A stretch of DNA of 64,000 bases from an uncultured Clostridia bacterium (GTDB lineage Bacteria; Bacillota; Clostridia; Oscillospirales; Acutalibacteraceae), in the NCBI GenBank assembly GCA_946186245.1, contig CAMHMN010000004.1, positions 1 to 64,000 on the forward strand, given 5' to 3'. Below, piece by piece: positions 1 through 64,000 of the stretch. The position numbers were made by a program, and so were the translations under genes. The notes beneath the pieces were generated by a model that was given only the letters and a program-made list of their open reading frames with translations, searched no databases and was not told where the DNA came from. Each line of letters begins with the position of its first letter. Position 1 is the first letter of the stretch.

Positions 1-238
1 TTTCTGTCGGACGCTGATCAGACGTCCTTCTTCAAAACAATCGGCTTTGTTGCTTTTATACAAAAAAGCGCACAGATTTTCTACCCGCACGCTTGATTGA
101 CTGAGTATTGAATTTTTGAATTTAGGGTTAGGGAAAGGCTGCAAAATGCCCGTTACGGGAGTTCACAGTAAAAAATATGCCGAAAATGCCCAAAGGCATC
201 TACGGTAAGCCCGCTTCATTTTTCGCCCTCTAAAACCA

Positions 239-270
239 CGAAAAGCCCCTACAATTGGGGCTTTTCTGGG
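239..270 (-). terminator. Intrinsic terminator downstream of tRNA-Pro
   Basis: aaaagcccctacaattggggctttt hairpin with flanking A/T runs. Confidence 0.7.
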
Positions 271-296
271 GTGGCATCTTTTTTGTTCACCTATTC

Positions 297-373
297 TGGT
301 CGAGATGACAGGATTTGAACCTGCGGCTTCTGCGTCCCGAACGCAGCGCTCTACCAAACTGAGCCACATCTCG
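297..373 (-). tRNA. tRNA-Pro (anticodon CGG), CCA encoded
   Basis: Reverse complement CGAGATGTGGCTCAGTTTGGTAGAGCGCTGCGTTCGGGACGCAGAAGCCGCAGGTTCAAATCCTGTCATCTCGACCA folds as a cloverleaf; anticodon loop TTCGGGA. Confidence 0.95.
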
Positions 374-462
374 AAGTATTTAGCCTGATTATTCTATCAC
401 ATAATATGGTAGATGTCAAGAGAAATTTTCAAAATATTTTTTTTGACATCCGCGCGCATAAA

Positions 463-509
463 AGCCCTGCAGCGCCGTACATAACAATCGGTACAGCGCT
501 GCAGGGCTT
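463..509 (-). terminator. Terminator of MATE gene
   Basis: AAAGCCCTGCAGCGC...GCGCTGCAGGGCTTT long hairpin. Confidence 0.8.
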
Positions 510-586
510 TACGAGATTTTGAGACTGTGTATGGATTTAAGAAACCGGTAAATTGGAGGGAAACCCGATCTCTTAAAGTTAAAGTC

Positions 587-2032
587 TTATTCAGTGGGAA
601 TCGCGGGCAGGCTGTCCTGCTCCTGCGGCTGATTCTGTACGACGCATTTGCCACGCCAGGTGCCGTGCTTCCAGCGGATTGCCACCACCACACCGCGAAT
701 CACTTCGTCGGCTGCCATTGCGATCCAAATGCCAATCAGACCGAATCCGCAGACAATCCCCAGAATATATCCGCCTATGACAGTGCAGTTCCACATGGCG
801 ATGATGCCGAGATAGGTCGGGAATCTGACGTCGCCCGAAGCCTTGAGGCTGTTGATGATGACGAGATTGCTGGTCCTGCCGAGTTCAAGGAAAATGCCGA
901 TGAAAAGCACCTTGCGCCCGAGGCTGACGATCTGAGAACCGATTTCGGCAATTTCAGGGGAGCTTGTGAACAGGCCGAGTGAAAGGGGAGAAATCAGGAA
1001 ATTCAATAGGGCGATACAGACCGAAACAATCAGCGCGCTGCGCATGCTCCTGTTTACCCGCTTGTACGCGAAATCATAATTGCCTGCGCCGACGGCATGC
1101 CCCACGATGATCATGGTGCCCATTGCAACCGACAGCGAATAAAGAAAGGCGAAATTGCTCAGGATATTGGCATAGATCTTGGTGTTGATGGCGACAATGC
1201 CCATTGTGTTGACAAAACCCGTCACAAAGAGCTGGGAAATATTATACGAAATATTCTCCCCGGCGGTGGGAATGCCCAGCCGCAGCAGAGTTCTGAGAAT
1301 ATCTCCGGGAAATGGCTTGAGGTATCTGATCGAGATATGGCCGTCAATAAAGCAGGCAAAGAATACAAATGCCGCGCACAGTCCCATGATCCGGCTGAAT
1401 GTCGTGGAAACTGCCACTCCTGAAGCACCGAGTCCCAGCGTTTTGAGAGGACCGTAGAGAAAGAGATAATTGCCGCAGACATTGAGAATATTCATGCCCA
1501 GTGAAATGACCATGCCGAACACCGTTCTGCCGTTGCTCTGAAAAATGCGGGACATGGTGTCGAGAACCGCCTGCGTAAAGATGAAGCCGCCTACGATGCG
1601 CATGTAGCTGCGGGCGTTGTCCATCATTTCGGCCGGCGTATGCAGCAGTGTCATGAGTGCGTCGTTGCCAAGAAAGACGATGCCGCTTATGACAAGGCTC
1701 AGCAGCAGATTGAAAGCCACACAGACTGTGTAAATCCGGTCAATCTTATCCCTTTGCCCCGCTCCGAGATACTGCGCCACCACAACGCCGCTTGCACTGG
1801 AAATCACGGTGAAAGCAAGGGTGAGAAATCCGAGTATCTGGTTTGCGTTGCCAATGGCGCCCACGGCGGTCTGATCGTATCCGCTCAGCATAAGTGTATC
1901 GGCGTAGCCGAGAAGCATGGCGAGCAGTGACTGTACAAATATCGGCCACGCCAACTTGAATACCGATGCGTTGGCAATGCTGTCGGTAGACTTTTTTAGT
2001 CCGCCGCTATTTGTTTCTTTTCGTTCGATCAT
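587..2032 (-). CDS. MATE family efflux transporter
   Basis: 481 aa, polytopic; N-terminal motif KLAWPIFVQSLLAMLLGYADTLMLSGYDQTAVGAIGNANQ typical of MatE. Confidence 0.93.
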   Translation of the reverse strand: MIERKETNSGGLKKSTDSIANASVFKLAWPIFVQSLLAMLLGYADTLMLSGYDQTAVGAIGNANQILGFLTLAFTVISSASGVVVAQYLGAGQRDKIDRIYTVCVAFNLLLSLVISGIVFLGNDALMTLLHTPAEMMDNARSYMRIVGGFIFTQAVLDTMSRIFQSNGRTVFGMVISLGMNILNVCGNYLFLYGPLKTLGLGASGVAVSTTFSRIMGLCAAFVFFACFIDGHISIRYLKPFPGDILRTLLRLGIPTAGENISYNISQLFVTGFVNTMGIVAINTKIYANILSNFAFLYSLSVAMGTMIIVGHAVGAGNYDFAYKRVNRSMRSALIVSVCIALLNFLISPLSLGLFTSSPEIAEIGSQIVSLGRKVLFIGIFLELGRTSNLVIINSLKASGDVRFPTYLGIIAMWNCTVIGGYILGIVCGFGLIGIWIAMAADEVIRGVVVAIRWKHGTWRGKCVVQNQPQEQDSLPAIPTE

Positions 2033-2128
2033 AAATAATAATACCCTTTTATAAGAATAATGCTAAAATCTCATTGTCAATAACATATAAAATATTTATA
2101 AAACGGAAATAAAATTTATCAAAAACTA

Positions 2129-2157
2129 TTGACTTGTCACTACGATAATATTATAAT
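2129..2157 (+). promoter_or_regulatory. Sigma-A type promoter (TTGACT-N17-TATAAT) reading toward AraC gene
   Basis: ttgact tgtcactacgataatat tataat. Confidence 0.6.
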
Positions 2158-2444
2158 TTTTTTAGGGAGAAAAACAAGCAGTATTTTTTACAATTCTTGC
2201 ATTATCCGGTACAGCACGGTTTAAATAATTGTCTTTTTCTGACGTACTGATTTTATTCCGTGCGTTGTCTGAAGATTAATTGAATGTAGTTTTCGGATTA
2301 ATTGAATAATATGTTTATTGTGTGTCTGATTTGTTAAATAAAATTTGTTAAAACGCATAACGCTTGTTTTTGCGGTGTTGACTTTTCCGAAAGTGATTAT
2401 ATTACGTAATTGCACTATATTGCAAATGAGAGGGAGGTAATGAT

Positions 2445-3332
2445 ATGTACCCCGCAGATAAGGAAATCTCTGGCTTTGTGGAAAAAAAGAAGCACGGCGA
2501 TCTGCTTATGCCCTTTGTCATTTACGGCACCATGATGCCGACGCTGTTTTCCACCTTCCCGCTTCACTGTCACGAGGAGATCGAGATGGTTCTCTGCGAT
2601 TGCGGCAAATGCAGGTACACGGTGTCGGGAGAGAATGTGGATCTGGAATTCGGAGATATCCTGGTGATCATGCCATGGGTACTCCATTCCTTCTGCCTGG
2701 TGAGTGAAGAGGATTATTTTCTGGCGGCGACCTACCTCATCTCGCTTGACATGATAACGAATCACACCGTCGATACCTGCGCGTCCAATTACTTTCGACC
2801 CATGCTGGGGCGGAAATGCAACGATTACTGCATTATCCGTCACAACGCCGATCATTATCATGAATTCAAGCCCATAGCGCTGCAATTGTTCGACACTTAT
2901 TTCGATCATGAACAGTACTTCGAGCTGAAGCTGAAGAGCCTGATCAACGATCTGGTGTTCAAGCTGCTGACGTACGGATATATCGAGATTAAATCCGAAA
3001 CACCGGAGGGCAACGACGTGCGGGTTGTCCGCCAGGTGGTGGATTACATCTCTGAAAATTACATGGAAAATATCACCCTCGCGGGTCTTGCCGAACTGGT
3101 CAATCTCAGCGAAACGGGTCTGTCCAGGCTGTTCCGCGGTATTACCGGTATGTCCTGCATAGATTATGTGATTGAATACCGTCTGACCAAGGCGATGGGA
3201 CTTTTGCGCACCACCGACAAGCCGATCATTGACGTGGCATACGAAACAGGCTTCAACAACATCTCCTATTTCAACCGCACATTCAAGAAGCACTGCCATC
3301 AGACACCTTCCGAATTCCGGAAGCATAAATAG
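2445..3332 (+). CDS. AraC family transcriptional regulator (N-terminal cupin, C-terminal HTH_18)
   Basis: 295 aa; C-terminal ITLAGLAELVNLSETGLSRLFRGITGMSCIDYVIEYRLTKAMGLL...IIDVAYETGFNNISYFNRTFKKHCHQTPSEFRK. Confidence 0.95.
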   Translation: MYPADKEISGFVEKKKHGDLLMPFVIYGTMMPTLFSTFPLHCHEEIEMVLCDCGKCRYTVSGENVDLEFGDILVIMPWVLHSFCLVSEEDYFLAATYLISLDMITNHTVDTCASNYFRPMLGRKCNDYCIIRHNADHYHEFKPIALQLFDTYFDHEQYFELKLKSLINDLVFKLLTYGYIEIKSETPEGNDVRVVRQVVDYISENYMENITLAGLAELVNLSETGLSRLFRGITGMSCIDYVIEYRLTKAMGLLRTTDKPIIDVAYETGFNNISYFNRTFKKHCHQTPSEFRKHK

Positions 3333-3339
3333 CACCGAA

Positions 3340-3374
3340 AAAACCTCTCTGTATGATGTGTACAGAGAGGTTTT
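3340..3374. terminator. Bidirectional terminator
   Basis: aaaacctctctgta-N7-tacagagaggtttt between convergent genes. Confidence 0.85.
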
Positions 3375-3391
3375 GACATCTGACGGTGATG

Positions 3392-4270
3392 CTATTTGCT
3401 GTTCGGACTCCATATTTTTGTGCTGTAACTGATCTGATCAAGCCCCAGATTGTCGGTGGAATAGCCCTCGGTCGCGGGCGTGTCCTCGGTGTACTGGGGG
3501 TGATAATTGGGATTTTTCGGATCCGGGTCGGTCGGATCCCAGCCTGAGTCATCCGGCTGGGGAACCTGCTCCCGGAGTGCCTGTGTGAGGGAAGCGTCCT
3601 TCTTGTGGGCGGCAATATGCACGGTAGTGCCGGCCTTGCAGTTTTCCCGTATCCACCTGGCGTTTTCGGCTGTCAGCCGGATGCATCCGCCGGAGTCGCT
3701 GGTGCCGAGGGCTTCAAAGCGTTTCTGATCGAGCGTTTCGTTGGCTGATTCGGCATAGGGAACGGAGTGAATGAGGAGGTTGCCCGTTATATAGGTGGTG
3801 TACTGGACATACAGGGTGCCGCCGCCTCCGCGCACCCTGTGCCAGATGCTTTTCGAGGAGGATGGCGGTTCGGTTACCTTCCAGTATCCGTCGGCAAAGC
3901 TCTTGAAATTCGCAGGGGTAGAGCAGAGCATGACCCTGACTGCCTTATCGTATTTTCCGTTGGCACTGGTGGTGAAAACGGTTATCACCTGGTTGGTTTT
4001 GTCCACCTCGATGAAGTACGGAAATTCCGGGTAAAGCAGGCTGCCTTCGTCAGGTGCTTCGGATGAGGTGTCCGATGCGTTGGCGGGCAGGCCGGCTTCG
4101 GTCAGCGTATCGCTTCCGCTGAGGGTGTATTTTGCGAGGTTGTCCATGTCTATTTTTGCACCGCCGGTGAACGGATCGGAAAAATGTGCCGCCGCCCAGC
4201 CGTTTATAATCAGCAGAATAACCACGCCCGCGGTGGCGGCGTAGATTTTCAGGGATGATTTATCGCTCAA
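3392..4270 (-). CDS. L,D-transpeptidase (YkuD) with N-terminal membrane anchor
   Basis: 292 aa; ...LLIHSVPY...LGTSDSGGCIRLTAENARWIRENCKAGTTVHI catalytic motif; N-terminal TM segment. Confidence 0.9.
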   Translation of the reverse strand: MSDKSSLKIYAATAGVVILLIINGWAAAHFSDPFTGGAKIDMDNLAKYTLSGSDTLTEAGLPANASDTSSEAPDEGSLLYPEFPYFIEVDKTNQVITVFTTSANGKYDKAVRVMLCSTPANFKSFADGYWKVTEPPSSSKSIWHRVRGGGGTLYVQYTTYITGNLLIHSVPYAESANETLDQKRFEALGTSDSGGCIRLTAENARWIRENCKAGTTVHIAAHKKDASLTQALREQVPQPDDSGWDPTDPDPKNPNYHPQYTEDTPATEGYSTDNLGLDQISYSTKIWSPNSK

Positions 4271-4435
4271 ATTCCTTCCCCCTCGGATAATGTCCCTAGT
4301 ATTCTATTATTTTTGCGCAGTGCTGTCAAGAAAGGTTGCCGAAATTTCAACTTAATTTAATAATTTCCTGTTGCCAATTCCCCTGCGGGAGTGCTAAAAT
4401 GATACTCATAAAATGAAACGGGGAGAACGGTCCAA

Positions 4436-6304
4436 TTGACAATCTACAACGAGAATCCCAAGCTCGGCGAGCTCAGGCGGAAATCCATGAAGCTGCCGCT
4501 GCTGCCCGGCGTGTATATCATGCACGACAAGCGGGACAAGATCATCTACATCGGCAAGGCAAAGGCGCTGAAAAACCGGGTCAGCCAGTACTTCGGCTCC
4601 CAGGAGAATCACGCCGAAAAGGTCCGGCGCATGGTGGAGAATGTCGATCATTTTGAATACATCATCACCGACACCGAATACGAGGCCTTGGTGCTGGAAT
4701 GCAGCCTGATCAAGCTGCACAAGCCGAAATACAATATCCTGCTCAAGGATGACAAGGGCTATCATTATATCAAGATTTCCGCGGGGGAATATCCCCGGAT
4801 AACCGAAGCCAAGAAGGTGGAAGACGACGGCGCGGAATATCTCGGCCCCTATACAGGTAGTTTTGCCGTCCGGCAGTCGGTGGACGAGGCGTGCAGGATC
4901 TTCAAGATTCCCACCTGCCGCCGCAGCTTCCCGCGGGATATAGGCAAGGGCAGACCGTGCCTGAATTATTCCATCGGCCTTTGCCTTGCCCCCTGCCGCG
5001 GAAGGCTGAAGAAGGAGATCTACGACGAGGCGATCAGCGAAGCGAGGGACTTCCTCAAGGGAGGCACCAACACCTCGGTGGCGAGGCTGACCGAACGCAT
5101 GAACGAGTGTGCAGAACGGCTGGAATTCGAGAAGGCTGCCCGCATTCGCGACAGGATCAACGCCCTGCGAAAGATGAGCGAAAAACAGAAGGTCATCATG
5201 ACTTCGGTGGAGGAACAGGACGTGATCGCCCTTGCGCAGGGGTCGGGAAGCACCTGCTTTGAGGTTTTCCGCTTCCGGGGCGGCAGGCTGTGTGACCGGG
5301 AGCAGTTCCTGATAGATGAAATGATGGGAGAACTGCCTCTCTGCCGGTCGGAATTCATCAAGCAGTACTATTCCATGCGTGATGTTCCGCCCAGGGTGAC
5401 GGTTGACGGCGAAGTGGACGATGCGTCGCTGCTGGAGCAGATGCTCACCGAAAAGCTGGCGGACAGGCACGGCAAAAAGGTTCGCATCACGGTACCGCAG
5501 AAGGGGGAGCAGCAGCGCATTGTGGAAATGTGCCGGCAGAACGCCGCCGAATACCTGGCGCAGGCAAAGGGGAGAACCGGCGAAGTCACTGCGGCGGTCG
5601 ATGAACTGGGCAGACTGCTGGGGCTGGATTCGCCGCCGGAATACATCGAATCCTACGACATATCCAACACGCAGGGGGATGACAACGTCGCCGGCATGGT
5701 GGTTTTTGAGAATGGCAGACCGCTGAAATCCGCCTATCGCAAATTCAGGATCAAGACGGTGGAGGGACAGGACGATTACGGCTCCATGCGTGAGGTCATC
5801 ACCCGCCGGATTCTGGAATACAGGGAGCACCAGGACGAGGGCACAGGCTTCGGACGGCTGCCCGACCTGATTCTGCTGGACGGCGGCGAGGGTCACGTCA
5901 ATGCCATTCGTCCGCTGATTGAAGCCTCCGGACTTCCGATCGCGATCTTCGGCATGGTCAAGGACAGCAAGCACAAAACGCGCGCGATTGCCGCCGGCGG
6001 TCGGGAAATCGCCCTGACACGCAGCCGGGCGGCATTCACGCTGGTGTCTTCCATACAGGACGAGGTTCACCGCTTCGCCATCACCTATCACCATGCCAGC
6101 CACGGCAGGTCGGTTATCCGCAGCAGCCTGACCGAGATCGAGGGCATAGGACCTGCCCGGGCAAGGGAATTGCTGAAGCATTTCAAGACCATTTCCGCCG
6201 TGTATGACGCGTCAGTGGAGCAGCTCTGCGAAGTGAAGGGAATGAATCGCACGGCTGCCGAAAACATTAAGGCACGAAAGAAGAAAAAGGAAGCGGCCGA
6301 TTGA
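4436..6304 (+). CDS. uvrC: Excinuclease ABC subunit C
   Basis: 622 aa; LPLLPGVYIMHDKRDKIIYIGKAKALKNRVSQYF GIY-YIG domain, UVR and HhH motifs; TTG start. Confidence 0.97.
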   Translation: MTIYNENPKLGELRRKSMKLPLLPGVYIMHDKRDKIIYIGKAKALKNRVSQYFGSQENHAEKVRRMVENVDHFEYIITDTEYEALVLECSLIKLHKPKYNILLKDDKGYHYIKISAGEYPRITEAKKVEDDGAEYLGPYTGSFAVRQSVDEACRIFKIPTCRRSFPRDIGKGRPCLNYSIGLCLAPCRGRLKKEIYDEAISEARDFLKGGTNTSVARLTERMNECAERLEFEKAARIRDRINALRKMSEKQKVIMTSVEEQDVIALAQGSGSTCFEVFRFRGGRLCDREQFLIDEMMGELPLCRSEFIKQYYSMRDVPPRVTVDGEVDDASLLEQMLTEKLADRHGKKVRITVPQKGEQQRIVEMCRQNAAEYLAQAKGRTGEVTAAVDELGRLLGLDSPPEYIESYDISNTQGDDNVAGMVVFENGRPLKSAYRKFRIKTVEGQDDYGSMREVITRRILEYREHQDEGTGFGRLPDLILLDGGEGHVNAIRPLIEASGLPIAIFGMVKDSKHKTRAIAAGGREIALTRSRAAFTLVSSIQDEVHRFAITYHHASHGRSVIRSSLTEIEGIGPARARELLKHFKTISAVYDASVEQLCEVKGMNRTAAENIKARKKKKEAAD

Positions 6305-6490
6305 TTCATCGCACAGCGAAACCGACCCTTTGTAATTTTTTCCAAAAAAGATGAGGGTATTTTGGTAAATAATGCGTCACAAACGATTACACTTTTGTAA
6401 GTTTCGACATATTTGCTGCAAAATACTTTACAGCCGGTAAAATATGCTGTATAATAATCCGGTAAAACTATGGCGAAAGGATTGCTGCCG

Positions 6491-7069
6491 ATGAGAGTGA
6501 TCACAGGCACTGCGAGAGGCAGACGCCTCAGAACTCTGGAGGGCAACGACGTCAGACCTACCACCGACAGAGTCAAGGAAGCTGTTTTCAGCGTCATTCA
6601 GTTTGACATAGAGGGACGAAGGATTCTCGATCTCTTTGCGGGCAGCGGTCAGATGGGCATTGAGGCGCTCAGCCGTGGTGCTTCGGAAGCGGTTTTTGTG
6701 GACAGTTCTCCGAATTCCATAGCCGTGGTCAGGGAAAACCTGCGCACCTGCGGCCTGAACGGAGCCGCTGTGGTCGTGCAGGGTGACGCCTTATCCTATC
6801 TCGCACCCAGAGCCGGGCGGCATGAATTTGATTACGCGTTTCTGGATCCGCCTTACGGCAGGGGAATATTGCAGTCGGCGCTTCCGGCGGTTGCATCCGC
6901 TATGAAGCCGGGCGGCGCGATTATCTGCGAATCCCCGGCGGAGGAGGAGCTTCCCGGAACGGTGGGGAATTTTGCAATCACCCGGCAGTATCGCTACGGC
7001 AGGATCAAGGTTACCTTTTACCGTGAGCCGCAGGAGGATGACCGGGAGGATGGGGGAGATGACGAGTGA
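6491..7069 (+). CDS. rsmD: 16S rRNA (guanine(966)-N(2))-methyltransferase
   Basis: MRVITGTARGRRLRTLEG...RPTTDRVKEAVFS...LDLFAGSGQMGIEALSRGA...FLDPPY. Confidence 0.95.
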   Translation: MRVITGTARGRRLRTLEGNDVRPTTDRVKEAVFSVIQFDIEGRRILDLFAGSGQMGIEALSRGASEAVFVDSSPNSIAVVRENLRTCGLNGAAVVVQGDALSYLAPRAGRHEFDYAFLDPPYGRGILQSALPAVASAMKPGGAIICESPAEEELPGTVGNFAITRQYRYGRIKVTFYREPQEDDREDGGDDE

Positions 7070-7566
7070 AAGTTGCGATTTGCCCCGGCAGCTTTGACCC
7101 GATAACGCTCGGACATCTTGACATTGTCCAGAGAGCCGCGGCGATGTTTGACAAGGTGATTGTCGCCGTGCTGGTCAATCCCGGCAAGAATCCCTCGTTT
7201 ACCGCCGGAGAGAGGCTGGATATGATACGCAGAGCCGTGTCGGACATCCCGAATGTCGAGGTGGAGTGCTTCGACGGGCTGCTGGCGGAATACGCCCGCC
7301 TTTGCGGCGCTCATACCATTGTAAAGGGACTGCGCGCCGTCACCGATTTCGAGTATGAATTCCAGATGGCCCTGATCAACCGCAAGCTCAATCCGGAGAT
7401 CGACACGGTGTTTCTCACCTCCAGCTCACAGCACATGTATCTTTCCTCCAGCATGGTGAAGTCCATTGCGCAGTTCGGAGGGGATATTTCGGACTTTGTG
7501 CCGGCCTGTATCTGCCGCGAGATAAGCGAAAGACTGTCGCGGCGTCAAGACACGAAGGAATCATAA
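7066..7566 (+). CDS. coaD: Pantetheine-phosphate adenylyltransferase
   Basis: MKVAICPGSFDPITLGHLDIVQRAA...KGLRAVTDFEYEFQMALINRKL...SSSMVK. Confidence 0.97.
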   Translation: MKVAICPGSFDPITLGHLDIVQRAAAMFDKVIVAVLVNPGKNPSFTAGERLDMIRRAVSDIPNVEVECFDGLLAEYARLCGAHTIVKGLRAVTDFEYEFQMALINRKLNPEIDTVFLTSSSQHMYLSSSMVKSIAQFGGDISDFVPACICREISERLSRRQDTKES

Positions 7567-7617
7567 TGATTCATTAATTATGTGAATTAATCTATAGCAT
7601 AAAGGAGTTAATCAACC

Positions 7618-8142
7618 ATGAGAAGTATAGAAGAATTGCTGGCAAGCATCGACGACATTATGGACAGGGCCAAGGCCGTGCCTTTCAGCTCTGACAAGTG
7701 CATTGTCGACGCGAGAGAACTCAATTCCGTCATCGACGAGATCAGAATGAATCTTCCGCAGGAGATCCGTCAGTCCAAGGCCGTCATGAACGACCGTGAG
7801 AATATCATCTCCGCAGCCACCAAGGAAGCCGACGAGATCACAGCCAAGGCACAGGAAAGAGCCAGAGCCATGGTCAATCAGGAAGCCATCTTCAAAGAGG
7901 CGAAGGAAAAGGCGGAGAAGATCATTTCCACAGCGGAGGAACAGGCAAACGAGATACTCAGAGGCGCGTTTACCTTCTCTGACAATATCCTGCTTGACAC
8001 CGAGAATGCCGTCAACCAGAATCTTGAAACGGTCAGACAGGCGAGAAAGAATCTCCGTACAGCCGTCAAGACCAGAGCGGCAGCCAACAGAGCCAGACAG
8101 GCCGGCAATGAGGAAGATCCGTCCGATTCCGAGCAGGAGTAA
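7618..8142 (+). CDS. Conserved coiled-coil protein (DivIVA/ATP-synthase-b-like helical region)
   Basis: 174 aa, long Ala/Glu/Lys-rich helix; directly follows coaD. Confidence 0.7.
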   Translation: MRSIEELLASIDDIMDRAKAVPFSSDKCIVDARELNSVIDEIRMNLPQEIRQSKAVMNDRENIISAATKEADEITAKAQERARAMVNQEAIFKEAKEKAEKIISTAEEQANEILRGAFTFSDNILLDTENAVNQNLETVRQARKNLRTAVKTRAAANRARQAGNEEDPSDSEQE

Positions 8143-8176
8143 TTTCTCCGCCGTCGTACATACCTTAATAAGTATT

Positions 8177-8228
8177 AAAGCCGTCCGTGATGGCTTCTCC
8201 TTTTGGGGAAGCACACGGGCGGCTTTAT
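8177..8228 (+). terminator. Intrinsic terminator
   Basis: aaagccgtccgtg...cacgggcggcttta hairpin followed by T-rich tract. Confidence 0.75.
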
Positions 8229-8311
8229 TTATCCCTGAAATTATTTAATGAAAGGTAAAATTCATATAATAAAAACATCGAAAAATTTTTCATAAAATAC
8301 ACATAAAGCAA

Positions 8312-8340
8312 TTGACATTTGCGCTGAATGATTCTATAAT
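8312..8340 (+). promoter_or_regulatory. Consensus sigma-A promoter (TTGACA-N17-TATAAT), probable dcw promoter
   Basis: ttgaca tttgcgctgaatgattc tataat. Confidence 0.8.
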
Positions 8341-8345
8341 TAAGT

Positions 8346-8396
8346 AAAGTGGGTCGTCAGAACATAAAAATGGGGGATAAGACAATAAAAGTGGGG
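8346..8396 (+). promoter_or_regulatory. Candidate MraZ operator: three (A)AAAnTGGG boxes, 21-bp period
   Basis: AAAGTGGG (TGGG at 8350), AAAATGGGG (8371), AAAAGTGGGG (8392), at the predicted transcription start. Confidence 0.65.
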
Positions 8397-8575
8397 CGAA
8401 AAACAGGAAAAGCAATTCGGAAACCCCAGATAAGTGAAAATCAATCACCTATCTCAAGCGGAATCCGATGCGAATGCTGTGCCGTATTCTTTTTCTTATG
8501 TTATACTATATCTTTTCCCGTTTGTCAAATGAATATGCGTGACGGCTGCTGATTATTCCTTTTTTAAAAATTTTT

Positions 8576-8886
8576 AGTCGATTGTAAAAGTAAAATGAAA
8601 AAAGAAAGCGCGCAGCGTCATAATAAGCGAGCGAATGCGAGCGTGGGGTCCAGGGGGCAAGGCTCCCTGGCCGGTGCAGGGCAGAGCCCTGCTGGGGGTT
8701 GTTTGCGGTGAAACCGCCAACGAGGGGCAAAGCCCCTCGCTGCAACGCACTACGATTGAAAACGGGGTTGGGCGCAACAGATATGGTAAAAGGTAAAAAA
8801 CGCCTTGCCCCAAGCGGAGAAAACGCTCCCTCTTTAAGACTCCATAATCCCGTGTTTTCGATGCTTTTCGAGTTTTGCAATCGGCT
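8576..8886 (+). repeat. MITE-like dispersed element, copy A (311 bp, four-hairpin cassette)
   Basis: TIRs AGTCGATTGTAAAAGT / AGTTTTGCAATCGGCT (inverted); shares blocks with 32866-33063 and 44941-45030. Confidence 0.7.
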
Positions 8887-8936
8887 AATAAAACTATTTT
8901 TCGGAGAATTCTCTGAGTGCAAAGGAGGTCGGATCG

Positions 8937-9356
8937 ATGCTTATAGGCAATGCTGTCCATAGTCTGGATACAAAAGGCAGAATTGTAATACCCGCAAAAT
9001 ACCGGGACGATTTCGGTTCGACAGTCTATGCACTTTACGGCGTCAAGGGCTGTATCAGACTTTACTCCTATGAGCAGTTTATGAAGCACACCGAAAAGCT
9101 GCAGGGCGCGGATATCTCCAAGGATGCTCTCCGGCGCAGGGTTTTCGGTTCGGTGGAGCAGATTTCCCTCGATTCACAGGGGCGTATCCTGCTGTCGGAG
9201 AAGCTGAGGAATAAAGCCGGCATCACCGACAAGGTGCATATGGTCGGTATGTTTGACTGGCTGGAGTTGTGGAAGGAAGAGAATTACGACGAGAAGGAAG
9301 AGGAACTGACTGCCGAGGACGAGATCAGACTGATGGAACAGCTGGGTCTCGCCTGA
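8937..9356 (+). CDS. mraZ: Division/cell wall cluster transcriptional regulator MraZ
   Basis: MLIGNAVHSLDTKGRIVIPAKYRDDFG...DSQGRILLSEKLRNKAGI. Confidence 0.96.
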   Translation: MLIGNAVHSLDTKGRIVIPAKYRDDFGSTVYALYGVKGCIRLYSYEQFMKHTEKLQGADISKDALRRRVFGSVEQISLDSQGRILLSEKLRNKAGITDKVHMVGMFDWLELWKEENYDEKEEELTAEDEIRLMEQLGLA

Positions 9357-9371
9357 TACAAGGAAGACGAG

Positions 9372-10307
9372 GTGCGCGGTTTGGAATTCAATCATATACC
9401 CGTGCTTTTTGAGGAAACGATTGCATCGCTCGGCATAAAGCCGGACGGTATATACATTGACTGTACCGCGGGAGGCGGCAATCACAGCGCGGCGATTCTG
9501 CAGCGTCTGGGCGGGAAGGGCAGGCTTGTCTGTCTTGACCGCGATCCCGACGCGATCGCAGCCGTCACCGAAAGGTTTTCGGGCGACAGCCGGGTCAGCG
9601 TCATACATACCCGATACAGCGCGGTGAGCGAAGTGCTTGCCGGGCTGGGAATAGCAGCGGCTGACGGAGTGCTGATGGACATCGGTGTTTCTTCCCATCA
9701 GGTAGACACTGCCGAGCGCGGTTTCTCCTTTCACAAGGATGCTCCGCTCGATATGCGCATGAGCCAGCAAGGCGCTACCGCCGCCGATCTCTGCAATACC
9801 ATGACATGGCAGCAGCTTGCGGAAATCTTTACAAAGTACGGCGAGGAAAAATTCTCGGTCCGCATAGCCAAGGCCATCTGCTCCGCGAGAGAGGACAAGC
9901 CGGTTGAAACCACCTTCGCGCTTGCCGAAATCATTTCCGGTGCGGTGCCGGCAGCCGCAAAACGCGCAGGCCATCCTGCCAGAAAGGTCTTTCAGGCCCT
10001 GCGGATTGCCGTCAACGACGAGCTGGGCGAGCTGGAAAGAGGACTTCAGGCGGCATTTGACTGCCTGAATCCCGAAGGCAGGCTTTCGGTGATCACCTTT
10101 CATTCGCTCGAAGATCGGATCGTAAAGCAGACAATGGCCAGATGGTGCGAAGGCTGTACCTGTCCGCCGGAGTTTCCGGTCTGTGTGTGCGGCAACAAGC
10201 CCAAGGCACGTCTGCTCCACAAAAAGCCGATCGTGCCTTCTGACGAGGAGCTTGAACGCAATCCCCGCAGCAGAAGCAGCAAACTGAGGACATGCGTCAA
10301 ACTGTGA
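9372..10307 (+). CDS. rsmH: 16S rRNA (cytosine(1402)-N(4))-methyltransferase
   Basis: FNHIPVLFEETIASLGIKPDGIYIDCTAGGGNHSAAIL...LMDIGVSSHQVDTAERGFSF; GTG start. Confidence 0.97.
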   Translation: MRGLEFNHIPVLFEETIASLGIKPDGIYIDCTAGGGNHSAAILQRLGGKGRLVCLDRDPDAIAAVTERFSGDSRVSVIHTRYSAVSEVLAGLGIAAADGVLMDIGVSSHQVDTAERGFSFHKDAPLDMRMSQQGATAADLCNTMTWQQLAEIFTKYGEEKFSVRIAKAICSAREDKPVETTFALAEIISGAVPAAAKRAGHPARKVFQALRIAVNDELGELERGLQAAFDCLNPEGRLSVITFHSLEDRIVKQTMARWCEGCTCPPEFPVCVCGNKPKARLLHKKPIVPSDEELERNPRSRSSKLRTCVKL

Positions 10308-10403
10308 TTGACGCGCGAAAAAAACATCACAAACATCTGCGGAGTAATCCGTGACGATAACGGAAATAACAACCGATCATTAAAAACAGGGGGAAGAAAA
10401 GAA

Positions 10404-10907
10404 ATGGCAAATTACAACAGCAGCAACGCCTACAAAATGCGCTATGAAGACGGCGCGGCAGAAAAGATCAGAAAGAGCCCTTCCAAAAAGGCTCCTCAAC
10501 CAAAAAAGCATATCAGACCCAATATGACCGTCAGGCTCAATCGAAAAACGGAGAGCAGGCAGGTGCTTGCCCCCGGAAAGCTGGTCAGACCGCTCAGATC
10601 CTTTGACGCGGGACAGGTGCGTATGCTGTTTGCGGCTGGATTTGCCTTTTTTGTACTGATTACCTTTTTTGCCATCAATATCGGCATTCAGGTCAGGGAC
10701 AATGAGCTTACCAACCAGCTCAACGAGAAAAAAAGAATCCTTGCGGCTTTGCAGGACGATTATAGCGGCCTGTCAATGAAGCAGGAGAAGATCTGGAATG
10801 AGGATTCGATAGAAGAATATGCGGAGCAGAACCTGGGTATGCAGAAAAGGGACAATCATCAGGTCAATTGGTTCGTGGTCAACTGGGACAACGATTTTGA
10901 AGACTGA
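10404..10907 (+). CDS. ftsL: FtsL-like cell division protein (basic N-terminus, single TM, coiled coil)
   Basis: Position between rsmH and PBP; FAAGFAFFVLITFFAINIGIQVRDNELTNQLNEKKRILAALQDDY. Confidence 0.7.
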   Translation: MANYNSSNAYKMRYEDGAAEKIRKSPSKKAPQPKKHIRPNMTVRLNRKTESRQVLAPGKLVRPLRSFDAGQVRMLFAAGFAFFVLITFFAINIGIQVRDNELTNQLNEKKRILAALQDDYSGLSMKQEKIWNEDSIEEYAEQNLGMQKRDNHQVNWFVVNWDNDFED

Positions 10908-10989
10908 ATCATTTCATGCAGACCACCATACGGCAATGTGCAGGTCTACGAATACTTTCATTGAAAACATAATAAATATTTCAATAGAG

Positions 10990-11105
10990 GCGGGTGCGGC
11001 AGTTTATCTGATGCGGCTTGTCGGAACGCATCTGCGTCAGATGGGCAGCCCCGCTTGCTGTTGCCGGCGTGAGAGTTAAGAAGAATTCTTGACTCTCGTT
11101 TTAGT
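10990..11105 (+). promoter_or_regulatory. Structured intergenic region ending in terminator-like hairpin between ftsL and PBP
   Basis: Nested stems GCGGG/CCCGC, ATCTG/CAGAT, ATGCG/CGCAT, then GAGAGTTAAGAA-gaa-TTCTTGACTCTC + GTTTTAGTT. Confidence 0.55.
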
Positions 11106-11133
11106 TAATGCATAATATTTTGGAGGAACTGAT

Positions 11134-13614
11134 TTGGTTAATAAAATACAATCATTTATTACAAGATATTTTGAGAAGCTCCGGGTGCATTTCATGCAAT
11201 ACAAGCGGCTGGACAGGTTTTCGGCGAGGTTTGGCTGGCTTACGCTGGTCATTGGAATCTGCGTGCTTGCGATCGTCGTCAATTTGTTTAACCTGATGGT
11301 ACTCAACAATGAAGAAAACCAGCAGGCGGCGGCTTCTCAGCAGTTGAAAACAACCACCGTTCCCGCCAACAGAGGAACGATATTCGACTCCGGGGGAGAT
11401 AAGCTGGTGCAGAGCTCGGCCGCGTGGGTGGTGCTGCTCGAACCAAAAACGCTGAATATGGAATATTCCGCAGAGGAGCAGGAGAAAATCTATCATACGA
11501 TTTCGGAAATACTCGGCATCAGCTATGAAACCGTGGTCAAAAGAAGCCAGAGGAATTCCTCACAGGCCAAGCTGACGGTCAAGGCGGACAAAGATCAGAA
11601 GGATAAGCTCTCGGCCTACATCTTCCGCGACGCCTATACCTGCAAATTGCAGGAGGTGGGAGAAAACGGCAAGAAGAAGACCGTGGAGAAGCTCTTTCTG
11701 GCCGAGGAAATCCAGTCAAAGGTGTTTCAGCGCGGCGATGACTTCTACATCAAGGCCAAGGATATCGGCGTCGCAGGCAATGACGAAATCAAGCTCAAGC
11801 ATGACGAAAACTATCAATATATCAAGGGCGTCATTCTGCAGAAGGATACCAACCGGTATTACCGCGACAATCCCATCGCCGTCAATGTGATAGGATATAC
11901 CAATTTTGACAACGAAGGCTCCCAGGGACTGGAGAGCTATTATAACGAGGAACTGAGAGGCGTTGACGGCAAGTCCCGTACCGCAAAGAATTCCGTCGGC
12001 GGTGAAATGCCCTTTGAATACAACGACAGCAGCACCAAGCCGATCGACGGCAACGACATTACGCTCACGATAGATTCCAAGATACAGGTCATGCTGGAAA
12101 AATACCTCAGACAGGCGGTCATTGACAACAAGGTGCAGAATCACGCGGCGGGCATCATCATGAATGTCAATACGGGCGCGATTCTCGCCATGGCAACAAT
12201 GCCGGATTACGACCCCGCCGATTATCAGAGGATTACTGATCCGGTAGCCTTGAAAAGGATCAACGCCATAGAGAATCAGCAGGAACAGGATAAGGCCATC
12301 GTCGAGGCACAGGCGGATCAGTGGAAAAACAAGGCGGTCAACGACACCTACGAGCCCGGCTCGGTTTTCAAGCCGATCACCATGTCCTCCGCACTGGAAG
12401 AGGGAGTGACAAAGCTCGACGACACGTTCGTCTGCAAAGGTTATCGGGTCGTGGGCAAGAGACGTATCAAGTGTGCCCGAACCAGCGGACACGGCAAGGA
12501 AAACCTTACCCAGGCAATGATGAATTCCTGCAATCCCGCCCTGATGGAAATCGGCTCCCGTCTGGGTATCAAAAATTTCTCCAAGTATTTCAAATCCTAC
12601 GGCCTTACAGCCGCCACCGGCATCGACCTTCCCGGCGAATCCTCCGGCATGTACCATCGCGAGAAGGATATGACGGAGCTTGACCTTGCGATTTGTTCCT
12701 TCGGCCAGTCAATGACGGTGACGCCGATCCAGATGATAACGGCCCTCTCGGCTGTTGTAAACGGCGGCTATCTGCTGAAGCCCTATGTGGTGGAAAAAAT
12801 AACCGACCCCAACGGCAATATCGTCCAAAGCCATCAAAAGGTGGTAAAGCGCCAGGTCATTTCAAAGGAAACTTCCGCCAAGATGCGCGACATTCTGGAA
12901 GCCACCGCCAACAAGGGCGGAACCGCCCACAATGTATACCTGCCGGGCTATCGCATCGGCGGCAAGACCGGTACATCGGAAAAAATCGCGAAGCAGGCCA
13001 ACACCAAGACCAAGAAAAAACTGTATGTCGCTTCGTTCTGCGGCATTGCGCCGATAGATAATCCCGAGGTGGCGGTGCTGATCATGCTTGACGAACCTGA
13101 GGGGACAAGACACAGCGGCGGTTCCATTGCGGCCCCCGTCGTGCGGGGCATTTTCAGCGAGCTGCTGCCCTATCTCAGCGTGGAAACCACCTATTCAGAG
13201 GAATACATGCGTATCATGGATACACCGGTTCCCTCCGTTGTAGGAAACAGCAGGGAGAATGCCGTGCAGACACTGGAGAAAAAAGGCTTCAGCACAAGGA
13301 TCATCGGAAACGGCGATACCGTGACGGCGCAGATCCCTTCCGGAGGCAAAAATGCCCCGAAATCCTGCACCATCGTCCTTACCACCGATTCTGACGGAGA
13401 GATACCTACCGTCACCGTCCCCGATCTGGTCGGCTTGTCGCCCTCCAAGGTGGCTTACACAGTAAAGAACAGAAACCTCAACATCCGATATTCCGGCACC
13501 GGCTTTGACAGCACCAGCGGTCTGTCGAGAAAGCAGGATCCTCCTGCCGGCAGCGTGGTGCAAGAGGGGACTGTCGTGACAGTTGAATTTACTGTTGACG
13601 GAATAAACGACTGA
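11134..13614 (+). CDS. Penicillin-binding transpeptidase with two C-terminal PASTA domains (SpoVD/PBP2-type)
   Basis: 826 aa; YEPGSVFKPITMSSALE, GGKTGTSEK, and PASTA repeats VPSVVGNSRENAVQTLEKKGF / VPDLVGLSPSKVAYTVKNRNL. Confidence 0.95.
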   Translation: MVNKIQSFITRYFEKLRVHFMQYKRLDRFSARFGWLTLVIGICVLAIVVNLFNLMVLNNEENQQAAASQQLKTTTVPANRGTIFDSGGDKLVQSSAAWVVLLEPKTLNMEYSAEEQEKIYHTISEILGISYETVVKRSQRNSSQAKLTVKADKDQKDKLSAYIFRDAYTCKLQEVGENGKKKTVEKLFLAEEIQSKVFQRGDDFYIKAKDIGVAGNDEIKLKHDENYQYIKGVILQKDTNRYYRDNPIAVNVIGYTNFDNEGSQGLESYYNEELRGVDGKSRTAKNSVGGEMPFEYNDSSTKPIDGNDITLTIDSKIQVMLEKYLRQAVIDNKVQNHAAGIIMNVNTGAILAMATMPDYDPADYQRITDPVALKRINAIENQQEQDKAIVEAQADQWKNKAVNDTYEPGSVFKPITMSSALEEGVTKLDDTFVCKGYRVVGKRRIKCARTSGHGKENLTQAMMNSCNPALMEIGSRLGIKNFSKYFKSYGLTAATGIDLPGESSGMYHREKDMTELDLAICSFGQSMTVTPIQMITALSAVVNGGYLLKPYVVEKITDPNGNIVQSHQKVVKRQVISKETSAKMRDILEATANKGGTAHNVYLPGYRIGGKTGTSEKIAKQANTKTKKKLYVASFCGIAPIDNPEVAVLIMLDEPEGTRHSGGSIAAPVVRGIFSELLPYLSVETTYSEEYMRIMDTPVPSVVGNSRENAVQTLEKKGFSTRIIGNGDTVTAQIPSGGKNAPKSCTIVLTTDSDGEIPTVTVPDLVGLSPSKVAYTVKNRNLNIRYSGTGFDSTSGLSRKQDPPAGSVVQEGTVVTVEFTVDGIND

Positions 13615-13672
13615 CGCTATAATGTATGCAAAGCGTTTTCCATATCATTAGACGTAAAGGGATGATCATTCA

Positions 13673-15115
13673 ATGCTGCTTTCGGACGTTATGAAAGGCA
13701 TTCCGTACCGGGGAAATGTTCCCGACTGCGAGGTGACGGATCTCACATCCGACTCACGCAAGGTTACGGAAGGTGTCGTATTTGTATGTATCAAGGGCAT
13801 AAAGAGCGACGGCCATGATTATGCCGCGACCGCTGCCTCCAACGGCGCCGCCGCCGTAATCTGCGACCGCGATCTCGGTCTTGACAATCAGATGATCGTC
13901 GGTTCCACACGCGAGGCTTTTGCCGCGATGTGCGAAAATTTCATGGGCAATCCCCTCCGCCGGCTGAAGCTGATCGGCGTGACCGGTACCAACGGTAAAA
14001 CGTCAACCACATTCATCACCAAGCAGGTGCTCGACAGAAGCGGACACAAATGCGGTCTGATCGGCACCATTCAGAATATGATCGGTGACGAGGTGCTTCA
14101 CACCGAATTCACCACGCCCGACACCTACGAGCTGCACAGCCTTTTTGCCAGAATGGCGGAGGCGGGATGTGAATTTGTCGTAATGGAAGTGTCTTCTCAC
14201 GCGCTGGAGCAGGGGCGAGTGGCGGGACTGCATTTTGCGGCGGCCTGCTTTACCAATCTCACCGAGGATCACCTGGATTTCCACGGCACCATGGAAGCCT
14301 ATTTCGGCGCGAAGGCGAAGCTCTTCGGCATGACCGACTGCGCGATCATCAATATTGACGACGAATGGGGCAATAAACTGCGCATAGAGGACAATGTGGA
14401 ACTCATCACCTACGGCATAGACAATTCCCTGGCCGACGTCAGGGCGGAGAATGTCCGGTTCTTTGCGGACGGAGTGGGATTCACCCTCTGCGTTCCGGAC
14501 GGGAAGTACAACGTCAAGGTGCCGACTCCCGGAAAATTCTCGGCTTACAATGCCCTGAGCGCAGCCGGCTGTGCGCTGGCGGTGGGTGCTTCTCCCGAAT
14601 CGGTAGCCGAAGCGCTCAACCGTTCCACCGGCATCAAGGGCCGGGCGGAAGTCTTTCCCACGGGACGCGACTTTACCATCATTCTCGATTATGCGCATAC
14701 GCCGGACGGTGTGGAGAATATTCTCAGCTCCATGCGGGCCGTATCACAGGGCAGACTGGTTGCCCTGCTGGGATGCGGCGGCGACCGCGATCCCTACAAG
14801 CGACCGCTGATGGGAGAAGCGGCGGCACGTCTGTCGGACTTTGTCATCGTCACATCGGATAATCCCCGCACCGAGGATCCCGAGAGCATTATCCGGCAGA
14901 TCATTCCCGGCGTGGAGAAGCATGACACTCCCTATATCGTGATTGTCAACCGCCGCGAGGCGATGAAATACGCCGTGGAGCATGCTCAGCCGGGCGATGT
15001 GATCGTCATGGCGGGCAAGGGTCACGAGGACTATCAGATCATCGGCAAGGTCAAGATTCATTTTGACGAGCGCGAGGTTCTGAGAGAAATATTTGAAGGA
15101 CTTGACATGGAGTAA
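13673..15115 (+). CDS. murE: UDP-N-acetylmuramoyl-tripeptide synthetase
   Basis: GVTGTNGKTSTTFITKQVL; DYAHTPDGVENIL; SDNPRTEDP. Confidence 0.97.
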   Translation: MLLSDVMKGIPYRGNVPDCEVTDLTSDSRKVTEGVVFVCIKGIKSDGHDYAATAASNGAAAVICDRDLGLDNQMIVGSTREAFAAMCENFMGNPLRRLKLIGVTGTNGKTSTTFITKQVLDRSGHKCGLIGTIQNMIGDEVLHTEFTTPDTYELHSLFARMAEAGCEFVVMEVSSHALEQGRVAGLHFAAACFTNLTEDHLDFHGTMEAYFGAKAKLFGMTDCAIINIDDEWGNKLRIEDNVELITYGIDNSLADVRAENVRFFADGVGFTLCVPDGKYNVKVPTPGKFSAYNALSAAGCALAVGASPESVAEALNRSTGIKGRAEVFPTGRDFTIILDYAHTPDGVENILSSMRAVSQGRLVALLGCGGDRDPYKRPLMGEAAARLSDFVIVTSDNPRTEDPESIIRQIIPGVEKHDTPYIVIVNRREAMKYAVEHAQPGDVIVMAGKGHEDYQIIGKVKIHFDEREVLREIFEGLDME

Positions 15116-15131
15116 AGGGTGATATATTATA

Positions 15132-16505
15132 ATGGAGAGCATGAAACTTACCGAGATTGCTTCCGTGCTGGGAGCTGACCCTTCCGGATATTCCGACACG
15201 GAGATAACCAATGTGACCATTGACAGCCGCGAGGCGGGCGAAGGTTCGCTGTTTATCGCCATAAAGGGGGACCGCTTCGACGGACACGACTTTGTGACGG
15301 ATGTGCTGTCAAAGGGCGCGGCTGCCGCGGTCTGCGGAAGGCCGATTGAAGGCGTCCCGGAGAACAGGATCATCTGTGTATCCGATACGCGTCTGGCGTT
15401 TCTTGCCCTGGCAAAGCACTACAGGCAGAAATTTGACATTCCGGTGGTGGGTCTTACAGGCTCGGTCGGCAAGACCACCACAAAGGAAATGGTGGCCGCG
15501 GTGCTTTCCCAGAAATACAGAACGCTTGCGACACAGGGCAATTTCAACAATGAGATAGGGCTGCCGAAGATGTGCTTCCGTCTGGACAGCAGCTATGAAG
15601 CGGCTGTCTTTGAGATGGGAATGAGCGGATTCGGAGAGATCAGCCGCCTGACCGGCACCGCGCTCCCCACCGTCGGCATTATCACCAATATCGGCGTTTC
15701 CCACATTGAAATGCTGGGCTCCCGCGAGGGCATTCTGAAGGCAAAAATGGAGATATTGGAGGGCATGTCGCCTTCCGCCCCCCTGATCATCAACGGCGAC
15801 AACGATCTGCTGCCGAAGGGCGTGGAGGGCATCCCCAATCCCGTTGTGGTCTGCGGCATTTCCTGCGAAAACGCCGACTGCCGCGCGGAGAACATCGAGC
15901 AGCACAGCGACGCGATGCGCTTTGTCATCAATTATCGCGGCTCGCGCTATCCCGTCGTACTGCCTGCTATCGGCATGCACAATGTCTACAACGCATGTAT
16001 CGCCTTCGCCTGCGGAATGCTGCTGGATGTGTCTCCCGAACAGGCTGTGAAGGGTCTTTCGGAGTACGTTCCCACCGGCATGCGTCAGAAGATTGTCAGA
16101 CGGGGCGGCATTACGGTCATAGAAGACTGCTACAACGCGAGTCCCGATTCCATCAAGGCTTCGCTGCGGGTGCTGCGCGATCTTGAATGCACGCGCAGAA
16201 TCGCTGTGCTGGGTGACATGAAGGAACTGGGCAGCTATTCACGCGCCGCACATCTCGACTGCGGAAAGGCGGCAGCCGACAACGGAATCGATCTTCTGTT
16301 TGCCTACGGGCCGGAAGCGAAGGCCTATGTGGAAGGAACAGAGGGAAAGATTCCCGTCGCACTTCATTTTGACGACAAGCGTGACCTGGTGATCAAGCTG
16401 TGTTCGCTGCTTCAGGAGGGCGACGCCGTTCTGTTCAAGGCGAGCAGGGCCATGAAGCTGGAGGAAGCGATTGAGTCGGTATATGAGGTATTCGGAGAAA
16501 GCTAA
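15132..16505 (+). CDS. murF: UDP-N-acetylmuramoyl-tripeptide--D-alanyl-D-alanine ligase
   Basis: VGLTGSVGKTTTKEMVAAVL; GNFNNEIGLP; EDCYNASPDSIKASLRVL. Confidence 0.96.
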   Translation: MESMKLTEIASVLGADPSGYSDTEITNVTIDSREAGEGSLFIAIKGDRFDGHDFVTDVLSKGAAAAVCGRPIEGVPENRIICVSDTRLAFLALAKHYRQKFDIPVVGLTGSVGKTTTKEMVAAVLSQKYRTLATQGNFNNEIGLPKMCFRLDSSYEAAVFEMGMSGFGEISRLTGTALPTVGIITNIGVSHIEMLGSREGILKAKMEILEGMSPSAPLIINGDNDLLPKGVEGIPNPVVVCGISCENADCRAENIEQHSDAMRFVINYRGSRYPVVLPAIGMHNVYNACIAFACGMLLDVSPEQAVKGLSEYVPTGMRQKIVRRGGITVIEDCYNASPDSIKASLRVLRDLECTRRIAVLGDMKELGSYSRAAHLDCGKAAADNGIDLLFAYGPEAKAYVEGTEGKIPVALHFDDKRDLVIKLCSLLQEGDAVLFKASRAMKLEEAIESVYEVFGES

Positions 16506-16554
16506 GGAATGATTCCGGGTGAATCTGAGCAAAATATAAGGATGGTAATCAAAA

Positions 16555-17580
16555 ATGACACAGGAATTGATAAGTCTGCTGGCTTCGGCAATGTCTTTCG
16601 CCATAACGGCGGCGCTTGGAAAAAAGGTAATCCCCTGGCTTCATAAGCTCAAATACGGCCAGACCATCAAGGAAATCGGCCCCAAATGGCACGAAAAGAA
16701 GCAGGGTACTCCTACCATGGGCGGTATCATGTTCATTGCCGGTATACTCATTTCACTGATCGTATGTCTGCCGCTGTATTATTACCTCAGAAGCGGCGGG
16801 TCGATCGCTTCCAGCTATGAAGATACCAAGAGCTATTGGGTCAGACTGATTGCGGGCGTTCTGATGGCAGTCATGTTCGCGGCGGTAGGATTCCTGGATG
16901 ATTACATCAAGGTTGTCAAAAAGCAGAATGACGGACTGACGCCGGGTCAGAAGATGATCTTCATGACGCTCATCAGCGGCGCGTTCCTTGCTACGCTTGC
17001 CATCAGCGGCGACGCGACGGTGACCACCATTCCCTTCTTCTCAAGCGAGGTGGATGTGGGATTCTGGTTCTATCCCGTTTCGCTGATCATGATCGTGGGC
17101 TTTGTCAACGCGGTGAATCTGACCGACGGCATCGACGGCCTTTGCTCGTCCGTCACATTCTTCGTCGCCATTGTGTTCATTGTGATCGCCGGAATGCACA
17201 GCATGTTCGGCATGAGCATTTTTGCCGCGGCGGTGGCAGGCGGATGCCTTGGCTTCCTGGTGTGGAATTTTTTCCCCGCAAAGGTCTTTATGGGCGATAC
17301 CGGTTCGCTCTTTCTGGGAGGACTCTTCTGCGCTCTGGCTTACGGCGTGAATATGCCGATACTTATCCCGCTGGTGGGAATCATTTACCTTTGCGAGGCC
17401 GGCTCTGTCATGCTTCAGGTGGCTTACTTCAAGGCCACTCACGGCAAGAGAATATTCAAGATGAGCCCCATACATCATCACTTTGAGATGAGCGGCTGGA
17501 GCGAAGTCAAAATCGTCTGGGTGTTCAGCATTGTCACCCTTATCGCCGGAGTCATAGCGGTGGCTCTTTCGATAGCTTAA
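16555..17580 (+). CDS. mraY: Phospho-N-acetylmuramoyl-pentapeptide-transferase
   Basis: KYGQTIKEIGPKWHEKKQGTPTMGGIMF; NLTDGIDGL; FMGDTGSLFLGG; MSPIHHHFEMSGW. Confidence 0.97.
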   Translation: MTQELISLLASAMSFAITAALGKKVIPWLHKLKYGQTIKEIGPKWHEKKQGTPTMGGIMFIAGILISLIVCLPLYYYLRSGGSIASSYEDTKSYWVRLIAGVLMAVMFAAVGFLDDYIKVVKKQNDGLTPGQKMIFMTLISGAFLATLAISGDATVTTIPFFSSEVDVGFWFYPVSLIMIVGFVNAVNLTDGIDGLCSSVTFFVAIVFIVIAGMHSMFGMSIFAAAVAGGCLGFLVWNFFPAKVFMGDTGSLFLGGLFCALAYGVNMPILIPLVGIIYLCEAGSVMLQVAYFKATHGKRIFKMSPIHHHFEMSGWSEVKIVWVFSIVTLIAGVIAVALSIA

Positions 17581-17686
17581 TGAGTATGAATGGAACGCCT
17601 TCCCAAGGCATCTGGCATTGGGAAGGATTTTTCCGACTTTATGAGGAATTTTGTTTGTGTTTATGAATCGGAAAGGAGAGAATCAA

Positions 17687-19114
17687 TTGGACAAAGCATC
17701 CAAGGACGGTCACACCAAACATCTCCCGGGCAGCAAAACGGGTGCCCCCATCAGAGCAAAGCAGGAGACCGCCCGGCCGGTCAAGAAAGACAAGGCGCCG
17801 CTGTGGGTACGGACACTCGATAAATTGGGCTTTGAGACGGATCAGGACTACAAATTTCCCGATCTTTCCCCGGCGAATCTTTGGAACGGCACGAAGCACA
17901 CCGCTTCCGAAATCAGAGCCGTTATGTCCAGCAGGCCGGCGGCTTACGACAAACCGCTGTTCATCATTATCATGGTGCTGGTCATTGTCGGATTCATTAT
18001 GATGTCTTCTGCAAGCTATGCCTACGCGTTCAACGAATATAAGGACAGCATGTATTTCATCAGCAAGCAGTTTCTCTTTACGGCTCCCAGCATCCTTATC
18101 ATGGTGGTGATCTCCGCCATTCATCCCGATAAATTCAAGGGAAAGACGGCATACCTGCTGTGGATTTTCTCGTTGATTCTGCTTGTGGCCGTATTTTTCA
18201 TGGAAAAGAAGAACGGCGTCAACCGCTGGATCTTTATCGGCCCGATCAACTTCCAGCCGTCGGAAATTGCCAAGTTCACGGCCATTCTGGTCTGCGCGAC
18301 CTATATTTCTTGCCATTACAAAGAGATCAACATGGTCACCTACAAGAGCAAGAAGGCAAAGCAATTTGCTGCAAAGAACGGCTTCTGCAAATGGCTCTTC
18401 TGTCTTTACAGAAGCTTCCAGACATCGGTGTGGCCGTTTGTCTGGAGAGTTCTTCCCATTCTGGCGCTTCTTATCAAAGAGCCTCATCTTTCCTGCACCA
18501 TCATCATCATGCTGATTGTCGGCACGATGATGTTCCTGGGGGGAACGCGCTGGGAATATTTCGCTGTGCTGTTCCTGCTGGCTGTGCTGGGGGTATTTCT
18601 CATTGTGGTATGGGGCATTGTTCCCTACGGAAGAACCCGATTTGAGATTTGGCTCGATCCCTTTGCCGATGTGAGAGGGGACGGCTGGCAGAATGTGCAG
18701 TCGCTTTACGCCATCAGTTCGGGCGGCATCTTCGGCGCCGGCTTCGGTAACTCCAGACAGAAATACATGTATATTTCCGAGCCGCAGAACGACTTTATCT
18801 TTGCCGTTGTCTGCGAAGAACTCGGACTTGTCGGCGCGGTTGTGATTATCCTGATCTTCGTGGCATTTATCTGGAGAGGATTAGCCCTCAGCCTTGCAAA
18901 TCCCAACCGTTTTCAGAAATTTGTGGGAATAGGCATTACCTCTCAGATAGGCTATCAGATGATTCTGAATGTAGCGGTCGTTACCAATCTGGTGCCGAAT
19001 ACCGGCATCAGCCTTCCGTTTTTCAGTTCCGGCGGAACGTCGATTCTGATGCTGCTGGCTGAAATGGGCGTGCTGCTGGCAATTTCACGGTCATCTACCA
19101 ATAAGGTTATTTGA
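17687..19114 (+). CDS. FtsW/RodA/SpoVE family lipid II polymerase/division protein
   Basis: ORF 17651-19114; aaaggag SD 7 nt before TTG 17687; GVNRWIFIGPINFQPSEIAKF; NVAVVTNLVPNTGISLPFFSSGGTS. Confidence 0.92.
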   Translation: MDKASKDGHTKHLPGSKTGAPIRAKQETARPVKKDKAPLWVRTLDKLGFETDQDYKFPDLSPANLWNGTKHTASEIRAVMSSRPAAYDKPLFIIIMVLVIVGFIMMSSASYAYAFNEYKDSMYFISKQFLFTAPSILIMVVISAIHPDKFKGKTAYLLWIFSLILLVAVFFMEKKNGVNRWIFIGPINFQPSEIAKFTAILVCATYISCHYKEINMVTYKSKKAKQFAAKNGFCKWLFCLYRSFQTSVWPFVWRVLPILALLIKEPHLSCTIIIMLIVGTMMFLGGTRWEYFAVLFLLAVLGVFLIVVWGIVPYGRTRFEIWLDPFADVRGDGWQNVQSLYAISSGGIFGAGFGNSRQKYMYISEPQNDFIFAVVCEELGLVGAVVIILIFVAFIWRGLALSLANPNRFQKFVGIGITSQIGYQMILNVAVVTNLVPNTGISLPFFSSGGTSILMLLAEMGVLLAISRSSTNKVI

Positions 19115-19131
19115 AGGGAGCAGATTATCTA

Positions 19132-20262
19132 ATGAAAGTACTCATGTCCGGAGGCGGCACGGCAGGGCATATCAATCCCGCCCTTGCGATAGCCGATACG
19201 ATCAAGAAAAAATTCCCCGATGCGGAAATCCTCTTTGTGGGGACACCGGCGGGTATGGAGTCAAAGCTCGTGCCGCAGGCAGGCTTTGATTATGTTTCCA
19301 TGCCGGTTTCGGGGTTTCAGCGCAAGCTGAGCCTGGAAAATGTCAGACGCAACTTTGAAGCCGCGGGTCATCTGATTCTTTCCGGAGCGCGTTCCGCCAA
19401 GATCATCCGTGATTTCCAGCCCGACATCGCCATCGGCACAGGCGGCTACGTCTGCGGCCCTGTGCTGCGCAAGGCAGCGCAGATGGGCGTTCCCGTGCTG
19501 GTTCATGAGGCGAATGCCTTCCCGGGCGTCACGGTCAAGATGCTCGCCCGCTACTGTGACTGTGTGATGCTTGCGGTAGAGGATGCGAAGAAACGCATTT
19601 CTGCCGAAACCGAGTTTGTGGTCACGGGCAATCCCGTCCGCGCCGAAGTGCTGGAATATGACAAGGCTCGTGCGCGCAGGGAACTGGGGCTGGATGAACG
19701 TCCGCTGATCGTTTCCTTCGGAGGCTCGCTGGGAGCGAGAACCATCAATGAATCCATGCTCGACCTTCTGGCACGCAGTGCGAAGGACGGCAGATACCAG
19801 CACATTCACGGCTACGGCAAGTACGGCAGTTTTGTACTTGACGAGTTGAAGCAGAGAGGCGTAAAGCTGAAAAACTGTCCCAACCTCGACGTCAGGGAAT
19901 ATATCAGCGACATGCCGAGAGTCATGGCGGCAGCGGATCTGGTGATTTGCCGTTCCGGCGCGATGGCTCTGACCGAAGTGCAGGCGCTGGGCAAGGCGGC
20001 GATACTCATTCCTTCGCCGAATGTCGCGGAAAACCATCAGTATTACAACGCCATGGCAATGGTCGACCGCGGGGCGGCTGAAATCATCGTGGAGAAGGAT
20101 ATCACGCCTCAGCTTCTTACCGAGAAAGCCGACAAGCTCGCCGGAGACAGGGCCAGACTGGAAGAAATGTCGAAAAACGCCAGGAATATGGCGATACTTG
20201 ATTCAAGAGAACGAATTCTCAACGTAGTGTGCAGCACACTGGAAAAACACGGTAAAATGTAA
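19132..20262 (+). CDS. murG: UDP-N-acetylglucosamine--LPS N-acetylglucosamine transferase
   Basis: MKVLMSGGGTAGHINPALAIADTI; ICRSGAMALTEVQALGKAAILIPSPNVAENHQ. Confidence 0.97.
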   Translation: MKVLMSGGGTAGHINPALAIADTIKKKFPDAEILFVGTPAGMESKLVPQAGFDYVSMPVSGFQRKLSLENVRRNFEAAGHLILSGARSAKIIRDFQPDIAIGTGGYVCGPVLRKAAQMGVPVLVHEANAFPGVTVKMLARYCDCVMLAVEDAKKRISAETEFVVTGNPVRAEVLEYDKARARRELGLDERPLIVSFGGSLGARTINESMLDLLARSAKDGRYQHIHGYGKYGSFVLDELKQRGVKLKNCPNLDVREYISDMPRVMAAADLVICRSGAMALTEVQALGKAAILIPSPNVAENHQYYNAMAMVDRGAAEIIVEKDITPQLLTEKADKLAGDRARLEEMSKNARNMAILDSRERILNVVCSTLEKHGKM

Positions 20263-20285
20263 GCGTCAAGGGAGTTGAAAAACGA

Positions 20286-21938
20286 TTGGACAGTAAAAAG
20301 AAAAGAGACGCCAAAGCGACGCCTGACATCCAGATCCAGGCTGCCCGGCAGCCGCAGCCCGATATGTCGAAATATGCCAGAGCAGTCAGCAACAAGTCCA
20401 AAATCAACTACGCGGATCTGAAACTGGCCCGCCATGAAGTCCCCGATGGGGAGAAAACCGCCGAAAAGGGCAAAAAAGCGAAAGACAAAAAGAAAGGGAA
20501 GGCAGACGTAAAGTCAAAGGACAAGAAGAAAGCAGCCCCCGCCAAAGGAGAAAAAGGCGCGGAAAAAAAGAACGCAAAGGGCACGAAGGCTGCGGGCAGC
20601 CGGAAAACCGAAGCCAAACCGTCGGAAAAGAAGCCGGCGCAGAGCGCAGGAAGCACGGCCGAAGAGAGATACAGCAACGCTTTGGGAAGCGGCGATCATT
20701 ACAGCTCGGCAATAGAAAAATACTATCTCAAATACCCCGAAAAAAAGAGACCCCGTCAGTCAGCCAAACCGGAAAGAAAGCAGGCTCCCAAAAAGAGAAA
20801 AAAGCACGGCAGTTCTGCCTGCGGTGCAGCCGGCAAGCAAAACAAGCTGTCCATGGCTGAAATTGCCGTCAAAAACAAGCAGACCACCTCGGTCAAGCAG
20901 CATGCCAGAGCAGCCAGAAACGCCAAGGCGAGAGGCGTCGTTTCGTCAAAGGTTGCCAACAGAAACATCGTCAGGCGCAGAAAGAAGCGTTCCGGCGCTC
21001 TCAATGTACTTATGGTGACGCTGCTGCTTGTATTCATGGTTTCAGTCGGCGTGCTAGTTTTCTTCAATATCAAGCAGGTTCGGGTGGAAGGGGACAGCCC
21101 CTACAGCGACGCGCAGATAAAAAACATATGTTCATTGACAAAAGGCAGCAACATACTCTTTATTGACTCGGATGGAGCGGCGGAAAGAGTGGTGCGTGAG
21201 CTTCCCTACATCGAGAAATGTACGGTTGACCGCAAACTTCCCTCCACCGTCGTGATCAGGGTCAAAAAGGCGGACGTCTTGGGCGTAGCGCAGGAAAACG
21301 GAGGCAGGTGGTCTGTTCTCAGCACAGAAGGCAAGATGATGGAGTCTTCCGCCGATAAACCCGTCGCCGTCGGCGACGTTTCCCAAGCCGCTGACGCCCC
21401 CCCATCCGACAGCGTCGGCGAAGCGTCAGATGCAAGCGCCGCAGAGATCATCGCGGCGCAGAGAATGGGTCCTTTGCTGACAGGCCTTGATCTGAAGCAC
21501 GAAGTCAGCGACGGATTTCTCACCGGTCACACACTGGAGCAGGTCAGGAATCTCGTCATGATACGGGAGGCCTTCAAGAGGAAGGAGATGCGGCTGACTT
21601 CAATGGGTGTCGGTGAAGAAGGATACCAGGCGGTGTATGACGACCGCTTGGTGATCATTTTCGGAGAAACCGTAGACGCCAAGACGGTCAATCACCGGAT
21701 GGACGAGGTTCACCACATTCTCTTTGTCCAGAAGAAGATATCCGATACCGATAAAGGAACATTCCGATTCAGGAAAAACGTGACATATTTCAGATACAAA
21801 TACGATGTTTCCGAGGAGGAACTTGAAACAATCAACCTGGACAGACGCAGGAGAAATCAGCAAAAACTCTACAGCATGGCGGAAATTTTCTTGTCTACGG
21901 GAAAAGACTGGTTTGAAGGCAATCTGACGACAGAATAG
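20286..21938 (+). CDS. ftsQ: FtsQ/DivIB-type cell division protein with long Lys/Ala-rich cytoplasmic N-terminus
   Basis: TM then POTRA: FFNIKQVRVEGDSPYSDAQIKNICSLTKGSNILFIDSDGAAERVVRELPYIEKCTVDRKLPSTVVIRVKK. Confidence 0.9.
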   Translation: MDSKKKRDAKATPDIQIQAARQPQPDMSKYARAVSNKSKINYADLKLARHEVPDGEKTAEKGKKAKDKKKGKADVKSKDKKKAAPAKGEKGAEKKNAKGTKAAGSRKTEAKPSEKKPAQSAGSTAEERYSNALGSGDHYSSAIEKYYLKYPEKKRPRQSAKPERKQAPKKRKKHGSSACGAAGKQNKLSMAEIAVKNKQTTSVKQHARAARNAKARGVVSSKVANRNIVRRRKKRSGALNVLMVTLLLVFMVSVGVLVFFNIKQVRVEGDSPYSDAQIKNICSLTKGSNILFIDSDGAAERVVRELPYIEKCTVDRKLPSTVVIRVKKADVLGVAQENGGRWSVLSTEGKMMESSADKPVAVGDVSQAADAPPSDSVGEASDASAAEIIAAQRMGPLLTGLDLKHEVSDGFLTGHTLEQVRNLVMIREAFKRKEMRLTSMGVGEEGYQAVYDDRLVIIFGETVDAKTVNHRMDEVHHILFVQKKISDTDKGTFRFRKNVTYFRYKYDVSEEELETINLDRRRRNQQKLYSMAEIFLSTGKDWFEGNLTTE

Positions 21939-22077
21939 CGTCGAAAATGCGGATATGCAGGGATTTGCTTGATGATTGCTACAAAGATAAAAACCATTTA
22001 TTGTCATGTTGCATAATTTTTTGCGCAAAGTTTGATAAAAAATTTATCCCGACAATTCGTTTTTTATAAATTAACTC

Positions 22078-22106
22078 TTGAAATTTCAAGGGGAATAAGG
22101 TATAGT
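22078..22106 (+). promoter_or_regulatory. ftsZ promoter (TTGAAA-N17-TATAGT)
   Basis: ttgaaa tttcaaggggaataagg tatagt upstream of ftsZ. Confidence 0.7.
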
Positions 22107-22202
22107 ATTACGTAGACATTAGTTAAAAATGAGGAATGTGAGTGGAAGGGACGATAACAGTCCGTATTTGCTCGTAAAATCCGATGCAGGAGGAAAACTA
22201 AA

Positions 22203-23330
22203 ATGGCTTTTGAATTTGACCAGGACTTCGAGAACAACGTTGTGCAAATCAAGGTAATCGGTGCAGGCGGCGGCGGCGGAAACGCTGTCAACCGCATGAT
22301 TCAGATGGGCGTCAACAGCGTTGAATTTATCTCTATAAATACAGATGTACAGGCTCTGCACCGTTCACAGGCAACACACAAGATCCAGATCGGTGAGAAA
22401 ATCACCAAGGGCAAGGGCGCTGGCGCAGATCCCGCAAGAGGACAGCGTGCCGCCGAAGAGAGCAAAGAGGATATCGAGGCCGCACTCAGAGGCACCGACA
22501 TGGTGTTCATCACCGCAGGTATGGGCGGCGGCACAGGTACCGGCGCTGCTCCCGTTATCGCTGAAATCGCCAAGGAAATGGGCATTCTCACAGTCGGTAT
22601 TGTCACCAAGCCTTTCGCCTTTGAAGGCAGAAAGCGCATGGAACAGGCGGAGGCAGGCATTGCCGCTCTCCGCGAGCATGTCGATTCCCTTGTTGTCATT
22701 CCCAACGAAAGACTCAAGCTGGTTTCCGACCAGAAGATCACACTGGCGAACGCCTTCACCATTGCGGATGACGTTCTCCGCCAGGGCGTACAGAGCATTT
22801 CCGATCTGATCAACAGCCCCGGACTCGTCAATCTCGACTTTGCCGACGTCACCGCTGTCATGAAGGACGCTGGCTACGCTCATATGGGCGTCGGTTCCGC
22901 ACAGGGCAAGGAGAAGGCTTCCATGGCTGCACATGCCGCCATTTCCAGCCCGCTGCTTGAAACCTCCATTAACGGCGCCAGAGGCGTTATCATCAACATC
23001 ACATCTTCCAACGACATCAACCTGGAAGAGGTTGACGTTGCTTCTACCATGATCACCAAAGCGGCTCATCCCGATGCCACCATCATCTGGGGTGCTGCGT
23101 TCGATGAGAACATGGACGACGAAATGAGAGTCACCGTTATCGCTACCGGCTTCTCCCTTGATCCTGAAAAGAAGGAGCAGACTGCCGCAGCAGCTCCCAA
23201 GGCTCCCGTGAGAAAGGCTTCTCAGGGCGGTACAACCAATCCCAACGCACCCGCCGGCAAAGGCTCCAACATCAACGAGAAGAACGACGAGGATTACTTT
23301 GACATAATGACCATCTTCGGCAGAAAGTAA
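22203..23330 (+). CDS. ftsZ: Cell division protein FtsZ
   Basis: [39 protein letters not shown]-terminal [12 protein letters not shown]. Confidence 0.99.
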
Positions 23331-23354
23331 TCACAAAATCCCCTTACATTTCAG

Positions 23355-23395
23355 CACCGACGCGGATTCAAGAAATCTGCGCCGGTGTTTTTTTA
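23355..23395 (+). terminator. ftsZ terminator
   Basis: GCACCGACGCGGATT...AAATCTGCGCCGGTGTTTTTTT. Confidence 0.85.
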
Positions 23396-23480
23396 TGTTA
23401 TGTCTTTATTTTTGCATCTGCATGTGGTATAATTGTCATGCAGATAAACTATTATGACAATATAAGGCGGTGGATAAAAA

Positions 23481-24248
23481 ATGAATGAAGAAATCATGTA
23501 TCATATCGGACTTCCGACCAGCGTCAAGGCGAAATATGCCATTCTTCCCGGCGATCCCGGCCGGGTGCCGAAGATCGCCGCTTATCTGGACCGGCCGCGT
23601 GAGCTGGGCTTCAACAGGGAATTCCGCACATGGGCGGGCGAGCTGTGCGGCGAAACGGTGCTTGTCACTTCCACAGGAATCGGCGGCCCGTCGGCTTCCA
23701 TCGCCATGGAAGAGCTGATCCGACTGGGTGTGGATACCTTCGTCCGCGTCGGCACCTGCGGCGGCATGAATGAAAAGGTCTGCGCCGGCGATGTGGTGAT
23801 TGCCACCGGAGCCATCCGCATGGAAGGCACCAGCCGTGAATACCTTCCTATAGAATTCCCCGCCGTTGCGGACTTCGGGCTGACAAGAAATCTGGTTGAC
23901 GGCGCCCGGGCGCTGGAGGTGCCTTATCACACGGGTGTGGTGCAGTGCAAGGATTCCTTCTACGGACAGCATTCACCGCAGAGTATGCCCAACAGCGCGG
24001 AGCTTCTGCGAAAATGGGATGCATGGATTGCGGGCGGTTGTCTGGCGTCCGAGATGGAATCGGCAGCGATCTTTTCCGTGGCAGCCGCGAGGAATGTGCG
24101 TGCCGCCGCGCTCTTCCATGTCGTGTGGAATCAGACCCGGCGTGACAAATTCGGGGATCATTCCGAATCGCATGATACCGACCGTGCGATCAGAGTCGCG
24201 ATGGAGGGTCTGAAGCTGACCGTTTCCGGTGATAAAAAGGCGGAATAG
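23481..24248 (+). CDS. udp: Nucleoside phosphorylase (uridine phosphorylase-like)
   Basis: YHIGLPTSVKAKYAILPGDPGRVPKIAAYLD; TSTGIGGPSASIAMEELIRLGVDTFVRVGTCGG; EMESAAIF. Confidence 0.9.
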   Translation: MNEEIMYHIGLPTSVKAKYAILPGDPGRVPKIAAYLDRPRELGFNREFRTWAGELCGETVLVTSTGIGGPSASIAMEELIRLGVDTFVRVGTCGGMNEKVCAGDVVIATGAIRMEGTSREYLPIEFPAVADFGLTRNLVDGARALEVPYHTGVVQCKDSFYGQHSPQSMPNSAELLRKWDAWIAGGCLASEMESAAIFSVAAARNVRAAALFHVVWNQTRRDKFGDHSESHDTDRAIRVAMEGLKLTVSGDKKAE

Positions 24249-24437
24249 GTGAAAACCTGCCGCTTTCTCCCGCCAAAATAAAAAAACAAAAAAATTATAA
24301 AAATTCTATTGAATTTTTATTATAATATGCTATAATTAAACTAACAAATTATCTTGCGATAGTTTACGCATAAACCGATGACATATCTTAATACATTTTG
24401 ATATAAATCCTTGATTATGAAGGGAGGATGCACTATC

Positions 24438-26186
24438 GTGGATTATTCTGGAAACAGATTTCGCAGACGCTTTGTGGGTTATGACCGCACCGCTGTGGAT
24501 ATGGAGTTTGACAAGCTGCTCGGTCAGGTGGATGAAGAAGTTGAAAAGAACGAACAGCTGAAACGTGAGATCGAAGACTTAAGAGAAGAGCGGCGCGACT
24601 GGGAGTATGCCAAGCGTACGTTGGAAGAAGAACGCACCGCTATTTCGCGTGATCGTGCATCACTTGCCGAGTCGGTCAGTTCCATCTCCGGCAAGGTCGC
24701 AGAACTGGAAAACAGCCTTTCGTCGGCCAAGGTAGCCAATGAAGCGCTGCAACATAAGATGGACGCCACCACGTCAGAGAGAAACCAGCTTCAGCTCCGT
24801 CTTGACACGGTGCAGGAGCGCAACCGCGAGCTTACGCTGCGTGAACGTCAGTTTGACGAGATAGAAAAATCCGTTTCGTCCATCATGTCGGTTACCAAGC
24901 GCGCCACTGACAGACTTTTCCAGAAGTCGGTGGAGAATCAGGAGAACGTCATCCGCATTGCGGGGGACGCAGCGCAGGAAGCAGCCATGATTCGCGCCGA
25001 CCTGACCGCTGCCCGCGACGATATGAATCTCGCGTTTGATGAATTTCAGGACAAAATCGACAAGATCGACGCTTCTCTGACAGGCGCCGTGCATAAGCTG
25101 GTTGCCATCAAGCACGACAGCGGACTCAAACCCAAGAATTCCTCTGCCACCATCGAAAGCGAAGTCGAGCGTCTGCTTTCCATGCGCGCCGGAGAGATAG
25201 ATTTTTCCGACGGCAAGGGCTATTCCGTTCCGGTGCTGGGCCCCTACAGTGCCAAATTCATTTCTGATACGGCCAAGAAGGTCAATTCCGGTGAAATAGA
25301 AGGCAATCCTCCTTCTCAGCAGACCACGGCACAGAAGGATGCTCCCTATGCACGTCCGGATTATGATGAGAGCCGGCAGGAAGGCAAACCGGTCGTCAAA
25401 AGGAGCTATCCGACCAACTTTGAGTCTTCCGACGCTTCGATAAAAGAAGCCAACAAGATGCTCGATGCGGCTGACGATGCTGCCGAACAGAAGAATTACA
25501 TTCCGCTTCTCCAGCAGATGAACCAGCAGCCTGTGCCTCAGCCTGTTTATCAGCCTGCCTATCAGACCGCCTATCAACCTGCTTATCAAACCGCTTATCA
25601 ACCCGCCTATCAGCCGGTATACAATCCCTTCATTGCCCAGCCTTATACGCCTCCGGTGCAGTATACGGCTTCCGCAAGACAGAATCCCATCGGATTTGGC
25701 TATCAGGAGGAGGAACAGGAGCAGCCGCAGCAGGCTTATGCAGAGGAACAGCCTGAACAGCCGGAACAGCCCGAGCAGGCGGATGCACCTATCAATCCCT
25801 ATTCCGACGGCGGCTACGAGCAGGTTGACATCAGCACGCTCAGCAACGATGCACCTACACTCAATATGAACACGCCCGACCTGCAATACATTCAGCCGCA
25901 GCAGACGCCGCAGTATGCCGCCTTTGACGCTTCTCCGGTGCAGATCAGCATGAATGTGGCGCAGCCTGTCGTGGATGCAACCAACGGCATGAGCTATCAG
26001 TACACCGCAAACGCGCCGACATACACACCCAATGTCCCGGTGGTTTCAACGGAAACGCAGCCGCAGTACCAAGAGGAAATGCCTGCTTATGACGAATACT
26101 ATCCCAAGAGAGTGGAAGTTGTTCAGAAAGTGCGTCAGGTGCCTGCCAGCGAAAAAGTGCGGGTCACTGTCCGCCACGGAAGATAA
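24438..26186 (+). CDS. DivIVA-like coiled-coil protein with Tyr/Gln/Pro-rich C-terminal region
   Basis: ORF 24411-26186; RRRFVGYDRTAVDMEFDKLLGQVDEEVEKNEQLKREIEDL resembles the DivIVA N-terminus; GTG start after gggagg. Confidence 0.6.
   Translation: MDYSGNRFRRRFVGYDRTAVDMEFDKLLGQVDEEVEKNEQLKREIEDLREERRDWEYAKRTLEEERTAISRDRASLAESVSSISGKVAELENSLSSAKVANEALQHKMDATTSERNQLQLRLDTVQERNRELTLRERQFDEIEKSVSSIMSVTKRATDRLFQKSVENQENVIRIAGDAAQEAAMIRADLTAARDDMNLAFDEFQDKIDKIDASLTGAVHKLVAIKHDSGLKPKNSSATIESEVERLLSMRAGEIDFSDGKGYSVPVLGPYSAKFISDTAKKVNSGEIEGNPPSQQTTAQKDAPYARPDYDESRQEGKPVVKRSYPTNFESSDASIKEANKMLDAADDAAEQKNYIPLLQQMNQQPVPQPVYQPAYQTAYQPAYQTAYQPAYQPVYNPFIAQPYTPPVQYTASARQNPIGFGYQEEEQEQPQQAYAEEQPEQPEQPEQADAPINPYSDGGYEQVDISTLSNDAPTLNMNTPDLQYIQPQQTPQYAAFDASPVQISMNVAQPVVDATNGMSYQYTANAPTYTPNVPVVSTETQPQYQEEMPAYDEYYPKRVEVVQKVRQVPASEKVRVTVRHGR
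25540..25626 (+). repeat. Tandem 12-bp coding repeat (Q-[PT]-[AV]-Y)n inside DivIVA-like gene
   Basis: PVYQPAYQTAYQPAYQTAYQPAYQPVY. Confidence 0.85.
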
Positions 26187-26284
26187 TTTGTTATTGAATC
26201 AATCAAGAGCCTGTGCATTGCGGCATATTCTTACGATGCTGCGAAAAGCAAAGGCTCTTTTTTGTCGGAAAGGTGTTTTTTTCT

Positions 26285-26947
26285 ATGATCGAGATATTGT
26301 ATGAGGACAGGGAGATGGTCGTCTGCATCAAGCCGGTGGGCGTGCTGTCGCAGTGCGATGGGGAAGAGGATATGGTCGCGCTGCTCAAAAATCAGTTGGG
26401 CGGCGAAATCTTTCCCCTGCACCGTCTGGACAGGAATGTCGGCGGCGTGATGGCATTCGCACGGAATGCGAAAGCCGCCGCGGTTCTGTCGGCGCAGATT
26501 CAAGGCGGCGGCTTTGTCAAGCGGTATCTCGCTGTGGTGGGGGGCATTCCGCAGCCCGAAGCGGGAGAAATGCGGGACCTGCTCTTCAAGGATTCCCGCA
26601 GCGGAAGGTCATTTGTGGTCACCCGCCCGCGGAAGGGGACAAAGGAGGCACGGCTGGCCTATCGCATTCTCGTCAGTTCGGAAGGAAGATCGCTTGTGCT
26701 GGTCAGGCTCTTCACGGGACGTACGCATCAGATTCGGGTGCAGTTTGCCTTCCGCAAAATGCCCCTGCTCGGCGACGGAAAATACGGCAGCCGCGACAAG
26801 GGCTGCGGGATTGCCCTCTGGTCGCACAGGCTCACCTTCACGCACCCCATAAGCGGTGAGGAAATGAGCTTCTGTTCGCTGCCGGATCGTTCGGAATATC
26901 CGTGGAAGCTGTTTGATTTCGGCGGAGTGAGAGAGATGATAGAATAA
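26285..26947 (+). CDS. RluA-family RNA pseudouridine synthase
   Basis: MIEILYEDREMVVCIKPVGVLSQ; PLHRLDRNVGGVMAFARN; LFTGRTHQIRVQFA. Confidence 0.93.
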   Translation: MIEILYEDREMVVCIKPVGVLSQCDGEEDMVALLKNQLGGEIFPLHRLDRNVGGVMAFARNAKAAAVLSAQIQGGGFVKRYLAVVGGIPQPEAGEMRDLLFKDSRSGRSFVVTRPRKGTKEARLAYRILVSSEGRSLVLVRLFTGRTHQIRVQFAFRKMPLLGDGKYGSRDKGCGIALWSHRLTFTHPISGEEMSFCSLPDRSEYPWKLFDFGGVREMIE

Positions 26948-26955
26948 AAAATAAA

Positions 26956-26998
26956 AAAACGGCACACAACAGGCACGGATGCCGTATTGTATGCCGTT
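26956..26998. terminator. Bidirectional terminator between convergent genes
   Basis: aaaaaacggcacacaacaggca-cgga-tgccgtattgtatgccgttattt. Confidence 0.75.
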
Positions 26999-27028
26999 AT
27001 TTGAAAAAACAATTCGCCAATCAGTCAA

Positions 27029-27268
27029 TTAGTCAGCGGTGTAGGGCATGAGCGCGACGTGACGTGCACGCTTGATGGCTACTGTGAGCTGACGCTGATG
27101 GAATGCGCATGTGCCGGTGACTCTGCGGGGCAGAATCTTGGCTCTCTCAGAAATATATCTTCTGAGCTTGTTTACGTCCTTGTAGTCAATTTCCTTGATG
27201 TTTTCCACACAGAAATTGCAAACCTTCTTGCGGCCCTTGCGGCCTCTGCGTTCGGGTCTGTCAGCCAT
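27029..27268 (-). CDS. rpsR: 30S ribosomal protein S18
   Basis: [64 protein letters not shown]. Confidence 0.98.
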
Positions 27269-27313
27269 GATAAATCCTCCTTACTTAATTGAGTGTCATG
27301 CAAAATTTAATTG

Positions 27314-27799
27314 TCAGAACGGCAGATCGTCGTCAGCCACCGGCGCGAAATCGCCCTCGTCGCCGCTGCTGTAGGAACTCACAGGCTCGTTGTAAGACGG
27401 CTGCTGGTTCTGTACAGGCGGAGGGGTCATACGGTCGTAACGGCTGTAGTCATAGTTGTTCTGCTGATTGCCGCCGTCCCTTCTGCCTTCGGCAAAATAG
27501 ACCTGATCGGCAACGATGTCCCATGATCTGCGCTTGTTTCCCTCGCGGTCGGTGTAGCTGCTCACCTGAATGCTTCCCTGAACAGCTACGAGCTGTCCCT
27601 TATGGAAGTATTTGCTGACAAAATCAGCGGTGTTTCTCCACGTGATCACATCGAGAAAGTCGGTCTTGCGTTCCTGACCCTGACCGGAAAAATCCCTTTC
27701 AACAGCCAGCGTGAATCTTGCGAGCGGTGCACCGCTCTGGGTTGTGCGGTAATCGGGTTCGGCAGTGAGTCTGCCCATCAAAATAACACGATTGAGCAT
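27314..27799 (-). CDS. ssb: Single-stranded DNA-binding protein
   Basis: MLNRVILMGRLTAEPDYRTTQSGAPLARFTLAVERDF; C-terminal DDDLPF. Confidence 0.98.
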   Translation of the reverse strand: MLNRVILMGRLTAEPDYRTTQSGAPLARFTLAVERDFSGQGQERKTDFLDVITWRNTADFVSKYFHKGQLVAVQGSIQVSSYTDREGNKRRSWDIVADQVYFAEGRRDGGNQQNNYDYSRYDRMTPPPVQNQQPSYNEPVSSYSSGDEGDFAPVADDDLPF

Positions 27800-27816
27800 A
27801 TTCTGTTACCTCTCGA

Positions 27817-28188
27817 TTACTCAGCGTCTGCTTCTGCGGTTTCGACAGCTTCGGGAGCCTCGGTTGTCTTGACAACAGCGGGAGCTTCGGACTTCTCGAT
27901 TCTCTTAACGATAAGGGAACGAAGTACGCCGTCCGTGATGTTGTAAACTCTGTCGAGCTCTGCCGGGAATTCCGCGTCACAGGTGAAGTTGAAGAGCACG
28001 TAGTAACCCTCGGACTCCTTGTTGATCATGTAAGCGAGCTTGCGCTTGCCCCATTCCTCAACGCTGTCAAGAGTGGCACCGGTCTCGATCATCTTCTTGA
28101 ACTTGCCGACTACTTCTGCAATGGCTTCCTCGCCGTTTTTGCAGGACACAATAAGGATGGACTCATAAGCTTCTTTCATCTTTTCCAT
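27817..28188 (-). CDS. rpsF: 30S ribosomal protein S6
   Basis: YESILIVSCKNGEEAIAEVVGKFKKMIE...WGKRKLAYMINKESEGYYVLFNF. Confidence 0.97.
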   Translation of the reverse strand: MEKMKEAYESILIVSCKNGEEAIAEVVGKFKKMIETGATLDSVEEWGKRKLAYMINKESEGYYVLFNFTCDAEFPAELDRVYNITDGVLRSLIVKRIEKSEAPAVVKTTEAPEAVETAEADAE

Positions 28189-28194
28189 CTTTCA

Positions 28195-28250
28195 GCACCT
28201 CCTTCTGGGCATATGGCTCCGTTTCTCTCGGAGCAAGGATATTGCCGCGC
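28195..28250 (-). promoter_or_regulatory. S6:S18 autoregulatory mRNA leader
   Basis: Reverse complement ATCCTTGCTCCGAGAGAAACGGAGCCATATGCCCAGAAGGAGGTG: P1 TCCTT/AAGGA, P2 GCTCCG/CGGAGC, bulge CCATATGCCCAG overlapping the SD. Confidence 0.75.
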
Positions 28251-28268
28251 TAACTGCGCAACATGAGT

Positions 28269-28297
28269 ATTTTAGCATATTTTTCTTCGTATGTCAA
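28269..28297 (-). promoter_or_regulatory. rpsF operon promoter (TTGACA-N17-TAAAAT)
   Basis: Reverse complement TTGACA TACGAAGAAAAATATGC TAAAAT. Confidence 0.8.
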
Positions 28298-28448
28298 GCG
28301 CTGCGCATCATTTTTTTGAATGACAGACAAAATCAAAGTGCATTATATTTTTTTTAAACCACAGCATTTTTTTGTTGAATTAAGCAATAAAACATGATAC
28401 TATAATAATGTACAATTTTTCATCGGAAGAAAGGTGGCATACAGAATT

Positions 28449-29126
28449 ATGATTTTTGTTACGGGCGATACACACATTCCGACCGATATTTCCAAGCTGA
28501 ATACAAGGAGCTTTCCCAGGCAGAAGGAGCTTACCAAGAATGATTACGTGATCATCTGCGGCGACTTCGGCGGCGTCTGGTACGGAAACGACAAGGACAA
28601 TTACTGGCTCGACTGGCTGGAGCAGAAAAACTTCACCACTCTGTTTATCGACGGCAATCACGAAAACTTCCCCGCCCTTGCGGAATACGAGGAGTGCAGC
28701 TGGAACGGCGGAAAGGTGCGGTTCATCCGTCCTTCAGTCATTCATCTGATGAGGGGATATGTCTTTGACCTGGAGGGCATGAAGATTTTCGCGATGGGCG
28801 GCGCCCGTTCCTATGACAGAATGTTCCGCACCGAAGGCCATACATGGTGGCCGGAAGAAATGCCCAGTGAGGAGGAAATCCGGCGGGCGCGGCAGAATCT
28901 CGCGATCAACGACAATCAGGTGGACATCATGATCACGCACGACGCCCCGCAATCCATTGCGCGTATGATCGATTTTGCCAAATCGGAGGACGACGAACTG
29001 ATGCCCTTCTTTGACGAACTGCGCAACACGGTGGGCTATCGGCACTGGTACTTCGGCCACTTCCACGAGGACTGGAAAGTGGACGAGTGTCACACAGCCG
29101 TTTTCAATAAGATCATTCAGCTATGA
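28449..29126 (+). CDS. Metallophosphoesterase
   Basis: MIFVTGDTHIPTD...VIICGDFGGVW...FIDGNHENF...ITHDAP...YRHWYFGHFH. Confidence 0.92.
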   Translation: MIFVTGDTHIPTDISKLNTRSFPRQKELTKNDYVIICGDFGGVWYGNDKDNYWLDWLEQKNFTTLFIDGNHENFPALAEYEECSWNGGKVRFIRPSVIHLMRGYVFDLEGMKIFAMGGARSYDRMFRTEGHTWWPEEMPSEEEIRRARQNLAINDNQVDIMITHDAPQSIARMIDFAKSEDDELMPFFDELRNTVGYRHWYFGHFHEDWKVDECHTAVFNKIIQL

Positions 29127-29151
29127 AAGAAAACAGAAAGGAGGGATAACC

Positions 29152-29940
29152 ATGATCATTGATACGCATGTGCATATAGGCGTTTTCGGAAAGTACGACA
29201 TGAAGCCGGAATACGTTATTGATTCCATGGAGCGTTACGGCATAGACTATTCGCTGCTGTCTCCCATCACCGGTGTGGAATTCGGTCAGGATCACACGCC
29301 GCTGCCGGAAGACTGGGCATACGACCAGCAGTCCGCCAATCTCGAAGCGCTTGACTTCGCGAGGGAGCATGACGGAAAGATCGGCATTCTGCCCTGGTGC
29401 AGACCCAACGCGGAGGGCTTTACCGATGAATTTGCCCGGCTGATTGAGGAAGGCGGCAAGTATGTCAAGGGGCTGAAGTTTCACCCGTATCACTCCATGC
29501 TGCCCATCACCGCGCCGCAGGTAGAGCCGTATCTTGAATTTGCGGCGGAGAAGGGGCTTCCCGTGGAGGTACATTCCTCCAACGACGAGTTTTCGCAGCC
29601 AAGATTTGTCTATGAAGTGGCGAAATCGCATCCCGAAATCAATTTCATCATGGTGCATATGGGACTCATGACCGACAACAATGAGGCTATCGAGCTGATC
29701 GGCTCCCTGCCCAATCTCTACGGCGACACGACGTGGGTCAAGCCGGAATCGGGACTCAAATTGATGAAGAAGTACGGCGCGCACAAGCTGCTGTTCGGGA
29801 CAGACAATCCCATCGACGGCCCTGACACCTACGCCCATCCCTTCTACAAGGTCTATTTCAATGAGTTCAGGCAATGGGTCTCGCCCGACGACTACGAGCT
29901 TCTGATGCACGGCAACGCCGAGAGAATATTTGATATTTAG
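29152..29940 (+). CDS. Amidohydrolase / TIM-barrel metal-dependent hydrolase
   Basis: MIIDTHVHIGVFGKYDMKPEYVIDSME...GLKFHPYHSML...LLFGTDNPIDGPDTY. Confidence 0.85.
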   Translation: MIIDTHVHIGVFGKYDMKPEYVIDSMERYGIDYSLLSPITGVEFGQDHTPLPEDWAYDQQSANLEALDFAREHDGKIGILPWCRPNAEGFTDEFARLIEEGGKYVKGLKFHPYHSMLPITAPQVEPYLEFAAEKGLPVEVHSSNDEFSQPRFVYEVAKSHPEINFIMVHMGLMTDNNEAIELIGSLPNLYGDTTWVKPESGLKLMKKYGAHKLLFGTDNPIDGPDTYAHPFYKVYFNEFRQWVSPDDYELLMHGNAERIFDI

Positions 29941-29948
29941 AATAAAAT

Positions 29949-29980
29949 TATTTGACATGATTCGTCAAATATGGTATACT
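29949..29980 (+). promoter_or_regulatory. Sigma-A promoter (TTGACA-N17-TATACT) overlapped by palindrome TATTTGAC-N7-GTCAAATA
   Basis: Direct reading; -35 at 29952, -10 at 29975. Confidence 0.8.
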
Positions 29981-30031
29981 TGATATTGATTTATTGCAGT
30001 GCAACGCACTGTGAAGGAAGGTATATGACAA

Positions 30032-31429
30032 ATGAAGGTTAAGCTCAATTACAGGCGAACAATTTTTGCAGGTTTGGCGTTTTTCCTCATCTGCATGTTC
30101 TGGCAGGCGTACGACACCATTATTCCGCTGGTGCTGACGTACAAGTTCCACATGACCCAGACTCTCTCCGGCAGTATCATGGCGATCGACAATATTCTTG
30201 CCCTCTTTATGCTGCCACTGTTCGGAAAGCTGTCAGACAAATGCAATACCAGGCTTGGACGGCGCACGCCCTTCATACTGGTCGGCACGATCATTGCCGT
30301 CGCACTGTTCGCGCTGCTGCCGTTCATTGATTCCTTGATGTACTTTGTGATCACGCTGGTGGCGATGCTGATTGCGATGGCGGTTTTCCGCTCGCCTGCC
30401 GTAGCCCTTATGCCCGATATCACGGTGAAGCCGCTTCGCTCCAAGGCGAACGCCGTCATCAACCTGATGGGAACCATAGGCGGCATCATCGCCCTGCTGT
30501 TCGGCATCGTCTTTGCCACCAAGGAAATCAAGAACATGGATGACGCCTACATGCATTCCAACTACTACTATTATTTCCTTTCGGTAGCGTCGGCCATGCT
30601 GATTTCGCTTGTCATCTATATGCTCTTTGTCCGCGAGAATCGCTTTGCCCGCGATATGCAGGAGCAGAGCAGGGCGCTGGGTCTGGACGAGGAAATCACG
30701 ACCTACGAGTCGGGCGACGAGGAAGCCGAAGCCGCGGCGCAGGCTGCCGGCGACCGAAAACTGACAAAGGGAGAGCTTTGTTCGCTGATCTTCCTGCTGG
30801 CGTCCATCTTTATGTGGTACATGGGTTATAACGCGGTTACATCGAAGTATTCTGTCTACGCCGCTCATATCCTTCACAAGGATTACGCGCTTACTCTGAT
30901 GATCGCAAATGCGGCGGGATTGGTTTCCTTCCTGCCGGTGGGTATCATCGCCTCCAAGAGAGGAAGAAAAAAGACCATTCTGGCGGGCGTCATCATGATG
31001 GTGGTTGCCTTCGGAAGCATGACCTTTGTAACGGCTGACACGCCCATTGCGGTGATGTATGTGCTCTTTGCGGTCGCAGGAATCGGATGGGCTTCCATCA
31101 ACGTCAACTCCTTCCCGATGGTGGTTGAGCTTTGCACTGGCTCCAATACCGGCCTCTACACGGGCTATTATTACACCGCATCCATGGCGGCGCAGGTCAT
31201 CACCCCGATCTTTTCGGGCTGGCTGATGGATATGCTGGGACTGAAAGTGCTCTGTCCCTATGCGGCTTTGTTCAGCGCGATTGCCTTCTTTACCATGCTG
31301 CCCGTGCGTCACGGCGATGTCCTGGAATCCCGTCTGGAGCAGGTGCCGACTGAAGTTCAGGCGCCGGAGACAGTGGAAACTTCTGGGGAAGCAATTGCCC
31401 CTGATCCGTCTGAAGCGTCTGAAATCTAG
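30032..31429 (+). CDS. MFS transporter (sugar:cation/SLC45-like)
   Basis: 465 aa, 12 TM-like; FWQAYDTIIPLVLTYKF; GKLSDKCNTRLGRRTPFILVG. Confidence 0.88.
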   Translation: MKVKLNYRRTIFAGLAFFLICMFWQAYDTIIPLVLTYKFHMTQTLSGSIMAIDNILALFMLPLFGKLSDKCNTRLGRRTPFILVGTIIAVALFALLPFIDSLMYFVITLVAMLIAMAVFRSPAVALMPDITVKPLRSKANAVINLMGTIGGIIALLFGIVFATKEIKNMDDAYMHSNYYYYFLSVASAMLISLVIYMLFVRENRFARDMQEQSRALGLDEEITTYESGDEEAEAAAQAAGDRKLTKGELCSLIFLLASIFMWYMGYNAVTSKYSVYAAHILHKDYALTLMIANAAGLVSFLPVGIIASKRGRKKTILAGVIMMVVAFGSMTFVTADTPIAVMYVLFAVAGIGWASINVNSFPMVVELCTGSNTGLYTGYYYTASMAAQVITPIFSGWLMDMLGLKVLCPYAALFSAIAFFTMLPVRHGDVLESRLEQVPTEVQAPETVETSGEAIAPDPSEASEI

Positions 31430-31456
31430 CAGGCACGCTCATACATAACATACAGA

Positions 31457-31506
31457 AGTCGGCATATGTGCGGTTGTTTTTTCTGAAAAAACCGACCGCA
31501 CATATT
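31457..31506 (+). terminator. Intrinsic terminator after MFS gene
   Basis: catatgtgcggttgttttttctgaaaaaaccgaccgcacatat. Confidence 0.75.
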
Positions 31507-31596
31507 GTTCATTTCCCGAATTATTCTGAAAAAGAATCAATAGGTGCAGACTGTTACTGGATGGAAAAACTAAGAGTAAAGGTGAGAAACTCATTC

Positions 31597-32835
31597 ATGT
31601 TAAGCAAAATCGAAAATTTTTTGGAAAAATATAAAGATAAAATATTCTGGACGCTTTTGGTCTGCGCCTATGTTTTGGCGGCGATTCTGTTCTGTGCGCA
31701 ATCCTTTCGCTTCAAGGGGCTGTATCTGTCAGATCTCGATTTGCACATCAACAGCGCATTAAGAAACGGAGGCTCAGGCTATTCGATGGAAAGCACGCTG
31801 GTGGCGCTGATCTACTGGCTGACCGGAAAAAATGCCGTCGCCTGCAAGATCATTTTCCCGTTTGTTCTGGCGTTTGTCATTTTGATGACGCCCCTGGCGG
31901 TCGCTTCGCTGCATTCTTTTCTCGACCGGACGGAAGAAGGAACCTCGCTGGGCGTTTCCCGCAACAGATATGTGGGGCTCTTCTCGATCTATATCGGCCC
32001 ATTGGTGCTTCCCTTTATCTGGTTTTGGTTCAATACCAACAATTACAATATCAACGCGTGGCATAACTCCACCTTTCTGGAAATGAGATTATTCTCCGTA
32101 ATATCGCTTTGCCTGTATTTTGTCATACAGGCAGACCTGAGAAAAGGAAAACGCATCCGTCCTTCATTCTGGCTGATGTTTACGGCTTGTATGTTTGTGT
32201 CCACATGGTTCAAGCCTTCCTTTTTTGTAGGCTTTGCTCCTGTAATCGCGATATGGATTCTGATTGACATGCTGCAATCTCACGGAAAACTGGATAAGAT
32301 CAAAGATCAGTTCCTGCTCGGCTGCACCTGTATTCCTTCCGGACTGATGGTCATCATGCAATATTGGAAGCTGTACGGATCAAGGGAAAACATCAGTGTA
32401 GTGATCAGCAGTGAGATGGACGACGTAAATGACAATATCCGCATCCTGCTGTTTCTTATTTTACCCGTGATCATCTTTCTTTTCAATCGAAAAAAAGTGA
32501 TAAGCGAGTACAAAAACGGCAACAGAGCGTATGTGCAGATTATTGCGATGTGGCTGTTCAATCTGCTGTATACCAAGATGTTCGTGGAAATTGGCAGACC
32601 CGGAAAAAATATCGGCTGGGGAGTCAGATTGGCCAATTATATTGTGGTCATCATTTATTTAAGGCTGTTCTGGATCAATCTGCTGGATTTGAGAAAGAAA
32701 ATCAAAGAAGGGCAGACCGTCACAACCGCCGAGCGTGTGTATGCCATTGGCGTCGGAGCTGTTCTGGCGTGGGAAATGATCTGCGGATTGTTTTATTTCT
32801 TCTGGGTTTTGATCGGACAAGGATATATGATATGA
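31597..32835 (+). CDS. Polytopic membrane protein, paralog 1 (GT-C-like architecture, function unknown)
   Basis: ORF 31468-32835; MLSKIENFLEKYKDKIFWTLLV...LYLSDLDLHINSALRNGGSGYSMESTL...NINAWHNSTFLEMRLFSV. Confidence 0.8.
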   Translation: MLSKIENFLEKYKDKIFWTLLVCAYVLAAILFCAQSFRFKGLYLSDLDLHINSALRNGGSGYSMESTLVALIYWLTGKNAVACKIIFPFVLAFVILMTPLAVASLHSFLDRTEEGTSLGVSRNRYVGLFSIYIGPLVLPFIWFWFNTNNYNINAWHNSTFLEMRLFSVISLCLYFVIQADLRKGKRIRPSFWLMFTACMFVSTWFKPSFFVGFAPVIAIWILIDMLQSHGKLDKIKDQFLLGCTCIPSGLMVIMQYWKLYGSRENISVVISSEMDDVNDNIRILLFLILPVIIFLFNRKKVISEYKNGNRAYVQIIAMWLFNLLYTKMFVEIGRPGKNIGWGVRLANYIVVIIYLRLFWINLLDLRKKIKEGQTVTTAERVYAIGVGAVLAWEMICGLFYFFWVLIGQGYMI

Positions 32836-32865
32836 TCGGTCATATCGATTTTGAATAAATGATTC

Positions 32866-33063
32866 AGACGATTGTAAAAGAAACAAAAGGAAAAAGCCAG
32901 GGGCAGAGTCCCTGGCTGCAACGCACTGCGAAATAAAACAGGGTTGGGCATAACAGAGACGGTGTTAATCACAGATTTGGTTTACCCCGAGTGGAGAAAA
33001 CTCTCCCTCTTTATGCCTTCAAAATCCTGTGTTTTCGATGTTTATCGAGTTTTGCAATCGGCT
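32866..33063 (+). repeat. MITE-like dispersed element, copy B (198 bp, one hairpin)
   Basis: TIRs AGACGATTGTAAAAGA / AGTTTTGCAATCGGCT; GCCAGGGgcagagtCCCTGGC; near-identical 3' 44 bp to copy A. Confidence 0.7.
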
Positions 33064-33096
33064 AAATATTTGATTGATAAGGAGAAAGGTTCCATA

Positions 33097-34335
33097 ATGT
33101 TGAGTAAAATCGAGATGTATATCGAGAAGTATAAAGATCACCTGTTTTGGACGTTTATGGCCGGATCGTATGGTTGTATGGCGTTTTTGTTCAGTGCGCA
33201 GGCGCTGCGAATCAAGGGAAAGTATTTGTCAGATCTCGATGTTCATTTATCACACGCCATAGAAAGCAGCGGCTCCGGTTATTCCCTGGAAAGTACGTTG
33301 ACGGTCCTGATATATCGGATTTTCGGGAAAAACGCAACCGCCTGCATGATTGGGTTTTCTTTGTTACTTGCGCTCATGGTGGTATTGACGCCTCTTGCGG
33401 TCGCTTCCCTGCTTTCTTTTCTCGATCGCACAGAAAAGGGAACTCCGCTCGGCGTAACACGGAACAGGTTTATCGGACTTTTTTCCATTTATATCGCGCC
33501 TTTGATGATACCGGTTGTCTGGTTCTGGTTCTATAATAACAATTGCAATATCAATGCGTGGCATAATTCCACCTATATGGAAATGAGATTGTTTTCCGTT
33601 ATGGCGCTGTGCTTGTATTTCGTAATTCAGGAAGGGCTGCTGAACGGAAAGAACATCCGTCTTACCTACTGGTCAGCCTTTGCCGCCTGTTTATTTGCGG
33701 CTACATGGTTTAAGCCTTCCTATTTTGTCGGATTTGCGCCTGTGATGGTGATATGGCTTTTGATTGACCTTGTGAAGTCCCGCGGAGATCTGACAAAGAT
33801 CAGAAATCTGTTTTTCTTCGGATGTGCCTGTATTCCGGCGGGATTGATGGTGATATTGCAATACTGGAAACTGTACGGTTCAAGAGAAGATGTGAGTGTG
33901 GTCTTGAATACGGCACAAGACAGTCTGAGAAACAATATCCGGACGGGTCTGTTCCTGATATTGCCTGTGATCATATTTCTTTACAACCGGAAAAAAGTGG
34001 TAAGCGAGTATAAGAAGGGCAACAGGGCATATGTGCAGATCATGGTGCTTTGGGTGATTGAATGGCTTTACGGCAGAATATTCACCGAAGAAGGGAGAAC
34101 CGGAGGGAATTTCGGCTGGGGTGTCAGAATGGCAAATTATCTTGTGGTGGCAGTTTGTGTCAGGCTGTTTTGGATCAACCTGCTCGATGTACTGCAAAAG
34201 AGGAAAGACGGGCAGGCCTTGACAAAAGCGGAGTGCATTTATGTCATCGGAATCGGCGCGGTGCTGCTATGGGAAATGGTCTGCGGATCGTTTTATTTCT
34301 TGTGGCTTCTGACAGGTCGTTCGTATTGGATATGA
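33097..34335 (+). CDS. Polytopic membrane protein, paralog 2 (GT-C-like architecture, function unknown)
   Basis: ORF 32944-34335; MLSKIEMYIEKYKDHLFWTFMA...KYLSDLDVHLSHAIESSGSGYSLESTLTVLIY...NINAWHNSTYMEMRLFSV. Confidence 0.8.
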   Translation: MLSKIEMYIEKYKDHLFWTFMAGSYGCMAFLFSAQALRIKGKYLSDLDVHLSHAIESSGSGYSLESTLTVLIYRIFGKNATACMIGFSLLLALMVVLTPLAVASLLSFLDRTEKGTPLGVTRNRFIGLFSIYIAPLMIPVVWFWFYNNNCNINAWHNSTYMEMRLFSVMALCLYFVIQEGLLNGKNIRLTYWSAFAACLFAATWFKPSYFVGFAPVMVIWLLIDLVKSRGDLTKIRNLFFFGCACIPAGLMVILQYWKLYGSREDVSVVLNTAQDSLRNNIRTGLFLILPVIIFLYNRKKVVSEYKKGNRAYVQIMVLWVIEWLYGRIFTEEGRTGGNFGWGVRMANYLVVAVCVRLFWINLLDVLQKRKDGQALTKAECIYVIGIGAVLLWEMVCGSFYFLWLLTGRSYWI

Positions 34336-34541
34336 TTTATGATGGATAACTGATTTAAGAGCATTTGCTTTCCGCAGACGCTGCAAAAGAAAAAACGCGG
34401 ATACGCGTCGGAATCTGCATGCGAGATTCCCGGGAAGGTCGCGTTCCAGGATATAACCGACAGATTCCGGCCGTATCCCGTTTATCGTGGCTTTACCGCT
34501 AAACAGGCGGGACGCGTTGATCTGTCAGATGAAGTGAATAG

Positions 34542-34596
34542 AAACACCGCAGCGCGGCGGAATTCCTGCAGAGAATCCGACCGCGCTGCGGTGTTT
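34542..34596. terminator. Large bidirectional terminator
   Basis: AAACACCGCAGCGCGG...CCGCGCTGCGGTGTTTT between convergent genes. Confidence 0.85.
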
Positions 34597-34613
34597 TGTT
34601 TGAGCCATCACAA

Positions 34614-36383
34614 TCAATTGTGTCTGAACTGCAATTCATACAGCTCTTTGTAGGTTCCGCTCTGCCGCATCAGCTCGTCATGAGTGCCGTATTCGGTAAT
34701 TCTGCCGCCGGTTACGACGGCAATATGATCGGCATTGCGTATGGTGGAAAGCCTGTGGGCTACAACCAATGTCGTGCGTCCTTTGCAGAGTTCGTCCAGT
34801 GCCTGCTGAATGAGCACTTCTGTGGTGTTGTCAAGCGCGCTGGTCGCTTCGTCCAGAATAAGTATCGAAGGATTCTTTAAAAACACGCGGGCAATGGAAA
34901 CGCGCTGCTTCTGACCGCCCGAGAGCTTGATGCCCCGTTCGCCTATCTCGGTTTCGTAGCCGTTGGGAAGCCCTGACACGAATTCGTGGAGATTGGCCTT
35001 CTTGGCGGCTTCGATGATCTGATCGTCGGTCGCGTCAAGACAGCCGTAGGCGATGTTTTCCCTGATCGTCCCTGCAAAGAGGAAGACGTCCTGCTGGACG
35101 ATGCCGATGTTGCGGCGGAGCGATTCCATCGTGATGTGCCTTATGTCCCTGCCGTCAATCAGAATGCTGCCGCAGTTATCTTCCACCCTGTAGAAATGGG
35201 GGATAAGGTGGCAGATGGTCGTTTTGCCGCCTCCGGAAGGCCCGACCAGGGCAACCTTGCCGCCCTTGTTGATTTTAAGCGAAACGTGGTCGAGAATGTC
35301 GCGTTCTCCTTCCTTCTCATAGGAAAAGCTCACGTCGCGCAGCTCCACATCTCCCTGCACCTCGCCGATGTCCTCGGCGTCAGGCGCATCCTGCTCCTCG
35401 GGAATGTCCATGATCTCAATGAACCGGCGGAAGCCTGTCGCGCCGTTCTGCCACTGTTCCATGAACTGAATGAGCGTCTGCACCGGAGCGATAAACAAAT
35501 TGACCGACACGATAAAGGTGGAATATTCCCCGAAGTTGATGCGTCCTTTGTAGAGGAAAAGGCCTCCCGCGATCAGGATGATCACGTTGAATACGTCGGT
35601 GATGAAGGAGGTGGAGGAATGGAATTTCCCCATCGCGCTGTAGGATTTGGCACATGCGTCGATGTACATCTGATTGCCGACCTCGAATTTTTCCTGTTCG
35701 CGGGCGGCGTTGGTGTACGCCTTGGTGACCCGCACGCCGGTGATGGAGCTTTCCAGCGCTGCGTTGATGACCGCGTTGCTCTTGCGGCGTTCCTTGAAGG
35801 CGTCACGCATTTTCTTCCTGAGATAGACCGACACCGCAGCCAGCAGCGGTACGCAGGCGAATATGATGAGCGTGAGCCACACATTGATGGTGCAGAGATA
35901 GCCGAAGCTCAGCCCGATCATGACCGTACAGGTCAGCAGATTTTCCGGGCCGTGGTGGGCAAGCTCACTCACTTCAAAGAGGTCGTTTGTCATGCGGGTC
36001 ATAATGGCGCCGGTTTCGTGGTCGTCAAAGAAGGAAAAGGGCAGCCTTTCCAGATGTGCGAAAAGCTCCCTCCTCATTTGCGCCTGCATGTAGGTTCCCA
36101 CCATATGCCCCTGATACTGCACGAAGTAGCGCAGCAGCATCCGAACGAAATAAAGCGCCAGCACGCAGCTTCCCGCAATGATAATCGAGCGGTAGGCGCG
36201 GTTGGGAATGAAATCGTTGAGCAGCCGGTTGGTCATGACGGGATAGACCATTCCCAGCAGCGAGATCAGCAGCGACGCAGCCATATCCGCTCCGAAAAGC
36301 AGCTTGTGCGGGCGGTAGTAGGCGATGAATCGTTTTACCATTTCATCAGCTCCTGCATTCATGAGATTAAACGAATCAAACAC
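34614..36383 (-). CDS. ABC transporter, fused permease/ATP-binding (MsbA/LmrA-type)
   Basis: KVALVGPSGGGKTTICHLIPHFY; IKLSGGQKQRVSIARVFLKNPSILILDEATSALD; likely true start MVKRF at 36341. Confidence 0.95.
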   Translation of the reverse strand: MFDSFNLMNAGADEMVKRFIAYYRPHKLLFGADMAASLLISLLGMVYPVMTNRLLNDFIPNRAYRSIIIAGSCVLALYFVRMLLRYFVQYQGHMVGTYMQAQMRRELFAHLERLPFSFFDDHETGAIMTRMTNDLFEVSELAHHGPENLLTCTVMIGLSFGYLCTINVWLTLIIFACVPLLAAVSVYLRKKMRDAFKERRKSNAVINAALESSITGVRVTKAYTNAAREQEKFEVGNQMYIDACAKSYSAMGKFHSSTSFITDVFNVIILIAGGLFLYKGRINFGEYSTFIVSVNLFIAPVQTLIQFMEQWQNGATGFRRFIEIMDIPEEQDAPDAEDIGEVQGDVELRDVSFSYEKEGERDILDHVSLKINKGGKVALVGPSGGGKTTICHLIPHFYRVEDNCGSILIDGRDIRHITMESLRRNIGIVQQDVFLFAGTIRENIAYGCLDATDDQIIEAAKKANLHEFVSGLPNGYETEIGERGIKLSGGQKQRVSIARVFLKNPSILILDEATSALDNTTEVLIQQALDELCKGRTTLVVAHRLSTIRNADHIAVVTGGRITEYGTHDELMRQSGTYKELYELQFRHN

Positions 36384-36552
36384 AGCCCTGTCCGTTCAAT
36401 TTGGATAGGGCTGTGTTTTCGTTTCGGTTTGCATATTTTACGAATAAAGAATAATACGCCGGAAACACCCCGCGTAAATCTCGACTCTATTGTTATATGC
36501 TTCATTATTAAATATTTGAGCCCCTTTGCGTGTTATCGCAAAGGGGCGTTTC

Positions 36553-36644
36553 TGGCGGAGAAGGAGGGATTCGAACCCTCGAACCGCTTTTAACGATTAC
36601 ACGATTTCCAATCGTGCGCGCTCGACCAGCTACGCGACTTCTCC
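36553..36644 (-). tRNA. tRNA-Ser (anticodon GGA), CCA encoded
   Basis: Reverse complement GGAGAAGTCGCGTAGCTGGTCGAGCGCGCACGATTGGAAATCGTGTAATCGTTAAAAGCGGTTCGAGGGTTCGAATCCCTCCTTCTCCGCCA, long variable arm. Confidence 0.95.
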
Positions 36645-36910
36645 GTATAACATATTCATGATACGGTGCATCCAACGCACCGCGCTTGACATCTTTACAA
36701 GCGCTTAATTACTATACAACAAATAATTGCAAAAGTCAAGTCTTTTTTTTAAAATGTGAGTAATTTTTTGCAGTCCATCTGATGAACGCCGCATCAACGC
36801 GGAAAAGGATTTTTCTAGGGATGAATGTCAATGCAAGAATTCAGGTAAATCCCCGACGCAAATTATAAAAAAATTGTAAAAAAAATATAGACAATCTTCA
36901 AAGAAGACCT

Positions 36911-36939
36911 TGAAAAAAGACGCGTAATATGGTATCATA
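36911..36939 (+). promoter_or_regulatory. recJ promoter (TTGAAA-N17-TATCAT)
   Basis: ttgaaa aaagacgcgtaatatgg tatcat. Confidence 0.65.
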
Positions 36940-36987
36940 CTTATTATCCTATCTTTTCTTTTGAACTTACTGAAGGAGGTGAGTCCG

Positions 36988-39045
36988 ATGTCCTTTCGCC
37001 GCTGGCAAATTGCCAAGTCGGATAAAATGCTGTCCCGCAGCGTTGCGGAGCGTTTCGGAATCGACGGCTTTGCCGCCCATCTGCTGACCTCGCGGGGCTT
37101 TTGCTCCGACGGGCAGATCAGCGATATGCTGGGTCTTGACGACGACACAGCGGAATTCCTTGACCCATTCGACATTGTCGATATGGACAAGGCTGTCAGC
37201 CGCATCCGCAAGGCGATTGACGGCTTTGAAAGAATTGCCGTCTACGGCGATTACGACGTGGATGGCGTCACCTCCACCGCGCTGCTGTTTTCCTATCTCG
37301 AATCAGCCGGCGCAAATGTCATGTATTACATTCCCGACCGCGAAGGCGAAGGATACGGACTCAACTGCAAGGCGGTCGATACGCTGCACGAGCTGAACAT
37401 TGACCTGATCATCACGGTGGACAACGGCATTTCCGCCGTTGCGGAAGTGGAACACGCCCATTCGCTTGGCATAGACGTGGTGATCACTGACCACCATCAG
37501 GAGGGCGAGATACTTCCCGCCGCGGTGGCGGTGGTCAATCCCCACAGGAAGGACAGCGCCTGCCCCTTCAAGGAATATGCCGGCGTTGGCGTGGCGTTCA
37601 AATTGGTTTGTGCCATTGAAGGCGACAGCATGGCGGTTGTGGAAGACTGCGGCGATCTGGTGGCGCTCGGTACGGTGGCCGATGTGGTCAGCCTGACTGG
37701 AGAGAACCGCCGGCTGGTGCGTCTGGGTCTGCGTCAGCTGCAAAGTTCCTCCCGCCTGGGGCTGAGCACCCTGATTGATATGGCGGGACTCAGCGGCAAG
37801 ACCATCACTTCCACCAGCATCGCCTTTGTGATTGCCCCCCGGCTGAATGCCGCGGGCAGGCTCGGCAAGGCGTCTCACGCGGTAAAGCTGCTGATTACCG
37901 ATGACGATGAAGAAGCATCTTCGCTTGCGGAAGAACTGACCGCCCAGAACAAGGAACGGCAGGCAATCGAACAGATTATTGACCGCGAGGTTACGGAAAT
38001 GCTGGCGAAGGACAGATCGGCGCTTTACGACCGGGTCATCGTGATCGCCGGAGAAAAATGGAACGGCGGCGTGATTGGCATCTTCGCTTCCAGAATCTGC
38101 GAAAGGTACGGAAAGCCCTGCTTTATCATATCCTATGAAGGGGACAGGGCGAAGGGCTCCGGCCGCAGCATAGAGGGTTTCTCGCTTTATGAAGCTATTT
38201 CAGCCTGTGCCGGTCAGCTCACCGGGTTCGGAGGCCATACCCTTGCCGCCGGAATCAATCTCAAAACCGAAAATATAGACGCATTCCGCAGGGCGATCAA
38301 CGAATATGCGCGGGAAAAATACCCCATCATGCCGTCCCCTGTGCTGCACATTGACTGTCAGCTTCCGCCGTCTGTCGTTACACTGCAGCTCTGCGACGCT
38401 TCGCAGCTGCTTGAACCCTTCGGGGCGGACAATTCCACCCCCGTGATAGCCGTCATGGGACTGAAACTCACCGATATTTACGGTGCCGGCGGCGGCAAGC
38501 ACCAGCGGCTTACGCTGGAACGCGGCGGCACGATTATCACGGCCATGAAGTTTTCCACGCCGGATGAGGATTTCCCCTTCCGGGTCGGTGACGTGGTGGA
38601 TATCGCCGTTACACTGGATAAATCCGCATACCGCGGGAGAGAGAGCCTGACTGTCATCATCAGGGATATCCGTCTTTCCGAAACGCATTTTGACGAGATC
38701 AGCGGAGGCAGACAGCTCTTTGAAAAAATGATGCGTGACGAGCCGCTTTCCGACGAAGACTGCGAACTGCTCAGACCTTCCCGCAGCACGCTTGGAATTG
38801 TCTATCGCGCAGTGTCCGGCGGCTATCGGGGAGAGGCCGATGTGCTGGGCTGCCGTATGAAGCGGATGGGCGTGGGATTTGCCGCGATGCTGACATCATT
38901 GCAGATACTCAGCGAAGGAGGACTGCTGCATGTCGGCGACGACGGCTCCGTTCTCTGTGTCGAAGCGGTCGAAAGAAAGCAGGGCGACAAGATTTCGCCC
39001 GAAGAAACACCGTCGGCAGTACGTGTCGGATACAGAAATGTGTAA
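36988..39045 (+). CDS. recJ: Single-stranded-DNA-specific exonuclease RecJ
   Basis: IAVYGDYDVDGVTSTALLF; ITVDNGIS; ITDHHQEGE; RLNAAGRLGKASHAV; GSGRSIEGFSLYEA. Confidence 0.96.
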   Translation: MSFRRWQIAKSDKMLSRSVAERFGIDGFAAHLLTSRGFCSDGQISDMLGLDDDTAEFLDPFDIVDMDKAVSRIRKAIDGFERIAVYGDYDVDGVTSTALLFSYLESAGANVMYYIPDREGEGYGLNCKAVDTLHELNIDLIITVDNGISAVAEVEHAHSLGIDVVITDHHQEGEILPAAVAVVNPHRKDSACPFKEYAGVGVAFKLVCAIEGDSMAVVEDCGDLVALGTVADVVSLTGENRRLVRLGLRQLQSSSRLGLSTLIDMAGLSGKTITSTSIAFVIAPRLNAAGRLGKASHAVKLLITDDDEEASSLAEELTAQNKERQAIEQIIDREVTEMLAKDRSALYDRVIVIAGEKWNGGVIGIFASRICERYGKPCFIISYEGDRAKGSGRSIEGFSLYEAISACAGQLTGFGGHTLAAGINLKTENIDAFRRAINEYAREKYPIMPSPVLHIDCQLPPSVVTLQLCDASQLLEPFGADNSTPVIAVMGLKLTDIYGAGGGKHQRLTLERGGTIITAMKFSTPDEDFPFRVGDVVDIAVTLDKSAYRGRESLTVIIRDIRLSETHFDEISGGRQLFEKMMRDEPLSDEDCELLRPSRSTLGIVYRAVSGGYRGEADVLGCRMKRMGVGFAAMLTSLQILSEGGLLHVGDDGSVLCVEAVERKQGDKISPEETPSAVRVGYRNV

Positions 39046-39095
39046 TTATTGATCACTGTTTATTTTTGAGTAAGGGAAGAATGGAAAAAGCTATT

Positions 39096-39116
39096 AACGG
39101 CGGATCAGCCGTTTTT
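39096..39116 (+). terminator. Terminator-like hairpin immediately upstream of rel SD
   Basis: AACGGC-ggatca-GCCGTT followed by TTTTT, then GAGGAGGG. Confidence 0.5.
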
Positions 39117-39132
39117 GAGGAGGGAAGACCAT

Positions 39133-41403
39133 ATGACCAACGCAAATGGCGACATCGGAAGAAATGATGTCAACGAGAGAGATTATACGGATAACGTGGT
39201 GGAAGCGTACCAGACCTATGACGAGCTGGTGGCCAACATCGTTAAAAGCGGCAAGGATTACGACATGACGACCATCGAAAAAGCCTATCTTTTTGCAAAC
39301 AAGGCGCATGCCGGACAGAAGCGCAAGTCGGGAGAGCCGTACATTGTACACCCGATCTCGGTGGCAAACATCCTTGTATCGCTCGGCATGGACACCGACA
39401 GTGTGGTCGCTGCCCTCCTTCACGACGTGGTGGAGGATACTCCCGTTACGCTGGAGGACATTGAGAAGAATTTCGGAAGCACCACCGCGCAGATCATTGA
39501 CGGACTTACCAAGCTGAGCAAGCTCGGCTTCAATACCGAGGAGGAGCATCAGGCGGAGAATGTGCGCCGTATGCTGATTGCCACCAATAAGGACATCCGT
39601 GTGCTGATCATCAAGCTCGCAGACCGTCTGAACAACATGCGCACACTCAGCGCCATGTATCCCCAGAAACAGCGCAATATTGCCCGCGAGACCCTGGAAG
39701 TCTATGCGCCTCTGGCTCACAGAATGGGCATCCGTCCGGTCAAGGAGGAACTCGAGGATCTGTCGCTGCGCTATCTCGATCCCATAGGCTACAAGCAGAT
39801 CTGCGACAACCTTTCGGCGCAGCAGGCCAACCGCCAGGCGTTTCTGGAAGAGATCAAAGAGGAGCTTCGTCAGAACCTTATTGAATATATTCCCAATGTG
39901 GAACTGTCCGGACGTGTCAAATCCGTGCACGGCATCTACAACAAGATGATCATGCAGGGCAAGAGCTTCGAGGATATCTACGACGTCTATGCCGTGCGCG
40001 TGATCGTGGATACCGTTGCTGAATGCTACGCCGCGCTGGGCGTGGTGCAGACCATCTATACGCCGCTGCCCAATCGCTACAAGAATTACATCGCCATGCC
40101 GAAGTCCAACGGCTACAGATCGCTGCACACCACCGTCATCCGCAAGAGCGATGACCCCAATGAAAACGCCGTTCCCTTTGAAGTGCAGATACGCACCAGG
40201 GATATGCACCTCACGGCGGAATACGGTGTGGCGGCGCACTGGAAGTACAAGACCGGCAAGGCGGCCGAAGGCGGCAACAAGGTCTTTGAAAACACCGTGT
40301 CGTGGATCCGCAAGATGATCGAGGATCAGATGGACAGCGAAAGCGCCGATGTTCTCGATGTCATCAAAGAGGATATCATGCCGGAGGAAATCTATGTCTT
40401 CACCCCGAAGGGGGAAGTCAAGGTGCTGCCGAGAGGGGCGACGGTGATCGACTTCGCCTATGCCATTCACAGCCAGGTGGGACACCGCATGATCGGCGCC
40501 AAAATCGACGGCAGGATCGTTCCGCTGAATACAGTGCTGCATACCGGCAACAAGATAGAAATTCAGACCACCAAGGAAATCACCAACGGTCCCAGCCGCG
40601 ACTGGCTCAATATGGCAAAGACCAGTCAGGCCAAAACCAAGATACGTTCCTGGTTCAAGAACGAACGCAGGGCGGAAAACATCGAAGAAGGCAAGGCGGA
40701 ATTCGACCGCGAGATGAAGCGCGCGGGCCTGATCATTCCGGACGACAAGTTCGATGAATTCATGCAGGAGCAGATCCGCAAGTCCCACAAGGACAGCGTG
40801 GACGATTTTTACGCCGCCATCGGCTACGGCGCGATCATCGTCACCAAGCTCATGCCGCGTCTGCGCGAGGATTACGCCAGAATCGTCATCAAGCCGATGG
40901 GACTGCAGGGCATAGAAGGCAACTTTGAACAGGAAGCCCATAAATCCCACAAGGGCGATCCCGGCGTGCGAGTGGAAGGCATTGACAACTGCCAGATCAA
41001 GATGTCGCGCTGCTGCAATCCCCTGCCGGGCGATGAAATCATCGGCTTCATTACACGCGGCTTCGGCGTGTCGGTGCATAAGAGAAGCTGTCCCAACGTG
41101 CCGGAGCATATCGAGCAATGTGAAAACCCGGAACGTTGGATCAAGGTCTATTGGAGCGAAGGCACCAATTACCGCGAATTCAAGACGACGCTGCGTCTTT
41201 TCTGCCTTAACCGCAAGGGACTGTTGGCCGATGTGACCACGCAGCTATCCATGATGCACATCAGCATCAGCATGCTCAATTCCCGCGAGTTGAAGGACGA
41301 CAACGCGATGATCACGGCGACCATTTCGGTCAGCAGCAAGGAGCATCTGGCGCAGATCACATCCAGGCTCTCCCGCATCAGCGGCGTGCTGAGCATCGAA
41401 TAA
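39133..41403 (+). CDS. relA: Bifunctional (p)ppGpp synthetase/hydrolase RelA/SpoT
   Basis: 762 aa; HD domain AALLHDVVEDTPVTLEDIEKNFG; synthetase YDVYAVRVIVD; TGS VFTPKGEVKVLPRGATVIDFAYAIHS; ACT C-terminus. Confidence 0.97.
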   Translation: MTNANGDIGRNDVNERDYTDNVVEAYQTYDELVANIVKSGKDYDMTTIEKAYLFANKAHAGQKRKSGEPYIVHPISVANILVSLGMDTDSVVAALLHDVVEDTPVTLEDIEKNFGSTTAQIIDGLTKLSKLGFNTEEEHQAENVRRMLIATNKDIRVLIIKLADRLNNMRTLSAMYPQKQRNIARETLEVYAPLAHRMGIRPVKEELEDLSLRYLDPIGYKQICDNLSAQQANRQAFLEEIKEELRQNLIEYIPNVELSGRVKSVHGIYNKMIMQGKSFEDIYDVYAVRVIVDTVAECYAALGVVQTIYTPLPNRYKNYIAMPKSNGYRSLHTTVIRKSDDPNENAVPFEVQIRTRDMHLTAEYGVAAHWKYKTGKAAEGGNKVFENTVSWIRKMIEDQMDSESADVLDVIKEDIMPEEIYVFTPKGEVKVLPRGATVIDFAYAIHSQVGHRMIGAKIDGRIVPLNTVLHTGNKIEIQTTKEITNGPSRDWLNMAKTSQAKTKIRSWFKNERRAENIEEGKAEFDREMKRAGLIIPDDKFDEFMQEQIRKSHKDSVDDFYAAIGYGAIIVTKLMPRLREDYARIVIKPMGLQGIEGNFEQEAHKSHKGDPGVRVEGIDNCQIKMSRCCNPLPGDEIIGFITRGFGVSVHKRSCPNVPEHIEQCENPERWIKVYWSEGTNYREFKTTLRLFCLNRKGLLADVTTQLSMMHISISMLNSRELKDDNAMITATISVSSKEHLAQITSRLSRISGVLSIE

Positions 41404-41417
41404 TGTATTATGAAGAA

Positions 41418-41466
41418 TACGGAAGGATTCGCCGGAAAAATCTTTCATGGCGGAACCTTCCGTGTT
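41418..41466 (+). terminator. rel terminator
   Basis: acggaagg...ccttccgt with inner gccgg/ggcgg, then T-rich. Confidence 0.6.
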
Positions 41467-41496
41467 TGAATTCTGGCAAATTGGGAATGATATCAA

Positions 41497-42063
41497 TTGG
41501 CAACAAGCAAAGCATTCATTACAACCATCGGCGGGCGCAGCTTTGACCCGCTGGATCCCGGCATGGATGATATCGACATCCACGACATCGCCCATTCACT
41601 TAGCCTGATTTGCCGCGCCAACGGGCATTTCAGTGAGTTTTTCTCGGTGGCGAGGCATTGCATCAACTGTGCGAAGGAAGCCGCGGCCTGCGGACTGGGG
41701 GCAAGAGTGCAGCTGCTCTGCCTGCTGCACGATGCGACCGAGGCTTATATCGGGGATATGACCCGTCCGCTGAAAAGGCAGCTCCCATACTACTGCGAAT
41801 GTGAGGAACGGCTTCACGGACGACTTCTGGAACGGTTCGGAATTCCGTCCGAAAGCGGGGCGGAAGCCCGGGCGGTCAGGAAGATCGACGACTGCATGCT
41901 CTACCATGAATTCCTTCTCTTCAACGGGGACAGGCTCCGCGACGAGCCGCCGGAGATTCATATTGAGATTGCCGGCAGCGAAAGGGAATTCATCGAAACC
42001 CGGGCGGAATATCTGGCGCTGTTTGAAATGCTGATGAGAGAGGCGGGATATACAATATGCTGA
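41497..42063 (+). CDS. HD-domain phosphohydrolase (YfbR-like)
   Basis: HFSEFFSVARHCINCAKEA...LLHDATEAYIGDMTRPLK. Confidence 0.85.
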   Translation: MATSKAFITTIGGRSFDPLDPGMDDIDIHDIAHSLSLICRANGHFSEFFSVARHCINCAKEAAACGLGARVQLLCLLHDATEAYIGDMTRPLKRQLPYYCECEERLHGRLLERFGIPSESGAEARAVRKIDDCMLYHEFLLFNGDRLRDEPPEIHIEIAGSEREFIETRAEYLALFEMLMREAGYTIC

Positions 42064-42995
42064 TTTCCGCGGTACTTCCATGCTACAACGAAGATAAGGT
42101 GCTGGCGATGACCTACAGCGAGCTTTCGGCGGAGATGAAGGAGATAACCGACGACTATGAGCTGATTTTTGTGGACGACGGCAGCCACGACGGTACCCGT
42201 GCCATTCTCAGGCAGTTTGCGGAAAAAGACGGGCATGTCAGGTATATTTCCTTCAGCCGCAACTTCGGCAAAGAATCCGCTATGCTGGCAGGGCTGCAAT
42301 ATTCCTCCGGAGAGTATGTGGTGATCATGGACTCCGATCTCCAGCATCCGCCGGAGCTGATCGGGCAGATGCTGGCATACGCGCGGCAGGGCTACGATCA
42401 GGTAATTGCCCAGCGCGACCGCACGGGCGATAAGAAGCTGGGCAGCTTCTTTGCCCGTTCTTATTATAGGCTGGTGGACAGGCTGACCGACGTCAAACTG
42501 ACCGACGGGATAGGCGACTTCCGCATGCTCAGCCGCAAGGCGCTGAACGCATTGCTCACCATGAACGAATACAACCGCTTTTCCAAGGGGCTGTTCTCCT
42601 GGATCGGCTTCAGGGAGAAAATCATTCATTACAAAAACCGCAGCCGGGCGGCAGGGGAGAGCAAGTGGAGCTTCCGGTCATTGGTGCGGTACGGTGTGGA
42701 CGGTGTGCTTTCCTTCAACAACAAGCCGCTCCGGTTCTGCATTTTCATCGGGGCATTTGCGATCTTAATCAGTCTGATGTACCTGATCTTCCTGCTTGTC
42801 GGCATTATTTTCAAGGGCATCGACATGCCCGGCTATTTTACCACAATCTTCACGATCTGCTTCTTTGGAGGCGTGCAGTTGATTTCAATCGGCATTATCG
42901 GGGAGTATGTGGGGAGAATTTATTACGAAGTCAAACGCCGTCCGCATTATCTGGTGGACGAGACCAATTTCAGCAAAGAAAACAAGGGACAATGA
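42057..42995 (+). CDS. Family 2 glycosyltransferase with C-terminal TM pair (GtrB/DPM-like)
   Basis: MLISAVLPCYNEDKVLAMTYSEL...FVDDGSHDGTRAIL...VIMDSDLQHPPELI; two TM segments. Confidence 0.93.
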   Translation: MLISAVLPCYNEDKVLAMTYSELSAEMKEITDDYELIFVDDGSHDGTRAILRQFAEKDGHVRYISFSRNFGKESAMLAGLQYSSGEYVVIMDSDLQHPPELIGQMLAYARQGYDQVIAQRDRTGDKKLGSFFARSYYRLVDRLTDVKLTDGIGDFRMLSRKALNALLTMNEYNRFSKGLFSWIGFREKIIHYKNRSRAAGESKWSFRSLVRYGVDGVLSFNNKPLRFCIFIGAFAILISLMYLIFLLVGIIFKGIDMPGYFTTIFTICFFGGVQLISIGIIGEYVGRIYYEVKRRPHYLVDETNFSKENKGQ

Positions 42996-42998
42996 CAC

Positions 42999-43037
42999 AA
43001 CACCTGCATGGAACTGGACTTCTGTGCAGGTGTTTTT
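42999..43037 (+). terminator. Intrinsic terminator
   Basis: acacctgca...tgcaggtgtttttg. Confidence 0.8.
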
Positions 43038-43166
43038 GACGTCCTGTGTGCATTCGGACTTCTGAACGGATAAGTTACACGTTTTCGGGAAAACGGAATA
43101 TTATAATAACAGGCTGACAGCAGTCACTTATATGATTCTAGCCGACACGAAAGGAGTCCGATCATT

Positions 43167-43595
43167 ATGAACAATTCAATGGGAACGCAGCGTCAGGGCG
43201 GCGTATCGCCCTTTGTACCCGAATACCAGGATTACATCAACGGCTACCCCGGCAGGGGAACACTCAAGGTGCAGATCAGCGCGGCATATGAAGCCTTCCC
43301 GGTGAAGGGAGTGGAGGTGGACGTCGCGGTGATCCACAACGGCGTGCGCTATCTGCTCTACAGCGATACCACCAATTCATCGGGAATTGTGGACAACATG
43401 GTGCTTCCCACACGTGCGGTTGACACCGTGCTCAATCCCAAGACTTCCGACGTTGACGAGGCGCAGTATCTGGTGTCGCTCTTTCACCCGTCCTTCCAAT
43501 CGGTGATCGACAAGGTGGTGACGGTGTACGACCGCATCGAAACGATACTTCCGCTTTCGCTCACTCCCGTAAATCATATGACGGAGGGGAATTAA
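43167..43595 (+). CDS. Conserved hypothetical, co-transcribed with SpoIID-like/PG-binding protein
   Basis: 142 aa; beta-rich GTLKVQISAAYEAFPVKGVEVDVAVIHNGVRYLLYSDTTNSSGIVDNMVLP. Confidence 0.7.
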   Translation: MNNSMGTQRQGGVSPFVPEYQDYINGYPGRGTLKVQISAAYEAFPVKGVEVDVAVIHNGVRYLLYSDTTNSSGIVDNMVLPTRAVDTVLNPKTSDVDEAQYLVSLFHPSFQSVIDKVVTVYDRIETILPLSLTPVNHMTEGN

Positions 43596-44939
43596 ATGCC
43601 GACATTGCCAATCATTCCGCAGACCGTTACGGTTCACCTGGGCGCGCCGAATGAACAGGCGGAAAACGTGACGGTCGGCTTTACCGAGTACATCAAGAAC
43701 GTCGCCTCCAACGAAATTTATCCGAACTGGCCGGAGGCAGCGCTCAGAGCCAATATTCTGGCGCAGATCACATTCGCCCTCAACCGCATCTACACCGAAT
43801 ACTACCCCAGCCGCGGGTATGACTTTGACATTACCAACAACACCCTCTACGATCAGGCGTTTCAGCCCGACAGCGAGATATTCGGCAATATCAGCGAGAT
43901 TGTGGACGAGATATTCAACAACTACATCGTGCGCAACGGCAGCATCGTGCCGTTGTACGCCCAGTTCTGTGACGGCGTCTACGTGCAGTGCAGCGGTCTT
44001 TCCCAGTGGGGAACCGTCCGGCTTGCCGAGCAGGGAATGAATGCCTTCCAGATTTTGCAGTATTATTACGGCGACAATATCCGTCTGGTGCGGGACGCGG
44101 CGGTGGGGAACAACACCCCTTCCTATCCCGGTGTACCGCTGCGGCGAGGTTCCTTCGGCGACGACGTGCTGATCATCAAGCGGGAGCTCAACCGCATTGC
44201 CCTCAATTATCCGGCGCTGCCGAGAATCAGCAGTCTGACCGGCGTCTATGATTTTGAAACAGAACGGGCGGTGACGGCGTTCCAGAATATATTCAACCTG
44301 GAACCCGACGGCGTTGTGGGCAAGGCGACATGGTATAAGATCAAGCAGATATTCGCCGCCGTCAAGCGGCTGTCCGACATTACCGGCGAAGGTCTGGAAA
44401 TCTCCGAGGTGGAGAGAAGATACACCCGTTCGCTCAGATTCGGCGACAGCGGCGTGGATGTGGAAGCGCTGCAATATTATCTCGCTTTTCTGGGATATTT
44501 CTTTCCGGAGCTGCCGCCTATTCCCATCACCGGCTACTTCGGGGAACAGACCCGCGACGCGGTGTTCACCTTCCAGAAGCTGTACGGGCTGACGGTGGAC
44601 GGAATTGCCGGACGGCAGACCTTCGGCGAAGTGGAAAGAGCCTACCGCGCCGCCGTGGAGGAACTTCCGGCCAATTACCAGAGTGCGATCGGTGAACCCT
44701 ATCCGGGCCGGTTCCTCGTGTTGGGGGACACCGGCGAGAGCGTCACCATCATCCAGCGGTACCTCAATATCATCTCGCAGAACGACCCGCAGATTCCGCA
44801 GGTCAATGTCACCGGCACCTTCGACGAAGCGACCCGCAACGCGGTGCTTGCCTTGCAGCGGCAGCTGGATATCGAGCAGAACGGCGCGATCGGGCCGGTG
44901 GAATGGAGCCGCATCATCACGCGAGGCAATAATTTATAA
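43596..44939 (+). CDS. SpoIID-like N-terminal domain with three peptidoglycan-binding (PG_binding_1) repeats
   Basis: EIYPNWPEAALRANILAQITFALNRIYTEYY, CSGLSQWGTVRLAEQGMNAFQILQYYYG; three copies of G-D-x-V-x-x-(I/L)-(Q/K)-x-x-L ... TRxAVxxFQ ... DGxxG. Confidence 0.82.
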   Translation: MPTLPIIPQTVTVHLGAPNEQAENVTVGFTEYIKNVASNEIYPNWPEAALRANILAQITFALNRIYTEYYPSRGYDFDITNNTLYDQAFQPDSEIFGNISEIVDEIFNNYIVRNGSIVPLYAQFCDGVYVQCSGLSQWGTVRLAEQGMNAFQILQYYYGDNIRLVRDAAVGNNTPSYPGVPLRRGSFGDDVLIIKRELNRIALNYPALPRISSLTGVYDFETERAVTAFQNIFNLEPDGVVGKATWYKIKQIFAAVKRLSDITGEGLEISEVERRYTRSLRFGDSGVDVEALQYYLAFLGYFFPELPPIPITGYFGEQTRDAVFTFQKLYGLTVDGIAGRQTFGEVERAYRAAVEELPANYQSAIGEPYPGRFLVLGDTGESVTIIQRYLNIISQNDPQIPQVNVTGTFDEATRNAVLALQRQLDIEQNGAIGPVEWSRIITRGNNL

Positions 44940-44940
44940 T

Positions 44941-45030
44941 AGACGAAGAAAAAAGAAAGCGCGCAGCAGAAAAAGGTAAAGCAAAAGATACCCCTTTGCC
45001 CCGAACGAAGAAACACTTACAATTTTGCAA
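44941..45030 (+). repeat. MITE-like dispersed element, copy C (degenerate, ~90 bp, no hairpin cassette)
   Basis: AGACGA..AGAAAAAAGAAAGCGCGCAGC matches copy A 5' block; tttgccccgaacgaagaaacact and ttttgcaa match 3' blocks. Confidence 0.55.
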
Positions 45031-45067
45031 AAAAACTCCTTGCGGCTTTATCGCGGCAAGGAGTTTT
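45031..45067. terminator. Bidirectional terminator
   Basis: aaaactccttgc...gcaaggagtttt. Confidence 0.85.
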
Positions 45068-45076
45068 CAATTGATT

Positions 45077-45856
45077 TCATACCCGTCTTTTGACGGTCAT
45101 CGGGATCGAAGCAAGCAGCAGGACAACGGAAGAAACGGCCGTCACGCAGACCGCCGCAGAATAATCCGACGGCTGTGCCTGTCCGGTGAGCAATTCCCCG
45201 CTTTGCAGGAGGTAGGAAGGGAGATACTCGCTGACCGTGCCGATCATGCAGAGCATCGTCAACGCGATATACACCGCGCCGATTCCCAGAAGCACCTGAA
45301 TGGCGGAGCTTGCGAAGGATGAGAAGAAGGTAATGCAGCAGATCAGCAGCACGCCGAACAGCCAGAGTCCGAAGGCGGCAAAGGCGGTATTCTGTACCGC
45401 GGAATTGTCCCAGTAATAGTCGTTGTAGAAAAAGGTGATGCCGTAACTCATCAGGTATCCGGCGCTCCACACCAGCAGCATGGTGAATGTCTTCGCGGCG
45501 GCAACCGCGTTTCTTCCCAATCCCTTTGCAAGCAGCGGAATGAGGGTCCCCTTGGAATATTCCGAGGTGAAGATGCCGCCGAACATCACCAGCACCACCA
45601 GCATGGCCATCGGCATATTCTTGAAAAACTGCACCCACGAGTCCATCGCGGTGACGGTGACTTCCGTGACGGTAATGCCGGAGGCTTCCAGCGAATCGGA
45701 CATGGTCTGAAGCAGCCATGGCGTGAGCTTGGCAATGGCGGGATTCATCACCCCAAAAGCCGTGAAGAGGATGACGAGCAGCAGCAGCCTTCCGCTCCTG
45801 CAAAGCTCCAGCAGTTCCTTGCCCGTAAAGGTGATAAAGTGGCGCAGGAATTTCAT
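45077..45856 (-). CDS. ABC-2 type transporter permease
   Basis: 259 aa, 6 TM-like; follows and overlaps ATPase gene. Confidence 0.88.
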   Translation of the reverse strand: MKFLRHFITFTGKELLELCRSGRLLLLVILFTAFGVMNPAIAKLTPWLLQTMSDSLEASGITVTEVTVTAMDSWVQFFKNMPMAMLVVLVMFGGIFTSEYSKGTLIPLLAKGLGRNAVAAAKTFTMLLVWSAGYLMSYGITFFYNDYYWDNSAVQNTAFAAFGLWLFGVLLICCITFFSSFASSAIQVLLGIGAVYIALTMLCMIGTVSEYLPSYLLQSGELLTGQAQPSDYSAAVCVTAVSSVVLLLASIPMTVKRRV

Positions 45857-46755
45857 TCGCTGATCACCTCCATGAACATATCCTCCAGATCAGGCTCTTT
45901 TCGTTCAAAGCGTATGACGGAAATGTGCTTTGCCAGTATGCATTGCATCAGCCCTTCCGCGTCGTCTGCGGAGGCATTGGGAAGGACAAAACAGCCGTCG
46001 CGCACTTCGCCCGATGGGAATTGCTCCGCCAGCAAAGCCGCGTGGGACGGGATTTCCGTCAGCACTTCCACTGCCGTGTCGGAGCGTTTCTTCTTTATCT
46101 CGTCAATATCGCCGCTGAGAGCTGCCTTGCCGTCTTCGAGAAGGGCGACGCGGTCGCAGATTCTTTCTACGTCGGTGAGAATGTGGGTGGAGAAAAAGAC
46201 CGAAGTCTGTTTTCCGGCGTCTTTCAGGATGTCGAGTATCTCCCTGCGGCCTACCGGGTCGAGTGCGGAAGTGGGTTCGTCGCAGATCAGCAGCTTCGGA
46301 CGGTTGATCAATGCCTGCGCGATGCCAAGACGCTGCTTCATGCCGCGGGAATACCCCTTGATGCGGTGCTTTTCGCCCGAAAGCCCCACCAATTCGAGCA
46401 GCTCGTCCGTGCGGGATTCGGCGTCCGATGAATTCATTCCGGCGATCTTGCCGCAGAGCGACATGTATTCCCGCGCGGTCATGTAGCCGTAGAATTCCGG
46501 CACGTCGGGCAGGTAGCCGATGAAGCGGTTGGTTTTGGTGCCGCCGTAGGAAACCTTCTCGCCGCAGACGGAAATCTCTCCGCCGTCGGGTTTCAGCAGT
46601 CCGATGATGGATTTCATGGTGGTGGTTTTGCCCGCTCCGTTGCGTCCCACGAAGCCGAACACGCAGTTTTCCGGCACCGAAAGCGTCACGCCGGTGAGCA
46701 CCTGCTTGCTGCCGAAGCGCTTGCTCAGTCCGGCTATTTCAAGCACGTTTGCCAT
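45853..46755 (-). CDS. ABC transporter ATP-binding protein
   Basis: FGFVGRNGAGKTTTMKSIIGLL; RGMKQRLGIAQALINRPKLLICDEPTSALDPVGRREI. Confidence 0.95.
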   Translation of the reverse strand: MANVLEIAGLSKRFGSKQVLTGVTLSVPENCVFGFVGRNGAGKTTTMKSIIGLLKPDGGEISVCGEKVSYGGTKTNRFIGYLPDVPEFYGYMTAREYMSLCGKIAGMNSSDAESRTDELLELVGLSGEKHRIKGYSRGMKQRLGIAQALINRPKLLICDEPTSALDPVGRREILDILKDAGKQTSVFFSTHILTDVERICDRVALLEDGKAALSGDIDEIKKKRSDTAVEVLTEIPSHAALLAEQFPSGEVRDGCFVLPNASADDAEGLMQCILAKHISVIRFERKEPDLEDMFMEVISE

Positions 46756-46758
46756 ATT

Positions 46759-46974
46759 TTATTCGTCCTCTTTTCCCAGAATGAAATAGAGTATCGGCCC
46801 GACAAAATTCATCATCACGATGACCACGATGAGCCAGAGAACGCGGTTGCCGTGCTTATAGGTCTTGTGGGTGAGCACATGCACCAGCGCCCAGACGAAA
46901 AGGGCAAGCTCCGCCACGATCAGCGGCAGCAGCAGCGGCAGGTATTCCATTAATGTGTCCAAATTCATGTTCAT
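46759..46974 (-). CDS. PLDc_N-domain small membrane protein
   Basis: LIVAELALFVWALVHVLTHKTYKHGNRVLWLIVVIVMMNFVGPILYFILGKEDE. Confidence 0.88.
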   Translation of the reverse strand: MNMNLDTLMEYLPLLLPLIVAELALFVWALVHVLTHKTYKHGNRVLWLIVVIVMMNFVGPILYFILGKEDE

Positions 46975-46999
46975 ATGTTAAACCCCCTGTGTATTGGAA

Positions 47000-47731
47000 T
47001 TATTCTCTACCTTTCTCTTCCTTTGGCACCTCCACGCAGAACCCGTGATGTCCGCAGGATGTGCAGGTCAGCCTGCGTGTCGAGGGCGTATGCCTTGCAA
47101 AGAACATCTCCTTGAAGCTCGGCGTGAATACCGTGTGGCACTGCGGGCAAAGATAGGCCGTATGATCGTAGTAATACTTTGAAATCACGATTCCCCACGG
47201 AATGGCAACCACTGCCCAAAGTACGAACAGCCACCACCAGCCCTTCATGATCCACAGAATAATGGCGGCCCATTGCAGCAGCGTGACGGGAATGCCCGAA
47301 ATCAACATCACCGCACGCATTTTCCGGAGCTTTTTCTTGTTGGTCATTGTGTACGCTATGTCTCCGATGGATTCAAAAGAAACCTGCTCCACGTCTTTCA
47401 GATCACGCCGGAGCGATTCCAGCCTGTCCAGCTTTTCCCGACGCTCGCCGATTTCCTCCCTGAGCGTCGCCTCCTGCTGCTCCAACAGCAATGAAATGAC
47501 GCTGCCCGGGTCGTCCTCGGCGAGCATCTGAGCGATGGAATCCAGCGGAAGTCCCAGGTCCCTCAGGAAGCAGATGATCTTCATGCGTTTCAGGTCGCTC
47601 TCGGAATAGAGCCGTCTGCCTCCTTCGGATAGTTCCGCCGGCACAAGAATCCCTCGCGTGTCGTAATACTGCACCGTCCTGACGGTGACGCCGCAGAGCT
47701 TCGCGATCTCTCCTGTCGTGTATTTTGACAT
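47000..47731 (-). CDS. MerR family transcriptional regulator with C-terminal TM/zinc-ribbon-like region
   Basis: KYTTGEIAKLCGVTVRTVQYYDTRGILVPAELSEGGRRLYSESDLKRMKIICFLRDLGLPL; CPQCHTVF and CTSCGHHGFC. Confidence 0.93.
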   Translation of the reverse strand: MSKYTTGEIAKLCGVTVRTVQYYDTRGILVPAELSEGGRRLYSESDLKRMKIICFLRDLGLPLDSIAQMLAEDDPGSVISLLLEQQEATLREEIGERREKLDRLESLRRDLKDVEQVSFESIGDIAYTMTNKKKLRKMRAVMLISGIPVTLLQWAAIILWIMKGWWWLFVLWAVVAIPWGIVISKYYYDHTAYLCPQCHTVFTPSFKEMFFARHTPSTRRLTCTSCGHHGFCVEVPKEEKGRE

Positions 47732-47753
47732 AGCTGTCACCTCCTTTGCCCTT

Positions 47754-47799
47754 AGAATACCCCATTACGCGGCGTCACAAGCAATACCTTACGTAAGGT
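47754..47799 (-). promoter_or_regulatory. Candidate MerR-type promoter (TTGCTT-N19-TATTCT) with palindrome ACCTTACGTAAGGT
   Basis: 19-bp spacer read on minus strand; palindrome at 47786-47799. Confidence 0.6.
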
Positions 47800-47864
47800 G
47801 ATTTTTTGTGTTTTGCGATGATTTACAAATTCCTCATATTCTGTCTATATTCAGTTCACATAAA

Positions 47865-48734
47865 TCACGCGGGGTCGACATGCACCATGCAGTGCTTCAC
47901 ACAGGGGAAGGCATGTTCCACGCTGTCGTGAACCGATTCCGCAATGGCGTGCGCCTCCGTCAGAGGAAGCTCTCCGTCCACCGTGATCACGGCGTCCACA
48001 TACATTTTCGCCCCGAACATGCGGGTCTTGAGTTCGGCCAGCGATTGCACACCCTCCTGGGCGAGAATAATTTCGCGTATGGAATTCTGGGTGGATTCGT
48101 CACACGCCTTGTCGGTCATCTTGCCGATTGCGTCGCTGAATATTTCCACCGAGGCTTTGATGATGAACAGGCAGATCACAAGGCTTGCCACCGGTTCGCA
48201 GATGGCAAATCCCATGCGTGCGCCGATAATGCCGATCATCGCGCCGATGGAAGAAAGCGCGTCGCTCCGGTGATGCCACGCGTCGGCTTTCAGCGCGGGG
48301 GAGTCAATCTTTCTGGCGTAAATAATTGTCAGCCAGTAAAGCCCTTCCTTGGCGGCGATGGAGATAATGGCGGCCATCAGAGCGGCGATGCCCGGCATTT
48401 TCGCGGTCAGATATTCTTTGGAAACCACCAGATCGAAGGAAGATTTGGCGATGCCAAGTCCGGTGATAAAGAGAATCACCGCCAGAATGATTCCCGCGAC
48501 ACATTCCAGCCGTTCGTGGCCGTAGGGATGTTCCTTGTCGGCATCCTTGGCGGACAGGCGGAAGCCGATGATGACAATGATCGTGCTGAATACGTCGGAC
48601 GCGGAATGAACCGCGTCGGAGACCATTGCGCCGGAATGTGCCAGAATACCTGCGGCCAGCTTGCCGACCGAGAGTATAAGATTGACCGCGATGCTGATTG
48701 CCGAAACTCTTTCGACTATCTGCTTTCTGTTCAT
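47865..48734 (-). CDS. Cation diffusion facilitator (CDF) family transporter
   Basis: ORF to 48860; MNRKQIVERVSAISIAVNLILSVGKLAAGILAHSGAMVSDAVHSASDVFSTIIVIIGFRLSAKDADKEHPYGHERLE. Confidence 0.95.
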   Translation of the reverse strand: MNRKQIVERVSAISIAVNLILSVGKLAAGILAHSGAMVSDAVHSASDVFSTIIVIIGFRLSAKDADKEHPYGHERLECVAGIILAVILFITGLGIAKSSFDLVVSKEYLTAKMPGIAALMAAIISIAAKEGLYWLTIIYARKIDSPALKADAWHHRSDALSSIGAMIGIIGARMGFAICEPVASLVICLFIIKASVEIFSDAIGKMTDKACDESTQNSIREIILAQEGVQSLAELKTRMFGAKMYVDAVITVDGELPLTEAHAIAESVHDSVEHAFPCVKHCMVHVDPA

Positions 48735-48759
48735 GAGAAGCCCTCCGATCATTCGAGTA

Positions 48760-48890
48760 CAAAAAACACCCGCGGAACATTTTTGTCTGTCCCGCAGGTT
48801 GATTTTTCTAAAGCAAAGATAGAAAACAAACTGCTGCCTCACATCTGCGAAGCCCGGCAAGTCCGCATAACGCGGATGCCTGTTCAGTAA
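48760..48890 (-). ncRNA. NiCo (czcD motif) cobalt/nickel riboswitch with overlapping intrinsic terminator
   Basis: Minus strand: ACTGAACAGGCA-TCCGC/GCGGA-CTTGCCGGGC...GAGGCAGCAGTTTG...CCTGCGGGACAG; terminator CCTGCGGGACA-gacaaaaa-TGTTCCGCGGG-TGTTTTTT. Confidence 0.88.
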
Positions 48891-48984
48891 ATCATTATGC
48901 AGTTATCATGACAATTATGCGGGAAACGCACCGTTGCATCATGTTAGTTGTAATTAACAGTTTTTTCTCCAACTTGTCGATAAT

Positions 48985-49013
48985 ATTTTAGCATCATTAT
49001 TGAGGAATGTCAA
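48985..49013 (-). promoter_or_regulatory. Promoter of CDF gene (TTGACA-N17-TAAAAT)
   Basis: Reverse complement TTGACA TTCCTCAATAATGATGC TAAAAT, overlapping the 3' end of the upstream gene. Confidence 0.75.
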
Positions 49014-49528
49014 TCGTTTGTTTCGCTTTTCTCAAAATCTTCAGAATCCTCACAAAATTCTTCCTCGTTATCCTCGTCGTCATTGTCATCCGATTCTTCA
49101 AACCTGAAGCTTTTCATGCCGCAGTCGTACCAGAGAAGCTTTTGGAAGATTGTTTCGGCGTACCAGTTTACATCGGTGACGGAATCCTCGTCGCCGTCCC
49201 ATGTCTTGCGGTTGATGTTGGGAATGATGCTGATTTCACTTGTGTCAGCCGCAAGCAGTGTGATGCCGTGGCCTGTGTCGCGGTAATACAGCACCAATCC
49301 CACCGTTTCGCCGCGTTGCAGCTTCCGGTCAAAGATGGCGTAAAGCCCGCTCTCGGTGATTTCATCCATTTGCCAGTCAAAGCTGTCGCTGTCGCCCACC
49401 GGCAGATATTCGGCATGGTTGTCGTCATCGTAATATGACCAGCTGAGGCTGTTCAGCAATTTAATGAAATCCGTCACGCTGCCCGAAAAATCCGAGCAAT
49501 TCAGCTCAAAGCTCGCTTCTCGCCCCAT
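49010..49528 (-). CDS. Hypothetical protein with acidic C-terminal tail
   Basis: 172 aa; ends EESDDNDDEDNEEEFCEDSEDFEKSETND. Confidence 0.7.
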   Translation of the reverse strand: MGREASFELNCSDFSGSVTDFIKLLNSLSWSYYDDDNHAEYLPVGDSDSFDWQMDEITESGLYAIFDRKLQRGETVGLVLYYRDTGHGITLLAADTSEISIIPNINRKTWDGDEDSVTDVNWYAETIFQKLLWYDCGMKSFRFEESDDNDDEDNEEEFCEDSEDFEKSETND

Positions 49529-49552
49529 GTCGGCACCTCGCTTAAAATTTAA

Positions 49553-50542
49553 TCAGCAGCTCACGTTAAGGATCTGTGACTTTCCGTGCAGTTTCAGGGG
49601 AATGCTTCCGGCGGGAATGAAGATGCAGTCCCCCTTGAAGAAGGGCAGCATGACGCCCTCTCCGTAGAGCACGCCGCAGCCGTCCACGCAGAGCAGCGCG
49701 TGAAAGCTGTTATGTCCTGTCTGAAATTCCCAGAGCGAACGGTGAATTTCCGTGTTGAGCAGAAGCCTTTCCACCTGGAAATATTTGCAGCGGATGAGCA
49801 ATTCGCTTGCCGCGCCGTTTCTGTATCGGAGCACGCGCATGGGCTGCCTGGGAGCGTCGGAGGATTTCAGATTGATCACATTCATGGCCTGATCGATGTG
49901 CAGAGGACGCTGCTTGCCGTCCTTTCCGACGCGATCGTAATCGTACAGCCGGTAGGTCACGTCGCTGTTTTCCTGAATCTCGGCTATCAGCGCACCTGCT
50001 CCGATGGCGTGAATGGTGCCGGATTCGATATAGAATAGATCGTTTTTGTGCACCGGCACACAGTTGAGATAATTGCCGATGGTTCCGTCCTCCAGAGCGT
50101 CTCTGACTCGCTGCTGGGTCATGTCCTGATTGAAGCCGTAAACGAGACTCGCGCCCCGTTTGGCGTCGAGCACATACCACATCTCGGTCTTCCCAAGTGA
50201 ATTCTCGTGGGTCAAAGCGTATTCGTCGTCGGGATGCACCTGAACGGACAAATCGTTTTTTGCGTCTATCAGCTTAATCAGGATAGGCAATTCCAATCTT
50301 CCCCGGGTGATTTCCAGCGGGTGACTCCCCAGAAAATCCGGACGCAAATTCAAGACGTCGCCAAGCGGCATGCCCTGGAATTCGCCGCTGGAAACGGTGC
50401 TTTGTCCGCTGGGATGGGTGCTGCATTCCCATGTTTCAGCCAGCGGATCCAGTTCTATGTTTTTTCCGAAATCGTCGTTGAGGCGGCTTCCGCCCCAGAG
50501 ATACCCTTTGGCAGCAGGGGCAAGCATAAATGGAAAATTCAT
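49553..50542 (-). CDS. manA: Mannose-6-phosphate isomerase, class I
   Basis: YLWGGSRLNDDFGK; LSVQVHPDDEYA; TEMWYVLDAKRGASLVYGF; YIESGTIHAIGAG. Confidence 0.95.
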   Translation of the reverse strand: MNFPFMLAPAAKGYLWGGSRLNDDFGKNIELDPLAETWECSTHPSGQSTVSSGEFQGMPLGDVLNLRPDFLGSHPLEITRGRLELPILIKLIDAKNDLSVQVHPDDEYALTHENSLGKTEMWYVLDAKRGASLVYGFNQDMTQQRVRDALEDGTIGNYLNCVPVHKNDLFYIESGTIHAIGAGALIAEIQENSDVTYRLYDYDRVGKDGKQRPLHIDQAMNVINLKSSDAPRQPMRVLRYRNGAASELLIRCKYFQVERLLLNTEIHRSLWEFQTGHNSFHALLCVDGCGVLYGEGVMLPFFKGDCIFIPAGSIPLKLHGKSQILNVSC

Positions 50543-50590
50543 AAGCCTTCGTTCCTTTGCTGTTGCAACAGCTTTACAGAAGCAGGAGCG

Positions 50591-51940
50591 TTATTTATAA
50601 GGAAACTCATATTTTTTCTTGTCGGAAACGCTGATGTCCCGGCCGATCTGAACCTCTATCATTTGCAGACCGTCGCTTCCTGCCACAACGGTGTGTTTGC
50701 AGCCTGCCGCCATGGTGACCACGTCTCCCGGCTTGACCGGCTGTTCCATGCCGTCCACGATCGTATAGCCCGAACCGGTGATGATGGTCCAGATCTCGTC
50801 CCGGCGCTCGTGACTGTGGTAATTCATCTTGTGTCCGGGGTTGAGAATCACCTTGACAGTCATGCTGTCTTCCTCCACATCGAGCACGCGATAACGCCCC
50901 CATGATTTTTCGGCGAACATAATGCGCTGCTTGATGTCGTCCACAAACGGCTTGATGTAGCTGCTCTGTTCCTTGTCGGATACAAGAATGCCGTCGGGCG
51001 AAGCCGAAATGACGATGTTTTTGCAGCCCATCACCAGCATAGGTACGCCCATTTCATTGATGGCGTGGACATTTTCGCAGTTCTCGTTCATTCTCACGTC
51101 GCCGACGGAGTTTTCCTCCATTGATTCGGTGAGCGTGTTCCACGTGCCGAGATCCTTCCACTGGCCGTGATATCTGACGATGCTGAGATTGCTCTCGTTT
51201 TCCACCACAGCGTAGTCGAAGCTGATTTTTCTGAATGTGTCATAATTGGCGTAAAGCTCGTAATAATTGTCAGTTCCCATCAGCTCGCGGCTTTTTTGCA
51301 GCACATAGGAAAGCCGGTAGGCGAAAACGCCGCCGTTCCACAGGCAGCCTTCCTCAATGTACTTGGCGGCGGTCTGCGCGTCGGGTTTTTCCTTGAATTC
51401 AAAGCGGCAGCTGCCGTCTTCCTGCTCGTGGGGAAGAATATACCCGTATTTCTCGGTCGGGAAGGTCGGTTGGATGCCCATGAGCACCAAACCGCCTCTT
51501 TGAATGGCCTTGTGGTACATTTCTTCAAGGCATTTGAAGTAGCTGTATTCGACATAAGGGTCAACCGGGCAGACAACCACGGCTTCATCAGCGGGGACGT
51601 TGATGACGTCGTGCAGATAAGCCGTTGCAAGGGCGATGGCGGGGAATGTGTCGCGCCGGCAGGGCTCTACGGAGATGGAAACGCCGTCGCCCAGCTGGTT
51701 GTGAATGGAGGAAACCTGTGATTTGGATGTGGCGATTGTGACGGTCGCGTCGGGATCAACCGTCTTGATCTGGCGGTAAACCCTCTGCACCATCGACTCG
51801 TATTCGCCGCCGTCCTCCTTGCCCATCGGAATGCTGTGCTCCGGCTTTTTGAATATTTTGATGAACTGCTTGGAACGCGTGTCATTCGACAGCGGCCAGA
51901 GCCTTTTTCCGGAGCCACCGGACAGTAAAATAATATGCAT
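50591..51940 (-). CDS. manC: Mannose-1-phosphate guanylyltransferase with C-terminal cupin
   Basis: MHIILLSGGSGKRLWPLSNDTRSKQF; WNGGVFAYRLS; FAEKSWGRYRVLDVEEDSMTVKVILNPGHKMNYHSHERRDEIWTII. Confidence 0.95.
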   Translation of the reverse strand: MHIILLSGGSGKRLWPLSNDTRSKQFIKIFKKPEHSIPMGKEDGGEYESMVQRVYRQIKTVDPDATVTIATSKSQVSSIHNQLGDGVSISVEPCRRDTFPAIALATAYLHDVINVPADEAVVVCPVDPYVEYSYFKCLEEMYHKAIQRGGLVLMGIQPTFPTEKYGYILPHEQEDGSCRFEFKEKPDAQTAAKYIEEGCLWNGGVFAYRLSYVLQKSRELMGTDNYYELYANYDTFRKISFDYAVVENESNLSIVRYHGQWKDLGTWNTLTESMEENSVGDVRMNENCENVHAINEMGVPMLVMGCKNIVISASPDGILVSDKEQSSYIKPFVDDIKQRIMFAEKSWGRYRVLDVEEDSMTVKVILNPGHKMNYHSHERRDEIWTIITGSGYTIVDGMEQPVKPGDVVTMAAGCKHTVVAGSDGLQMIEVQIGRDISVSDKKKYEFPYK

Positions 51941-51950
51941 ATGGCATGCA

Positions 51951-52895
51951 TCACCTTTCCGCACGCATTGGATTATTCAGAAAGTCCTCGTAGGACAGCC
52001 TGATGCCGTCCTCCAGCTCGGTCTTGTAGGTCCACCCGAGCTTTGCCGCCTTGCTTACGTCGAGCAGCTTGCGCGGTGTGCCGTTGGGTTTGGTGGTATC
52101 CCATTCTATACGTCCTGTATAGCCCACCACCCTGGCAACCAGCTCGGTCAGCTCCCTGATGGTCAGTTCCTTGCCGGTGCCGGCGTTGACCGTTTCGTTT
52201 CCGCTGTAGTGGTTCATGAGGAAGACACACAGGTTCGCGAGGTCGTCCACATAAAGGAATTCGCGCAGCGGACTGCCGTCGCCCCAGCAGGTGACCGATT
52301 CCGCGCCCGAAACCTTCGCCTCGTGGAATCGGCGGATCAGCGCCGGAAGCACGTGGGAATGAGTCGGGTGATAATTGTCGTTGGGGCCGTAGAGATTGGT
52401 CGGCATGACGCTGATGTAGTCGGTGCCGTATTGGGTATTGAGATATTCGCAGTATTTCAGCCCGCTGATCTTGGCGAGGGCGTATGCCTCGTTGGTTTCC
52501 TCCAGCGAGCTTGTCAGCAGGCAGCTTTCCTGCATGGGCTGGGGAGCCATACGGGGATAAATGCAGGACGAGCCGAGGAATTCCAGCTTTTTGCAGCCGT
52601 TCTGCCACGCGCTGTGAATGACATTCATTTCGAGAATCATGTTTTCGTACATGAAGTCGGCTTTGGCGGTGGCGTTGCCGATGATGCCGCCCACCTTTGC
52701 CGCCGCCAGGAATACGTATTCCGGCTTCTCCTCCGCAAAGAATTGTTCCACAGCGTCCTGACGTGTGAGGTCAAGCTCCTTATGGGTTCGTGTAATGATG
52801 TGGGTGTAGCCCTGTCTTTCAAGCTCGCGTACAATCGCCGAGCCCACCATTCCGCGGTGTCCCGCGACGAATATTTTCGCGTCCTTTTCCATCAT
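51951..52895 (-). CDS. fcl: GDP-L-fucose synthase
   Basis: [59 protein letters not shown]. Confidence 0.96.
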
Positions 52896-52899
52896 GCTG

Positions 52900-53946
52900 T
52901 CAAAGCGCCTCCTTCATGGCTCTTTCGCGCCTGGCAAGCGCCCGGTCGTGCCTGGCCATTATTTCCACCAACTGCTCGTAGCTGGTGCTCTGAGGATTCC
53001 ATCCGAGGACGGTTCTGGCCTTGGTCGGGTCGCCGAGAAGGTTGTCCACGTCGGTCGGACGGAACCACGCGGGATTGACGCAGACCAGCATTCTGCCGGT
53101 TGCGGCGTCATAGCCCTTCTCGTCAAGCCCGCTGCCCTCCCAGCGGATCTGAATGCCGTTGGCGGCGAAGGTCTTTTCGGTGAAATCGCGGACGGTGTGC
53201 TGCACGCCGGTGGCAATGACGAAATCATCCGGCTCTTCCTGCTGCATGATGAGCCACATGCATTCCACGTAATCCTTCGCGTAGCCCCAGTCGCGGAGGG
53301 AATCCATATTGCCCAGCTCCAGATGATCCTGGAGTCCTTCGGCGATGCGTCCGGCGGCAAGGGTGATCTTGCGGGTGACGAAATTCTCGCCGCGGCGTTC
53401 GGATTCGTGATTGAAGAGAATGCCGTTGACCGCGAACATGCCGTAGGCCTCGCGGTATTCCTTTACCATCCAGTAGCCGTACTGCTTGGCAATGGCGTAG
53501 GGGCTGTAGGGATGGAAAGGGGTGGTTTCCTTCTGGGGAATCTCCTCGACCTTGCCGTAAAGCTCGGAGGTGGAAGCCTGGTAGATTTTGCAGGTTTTTT
53601 CCATGCCGAGCATTCTCACGGCTTCCAGAATGCGCAGCACGCCGATGGCGTCCACGTCGCCGGAATATTCCGGCACGTCGAAGCTCACCTGCACATGGCT
53701 CTGGGCGGCGAGGTTGTAAATTTCATCGGGATTGGTTTCCCTGATAATTCTGATCAGCGATGTGGAATCGGTCAGGTCGCCGTCGTGCAGTCTGATTTTT
53801 CCCAGTAAATGCCCGATGCGTCCGGTATTGGCAATGGAAGCGCGTCGGGTGATGCCGTGCACCTCATAGCCCTTTTCCAGCAGATATTCCGCCAGATAGG
53901 AGCCGTCCTGTCCTGTAATGCCTGTGATCAGCGCGGTTTTATTCAT
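52900..53946 (-). CDS. gmd: GDP-mannose 4,6-dehydratase
   Basis: [65 protein letters not shown]. Confidence 0.98.
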
Positions 53947-53976
53947 TCAATGTATCCTCCTGTGAAATAAATCAGG

Positions 53977-54804
53977 TCAGCGTTTCCCCAGCAGTATTTT
54001 GATATAGGGGGTGAACCCGTGCAGAATTGCCTGCCTCAGGCCGAAATTCTTATTCAGATAATGCAGCCATGAGCCGAGCGGGAGTCCTCTGGGCGTTTCC
54101 TTTTTCCTGAATCTTTCCATTCTGGAAAGCGATGTGTCGTACCATGTTCCCTTGATGGGATTTCTGTTGCATTTGCCCACGTAGAAGCCCGAAGTATAGA
54201 TCATCGCGCCGGCTCTGCTCAGGGAAAGCCCATAATCAAAATCGCCCATGGAGTGCACATAGGTATCGTCCATAGGCGGGACAGACGAATACAGCTCCCA
54301 CGGAATCAGCACACAGTTCGCGTTGAAGGTGCTGCACGGAATGTCGCTCTGTTCGCAGGTCAGCACTTTACAGTCCACCGTGCCGGGTTTGTATTTGGCT
54401 CCGCCATAGCTTAAATTGCCGTTTTCGTCATGCGTGGCTCCGACGATGATGGCATTGGATTTGCTTTGGCTTTCGCCGATCATCTTTTCCACCACATGTT
54501 CCGCAAAGTCAACGTCGTCGTTGACAAGCAGCACATAGTCGGGTTGTTCTCCGGAGGCGTTGAGGCTGTCCATTCCCCTGCGCATTCCTTTGGAATAGAA
54601 CAGACTGCCGTCGCCTTTGATCTCGGTGATACAGTGATATTTTCCGTTAAGCTCTGCCAGCACCCGGTCGGTGCCGTCGGTGCTGCCGTCATTGACTACG
54701 GTAAAGCGGAAATCCAGCGACGGATTGCCCTCTATCAGCCTGACGATGCAGTTTTTGGTTTTTTCCGCCCGGTTGTGACAGGTAAAGATAACGTGAATCT
54801 GCAT
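53977..54804 (-). CDS. Family 2 glycosyltransferase (rhamnosyltransferase-like)
   Basis: MQIHVIFTCHNRAEKTKNCIVRL...FTVVNDGSTDGTDRVLAEL...YVLLVNDDVDF. Confidence 0.9.
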   Translation of the reverse strand: MQIHVIFTCHNRAEKTKNCIVRLIEGNPSLDFRFTVVNDGSTDGTDRVLAELNGKYHCITEIKGDGSLFYSKGMRRGMDSLNASGEQPDYVLLVNDDVDFAEHVVEKMIGESQSKSNAIIVGATHDENGNLSYGGAKYKPGTVDCKVLTCEQSDIPCSTFNANCVLIPWELYSSVPPMDDTYVHSMGDFDYGLSLSRAGAMIYTSGFYVGKCNRNPIKGTWYDTSLSRMERFRKKETPRGLPLGSWLHYLNKNFGLRQAILHGFTPYIKILLGKR

Positions 54805-54823
54805 GAAACAATCTCCTTTGGTG

Positions 54824-56146
54824 TCAGAGTCTCCACCATTTGACGCCTGAAGCATTCAGTTCGTCGATACTGTAAATCCCTTTTATGTCTATCAGCACTT
54901 TATTTTCGTCCGGCATATCCCTGAACATCTTTTTGACGGTGTCGAGGGGCATATCGCGGAATACGCTGTGCGCGACGGCGATAATAATGCAGTCCGCGTC
55001 AGATATTTCTTCCAACGGAGTCAGCTTTACGCCGTATTCCTGCAGCGCTTCGCGTCCGGAAGCCCACGGATCAGCGACGACAGGCTCTATGCCGTATTCA
55101 TTCAGTCTCTTTATGATATCGCTGACCTTGCTGTTGCGGGTATCGGGGCAGTTCTCTTTGAATGTCAGACCGAGTATGACGACGTTGCTCTTTTTGGGAG
55201 CCTGTCCTGTCTGGATCATTTTTTTGACGGTGGCGTCGGCGACATAGGCTCCCATACTGTCGTTGACAATTCGGCCGTTGAGGATGATCTGGCTGTGATA
55301 TCCCAATTTTTCCGCCTGGTAGGTGAAGTAATAGGGGTCCACGCCGATGCAGTGTCCGCCGACAAGACCGGGACGGAATCCAAGGGCGTTCCATTTGGTA
55401 TTCATGCCGTCCACCACTTCGTTTGTGTCGATATCCATGCGGTCGAACACCATGGCAAGCTCGTTCATGAAGGCAATGTTGATGTCGCGCTGGCTGTTTT
55501 CCACAACTTTGACGGCTTCCGCCGTGCGGATGTTGGAAACGGGATGTGTTCCCACTTCGATTACCAGATCGTATACCGACTTGATTTCGGTCAGTGATTC
55601 GGCATCCATGCCTGACACGATCTTATGAATGTTTTCAAGCCGATGAACCCTGTCGCCGGGGTTGATGCGTTCGGGGCTGTAGCCCACCTTGAAATCAACG
55701 CCGCATTTCAGGCCGGATGCACGTTCCAGAATCGGAATACACACATCCTCTGTGCAGCCCGGATAAACGGTGGACTCATATACAATGATGGAGCCGGGAA
55801 CCAGATTGCGTCCCACGATCTCCGACGCTCCGACAACGGGTGAGAGATCAGGCGTATGGTCGGAATTGACCGGAGTGGGAACCGCCACTATGTGAAATTT
55901 TGCTTTTTTCAGATCCTTCTCATCCGATGTGAATTCCACGGTGGTCTTTGCCACGGCGTCATCTCCGACTTCCCGTGTCGGATCTACGCCGGATTTATAG
56001 AGCGCGATTTTTTCGGCATTCAGGTCAAAGCCTATGACCCTGAGTCCTTTTCTGGCGAAGGCAACTGCGATCGGCATGCCTACATAGCCCAGGCCGATCA
56101 GAGAGAGACATTCACTTCTGTCTGTGAGCTTCTCATAGAGGGACAT
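54824..56146 (-). CDS. Nucleotide sugar dehydrogenase (UDP-HexNAc 6-dehydrogenase, WbpA/WbpO/TviB-like)
   Basis: SLIGLGYVGMPIAVAFARKG; YESTVYPGCTED; GGHCIGVDPYYFTYQAEKLGY; LTFKENCPDTRNSK. Confidence 0.93.
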   Translation of the reverse strand: MSLYEKLTDRSECLSLIGLGYVGMPIAVAFARKGLRVIGFDLNAEKIALYKSGVDPTREVGDDAVAKTTVEFTSDEKDLKKAKFHIVAVPTPVNSDHTPDLSPVVGASEIVGRNLVPGSIIVYESTVYPGCTEDVCIPILERASGLKCGVDFKVGYSPERINPGDRVHRLENIHKIVSGMDAESLTEIKSVYDLVIEVGTHPVSNIRTAEAVKVVENSQRDINIAFMNELAMVFDRMDIDTNEVVDGMNTKWNALGFRPGLVGGHCIGVDPYYFTYQAEKLGYHSQIILNGRIVNDSMGAYVADATVKKMIQTGQAPKKSNVVILGLTFKENCPDTRNSKVSDIIKRLNEYGIEPVVADPWASGREALQEYGVKLTPLEEISDADCIIIAVAHSVFRDMPLDTVKKMFRDMPDENKVLIDIKGIYSIDELNASGVKWWRL

Positions 56147-56173
56147 TTTACTTCCTCCGATATTATCTTGAAA

Positions 56174-57292
56174 TTAGTCAGACACGCCTTGGGAGTCTGC
56201 GATTGACGCGATTGTGTCGGCCATGATCTTCCACGAAAAATGCCCGACGACGCGTTCTTTTTCTTTCTTTCCCATTTCGCCGGCGTGTGAATTCAGCACC
56301 GCCTCCGCCATTTCTGACGGGGAGTCGAACAGATACCCGGTTTCGCCGTCAAGAATGAGGTCGTCCGGACCGGGTGCGTGGATTACAAAAACCGGAAGCT
56401 CATAATACATGGCTTCCAGTATGGACATACCGAAGATTTCCGTGCGTGAGAAGCTGAGCAGGGCGTCCGACACGCGGTAATACTTCCACATCTCGCTGTT
56501 GGGAACGCGATCTTTCCAGATGACGAAATCAGCCAGTCCGTGATCCGCAAGCCGGGACTGAAGGTCTTCCTTCAACGAACCGGCGCCGATCACAACGAGC
56601 CTGAATTGCCCGTCTTTCCGGTGAATCCCCTGAAAGACGGTTACCACGTCAAGAGGATTCCTGTCGCTTTCCAGCCTGCCAACCATCAGCAGATATTTCA
56701 TGTCCGGATCGAGGCGCAGTTCATTCAAAAGATCGCTCTTTGAATAAATGCCGTTATACATCAGATCAAAATCAAGTCCTACCGGTACGGTGCGGACTTT
56801 GTCGATGCCACGTTCACGCAGCTCGTTTCTGACCGCGTTTGTTTTCACGAGGACGCCTGTTTTTTTGTATACGTCAAACACCCTGCGGGCGAGGAGGTTG
56901 ATCAGCGTTTTCTTCAACAGGGAAGGGCTTTGGCTTTGGGTGACTCCCGCGTAAGGAATGAAGACGATGCCGTGCCGTACAGCCCATCTGTAAACGCGGG
57001 TTGTCCAGTACTGGATGTCCGAAAAGCAGACCAGCACGTCAAGCGAGCCGTCAAGTCTGTTTTCGCAGGAAAAGAATGAATTGTTTCCCACTGTATTGAC
57101 GCCGATGAGGTGAAGCACGACGTCGGGCGCTATGATTTCGGTTGTATCGGGCGTGTTCTTTCGCACGCATTTGTAAATGTCGACGTGATGACCGGCTTTT
57201 CCCAGCTCCTTGCCAAGTCCGACTTCCTGCAGGTTGTAAAACCCCTTTTTGCCGAAATCACCTACGCTGAGCACCAGCAGACCTATTCGCAT
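56174..57292 (-). CDS. Family 4 glycosyltransferase
   Basis: MRIGLLVLSVGDFGKKGFYNLQEVGLGKELGKAGHHVDIY...EIFGMSILEAMYYELPVFV. Confidence 0.9.
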   Translation of the reverse strand: MRIGLLVLSVGDFGKKGFYNLQEVGLGKELGKAGHHVDIYKCVRKNTPDTTEIIAPDVVLHLIGVNTVGNNSFFSCENRLDGSLDVLVCFSDIQYWTTRVYRWAVRHGIVFIPYAGVTQSQSPSLLKKTLINLLARRVFDVYKKTGVLVKTNAVRNELRERGIDKVRTVPVGLDFDLMYNGIYSKSDLLNELRLDPDMKYLLMVGRLESDRNPLDVVTVFQGIHRKDGQFRLVVIGAGSLKEDLQSRLADHGLADFVIWKDRVPNSEMWKYYRVSDALLSFSRTEIFGMSILEAMYYELPVFVIHAPGPDDLILDGETGYLFDSPSEMAEAVLNSHAGEMGKKEKERVVGHFSWKIMADTIASIADSQGVSD

Positions 57293-57803
57293 TCTGCACC
57301 TCCGCATATATTTCAGCCAGACGTCGATAATTGGCGTCCGGCGTGTATTCTGATTCGTACCGTTTTATGATGCCACGGCGCATGTCGTCCCTGGAAGCCA
57401 TACACCGCTGCACCGCATGAACAAGTTCCTCTGCGTTTCCGACCGCGAATTTCCAGCCGGTGACGCCTTCTTCGATCAGGCTTCCGGCGTTGCCGATATC
57501 GGAGCAGATGACGGGCACGCCGGAGGAAAAAGCCTCCGCGATGGTCATGGGGAATCCTTCATACCACAGTGTTGGCAGGATCAGCGCTTGGCTCTCCGAA
57601 AGAAGCCGTTTAACGGTTGCGCTGTCCAGAAACCCCATCATTTCGATATTCTGTCCTTCCGATTGGTGAATGCACCACTCCTGCAACGATCCGGTACCGC
57701 AGACTTTCAGCAGCGGCGCGTCGGAACCCATCAGACGCCACGCTTCAAAGAGCGTTCGGATTCCTTTCAGTTCATCCAGTCTGCCGACATATATAAAGCT
57801 CAT
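57258..57803 (-). CDS. Family 4 glycosyltransferase, C-terminal (Glycos_transf_1) half
   Basis: FIYVGRLDELKGIRTLFEAWRLMG...LPTLWYEGFPMTIAEAFSSGVPVICSDIG; ATGA overlap with upstream ORF. Confidence 0.85.
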   Translation of the reverse strand: MSFIYVGRLDELKGIRTLFEAWRLMGSDAPLLKVCGTGSLQEWCIHQSEGQNIEMMGFLDSATVKRLLSESQALILPTLWYEGFPMTIAEAFSSGVPVICSDIGNAGSLIEEGVTGWKFAVGNAEELVHAVQRCMASRDDMRRGIIKRYESEYTPDANYRRLAEIYAEVQNANRSAGAQRR

Positions 57804-58510
57804 TGGCTCACCTCGCTGTGGCCCGCCTGCGGTGCTTCCTGCGGCTGGGGAAAAGAAAAATTCGGTTTGACAAAAACGCTTGCAGGGTCAATGATCTGCT
57901 TCTTTTTGTTGATGGTCAGCAGTTTTTCCCTGTTGAACTCTGTCAGGCAGATATAGTTGAGTTTGCCGTATATTCCCGTGGTTTTATGCAGCAAGACGCT
58001 GATTACCAGAATCAGCGTCTGCGCTTTTGAATGTCGGTAGCAGCCATGTTCAAGGGCACAGAGCAGTCCTTTCCCGATGCAGTCCTCACATAGATGACCG
58101 TCGCGGTAGAGCGTTGCTCCGGGACAGATCATACGGAAATTGTGTATGGTCTGCACCACCGGCACGCCGCACTTGACTGCCGCGTAGTAAACCGAAGGGG
58201 ATATGAGGTTCAGGGTGTTGTGAACATGGACGATGTCGATGTTTTCGTCTTTGATGATTCTTTTTACGTCCCGGGAGGAACGGGGATTGTATACCGTCAT
58301 AAACGGAAGGAGAAGTTTTTTCCAGCGGCTCATGGTTTTGATTTCGTTGTTGTTTCTGGTATACAAAACAACCTCGTGTCCGTTGGCCTCAAGCAGCTTT
58401 TTTTCATTTGCGACGACGGTGTCCTCTCCGCCGGGTATCTGATAATAATTGTGAATCAGCAGGATTTTCGGCCTGCTGTCTGGTTGAACGGTCAAATTTT
58501 CGGCAGGCAT
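57800..58510 (-). CDS. Family 4 glycosyltransferase, N-terminal (Glyco_transf_4) half
   Basis: KILLIHNYYQIPGGEDTVVANEKKLLEANGHEVVLYTR...IVHVHNTLNLISPSVYYAAVKCGVPVVQTIHNFRMICPGA; ORF stops just before the C-terminal domain. Confidence 0.85.
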   Translation of the reverse strand: MPAENLTVQPDSRPKILLIHNYYQIPGGEDTVVANEKKLLEANGHEVVLYTRNNNEIKTMSRWKKLLLPFMTVYNPRSSRDVKRIIKDENIDIVHVHNTLNLISPSVYYAAVKCGVPVVQTIHNFRMICPGATLYRDGHLCEDCIGKGLLCALEHGCYRHSKAQTLILVISVLLHKTTGIYGKLNYICLTEFNREKLLTINKKKQIIDPASVFVKPNFSFPQPQEAPQAGHSEVSQ

Positions 58511-58513
58511 TTG

Positions 58514-59284
58514 TCACTTTCCTCTGATAATAGTGTTCCAGATGAATTTGGAATTGGTAACAAGGTATCTTTTAAACAGTCTTTTTGGCTCCTGAAAAAG
58601 CCTGTAGAGCCATTCGAGATTGTGGTTCTGCATGAAGGCAGGCGCACGGGTGATATTGCCCGCGTAGTAATCAAAGCCGGCGCCCACACCGACCATGAGT
58701 CCCTTGACACGTCCCTGATGGCTGGCCATCCAGATTTCCTGTTTGGGAGCGCCCAGTCCGACCCAAACGAAGTCAGGCGCGGACTCGCAAATATTCTGGG
58801 TGATTTCCCTGTCTTCCTCTTCGGTAAGGGGACGGAAGGGCGGTGAACAGAATCCGGCCACCTTGATGCCGGGATAGTCGCGGGTGATATTGACGATGAG
58901 CTTTTCGAGCGTTTCGGGCGTGCTGCCGTAAAAATAATGGCGATAGCCGTTCTGCGGAGAAATACTGAATATTTCCCCCATATAGTCGGGACCGGTGGTG
59001 CGGGCGATCTGTTTTCCGCCTCGCTTGCGTCCCACCTTGGAAAGCGGTCCTCCGTCAGGAATCGCCATAATGCCTCCGTTCTGTACGGCCAGATAGTCCT
59101 TGTCCTCGTAGGCTTCCACGGTGGTATGTACGTTGGATACGCATATGTAGTCCCCGCTGAGATTACGGATGTTATCTTCTGTGAAGCGGATCAGCCATGG
59201 CATATTGATGTCGGCTATTTCCACTCCGAGGATATTGACTGTGGGTATGGCAGACTTGTCCGCCGCGTGCTTGTATCCGTTCAT
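58514..59284 (-). CDS. WecG/TagA/CpsF family glycosyltransferase
   Basis: VNILGVEIADINMPWLIRF...ICVSNVHTTVEAYEDKDY...IPDGGPLSKVGRKRGGKQIARTTGPDYM. Confidence 0.95.
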   Translation of the reverse strand: MNGYKHAADKSAIPTVNILGVEIADINMPWLIRFTEDNIRNLSGDYICVSNVHTTVEAYEDKDYLAVQNGGIMAIPDGGPLSKVGRKRGGKQIARTTGPDYMGEIFSISPQNGYRHYFYGSTPETLEKLIVNITRDYPGIKVAGFCSPPFRPLTEEEDREITQNICESAPDFVWVGLGAPKQEIWMASHQGRVKGLMVGVGAGFDYYAGNITRAPAFMQNHNLEWLYRLFQEPKRLFKRYLVTNSKFIWNTIIRGK

Positions 59285-59346
59285 ATGCCATCACCGTCCT
59301 TTCTGCTTTTGTATTTTGTCCATCTAGTACCCGTAAGGCTGCCATG

Positions 59347-60582
59347 TCAGTCCCTGCCGAAAAGATCTCTGGTATAAACCTTGTCCGAGACATCGAGCAG
59401 GTCCTCGGTAATTCTGTTGGCCACGATCGTATCCGACAGGGCTTTGAACCTGTCCAGATCATTGACGACAGGATTCCCCGAAAAATCATCGGTATTCTCA
59501 AGGGAGGGTTCGTAGATGATGACCCTGATGCCCTTGGATTTCAGACGCCTGACTATGCCCAGGACACTGGAATGCCGGAAGTTGTCGCTGTTGCTTTTCA
59601 TGGTCAGCCGATAGATTCCGATGACTTTGCCGGCGAGCTCCTCGGGCTTCGCACCCTGCCCACGGTCTGTGCGGAGAGCCGTTTCTTGCAGCAAATCTTC
59701 CGCGATGAAATCCTTCCTTGTGCGGTTGCTTTCCACAATCGCGGTGATCATATTCTGAGGCACGTCGGCGTAGTTAGCCAGAAGCTGCCGCGTGTCTTTT
59801 GGCAGGCAGTAGCCGCCGTAACCGAAGGAGGGATTGTTATAATACCGGCCGATTCGGGGGTCGAAGCATACGCCGTCAATGATGGATCGGGTATTGAGTC
59901 CCTTGACCTTGGCGTAGGTGTCCAGTTCGTTGAAATAGCTGATGCGAAGCGCCAGATAAGTATTGGAAAAGAGTTTGACGGCTTCGGCTTCTGTGAATCC
60001 CATATACAGCACGTCGATATTCTGCTTGATTGCGCTGTTTACGAGCAAATCCGCAAAGGTCTCCGCCGCTTTTCTGCATTTTTCGTCGCATCCCAGAATA
60101 ATTCTGCTGGGATAGAGATTATCGTACAGCGCTTTGGACTCCCGGAGAAATTCGGGAGAAAACATGATCCGGTCGCATCGGAAAAGCGCACGGATTCTTT
60201 CGGTATAACCGACGGGAACGGTGCTCTTTATCACGATGTAGGCGTCGCTGTTGACAGCCAGTACAGACGAAATAACCGATTCAACTGCTGAGCAGTCAAA
60301 AAAATTCTTCTCCGGATCATAGTTGGTAGGCGTTGCGACAATTACATATTCGGCTGAAGAATAAGCGCTGGCAGCGTCCGATGTGGCGGTCAGTGTGAGA
60401 TTTCGCTCCGCAGATTCGGCAAGATATTTCTCGATGTATTCGTCCCGTATCGGACTGATTCTCCGATTGATCATATCAATCTTCTGGGGCAAAACGTCCA
60501 CCGCGGTGACATCATTGTTCTGAGAAAGCAAAACCGCCAATGAAAGCCCGACATATCCGGTGCCGGCGATCGCGATTTTCAT
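59347..60582 (-). CDS. ugd: UDP-glucose 6-dehydrogenase-type nucleotide sugar dehydrogenase
   Basis: MKIAIAGTGYVGLSLAVLLSQNNDVTAVDV; STVPVGYTERI; FSPEFLRESKALYDNLYPSRII; SFGYGGYCLPKDTRQL. Confidence 0.93.
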   Translation of the reverse strand: MKIAIAGTGYVGLSLAVLLSQNNDVTAVDVLPQKIDMINRRISPIRDEYIEKYLAESAERNLTLTATSDAASAYSSAEYVIVATPTNYDPEKNFFDCSAVESVISSVLAVNSDAYIVIKSTVPVGYTERIRALFRCDRIMFSPEFLRESKALYDNLYPSRIILGCDEKCRKAAETFADLLVNSAIKQNIDVLYMGFTEAEAVKLFSNTYLALRISYFNELDTYAKVKGLNTRSIIDGVCFDPRIGRYYNNPSFGYGGYCLPKDTRQLLANYADVPQNMITAIVESNRTRKDFIAEDLLQETALRTDRGQGAKPEELAGKVIGIYRLTMKSNSDNFRHSSVLGIVRRLKSKGIRVIIYEPSLENTDDFSGNPVVNDLDRFKALSDTIVANRITEDLLDVSDKVYTRDLFGRD

Positions 60583-60624
60583 AACTAAAAAACCTCTGAA
60601 TACGAATGATAAATGATTTCATTA

Positions 60625-60653
60625 ATTATAGCATATGACTGTAGATTTTGCAA
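60625..60653 (-). promoter_or_regulatory. Promoter of polysaccharide operon (TTGCAA-N17-TATAAT)
   Basis: Reverse complement TTGCAA AATCTACAGTCATATGC TATAAT upstream of ugd. Confidence 0.75.
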
Positions 60654-60817
60654 CGATGTTTACATTTTTTTTATATATTAATTTGCTGTTAATAGGTCAT
60701 AATACACCAAAAGAAGGGCATTTTCCGGCGGTTTGCGGTTGCTTTTTCCGGTTGTTTATGCTACAATACAGATGACCGCTGGAAGCTGAAAACCGGAACA
60801 AAGGAGAGAAAAGCGCA

Positions 60818-61036
60818 ATGTCAATTCTGAAGAAACACGATGCCGGCGCAAAATACGACAGTGAGCGGATGACGCCGGTGATACGGTGCAGCATATGTAC
60901 AGGCGAACAGGTGGCGGGTTTCCGCGACAATGCCACCGGCAAGTTCACCGACGTCATGCTGCTGCAAAACCGTCACGACCTGGATGCTTTCCGCAAAAAA
61001 TACGGCATAAAGGGTGAAATAGAAAAGATTTACTGA
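60818..61036 (+). CDS. Conserved small protein of unknown function
   Basis: 72 aa; VIRCSICTGEQVAGFRDNATGKFTDVMLLQNRHDLDAFRKKYGI; aaaggagag SD. Confidence 0.75.
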   Translation: MSILKKHDAGAKYDSERMTPVIRCSICTGEQVAGFRDNATGKFTDVMLLQNRHDLDAFRKKYGIKGEIEKIY

Positions 61037-61059
61037 GAATCATTTGTTGAAAATAACAG

Positions 61060-61088
61060 TTGCAAAACCCGTTGCCATAGCGTATAAT
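61060..61088 (+). promoter_or_regulatory. Promoter of T-box/cys operon (TTGCAA-N17-TATAAT)
   Basis: ttgcaa aacccgttgccatagcg tataat. Confidence 0.75.
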
Positions 61089-61107
61089 GAATAATAAGAT
61101 GCAGAGA

Positions 61108-61385
61108 TAAAAATATCAAAAATGCTCAGAGGGAGAAGTAATCCGTGCGCACGGCATTCAGAGAAGGAACGTCATCGGCTGCAAGCGTTCCCTGTACGGC
61201 ACGTGGATGAATGCACCCTTCATTATGCAGGTGCGAGGAATGCTGTCAGTATTCGCACACGTTTTCGCCGCGTTAAGGCGCTTTCGAGTGATAAACAGGA
61301 GTGGAACCGTGGATTTACCCAGCGTAATTTCGCCTCCGATGGGTTGCTTTTTGCGACGCGTCGGGGCGTTTTTGTTTTTTATCAA
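61108..61385 (+). ncRNA. T-box leader, cysteine specifier (TGC)
   Basis: GGGAGAAGTAA...AGAGAAGGAACG...GGCTGCAAGCGTTCC, specifier context GAA-TGC-ACC at 61209, T-box GAGTGGAACCGTGG at 61299, terminator CGCCTCCGA...TCGGGGCGTTTTTG. Confidence 0.93.
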
Positions 61386-61403
61386 TTATTCTGAAAGGAC
61401 ACA

Positions 61404-62339
61404 GTGAAAATGAGTGAATTAATACGTGCGCGTGAAGTGATGGCGAAAAAGATGAACGTCATGGTGCGCAAGATCGAGGGAATCACCTCGTTTGTGCTTG
61501 CCGGACAGGACGAGAATACCCCCGGTGAGATTTATTTTGTAGTGGGGGCAGATGCAGACACGGCTCTTTCCAAGGTGCTGACCGACCTGAATTTCCTGAT
61601 AACCAATTTCCTCCGGCCCAGTGATTCCCAGAAGTCCGAGTCTGACGGACGCATGCAGGTGGATTATCAGTTCGACGTCGGGCTGACCGCACATGTGATT
61701 GTCTGCGGCGAGACGGATTTCCCGGCTTTTGAGTGGTGGGTTCCGTATCTTGACAAAAACGGAGCGGCTGCGGGATTTTATCCGCCTGCCGTCCGAAAAG
61801 CGTATGATCCTACCACCGATGAACCCGCGCCGGATCCTGCCTTATCCGATGAGCCGGAGGAGGAAGATGCTTCCGTCCCTGAAGAAGACGGGAAGCCGGC
61901 CCAATTGCCGGCGCAGCCGTCTCAGCCCCCCGTGCCCGAGCCGACCGCAGCCGAGCCTGCCGTGAATCCGCCGACGCCCGCGCCCGAATCCGCCCCCGAG
62001 CCCGCGCCTGTGCGCGAACCGGCTCCGGAGCCGACCGAAAGGGACAAATGGAACTATTTCTACGACAGGGTGAATATTGCCAAGCACGCGATTTCAGGCG
62101 GTTCGGTGATTTATGCGTGCGAAACGATAGGCGAGCTTCGCAAGCTGCTGATCAAAATGATATGCCAGCTCAACGGGATAAACGAGAATTATCTGCGCAG
62201 CATCGACCTTTTGCCGGAGAATCACCGCGCGGCGCTTCTCAAAACCTATCCCTCAAAGCCGGAAAGCGGCCCGATGATTTCTGCGCTCGCCGCAGAGCTT
62301 TCCATATTTGAGGAGCTGATGAAGAGACTGTCGCGCTGA
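61404..62339 (+). CDS. Uncharacterised protein with Pro/Glu-rich linker, first gene of T-box(Cys) operon
   Basis: 311 aa; N-terminal alpha/beta domain, PEPAP-type linker (aa ~135-215), helical C-terminal domain. Confidence 0.8.
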   Translation: MKMSELIRAREVMAKKMNVMVRKIEGITSFVLAGQDENTPGEIYFVVGADADTALSKVLTDLNFLITNFLRPSDSQKSESDGRMQVDYQFDVGLTAHVIVCGETDFPAFEWWVPYLDKNGAAAGFYPPAVRKAYDPTTDEPAPDPALSDEPEEEDASVPEEDGKPAQLPAQPSQPPVPEPTAAEPAVNPPTPAPESAPEPAPVREPAPEPTERDKWNYFYDRVNIAKHAISGGSVIYACETIGELRKLLIKMICQLNGINENYLRSIDLLPENHRAALLKTYPSKPESGPMISALAAELSIFEELMKRLSR

Positions 62340-62372
62340 TCGGGGCTTTATTTGAATTGATTTTAGGAGCTG

Positions 62373-63041
62373 ATGAATATGTCGAGTTACCGTCAGGATC
62401 TGATCAGGGCGATCATGGAGAGAGATCCCGCAGCCCGCAGCGCGATGGAAGTCAGGATGCTTTATCCCGGCTATAAGGCACTTATGTCACACAGACGCGC
62501 CAACTGGTGTTTCCGCCACAATCTGAAATTACTGGCCCGCTGGATAAGCGAACGCGCTAAGAGGAAAACCGGCATAGAGATCCATCCCGCCGCCAGAATC
62601 GGCAGGGGAGTGCTGATCGATCACGGAATGGGCGTGGTCATAGGCGAAACCGCCGAGGTGGGCGACGGATGCACCATCTATCAGGGCGTGACGCTGGGCG
62701 GCACCGGCAAGGATACCGGCAAGCGTCATCCCACCATCGGAAACAATGTCCTCATCGGTTCCGGCGCGAAGGTACTGGGGCCGTTCAAGGTAGGGGATAA
62801 CGCACGCATTGCCGCGGGCGCGGTGGTACTCAATGAAGTGCCCGCCAACGCAACCGCCGTTGGGGTGCCGGCAAGGGTCGTGCGCGTAGCCGGTCAGCCG
62901 ATTCCCGCCTGCGATCTCGACCAGATTCATTACGCCGATCCGGTCGCGCAGGATATCTGCCGGCTTCAGAACGAAATCGTCCGTCTCCAGAAAAAGCTCG
63001 ACATGGGCGGTCTGGAAAACACCGACGGAGGAGGCATTTGA
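62373..63041 (+). CDS. cysE: Serine O-acetyltransferase
   Basis: IEIHPAARIGRGVLIDHGMGVVIGETAEVGDGCTIYQGVTLGGTGKDTGKRHPTIGNNVLIGSGAKVLGPFKVGDNARIAAGAVV. Confidence 0.97.
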   Translation: MNMSSYRQDLIRAIMERDPAARSAMEVRMLYPGYKALMSHRRANWCFRHNLKLLARWISERAKRKTGIEIHPAARIGRGVLIDHGMGVVIGETAEVGDGCTIYQGVTLGGTGKDTGKRHPTIGNNVLIGSGAKVLGPFKVGDNARIAAGAVVLNEVPANATAVGVPARVVRVAGQPIPACDLDQIHYADPVAQDICRLQNEIVRLQKKLDMGGLENTDGGGI

Positions 63042-63148
63042 GCGCGGCTTTACCCATGTGAATCCGCTGAATGAATGGCGAATACTGAATAGTGAAGAAT
63101 GTCGGAAGGGCTTCGCCCTTGGAATATATTTTTTTGGAGGAGTTACTT

Positions 63149-64000
63149 ATGAGAATATTCAATACGCTTACGCGAAAGATGGAGGAATTCGTTCCCCAGG
63201 TGGAGAATGAGGTCAAAATGTATGCCTGCGGTCCCACCGTCTACAACCTCATTCACATCGGAAACGCGCGTCCCATCATCACCTTCGACACCCTGCGCCG
63301 TTACTTTGAATGGCGGGGAATGAAGGTGACCTTCGTGCAGAATTTCACCGATGTGGACGACAAGATCATCAACAAAGCAAAGGCGGAGGGGGTTGACTTC
63401 AAGGTCATCTCCGAGCGCTACATAGAGGAGTACTGGAAGGATGTCAAGGCTCTCGGCGTCAAGCCCGCCAATATTCACCCCAAGGCAACCGAAAACATCG
63501 ACAAGATCATCGAGATTATCTCTACGCTGGTGGAGAAGGGACACGCCTATGAGGCGCAGGGAGACGTGTATTTCAGCACCAAGACCTTCCCCGGATACGG
63601 CAAGCTCTCCCATCTGCCGCTGGAAGACCTCGTGGCGGGAGCCAGCGAACGTGTCGACACAGGCGACATCAAGCGTGACCGCGCCGATTTCGCACTCTGG
63701 AAAGCCGCCAAGGAAGGCGAACCCTACTGGGATTCACCGTGGGGCAAGGGCAGACCCGGCTGGCACATTGAATGCTCCGCCATGAATATTGCGCTGCTGG
63801 GTGACACCATCGACCTGCACTGCGGCGGACAGGATCTGATATTCCCGCACCACGAGAACGAGATCGCACAGTCGGAATGCTGCACCGGCAAGCCCTTTGC
63901 ACTCTATTGGATGCACAACGGCTTCATCAATGTGGACAACCAGAAGATGAGCAAGTCGCTCGGCAATTTCTTTACCGTACGCGACGTGGGCGAGGCTTAC
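63149..64000 (+). CDS. cysS: Cysteinyl-tRNA synthetase (partial, runs off window)
   Basis: [57 protein letters not shown]...[10 protein letters not shown]...KMSKSLGNF. Confidence 0.97.

Follow-up and report, generated by a model that had tools for sequence, protein, structure and literature searches.

We describe a family of short, non-coding MITEs in a genus of uncultured Clostridia whose copies lie, in one orientation, at a near-constant distance upstream of the motif GGAG, most often the Shine-Dalgarno sequence of the next gene. Targeting of this motif by the family is strongly supported by the data below. We consider it probable (roughly 0.8) that these are MITEs of an IS family with a DUF772/DDE transposase, which would pick Shine-Dalgarno-type motifs in DNA, cut with an 11-bp stagger and insert the element in sense before ribosome-binding sites. 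The starting point was a single 64,000-nucleotide stretch of one draft genome (the window). Its first-pass annotation missed that the leader position is a rule of the family, shared by ISs with matching ends elsewhere.

The repeat family and its copy in the dcw leader

The features of the window that bear on this analysis, all on the forward strand, are as follows.

8312..8340, +, presumed dcw promoter TTGACA-N17-TATAAT (TTGACA 8312-8317, TATAAT 8335-8340), about 235 bp 5' of the insertion and kept in congeners
8564..8574, +, left 11-bp target duplication of copy A, TTAAAAATTTT, decayed, with 8/11 identity to the right copy
8575..8887, +, MITE copy A, 313 bp, within the dcw (mraZ) leader
8575..8589, +, left terminal inverted repeat (TIR) of copy A, TAGTCGATTGTAAAA; family consensus YAGNCGATTGTAAAA
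8608..8741, +, central GC-rich hairpin module of copy A (8604-8745 in a slightly wider delimitation), found also alone, and inverted within other copies
8816..8819, +, conserved internal GGAG (GGAGAAAA block), 72 nt inside the right end of copy A
8873..8887, +, right TIR of copy A, TTTTGCAATCGGCTA
8888..8898, +, right 11-bp target duplication of copy A, ATAAAACTATT
8903..8906, +, target motif GGAG of copy A, at +15 relative to its right end and distinct from the mraZ Shine-Dalgarno sequence
8921..8928, +, true mraZ Shine-Dalgarno sequence AAAGGAGG, 8 nt 5' of the ATG at 8937
8937..9356, +, mraZ, gene 1 of the dcw cluster, 3' of copy A (Pfam MraZ, 5.9e-26)
32865..33064, +, MITE copy B, 200 bp, with both TIRs
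33081..33084, +, target GGAG of copy B (in AAGGAG), offset +16, which serves as Shine-Dalgarno sequence for a gene with its start at 33097
44941..45030, +, copy C, a decayed family fragment, internally deleted and without recognisable TIRs

Copy A has no coding capacity; it interrupts the dcw leader, in a transcribed region 3' of the presumed promoter and 5' of mraZ. These points agree with the first-pass annotation, and its bounds of 8576-8886 located the element correctly but fell one base short on each side. The gene after mraZ is mraW, at 9372. Copy B proved to be a genuine member, whereas copy C, previously ranked as its equal, is the fragment listed above, placed 3' of a stop codon and 5' of a terminator-like hairpin. 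The hairpin module recurs elsewhere (e.g. in G000 C20, C14 and C36), both alone and inverted in other copies, and so perhaps represents a nested repeat family of its own. Two further features of the window were noted. GTGGGG-type repeats resembling MraZ boxes are found at 8335-8420, 3' of the presumed dcw promoter, and are kept in congeners; a NiCo riboswitch at 48785-48897 on the reverse strand scores above the Rfam gathering score.

A blastn search with positions 8570-8892 gave 45 matches in the window's own draft genome, and pairing of terminal repeats yielded about 20 complete copies there. By the same search program the family was present in 17/17 congeners and in 0/22 genomes of other genera, and family-like sequences in a public collection carry the names of rumen Clostridiales and 'Ruminococcus' MAGs. 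The MITE did not occur in the phage and plasmid collections searched, and the one match among viral contigs looks like fortuitous similarity within a phage gene. We gathered 83 independent TIR-bounded copies from members of the genus, which are rumen Clostridia MAGs. The MITE copies are mostly 180-350 bp long and lack a transposase gene; the TIRs are common to the copies, with outermost bases varying between CAG and TAG. The dispersed, TIR-bearing family proposed at first sight is thus real. The data come mostly from draft MAGs, assemblies that often lose ISs and whose contigs break within the element.

The copies at mraZ and several other loci are lineage-specific insertions, absent from relatives. 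The outline of the mraZ leader is conserved in 17/17 congeners, all of which are without the 313 bp of copy A. Four copies of another genome of the genus, G017 (L355, L358, L361 and L357), have empty orthologous loci in G003 or G016 with one target copy each; the unoccupied L355 site reads ATAAATCCTTTG-GTGCAGGAG, where GTGCAGGAG is the pre-insertion sequence at L128/L355, seen with a single target copy at the empty sites of congeners. Among the 83 copies, exact repeats anchored at the flanks peak at 11 bp, and the flank duplication is identical at 9 or more of 11 positions in 35, compared with 0.4 expected when flanks are paired at random or shuffled. Empty sites and target duplications, both named at the outset as checks on mobility, were therefore found. 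The TA targeting suggested earlier was not borne out: the TA beside copy A belongs to the TIR and many copies begin with CAG, so that the 11-bp duplications and the variable CAG/TAG ends rule out a TA target duplication of the Tc1/mariner or IS630 type.

Spacing and orientation of the insertions

Aligned flanks show a common order to the right of the element, namely the 11-bp duplication, about 3-5 bp, AAGGAG and a start codon. For a set of 59 copies picked by terminal repeats only, with the flank motif not used, GGAG was found at +13 to +18 beyond the right end in 49 (mode 16) and beyond the left end in one (chance expectation 1.4, from the genome GGAG frequency); the excess on the right has a binomial P of about 1e-69. 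The larger set gave 72/83 copies, although the pattern used to collect part of it already contained the motif. Orientation could be assigned to 78 of these 83 by the internal profile, without flank information. A pattern combining right end and motif had 97 matches in 14/18 genomes, while the reversed control had none. The element-GGAG distance varies less (sd 1.8) than the element-ATG distance (sd 2.5), and fresh copies do not differ from decayed ones in this respect. GGAG is missing at +13 to +18 in a few cases (L153, L146, L003).

In most cases the target GGAG serves the next gene, read in sense, as its Shine-Dalgarno sequence, but several copies obey the spacing at motifs that do not have this role. 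Copy A is one of them, with the true mraZ Shine-Dalgarno sequence 20 nt further downstream; several congeners carry CAGGAG or CGGGAG at the place of its target motif. The target of L128 is CAGGAG, over 30 nt ahead of the start codon; that of L118 is GGAG, with the start codon far off; and that of L247 is AAGGAG, which has no gene behind it and points towards the end of a gene that we take, by eye, to be hisF. Such sites favour recognition of a DNA sequence over selection alone. Most insertions are nevertheless at true Shine-Dalgarno sites, and selection thus contributes.

Selection as the whole explanation would require random insertion, followed by loss of insertions in genes or in antisense and persistence of those that spare translation or supply useful leaders. 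Nearly all copies are indeed within gene leaders, and strong RNA folds with paired TIRs might form a closed hairpin that is tolerated just outside the ribosome footprint. Such a process accounts for a minimum distance, but not for the narrow upper limit implied by the small spread, and fresh copies with near-perfect duplications are as tightly placed as old ones. Together with the copies at GGAG motifs other than ribosome-binding sites and the rarity of occupied positions without a motif (e.g. L153), this makes it an unlikely account of the pattern.

It is also quite improbable that the target is a state of transcription or translation (an open complex, an R-loop or a coupled ribosome) rather than a DNA motif. 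Several sites are near promoter-like sequences, the targets are AT-rich and the orientation follows transcription. However, the presumed mraZ promoter is about 235 bp upstream of copy A, L247 presents the motif without a gene, and the register of insertion follows GGAG and not ATG.

The right end and autonomous relatives

The MITE 3' domain carries a nearly invariant GGAGAA block, whose GGAG is 71-74 nt from the right end in 55 of the 63 copies having the motif, and the sequence between this block and the right end is variable. The block recurs in the IS relatives described below, at 72-73 nt in G315, G296 and G017 and at 68-69 nt in Roseburia, Eubacterium eligens and G072, with GGGG in place of GGAG in the IS of pCY360. 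Judging from this pattern, the internal GGAG block is probably a transposase-binding site.

Individual copies have strong predicted RNA folds (z of -4.4 and -5.6). In that of copy A the TIRs can pair, so that the element forms a single closed domain and the Shine-Dalgarno sequence may stay free. A functional leader element (riboswitch-like or a translational regulator), duplicated and retained to control downstream genes, would suit the transcribed orientation, the conserved 3'-domain blocks and the near-fixed Shine-Dalgarno distance, but is very unlikely, since RNAalifold found 0 consensus pairs for the 3' domain in 58 copies, Rfam had no match over the element, the inspected downstream genes are unrelated, the mraZ and other sites are lineage-specific, and the IS right end contains a matching internal GGAG block at a matching spacing.

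A complete IS was located in G315 through a scan for the combination of right end and motif across 295 genomes of the order. It is 1723 bp long, has the left end TAGTCGATTGTAAAA and the right end TTTTACAATCGGCTA, and is followed by GGAG at +16. The gene for its 475-aa transposase begins 137 nt in from the right end and runs leftwards into the interior of the element, in antisense relative to the downstream motif. The protein matches Pfam DUF772 and, weakly, DDE_Tnp_1 (PF01609). A 57% identical relative in G296 (1794 bp) has the same ends and AAGGGAG with GGAG at +15.

Further relatives were found as well. The IS of G072 has 10/11 duplicated bases, then AAGAGGAAC (GAGG) and ATG; the motif is at +20 beside the IS relative in Roseburia sp. 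831b and at +19 beside a right-end remnant in Eubacterium eligens. Plasmid pCY360 of Butyrivibrio proteoclasticus contains two tandem ISs between exact 11-bp duplications ATAAATAAATG, with ATATT-GGAG on the right, GGAG at +16 and then the start of an annotated gene. The tandem copies (L387) are separated by one target copy, and the pCY360 gene table lists no coding genes over them. IS relatives in pCY360 and in a genome of another family thus follow the same landing rule, which is directly testable with the pCY360 IS because it is in a sequenced, named strain. A clear target duplication was not seen at the IS copies in G315, G296 and Roseburia.

The expectation of an autonomous transposase with the same TIRs was confirmed in other genera (G315, G296), while the genus itself yielded a single trace, a transposase-start remnant behind a family right end in G017. 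An intact transposase was not found in the 18 genus genomes searched, drafts of a kind that often lose ISs, and a search of eight genus genomes for autonomous partners of 0.8-4 kb bearing the same TIRs found none (for G003, among the matches listed). The candidates L342 and L335 turned out to be host genes or nested repeats, and L298/L302, with CACTTGATGGTAAAA within an IS, was also rejected. Matching TIRs were absent from 30 PF01609 transposase loci read in the genus. The IS transposase was not found in viral contigs or phages, and no relative was found in the PDB. We infer that such an IS mobilised the MITEs there. The MITE parent was likely an IS of about 1.72-1.79 kb with a DUF772/DDE transposase, distant from IS1182 and with nearly the same ends as the MITEs.

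Proposed mechanism and known systems

In the mechanism that we favour, the transposase would pair the two element ends and meet a Shine-Dalgarno-type purine motif (AAGGAG, core GGAG) in DNA, which it presumably reads itself. A staggered 11-bp cut would be made with the motif about 5 bp beyond it, and the right end would always be placed toward the motif, approximately 16 nt before GGAG. Choice of the motif and the facing right end would together lead to insertion just upstream of the ribosome-binding site in sense orientation, so that the element would join the mRNA leader, for example that of the dcw operon, with the Shine-Dalgarno sequence and the gene left intact. The insertions may also affect expression. 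As a hypothesis, the same transposase domain might read both the target GGAG and the internal GGAG 72 nt inside the element. The fuller scheme is tentative, and we put it at a little under even odds: a single transposase would use the start signal of genes as an attachment site, with one domain binding the internal and the Shine-Dalgarno GGAG and thereby fixing distance and orientation, so that the element becomes a leader of many operons with genes unbroken.

If true, an IS that reads Shine-Dalgarno sequences would find a safe site before almost every gene, which would explain how the MITEs reach tens of copies per genome without gene breakage. Leaders of core operons such as dcw would be rewritten; in G017 the core gene with a rewritten leader is, as we read it by eye, presumably that of glutaminyl-tRNA synthetase. 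The system might also be turned into a tool that places leaders or tags 5' of ribosome-binding sites.

ISs usually choose their targets loosely, by structure or at a single site. The rule described here resembles that of Tn7 at attTn7 in that one motif is recognised, distance and orientation of the insertion are fixed, and the gene is spared. Tn7 uses a dedicated target protein, has one site per genome and makes 5-bp duplications, whereas the present IS has a single gene and generic ribosome-binding sites as targets. The yeast elements Ty1 and Ty3 likewise occupy a harmless niche just upstream of (tRNA) genes; they are retrotransposons guided by Pol III factors and have no homology to the present family.

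The IS1182 family (e.g. IS1272 of Staphylococcus) is the nearest known group, sharing DUF772 and DDE domains and providing the closest NCBIfam model (NF033551), for which the new transposases score 70-81 bits (80.6 and 70.1), far below the cut-off of 270. The targets of IS1272, which it replaces on insertion, are inverted repeats without shared sequence (PMC5678879), in contrast to the present family, which duplicates 11 bp beside GGAG in one orientation. More generally, the palindromic or hairpin targets of some IS1182 members differ from the asymmetric 11 bp plus GGAG seen here. Prokaryotic MITEs such as Correia, RUP, BOX, ERIC and MITEAba12 are likewise short, non-coding, TIR-bounded and multicopy, and some are near genes. 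A 2024 review of prokaryotic MITEs makes no mention of Shine-Dalgarno sequences or ribosome-binding sites (PMC10969869), and we found no precedent in the open-access papers searched for Shine-Dalgarno targeting by transposons. The repeats of pneumococci show enrichment in intervals that separate convergent genes (PMC3049150), a preference that is the reverse of the one observed here.

Several reduced or modified copies were also recorded. Minimal copies of about 55-112 bp with both TIRs (L263, L261, L247, L253, L341) show how little sequence suffices. Right-end-only remnants of about 40-140 bp (L347, L224, L280, L389) are still upstream of Shine-Dalgarno sequences, and another repeat (CCTTCCCTGAAAGGGAAGGTGGCACGAAGTGCCGG) is nested within MITE copies L070 and L076 (G000 C26 and C46). 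In G065, a genome of another family, two loci (L373, L375) have the near-perfect palindrome CTCGATTGTAAAACGCAGTTTTACAATCGGCTA before right ends that are upstream of AAGGAG; these palindrome-bearing right ends perhaps represent another derived family.
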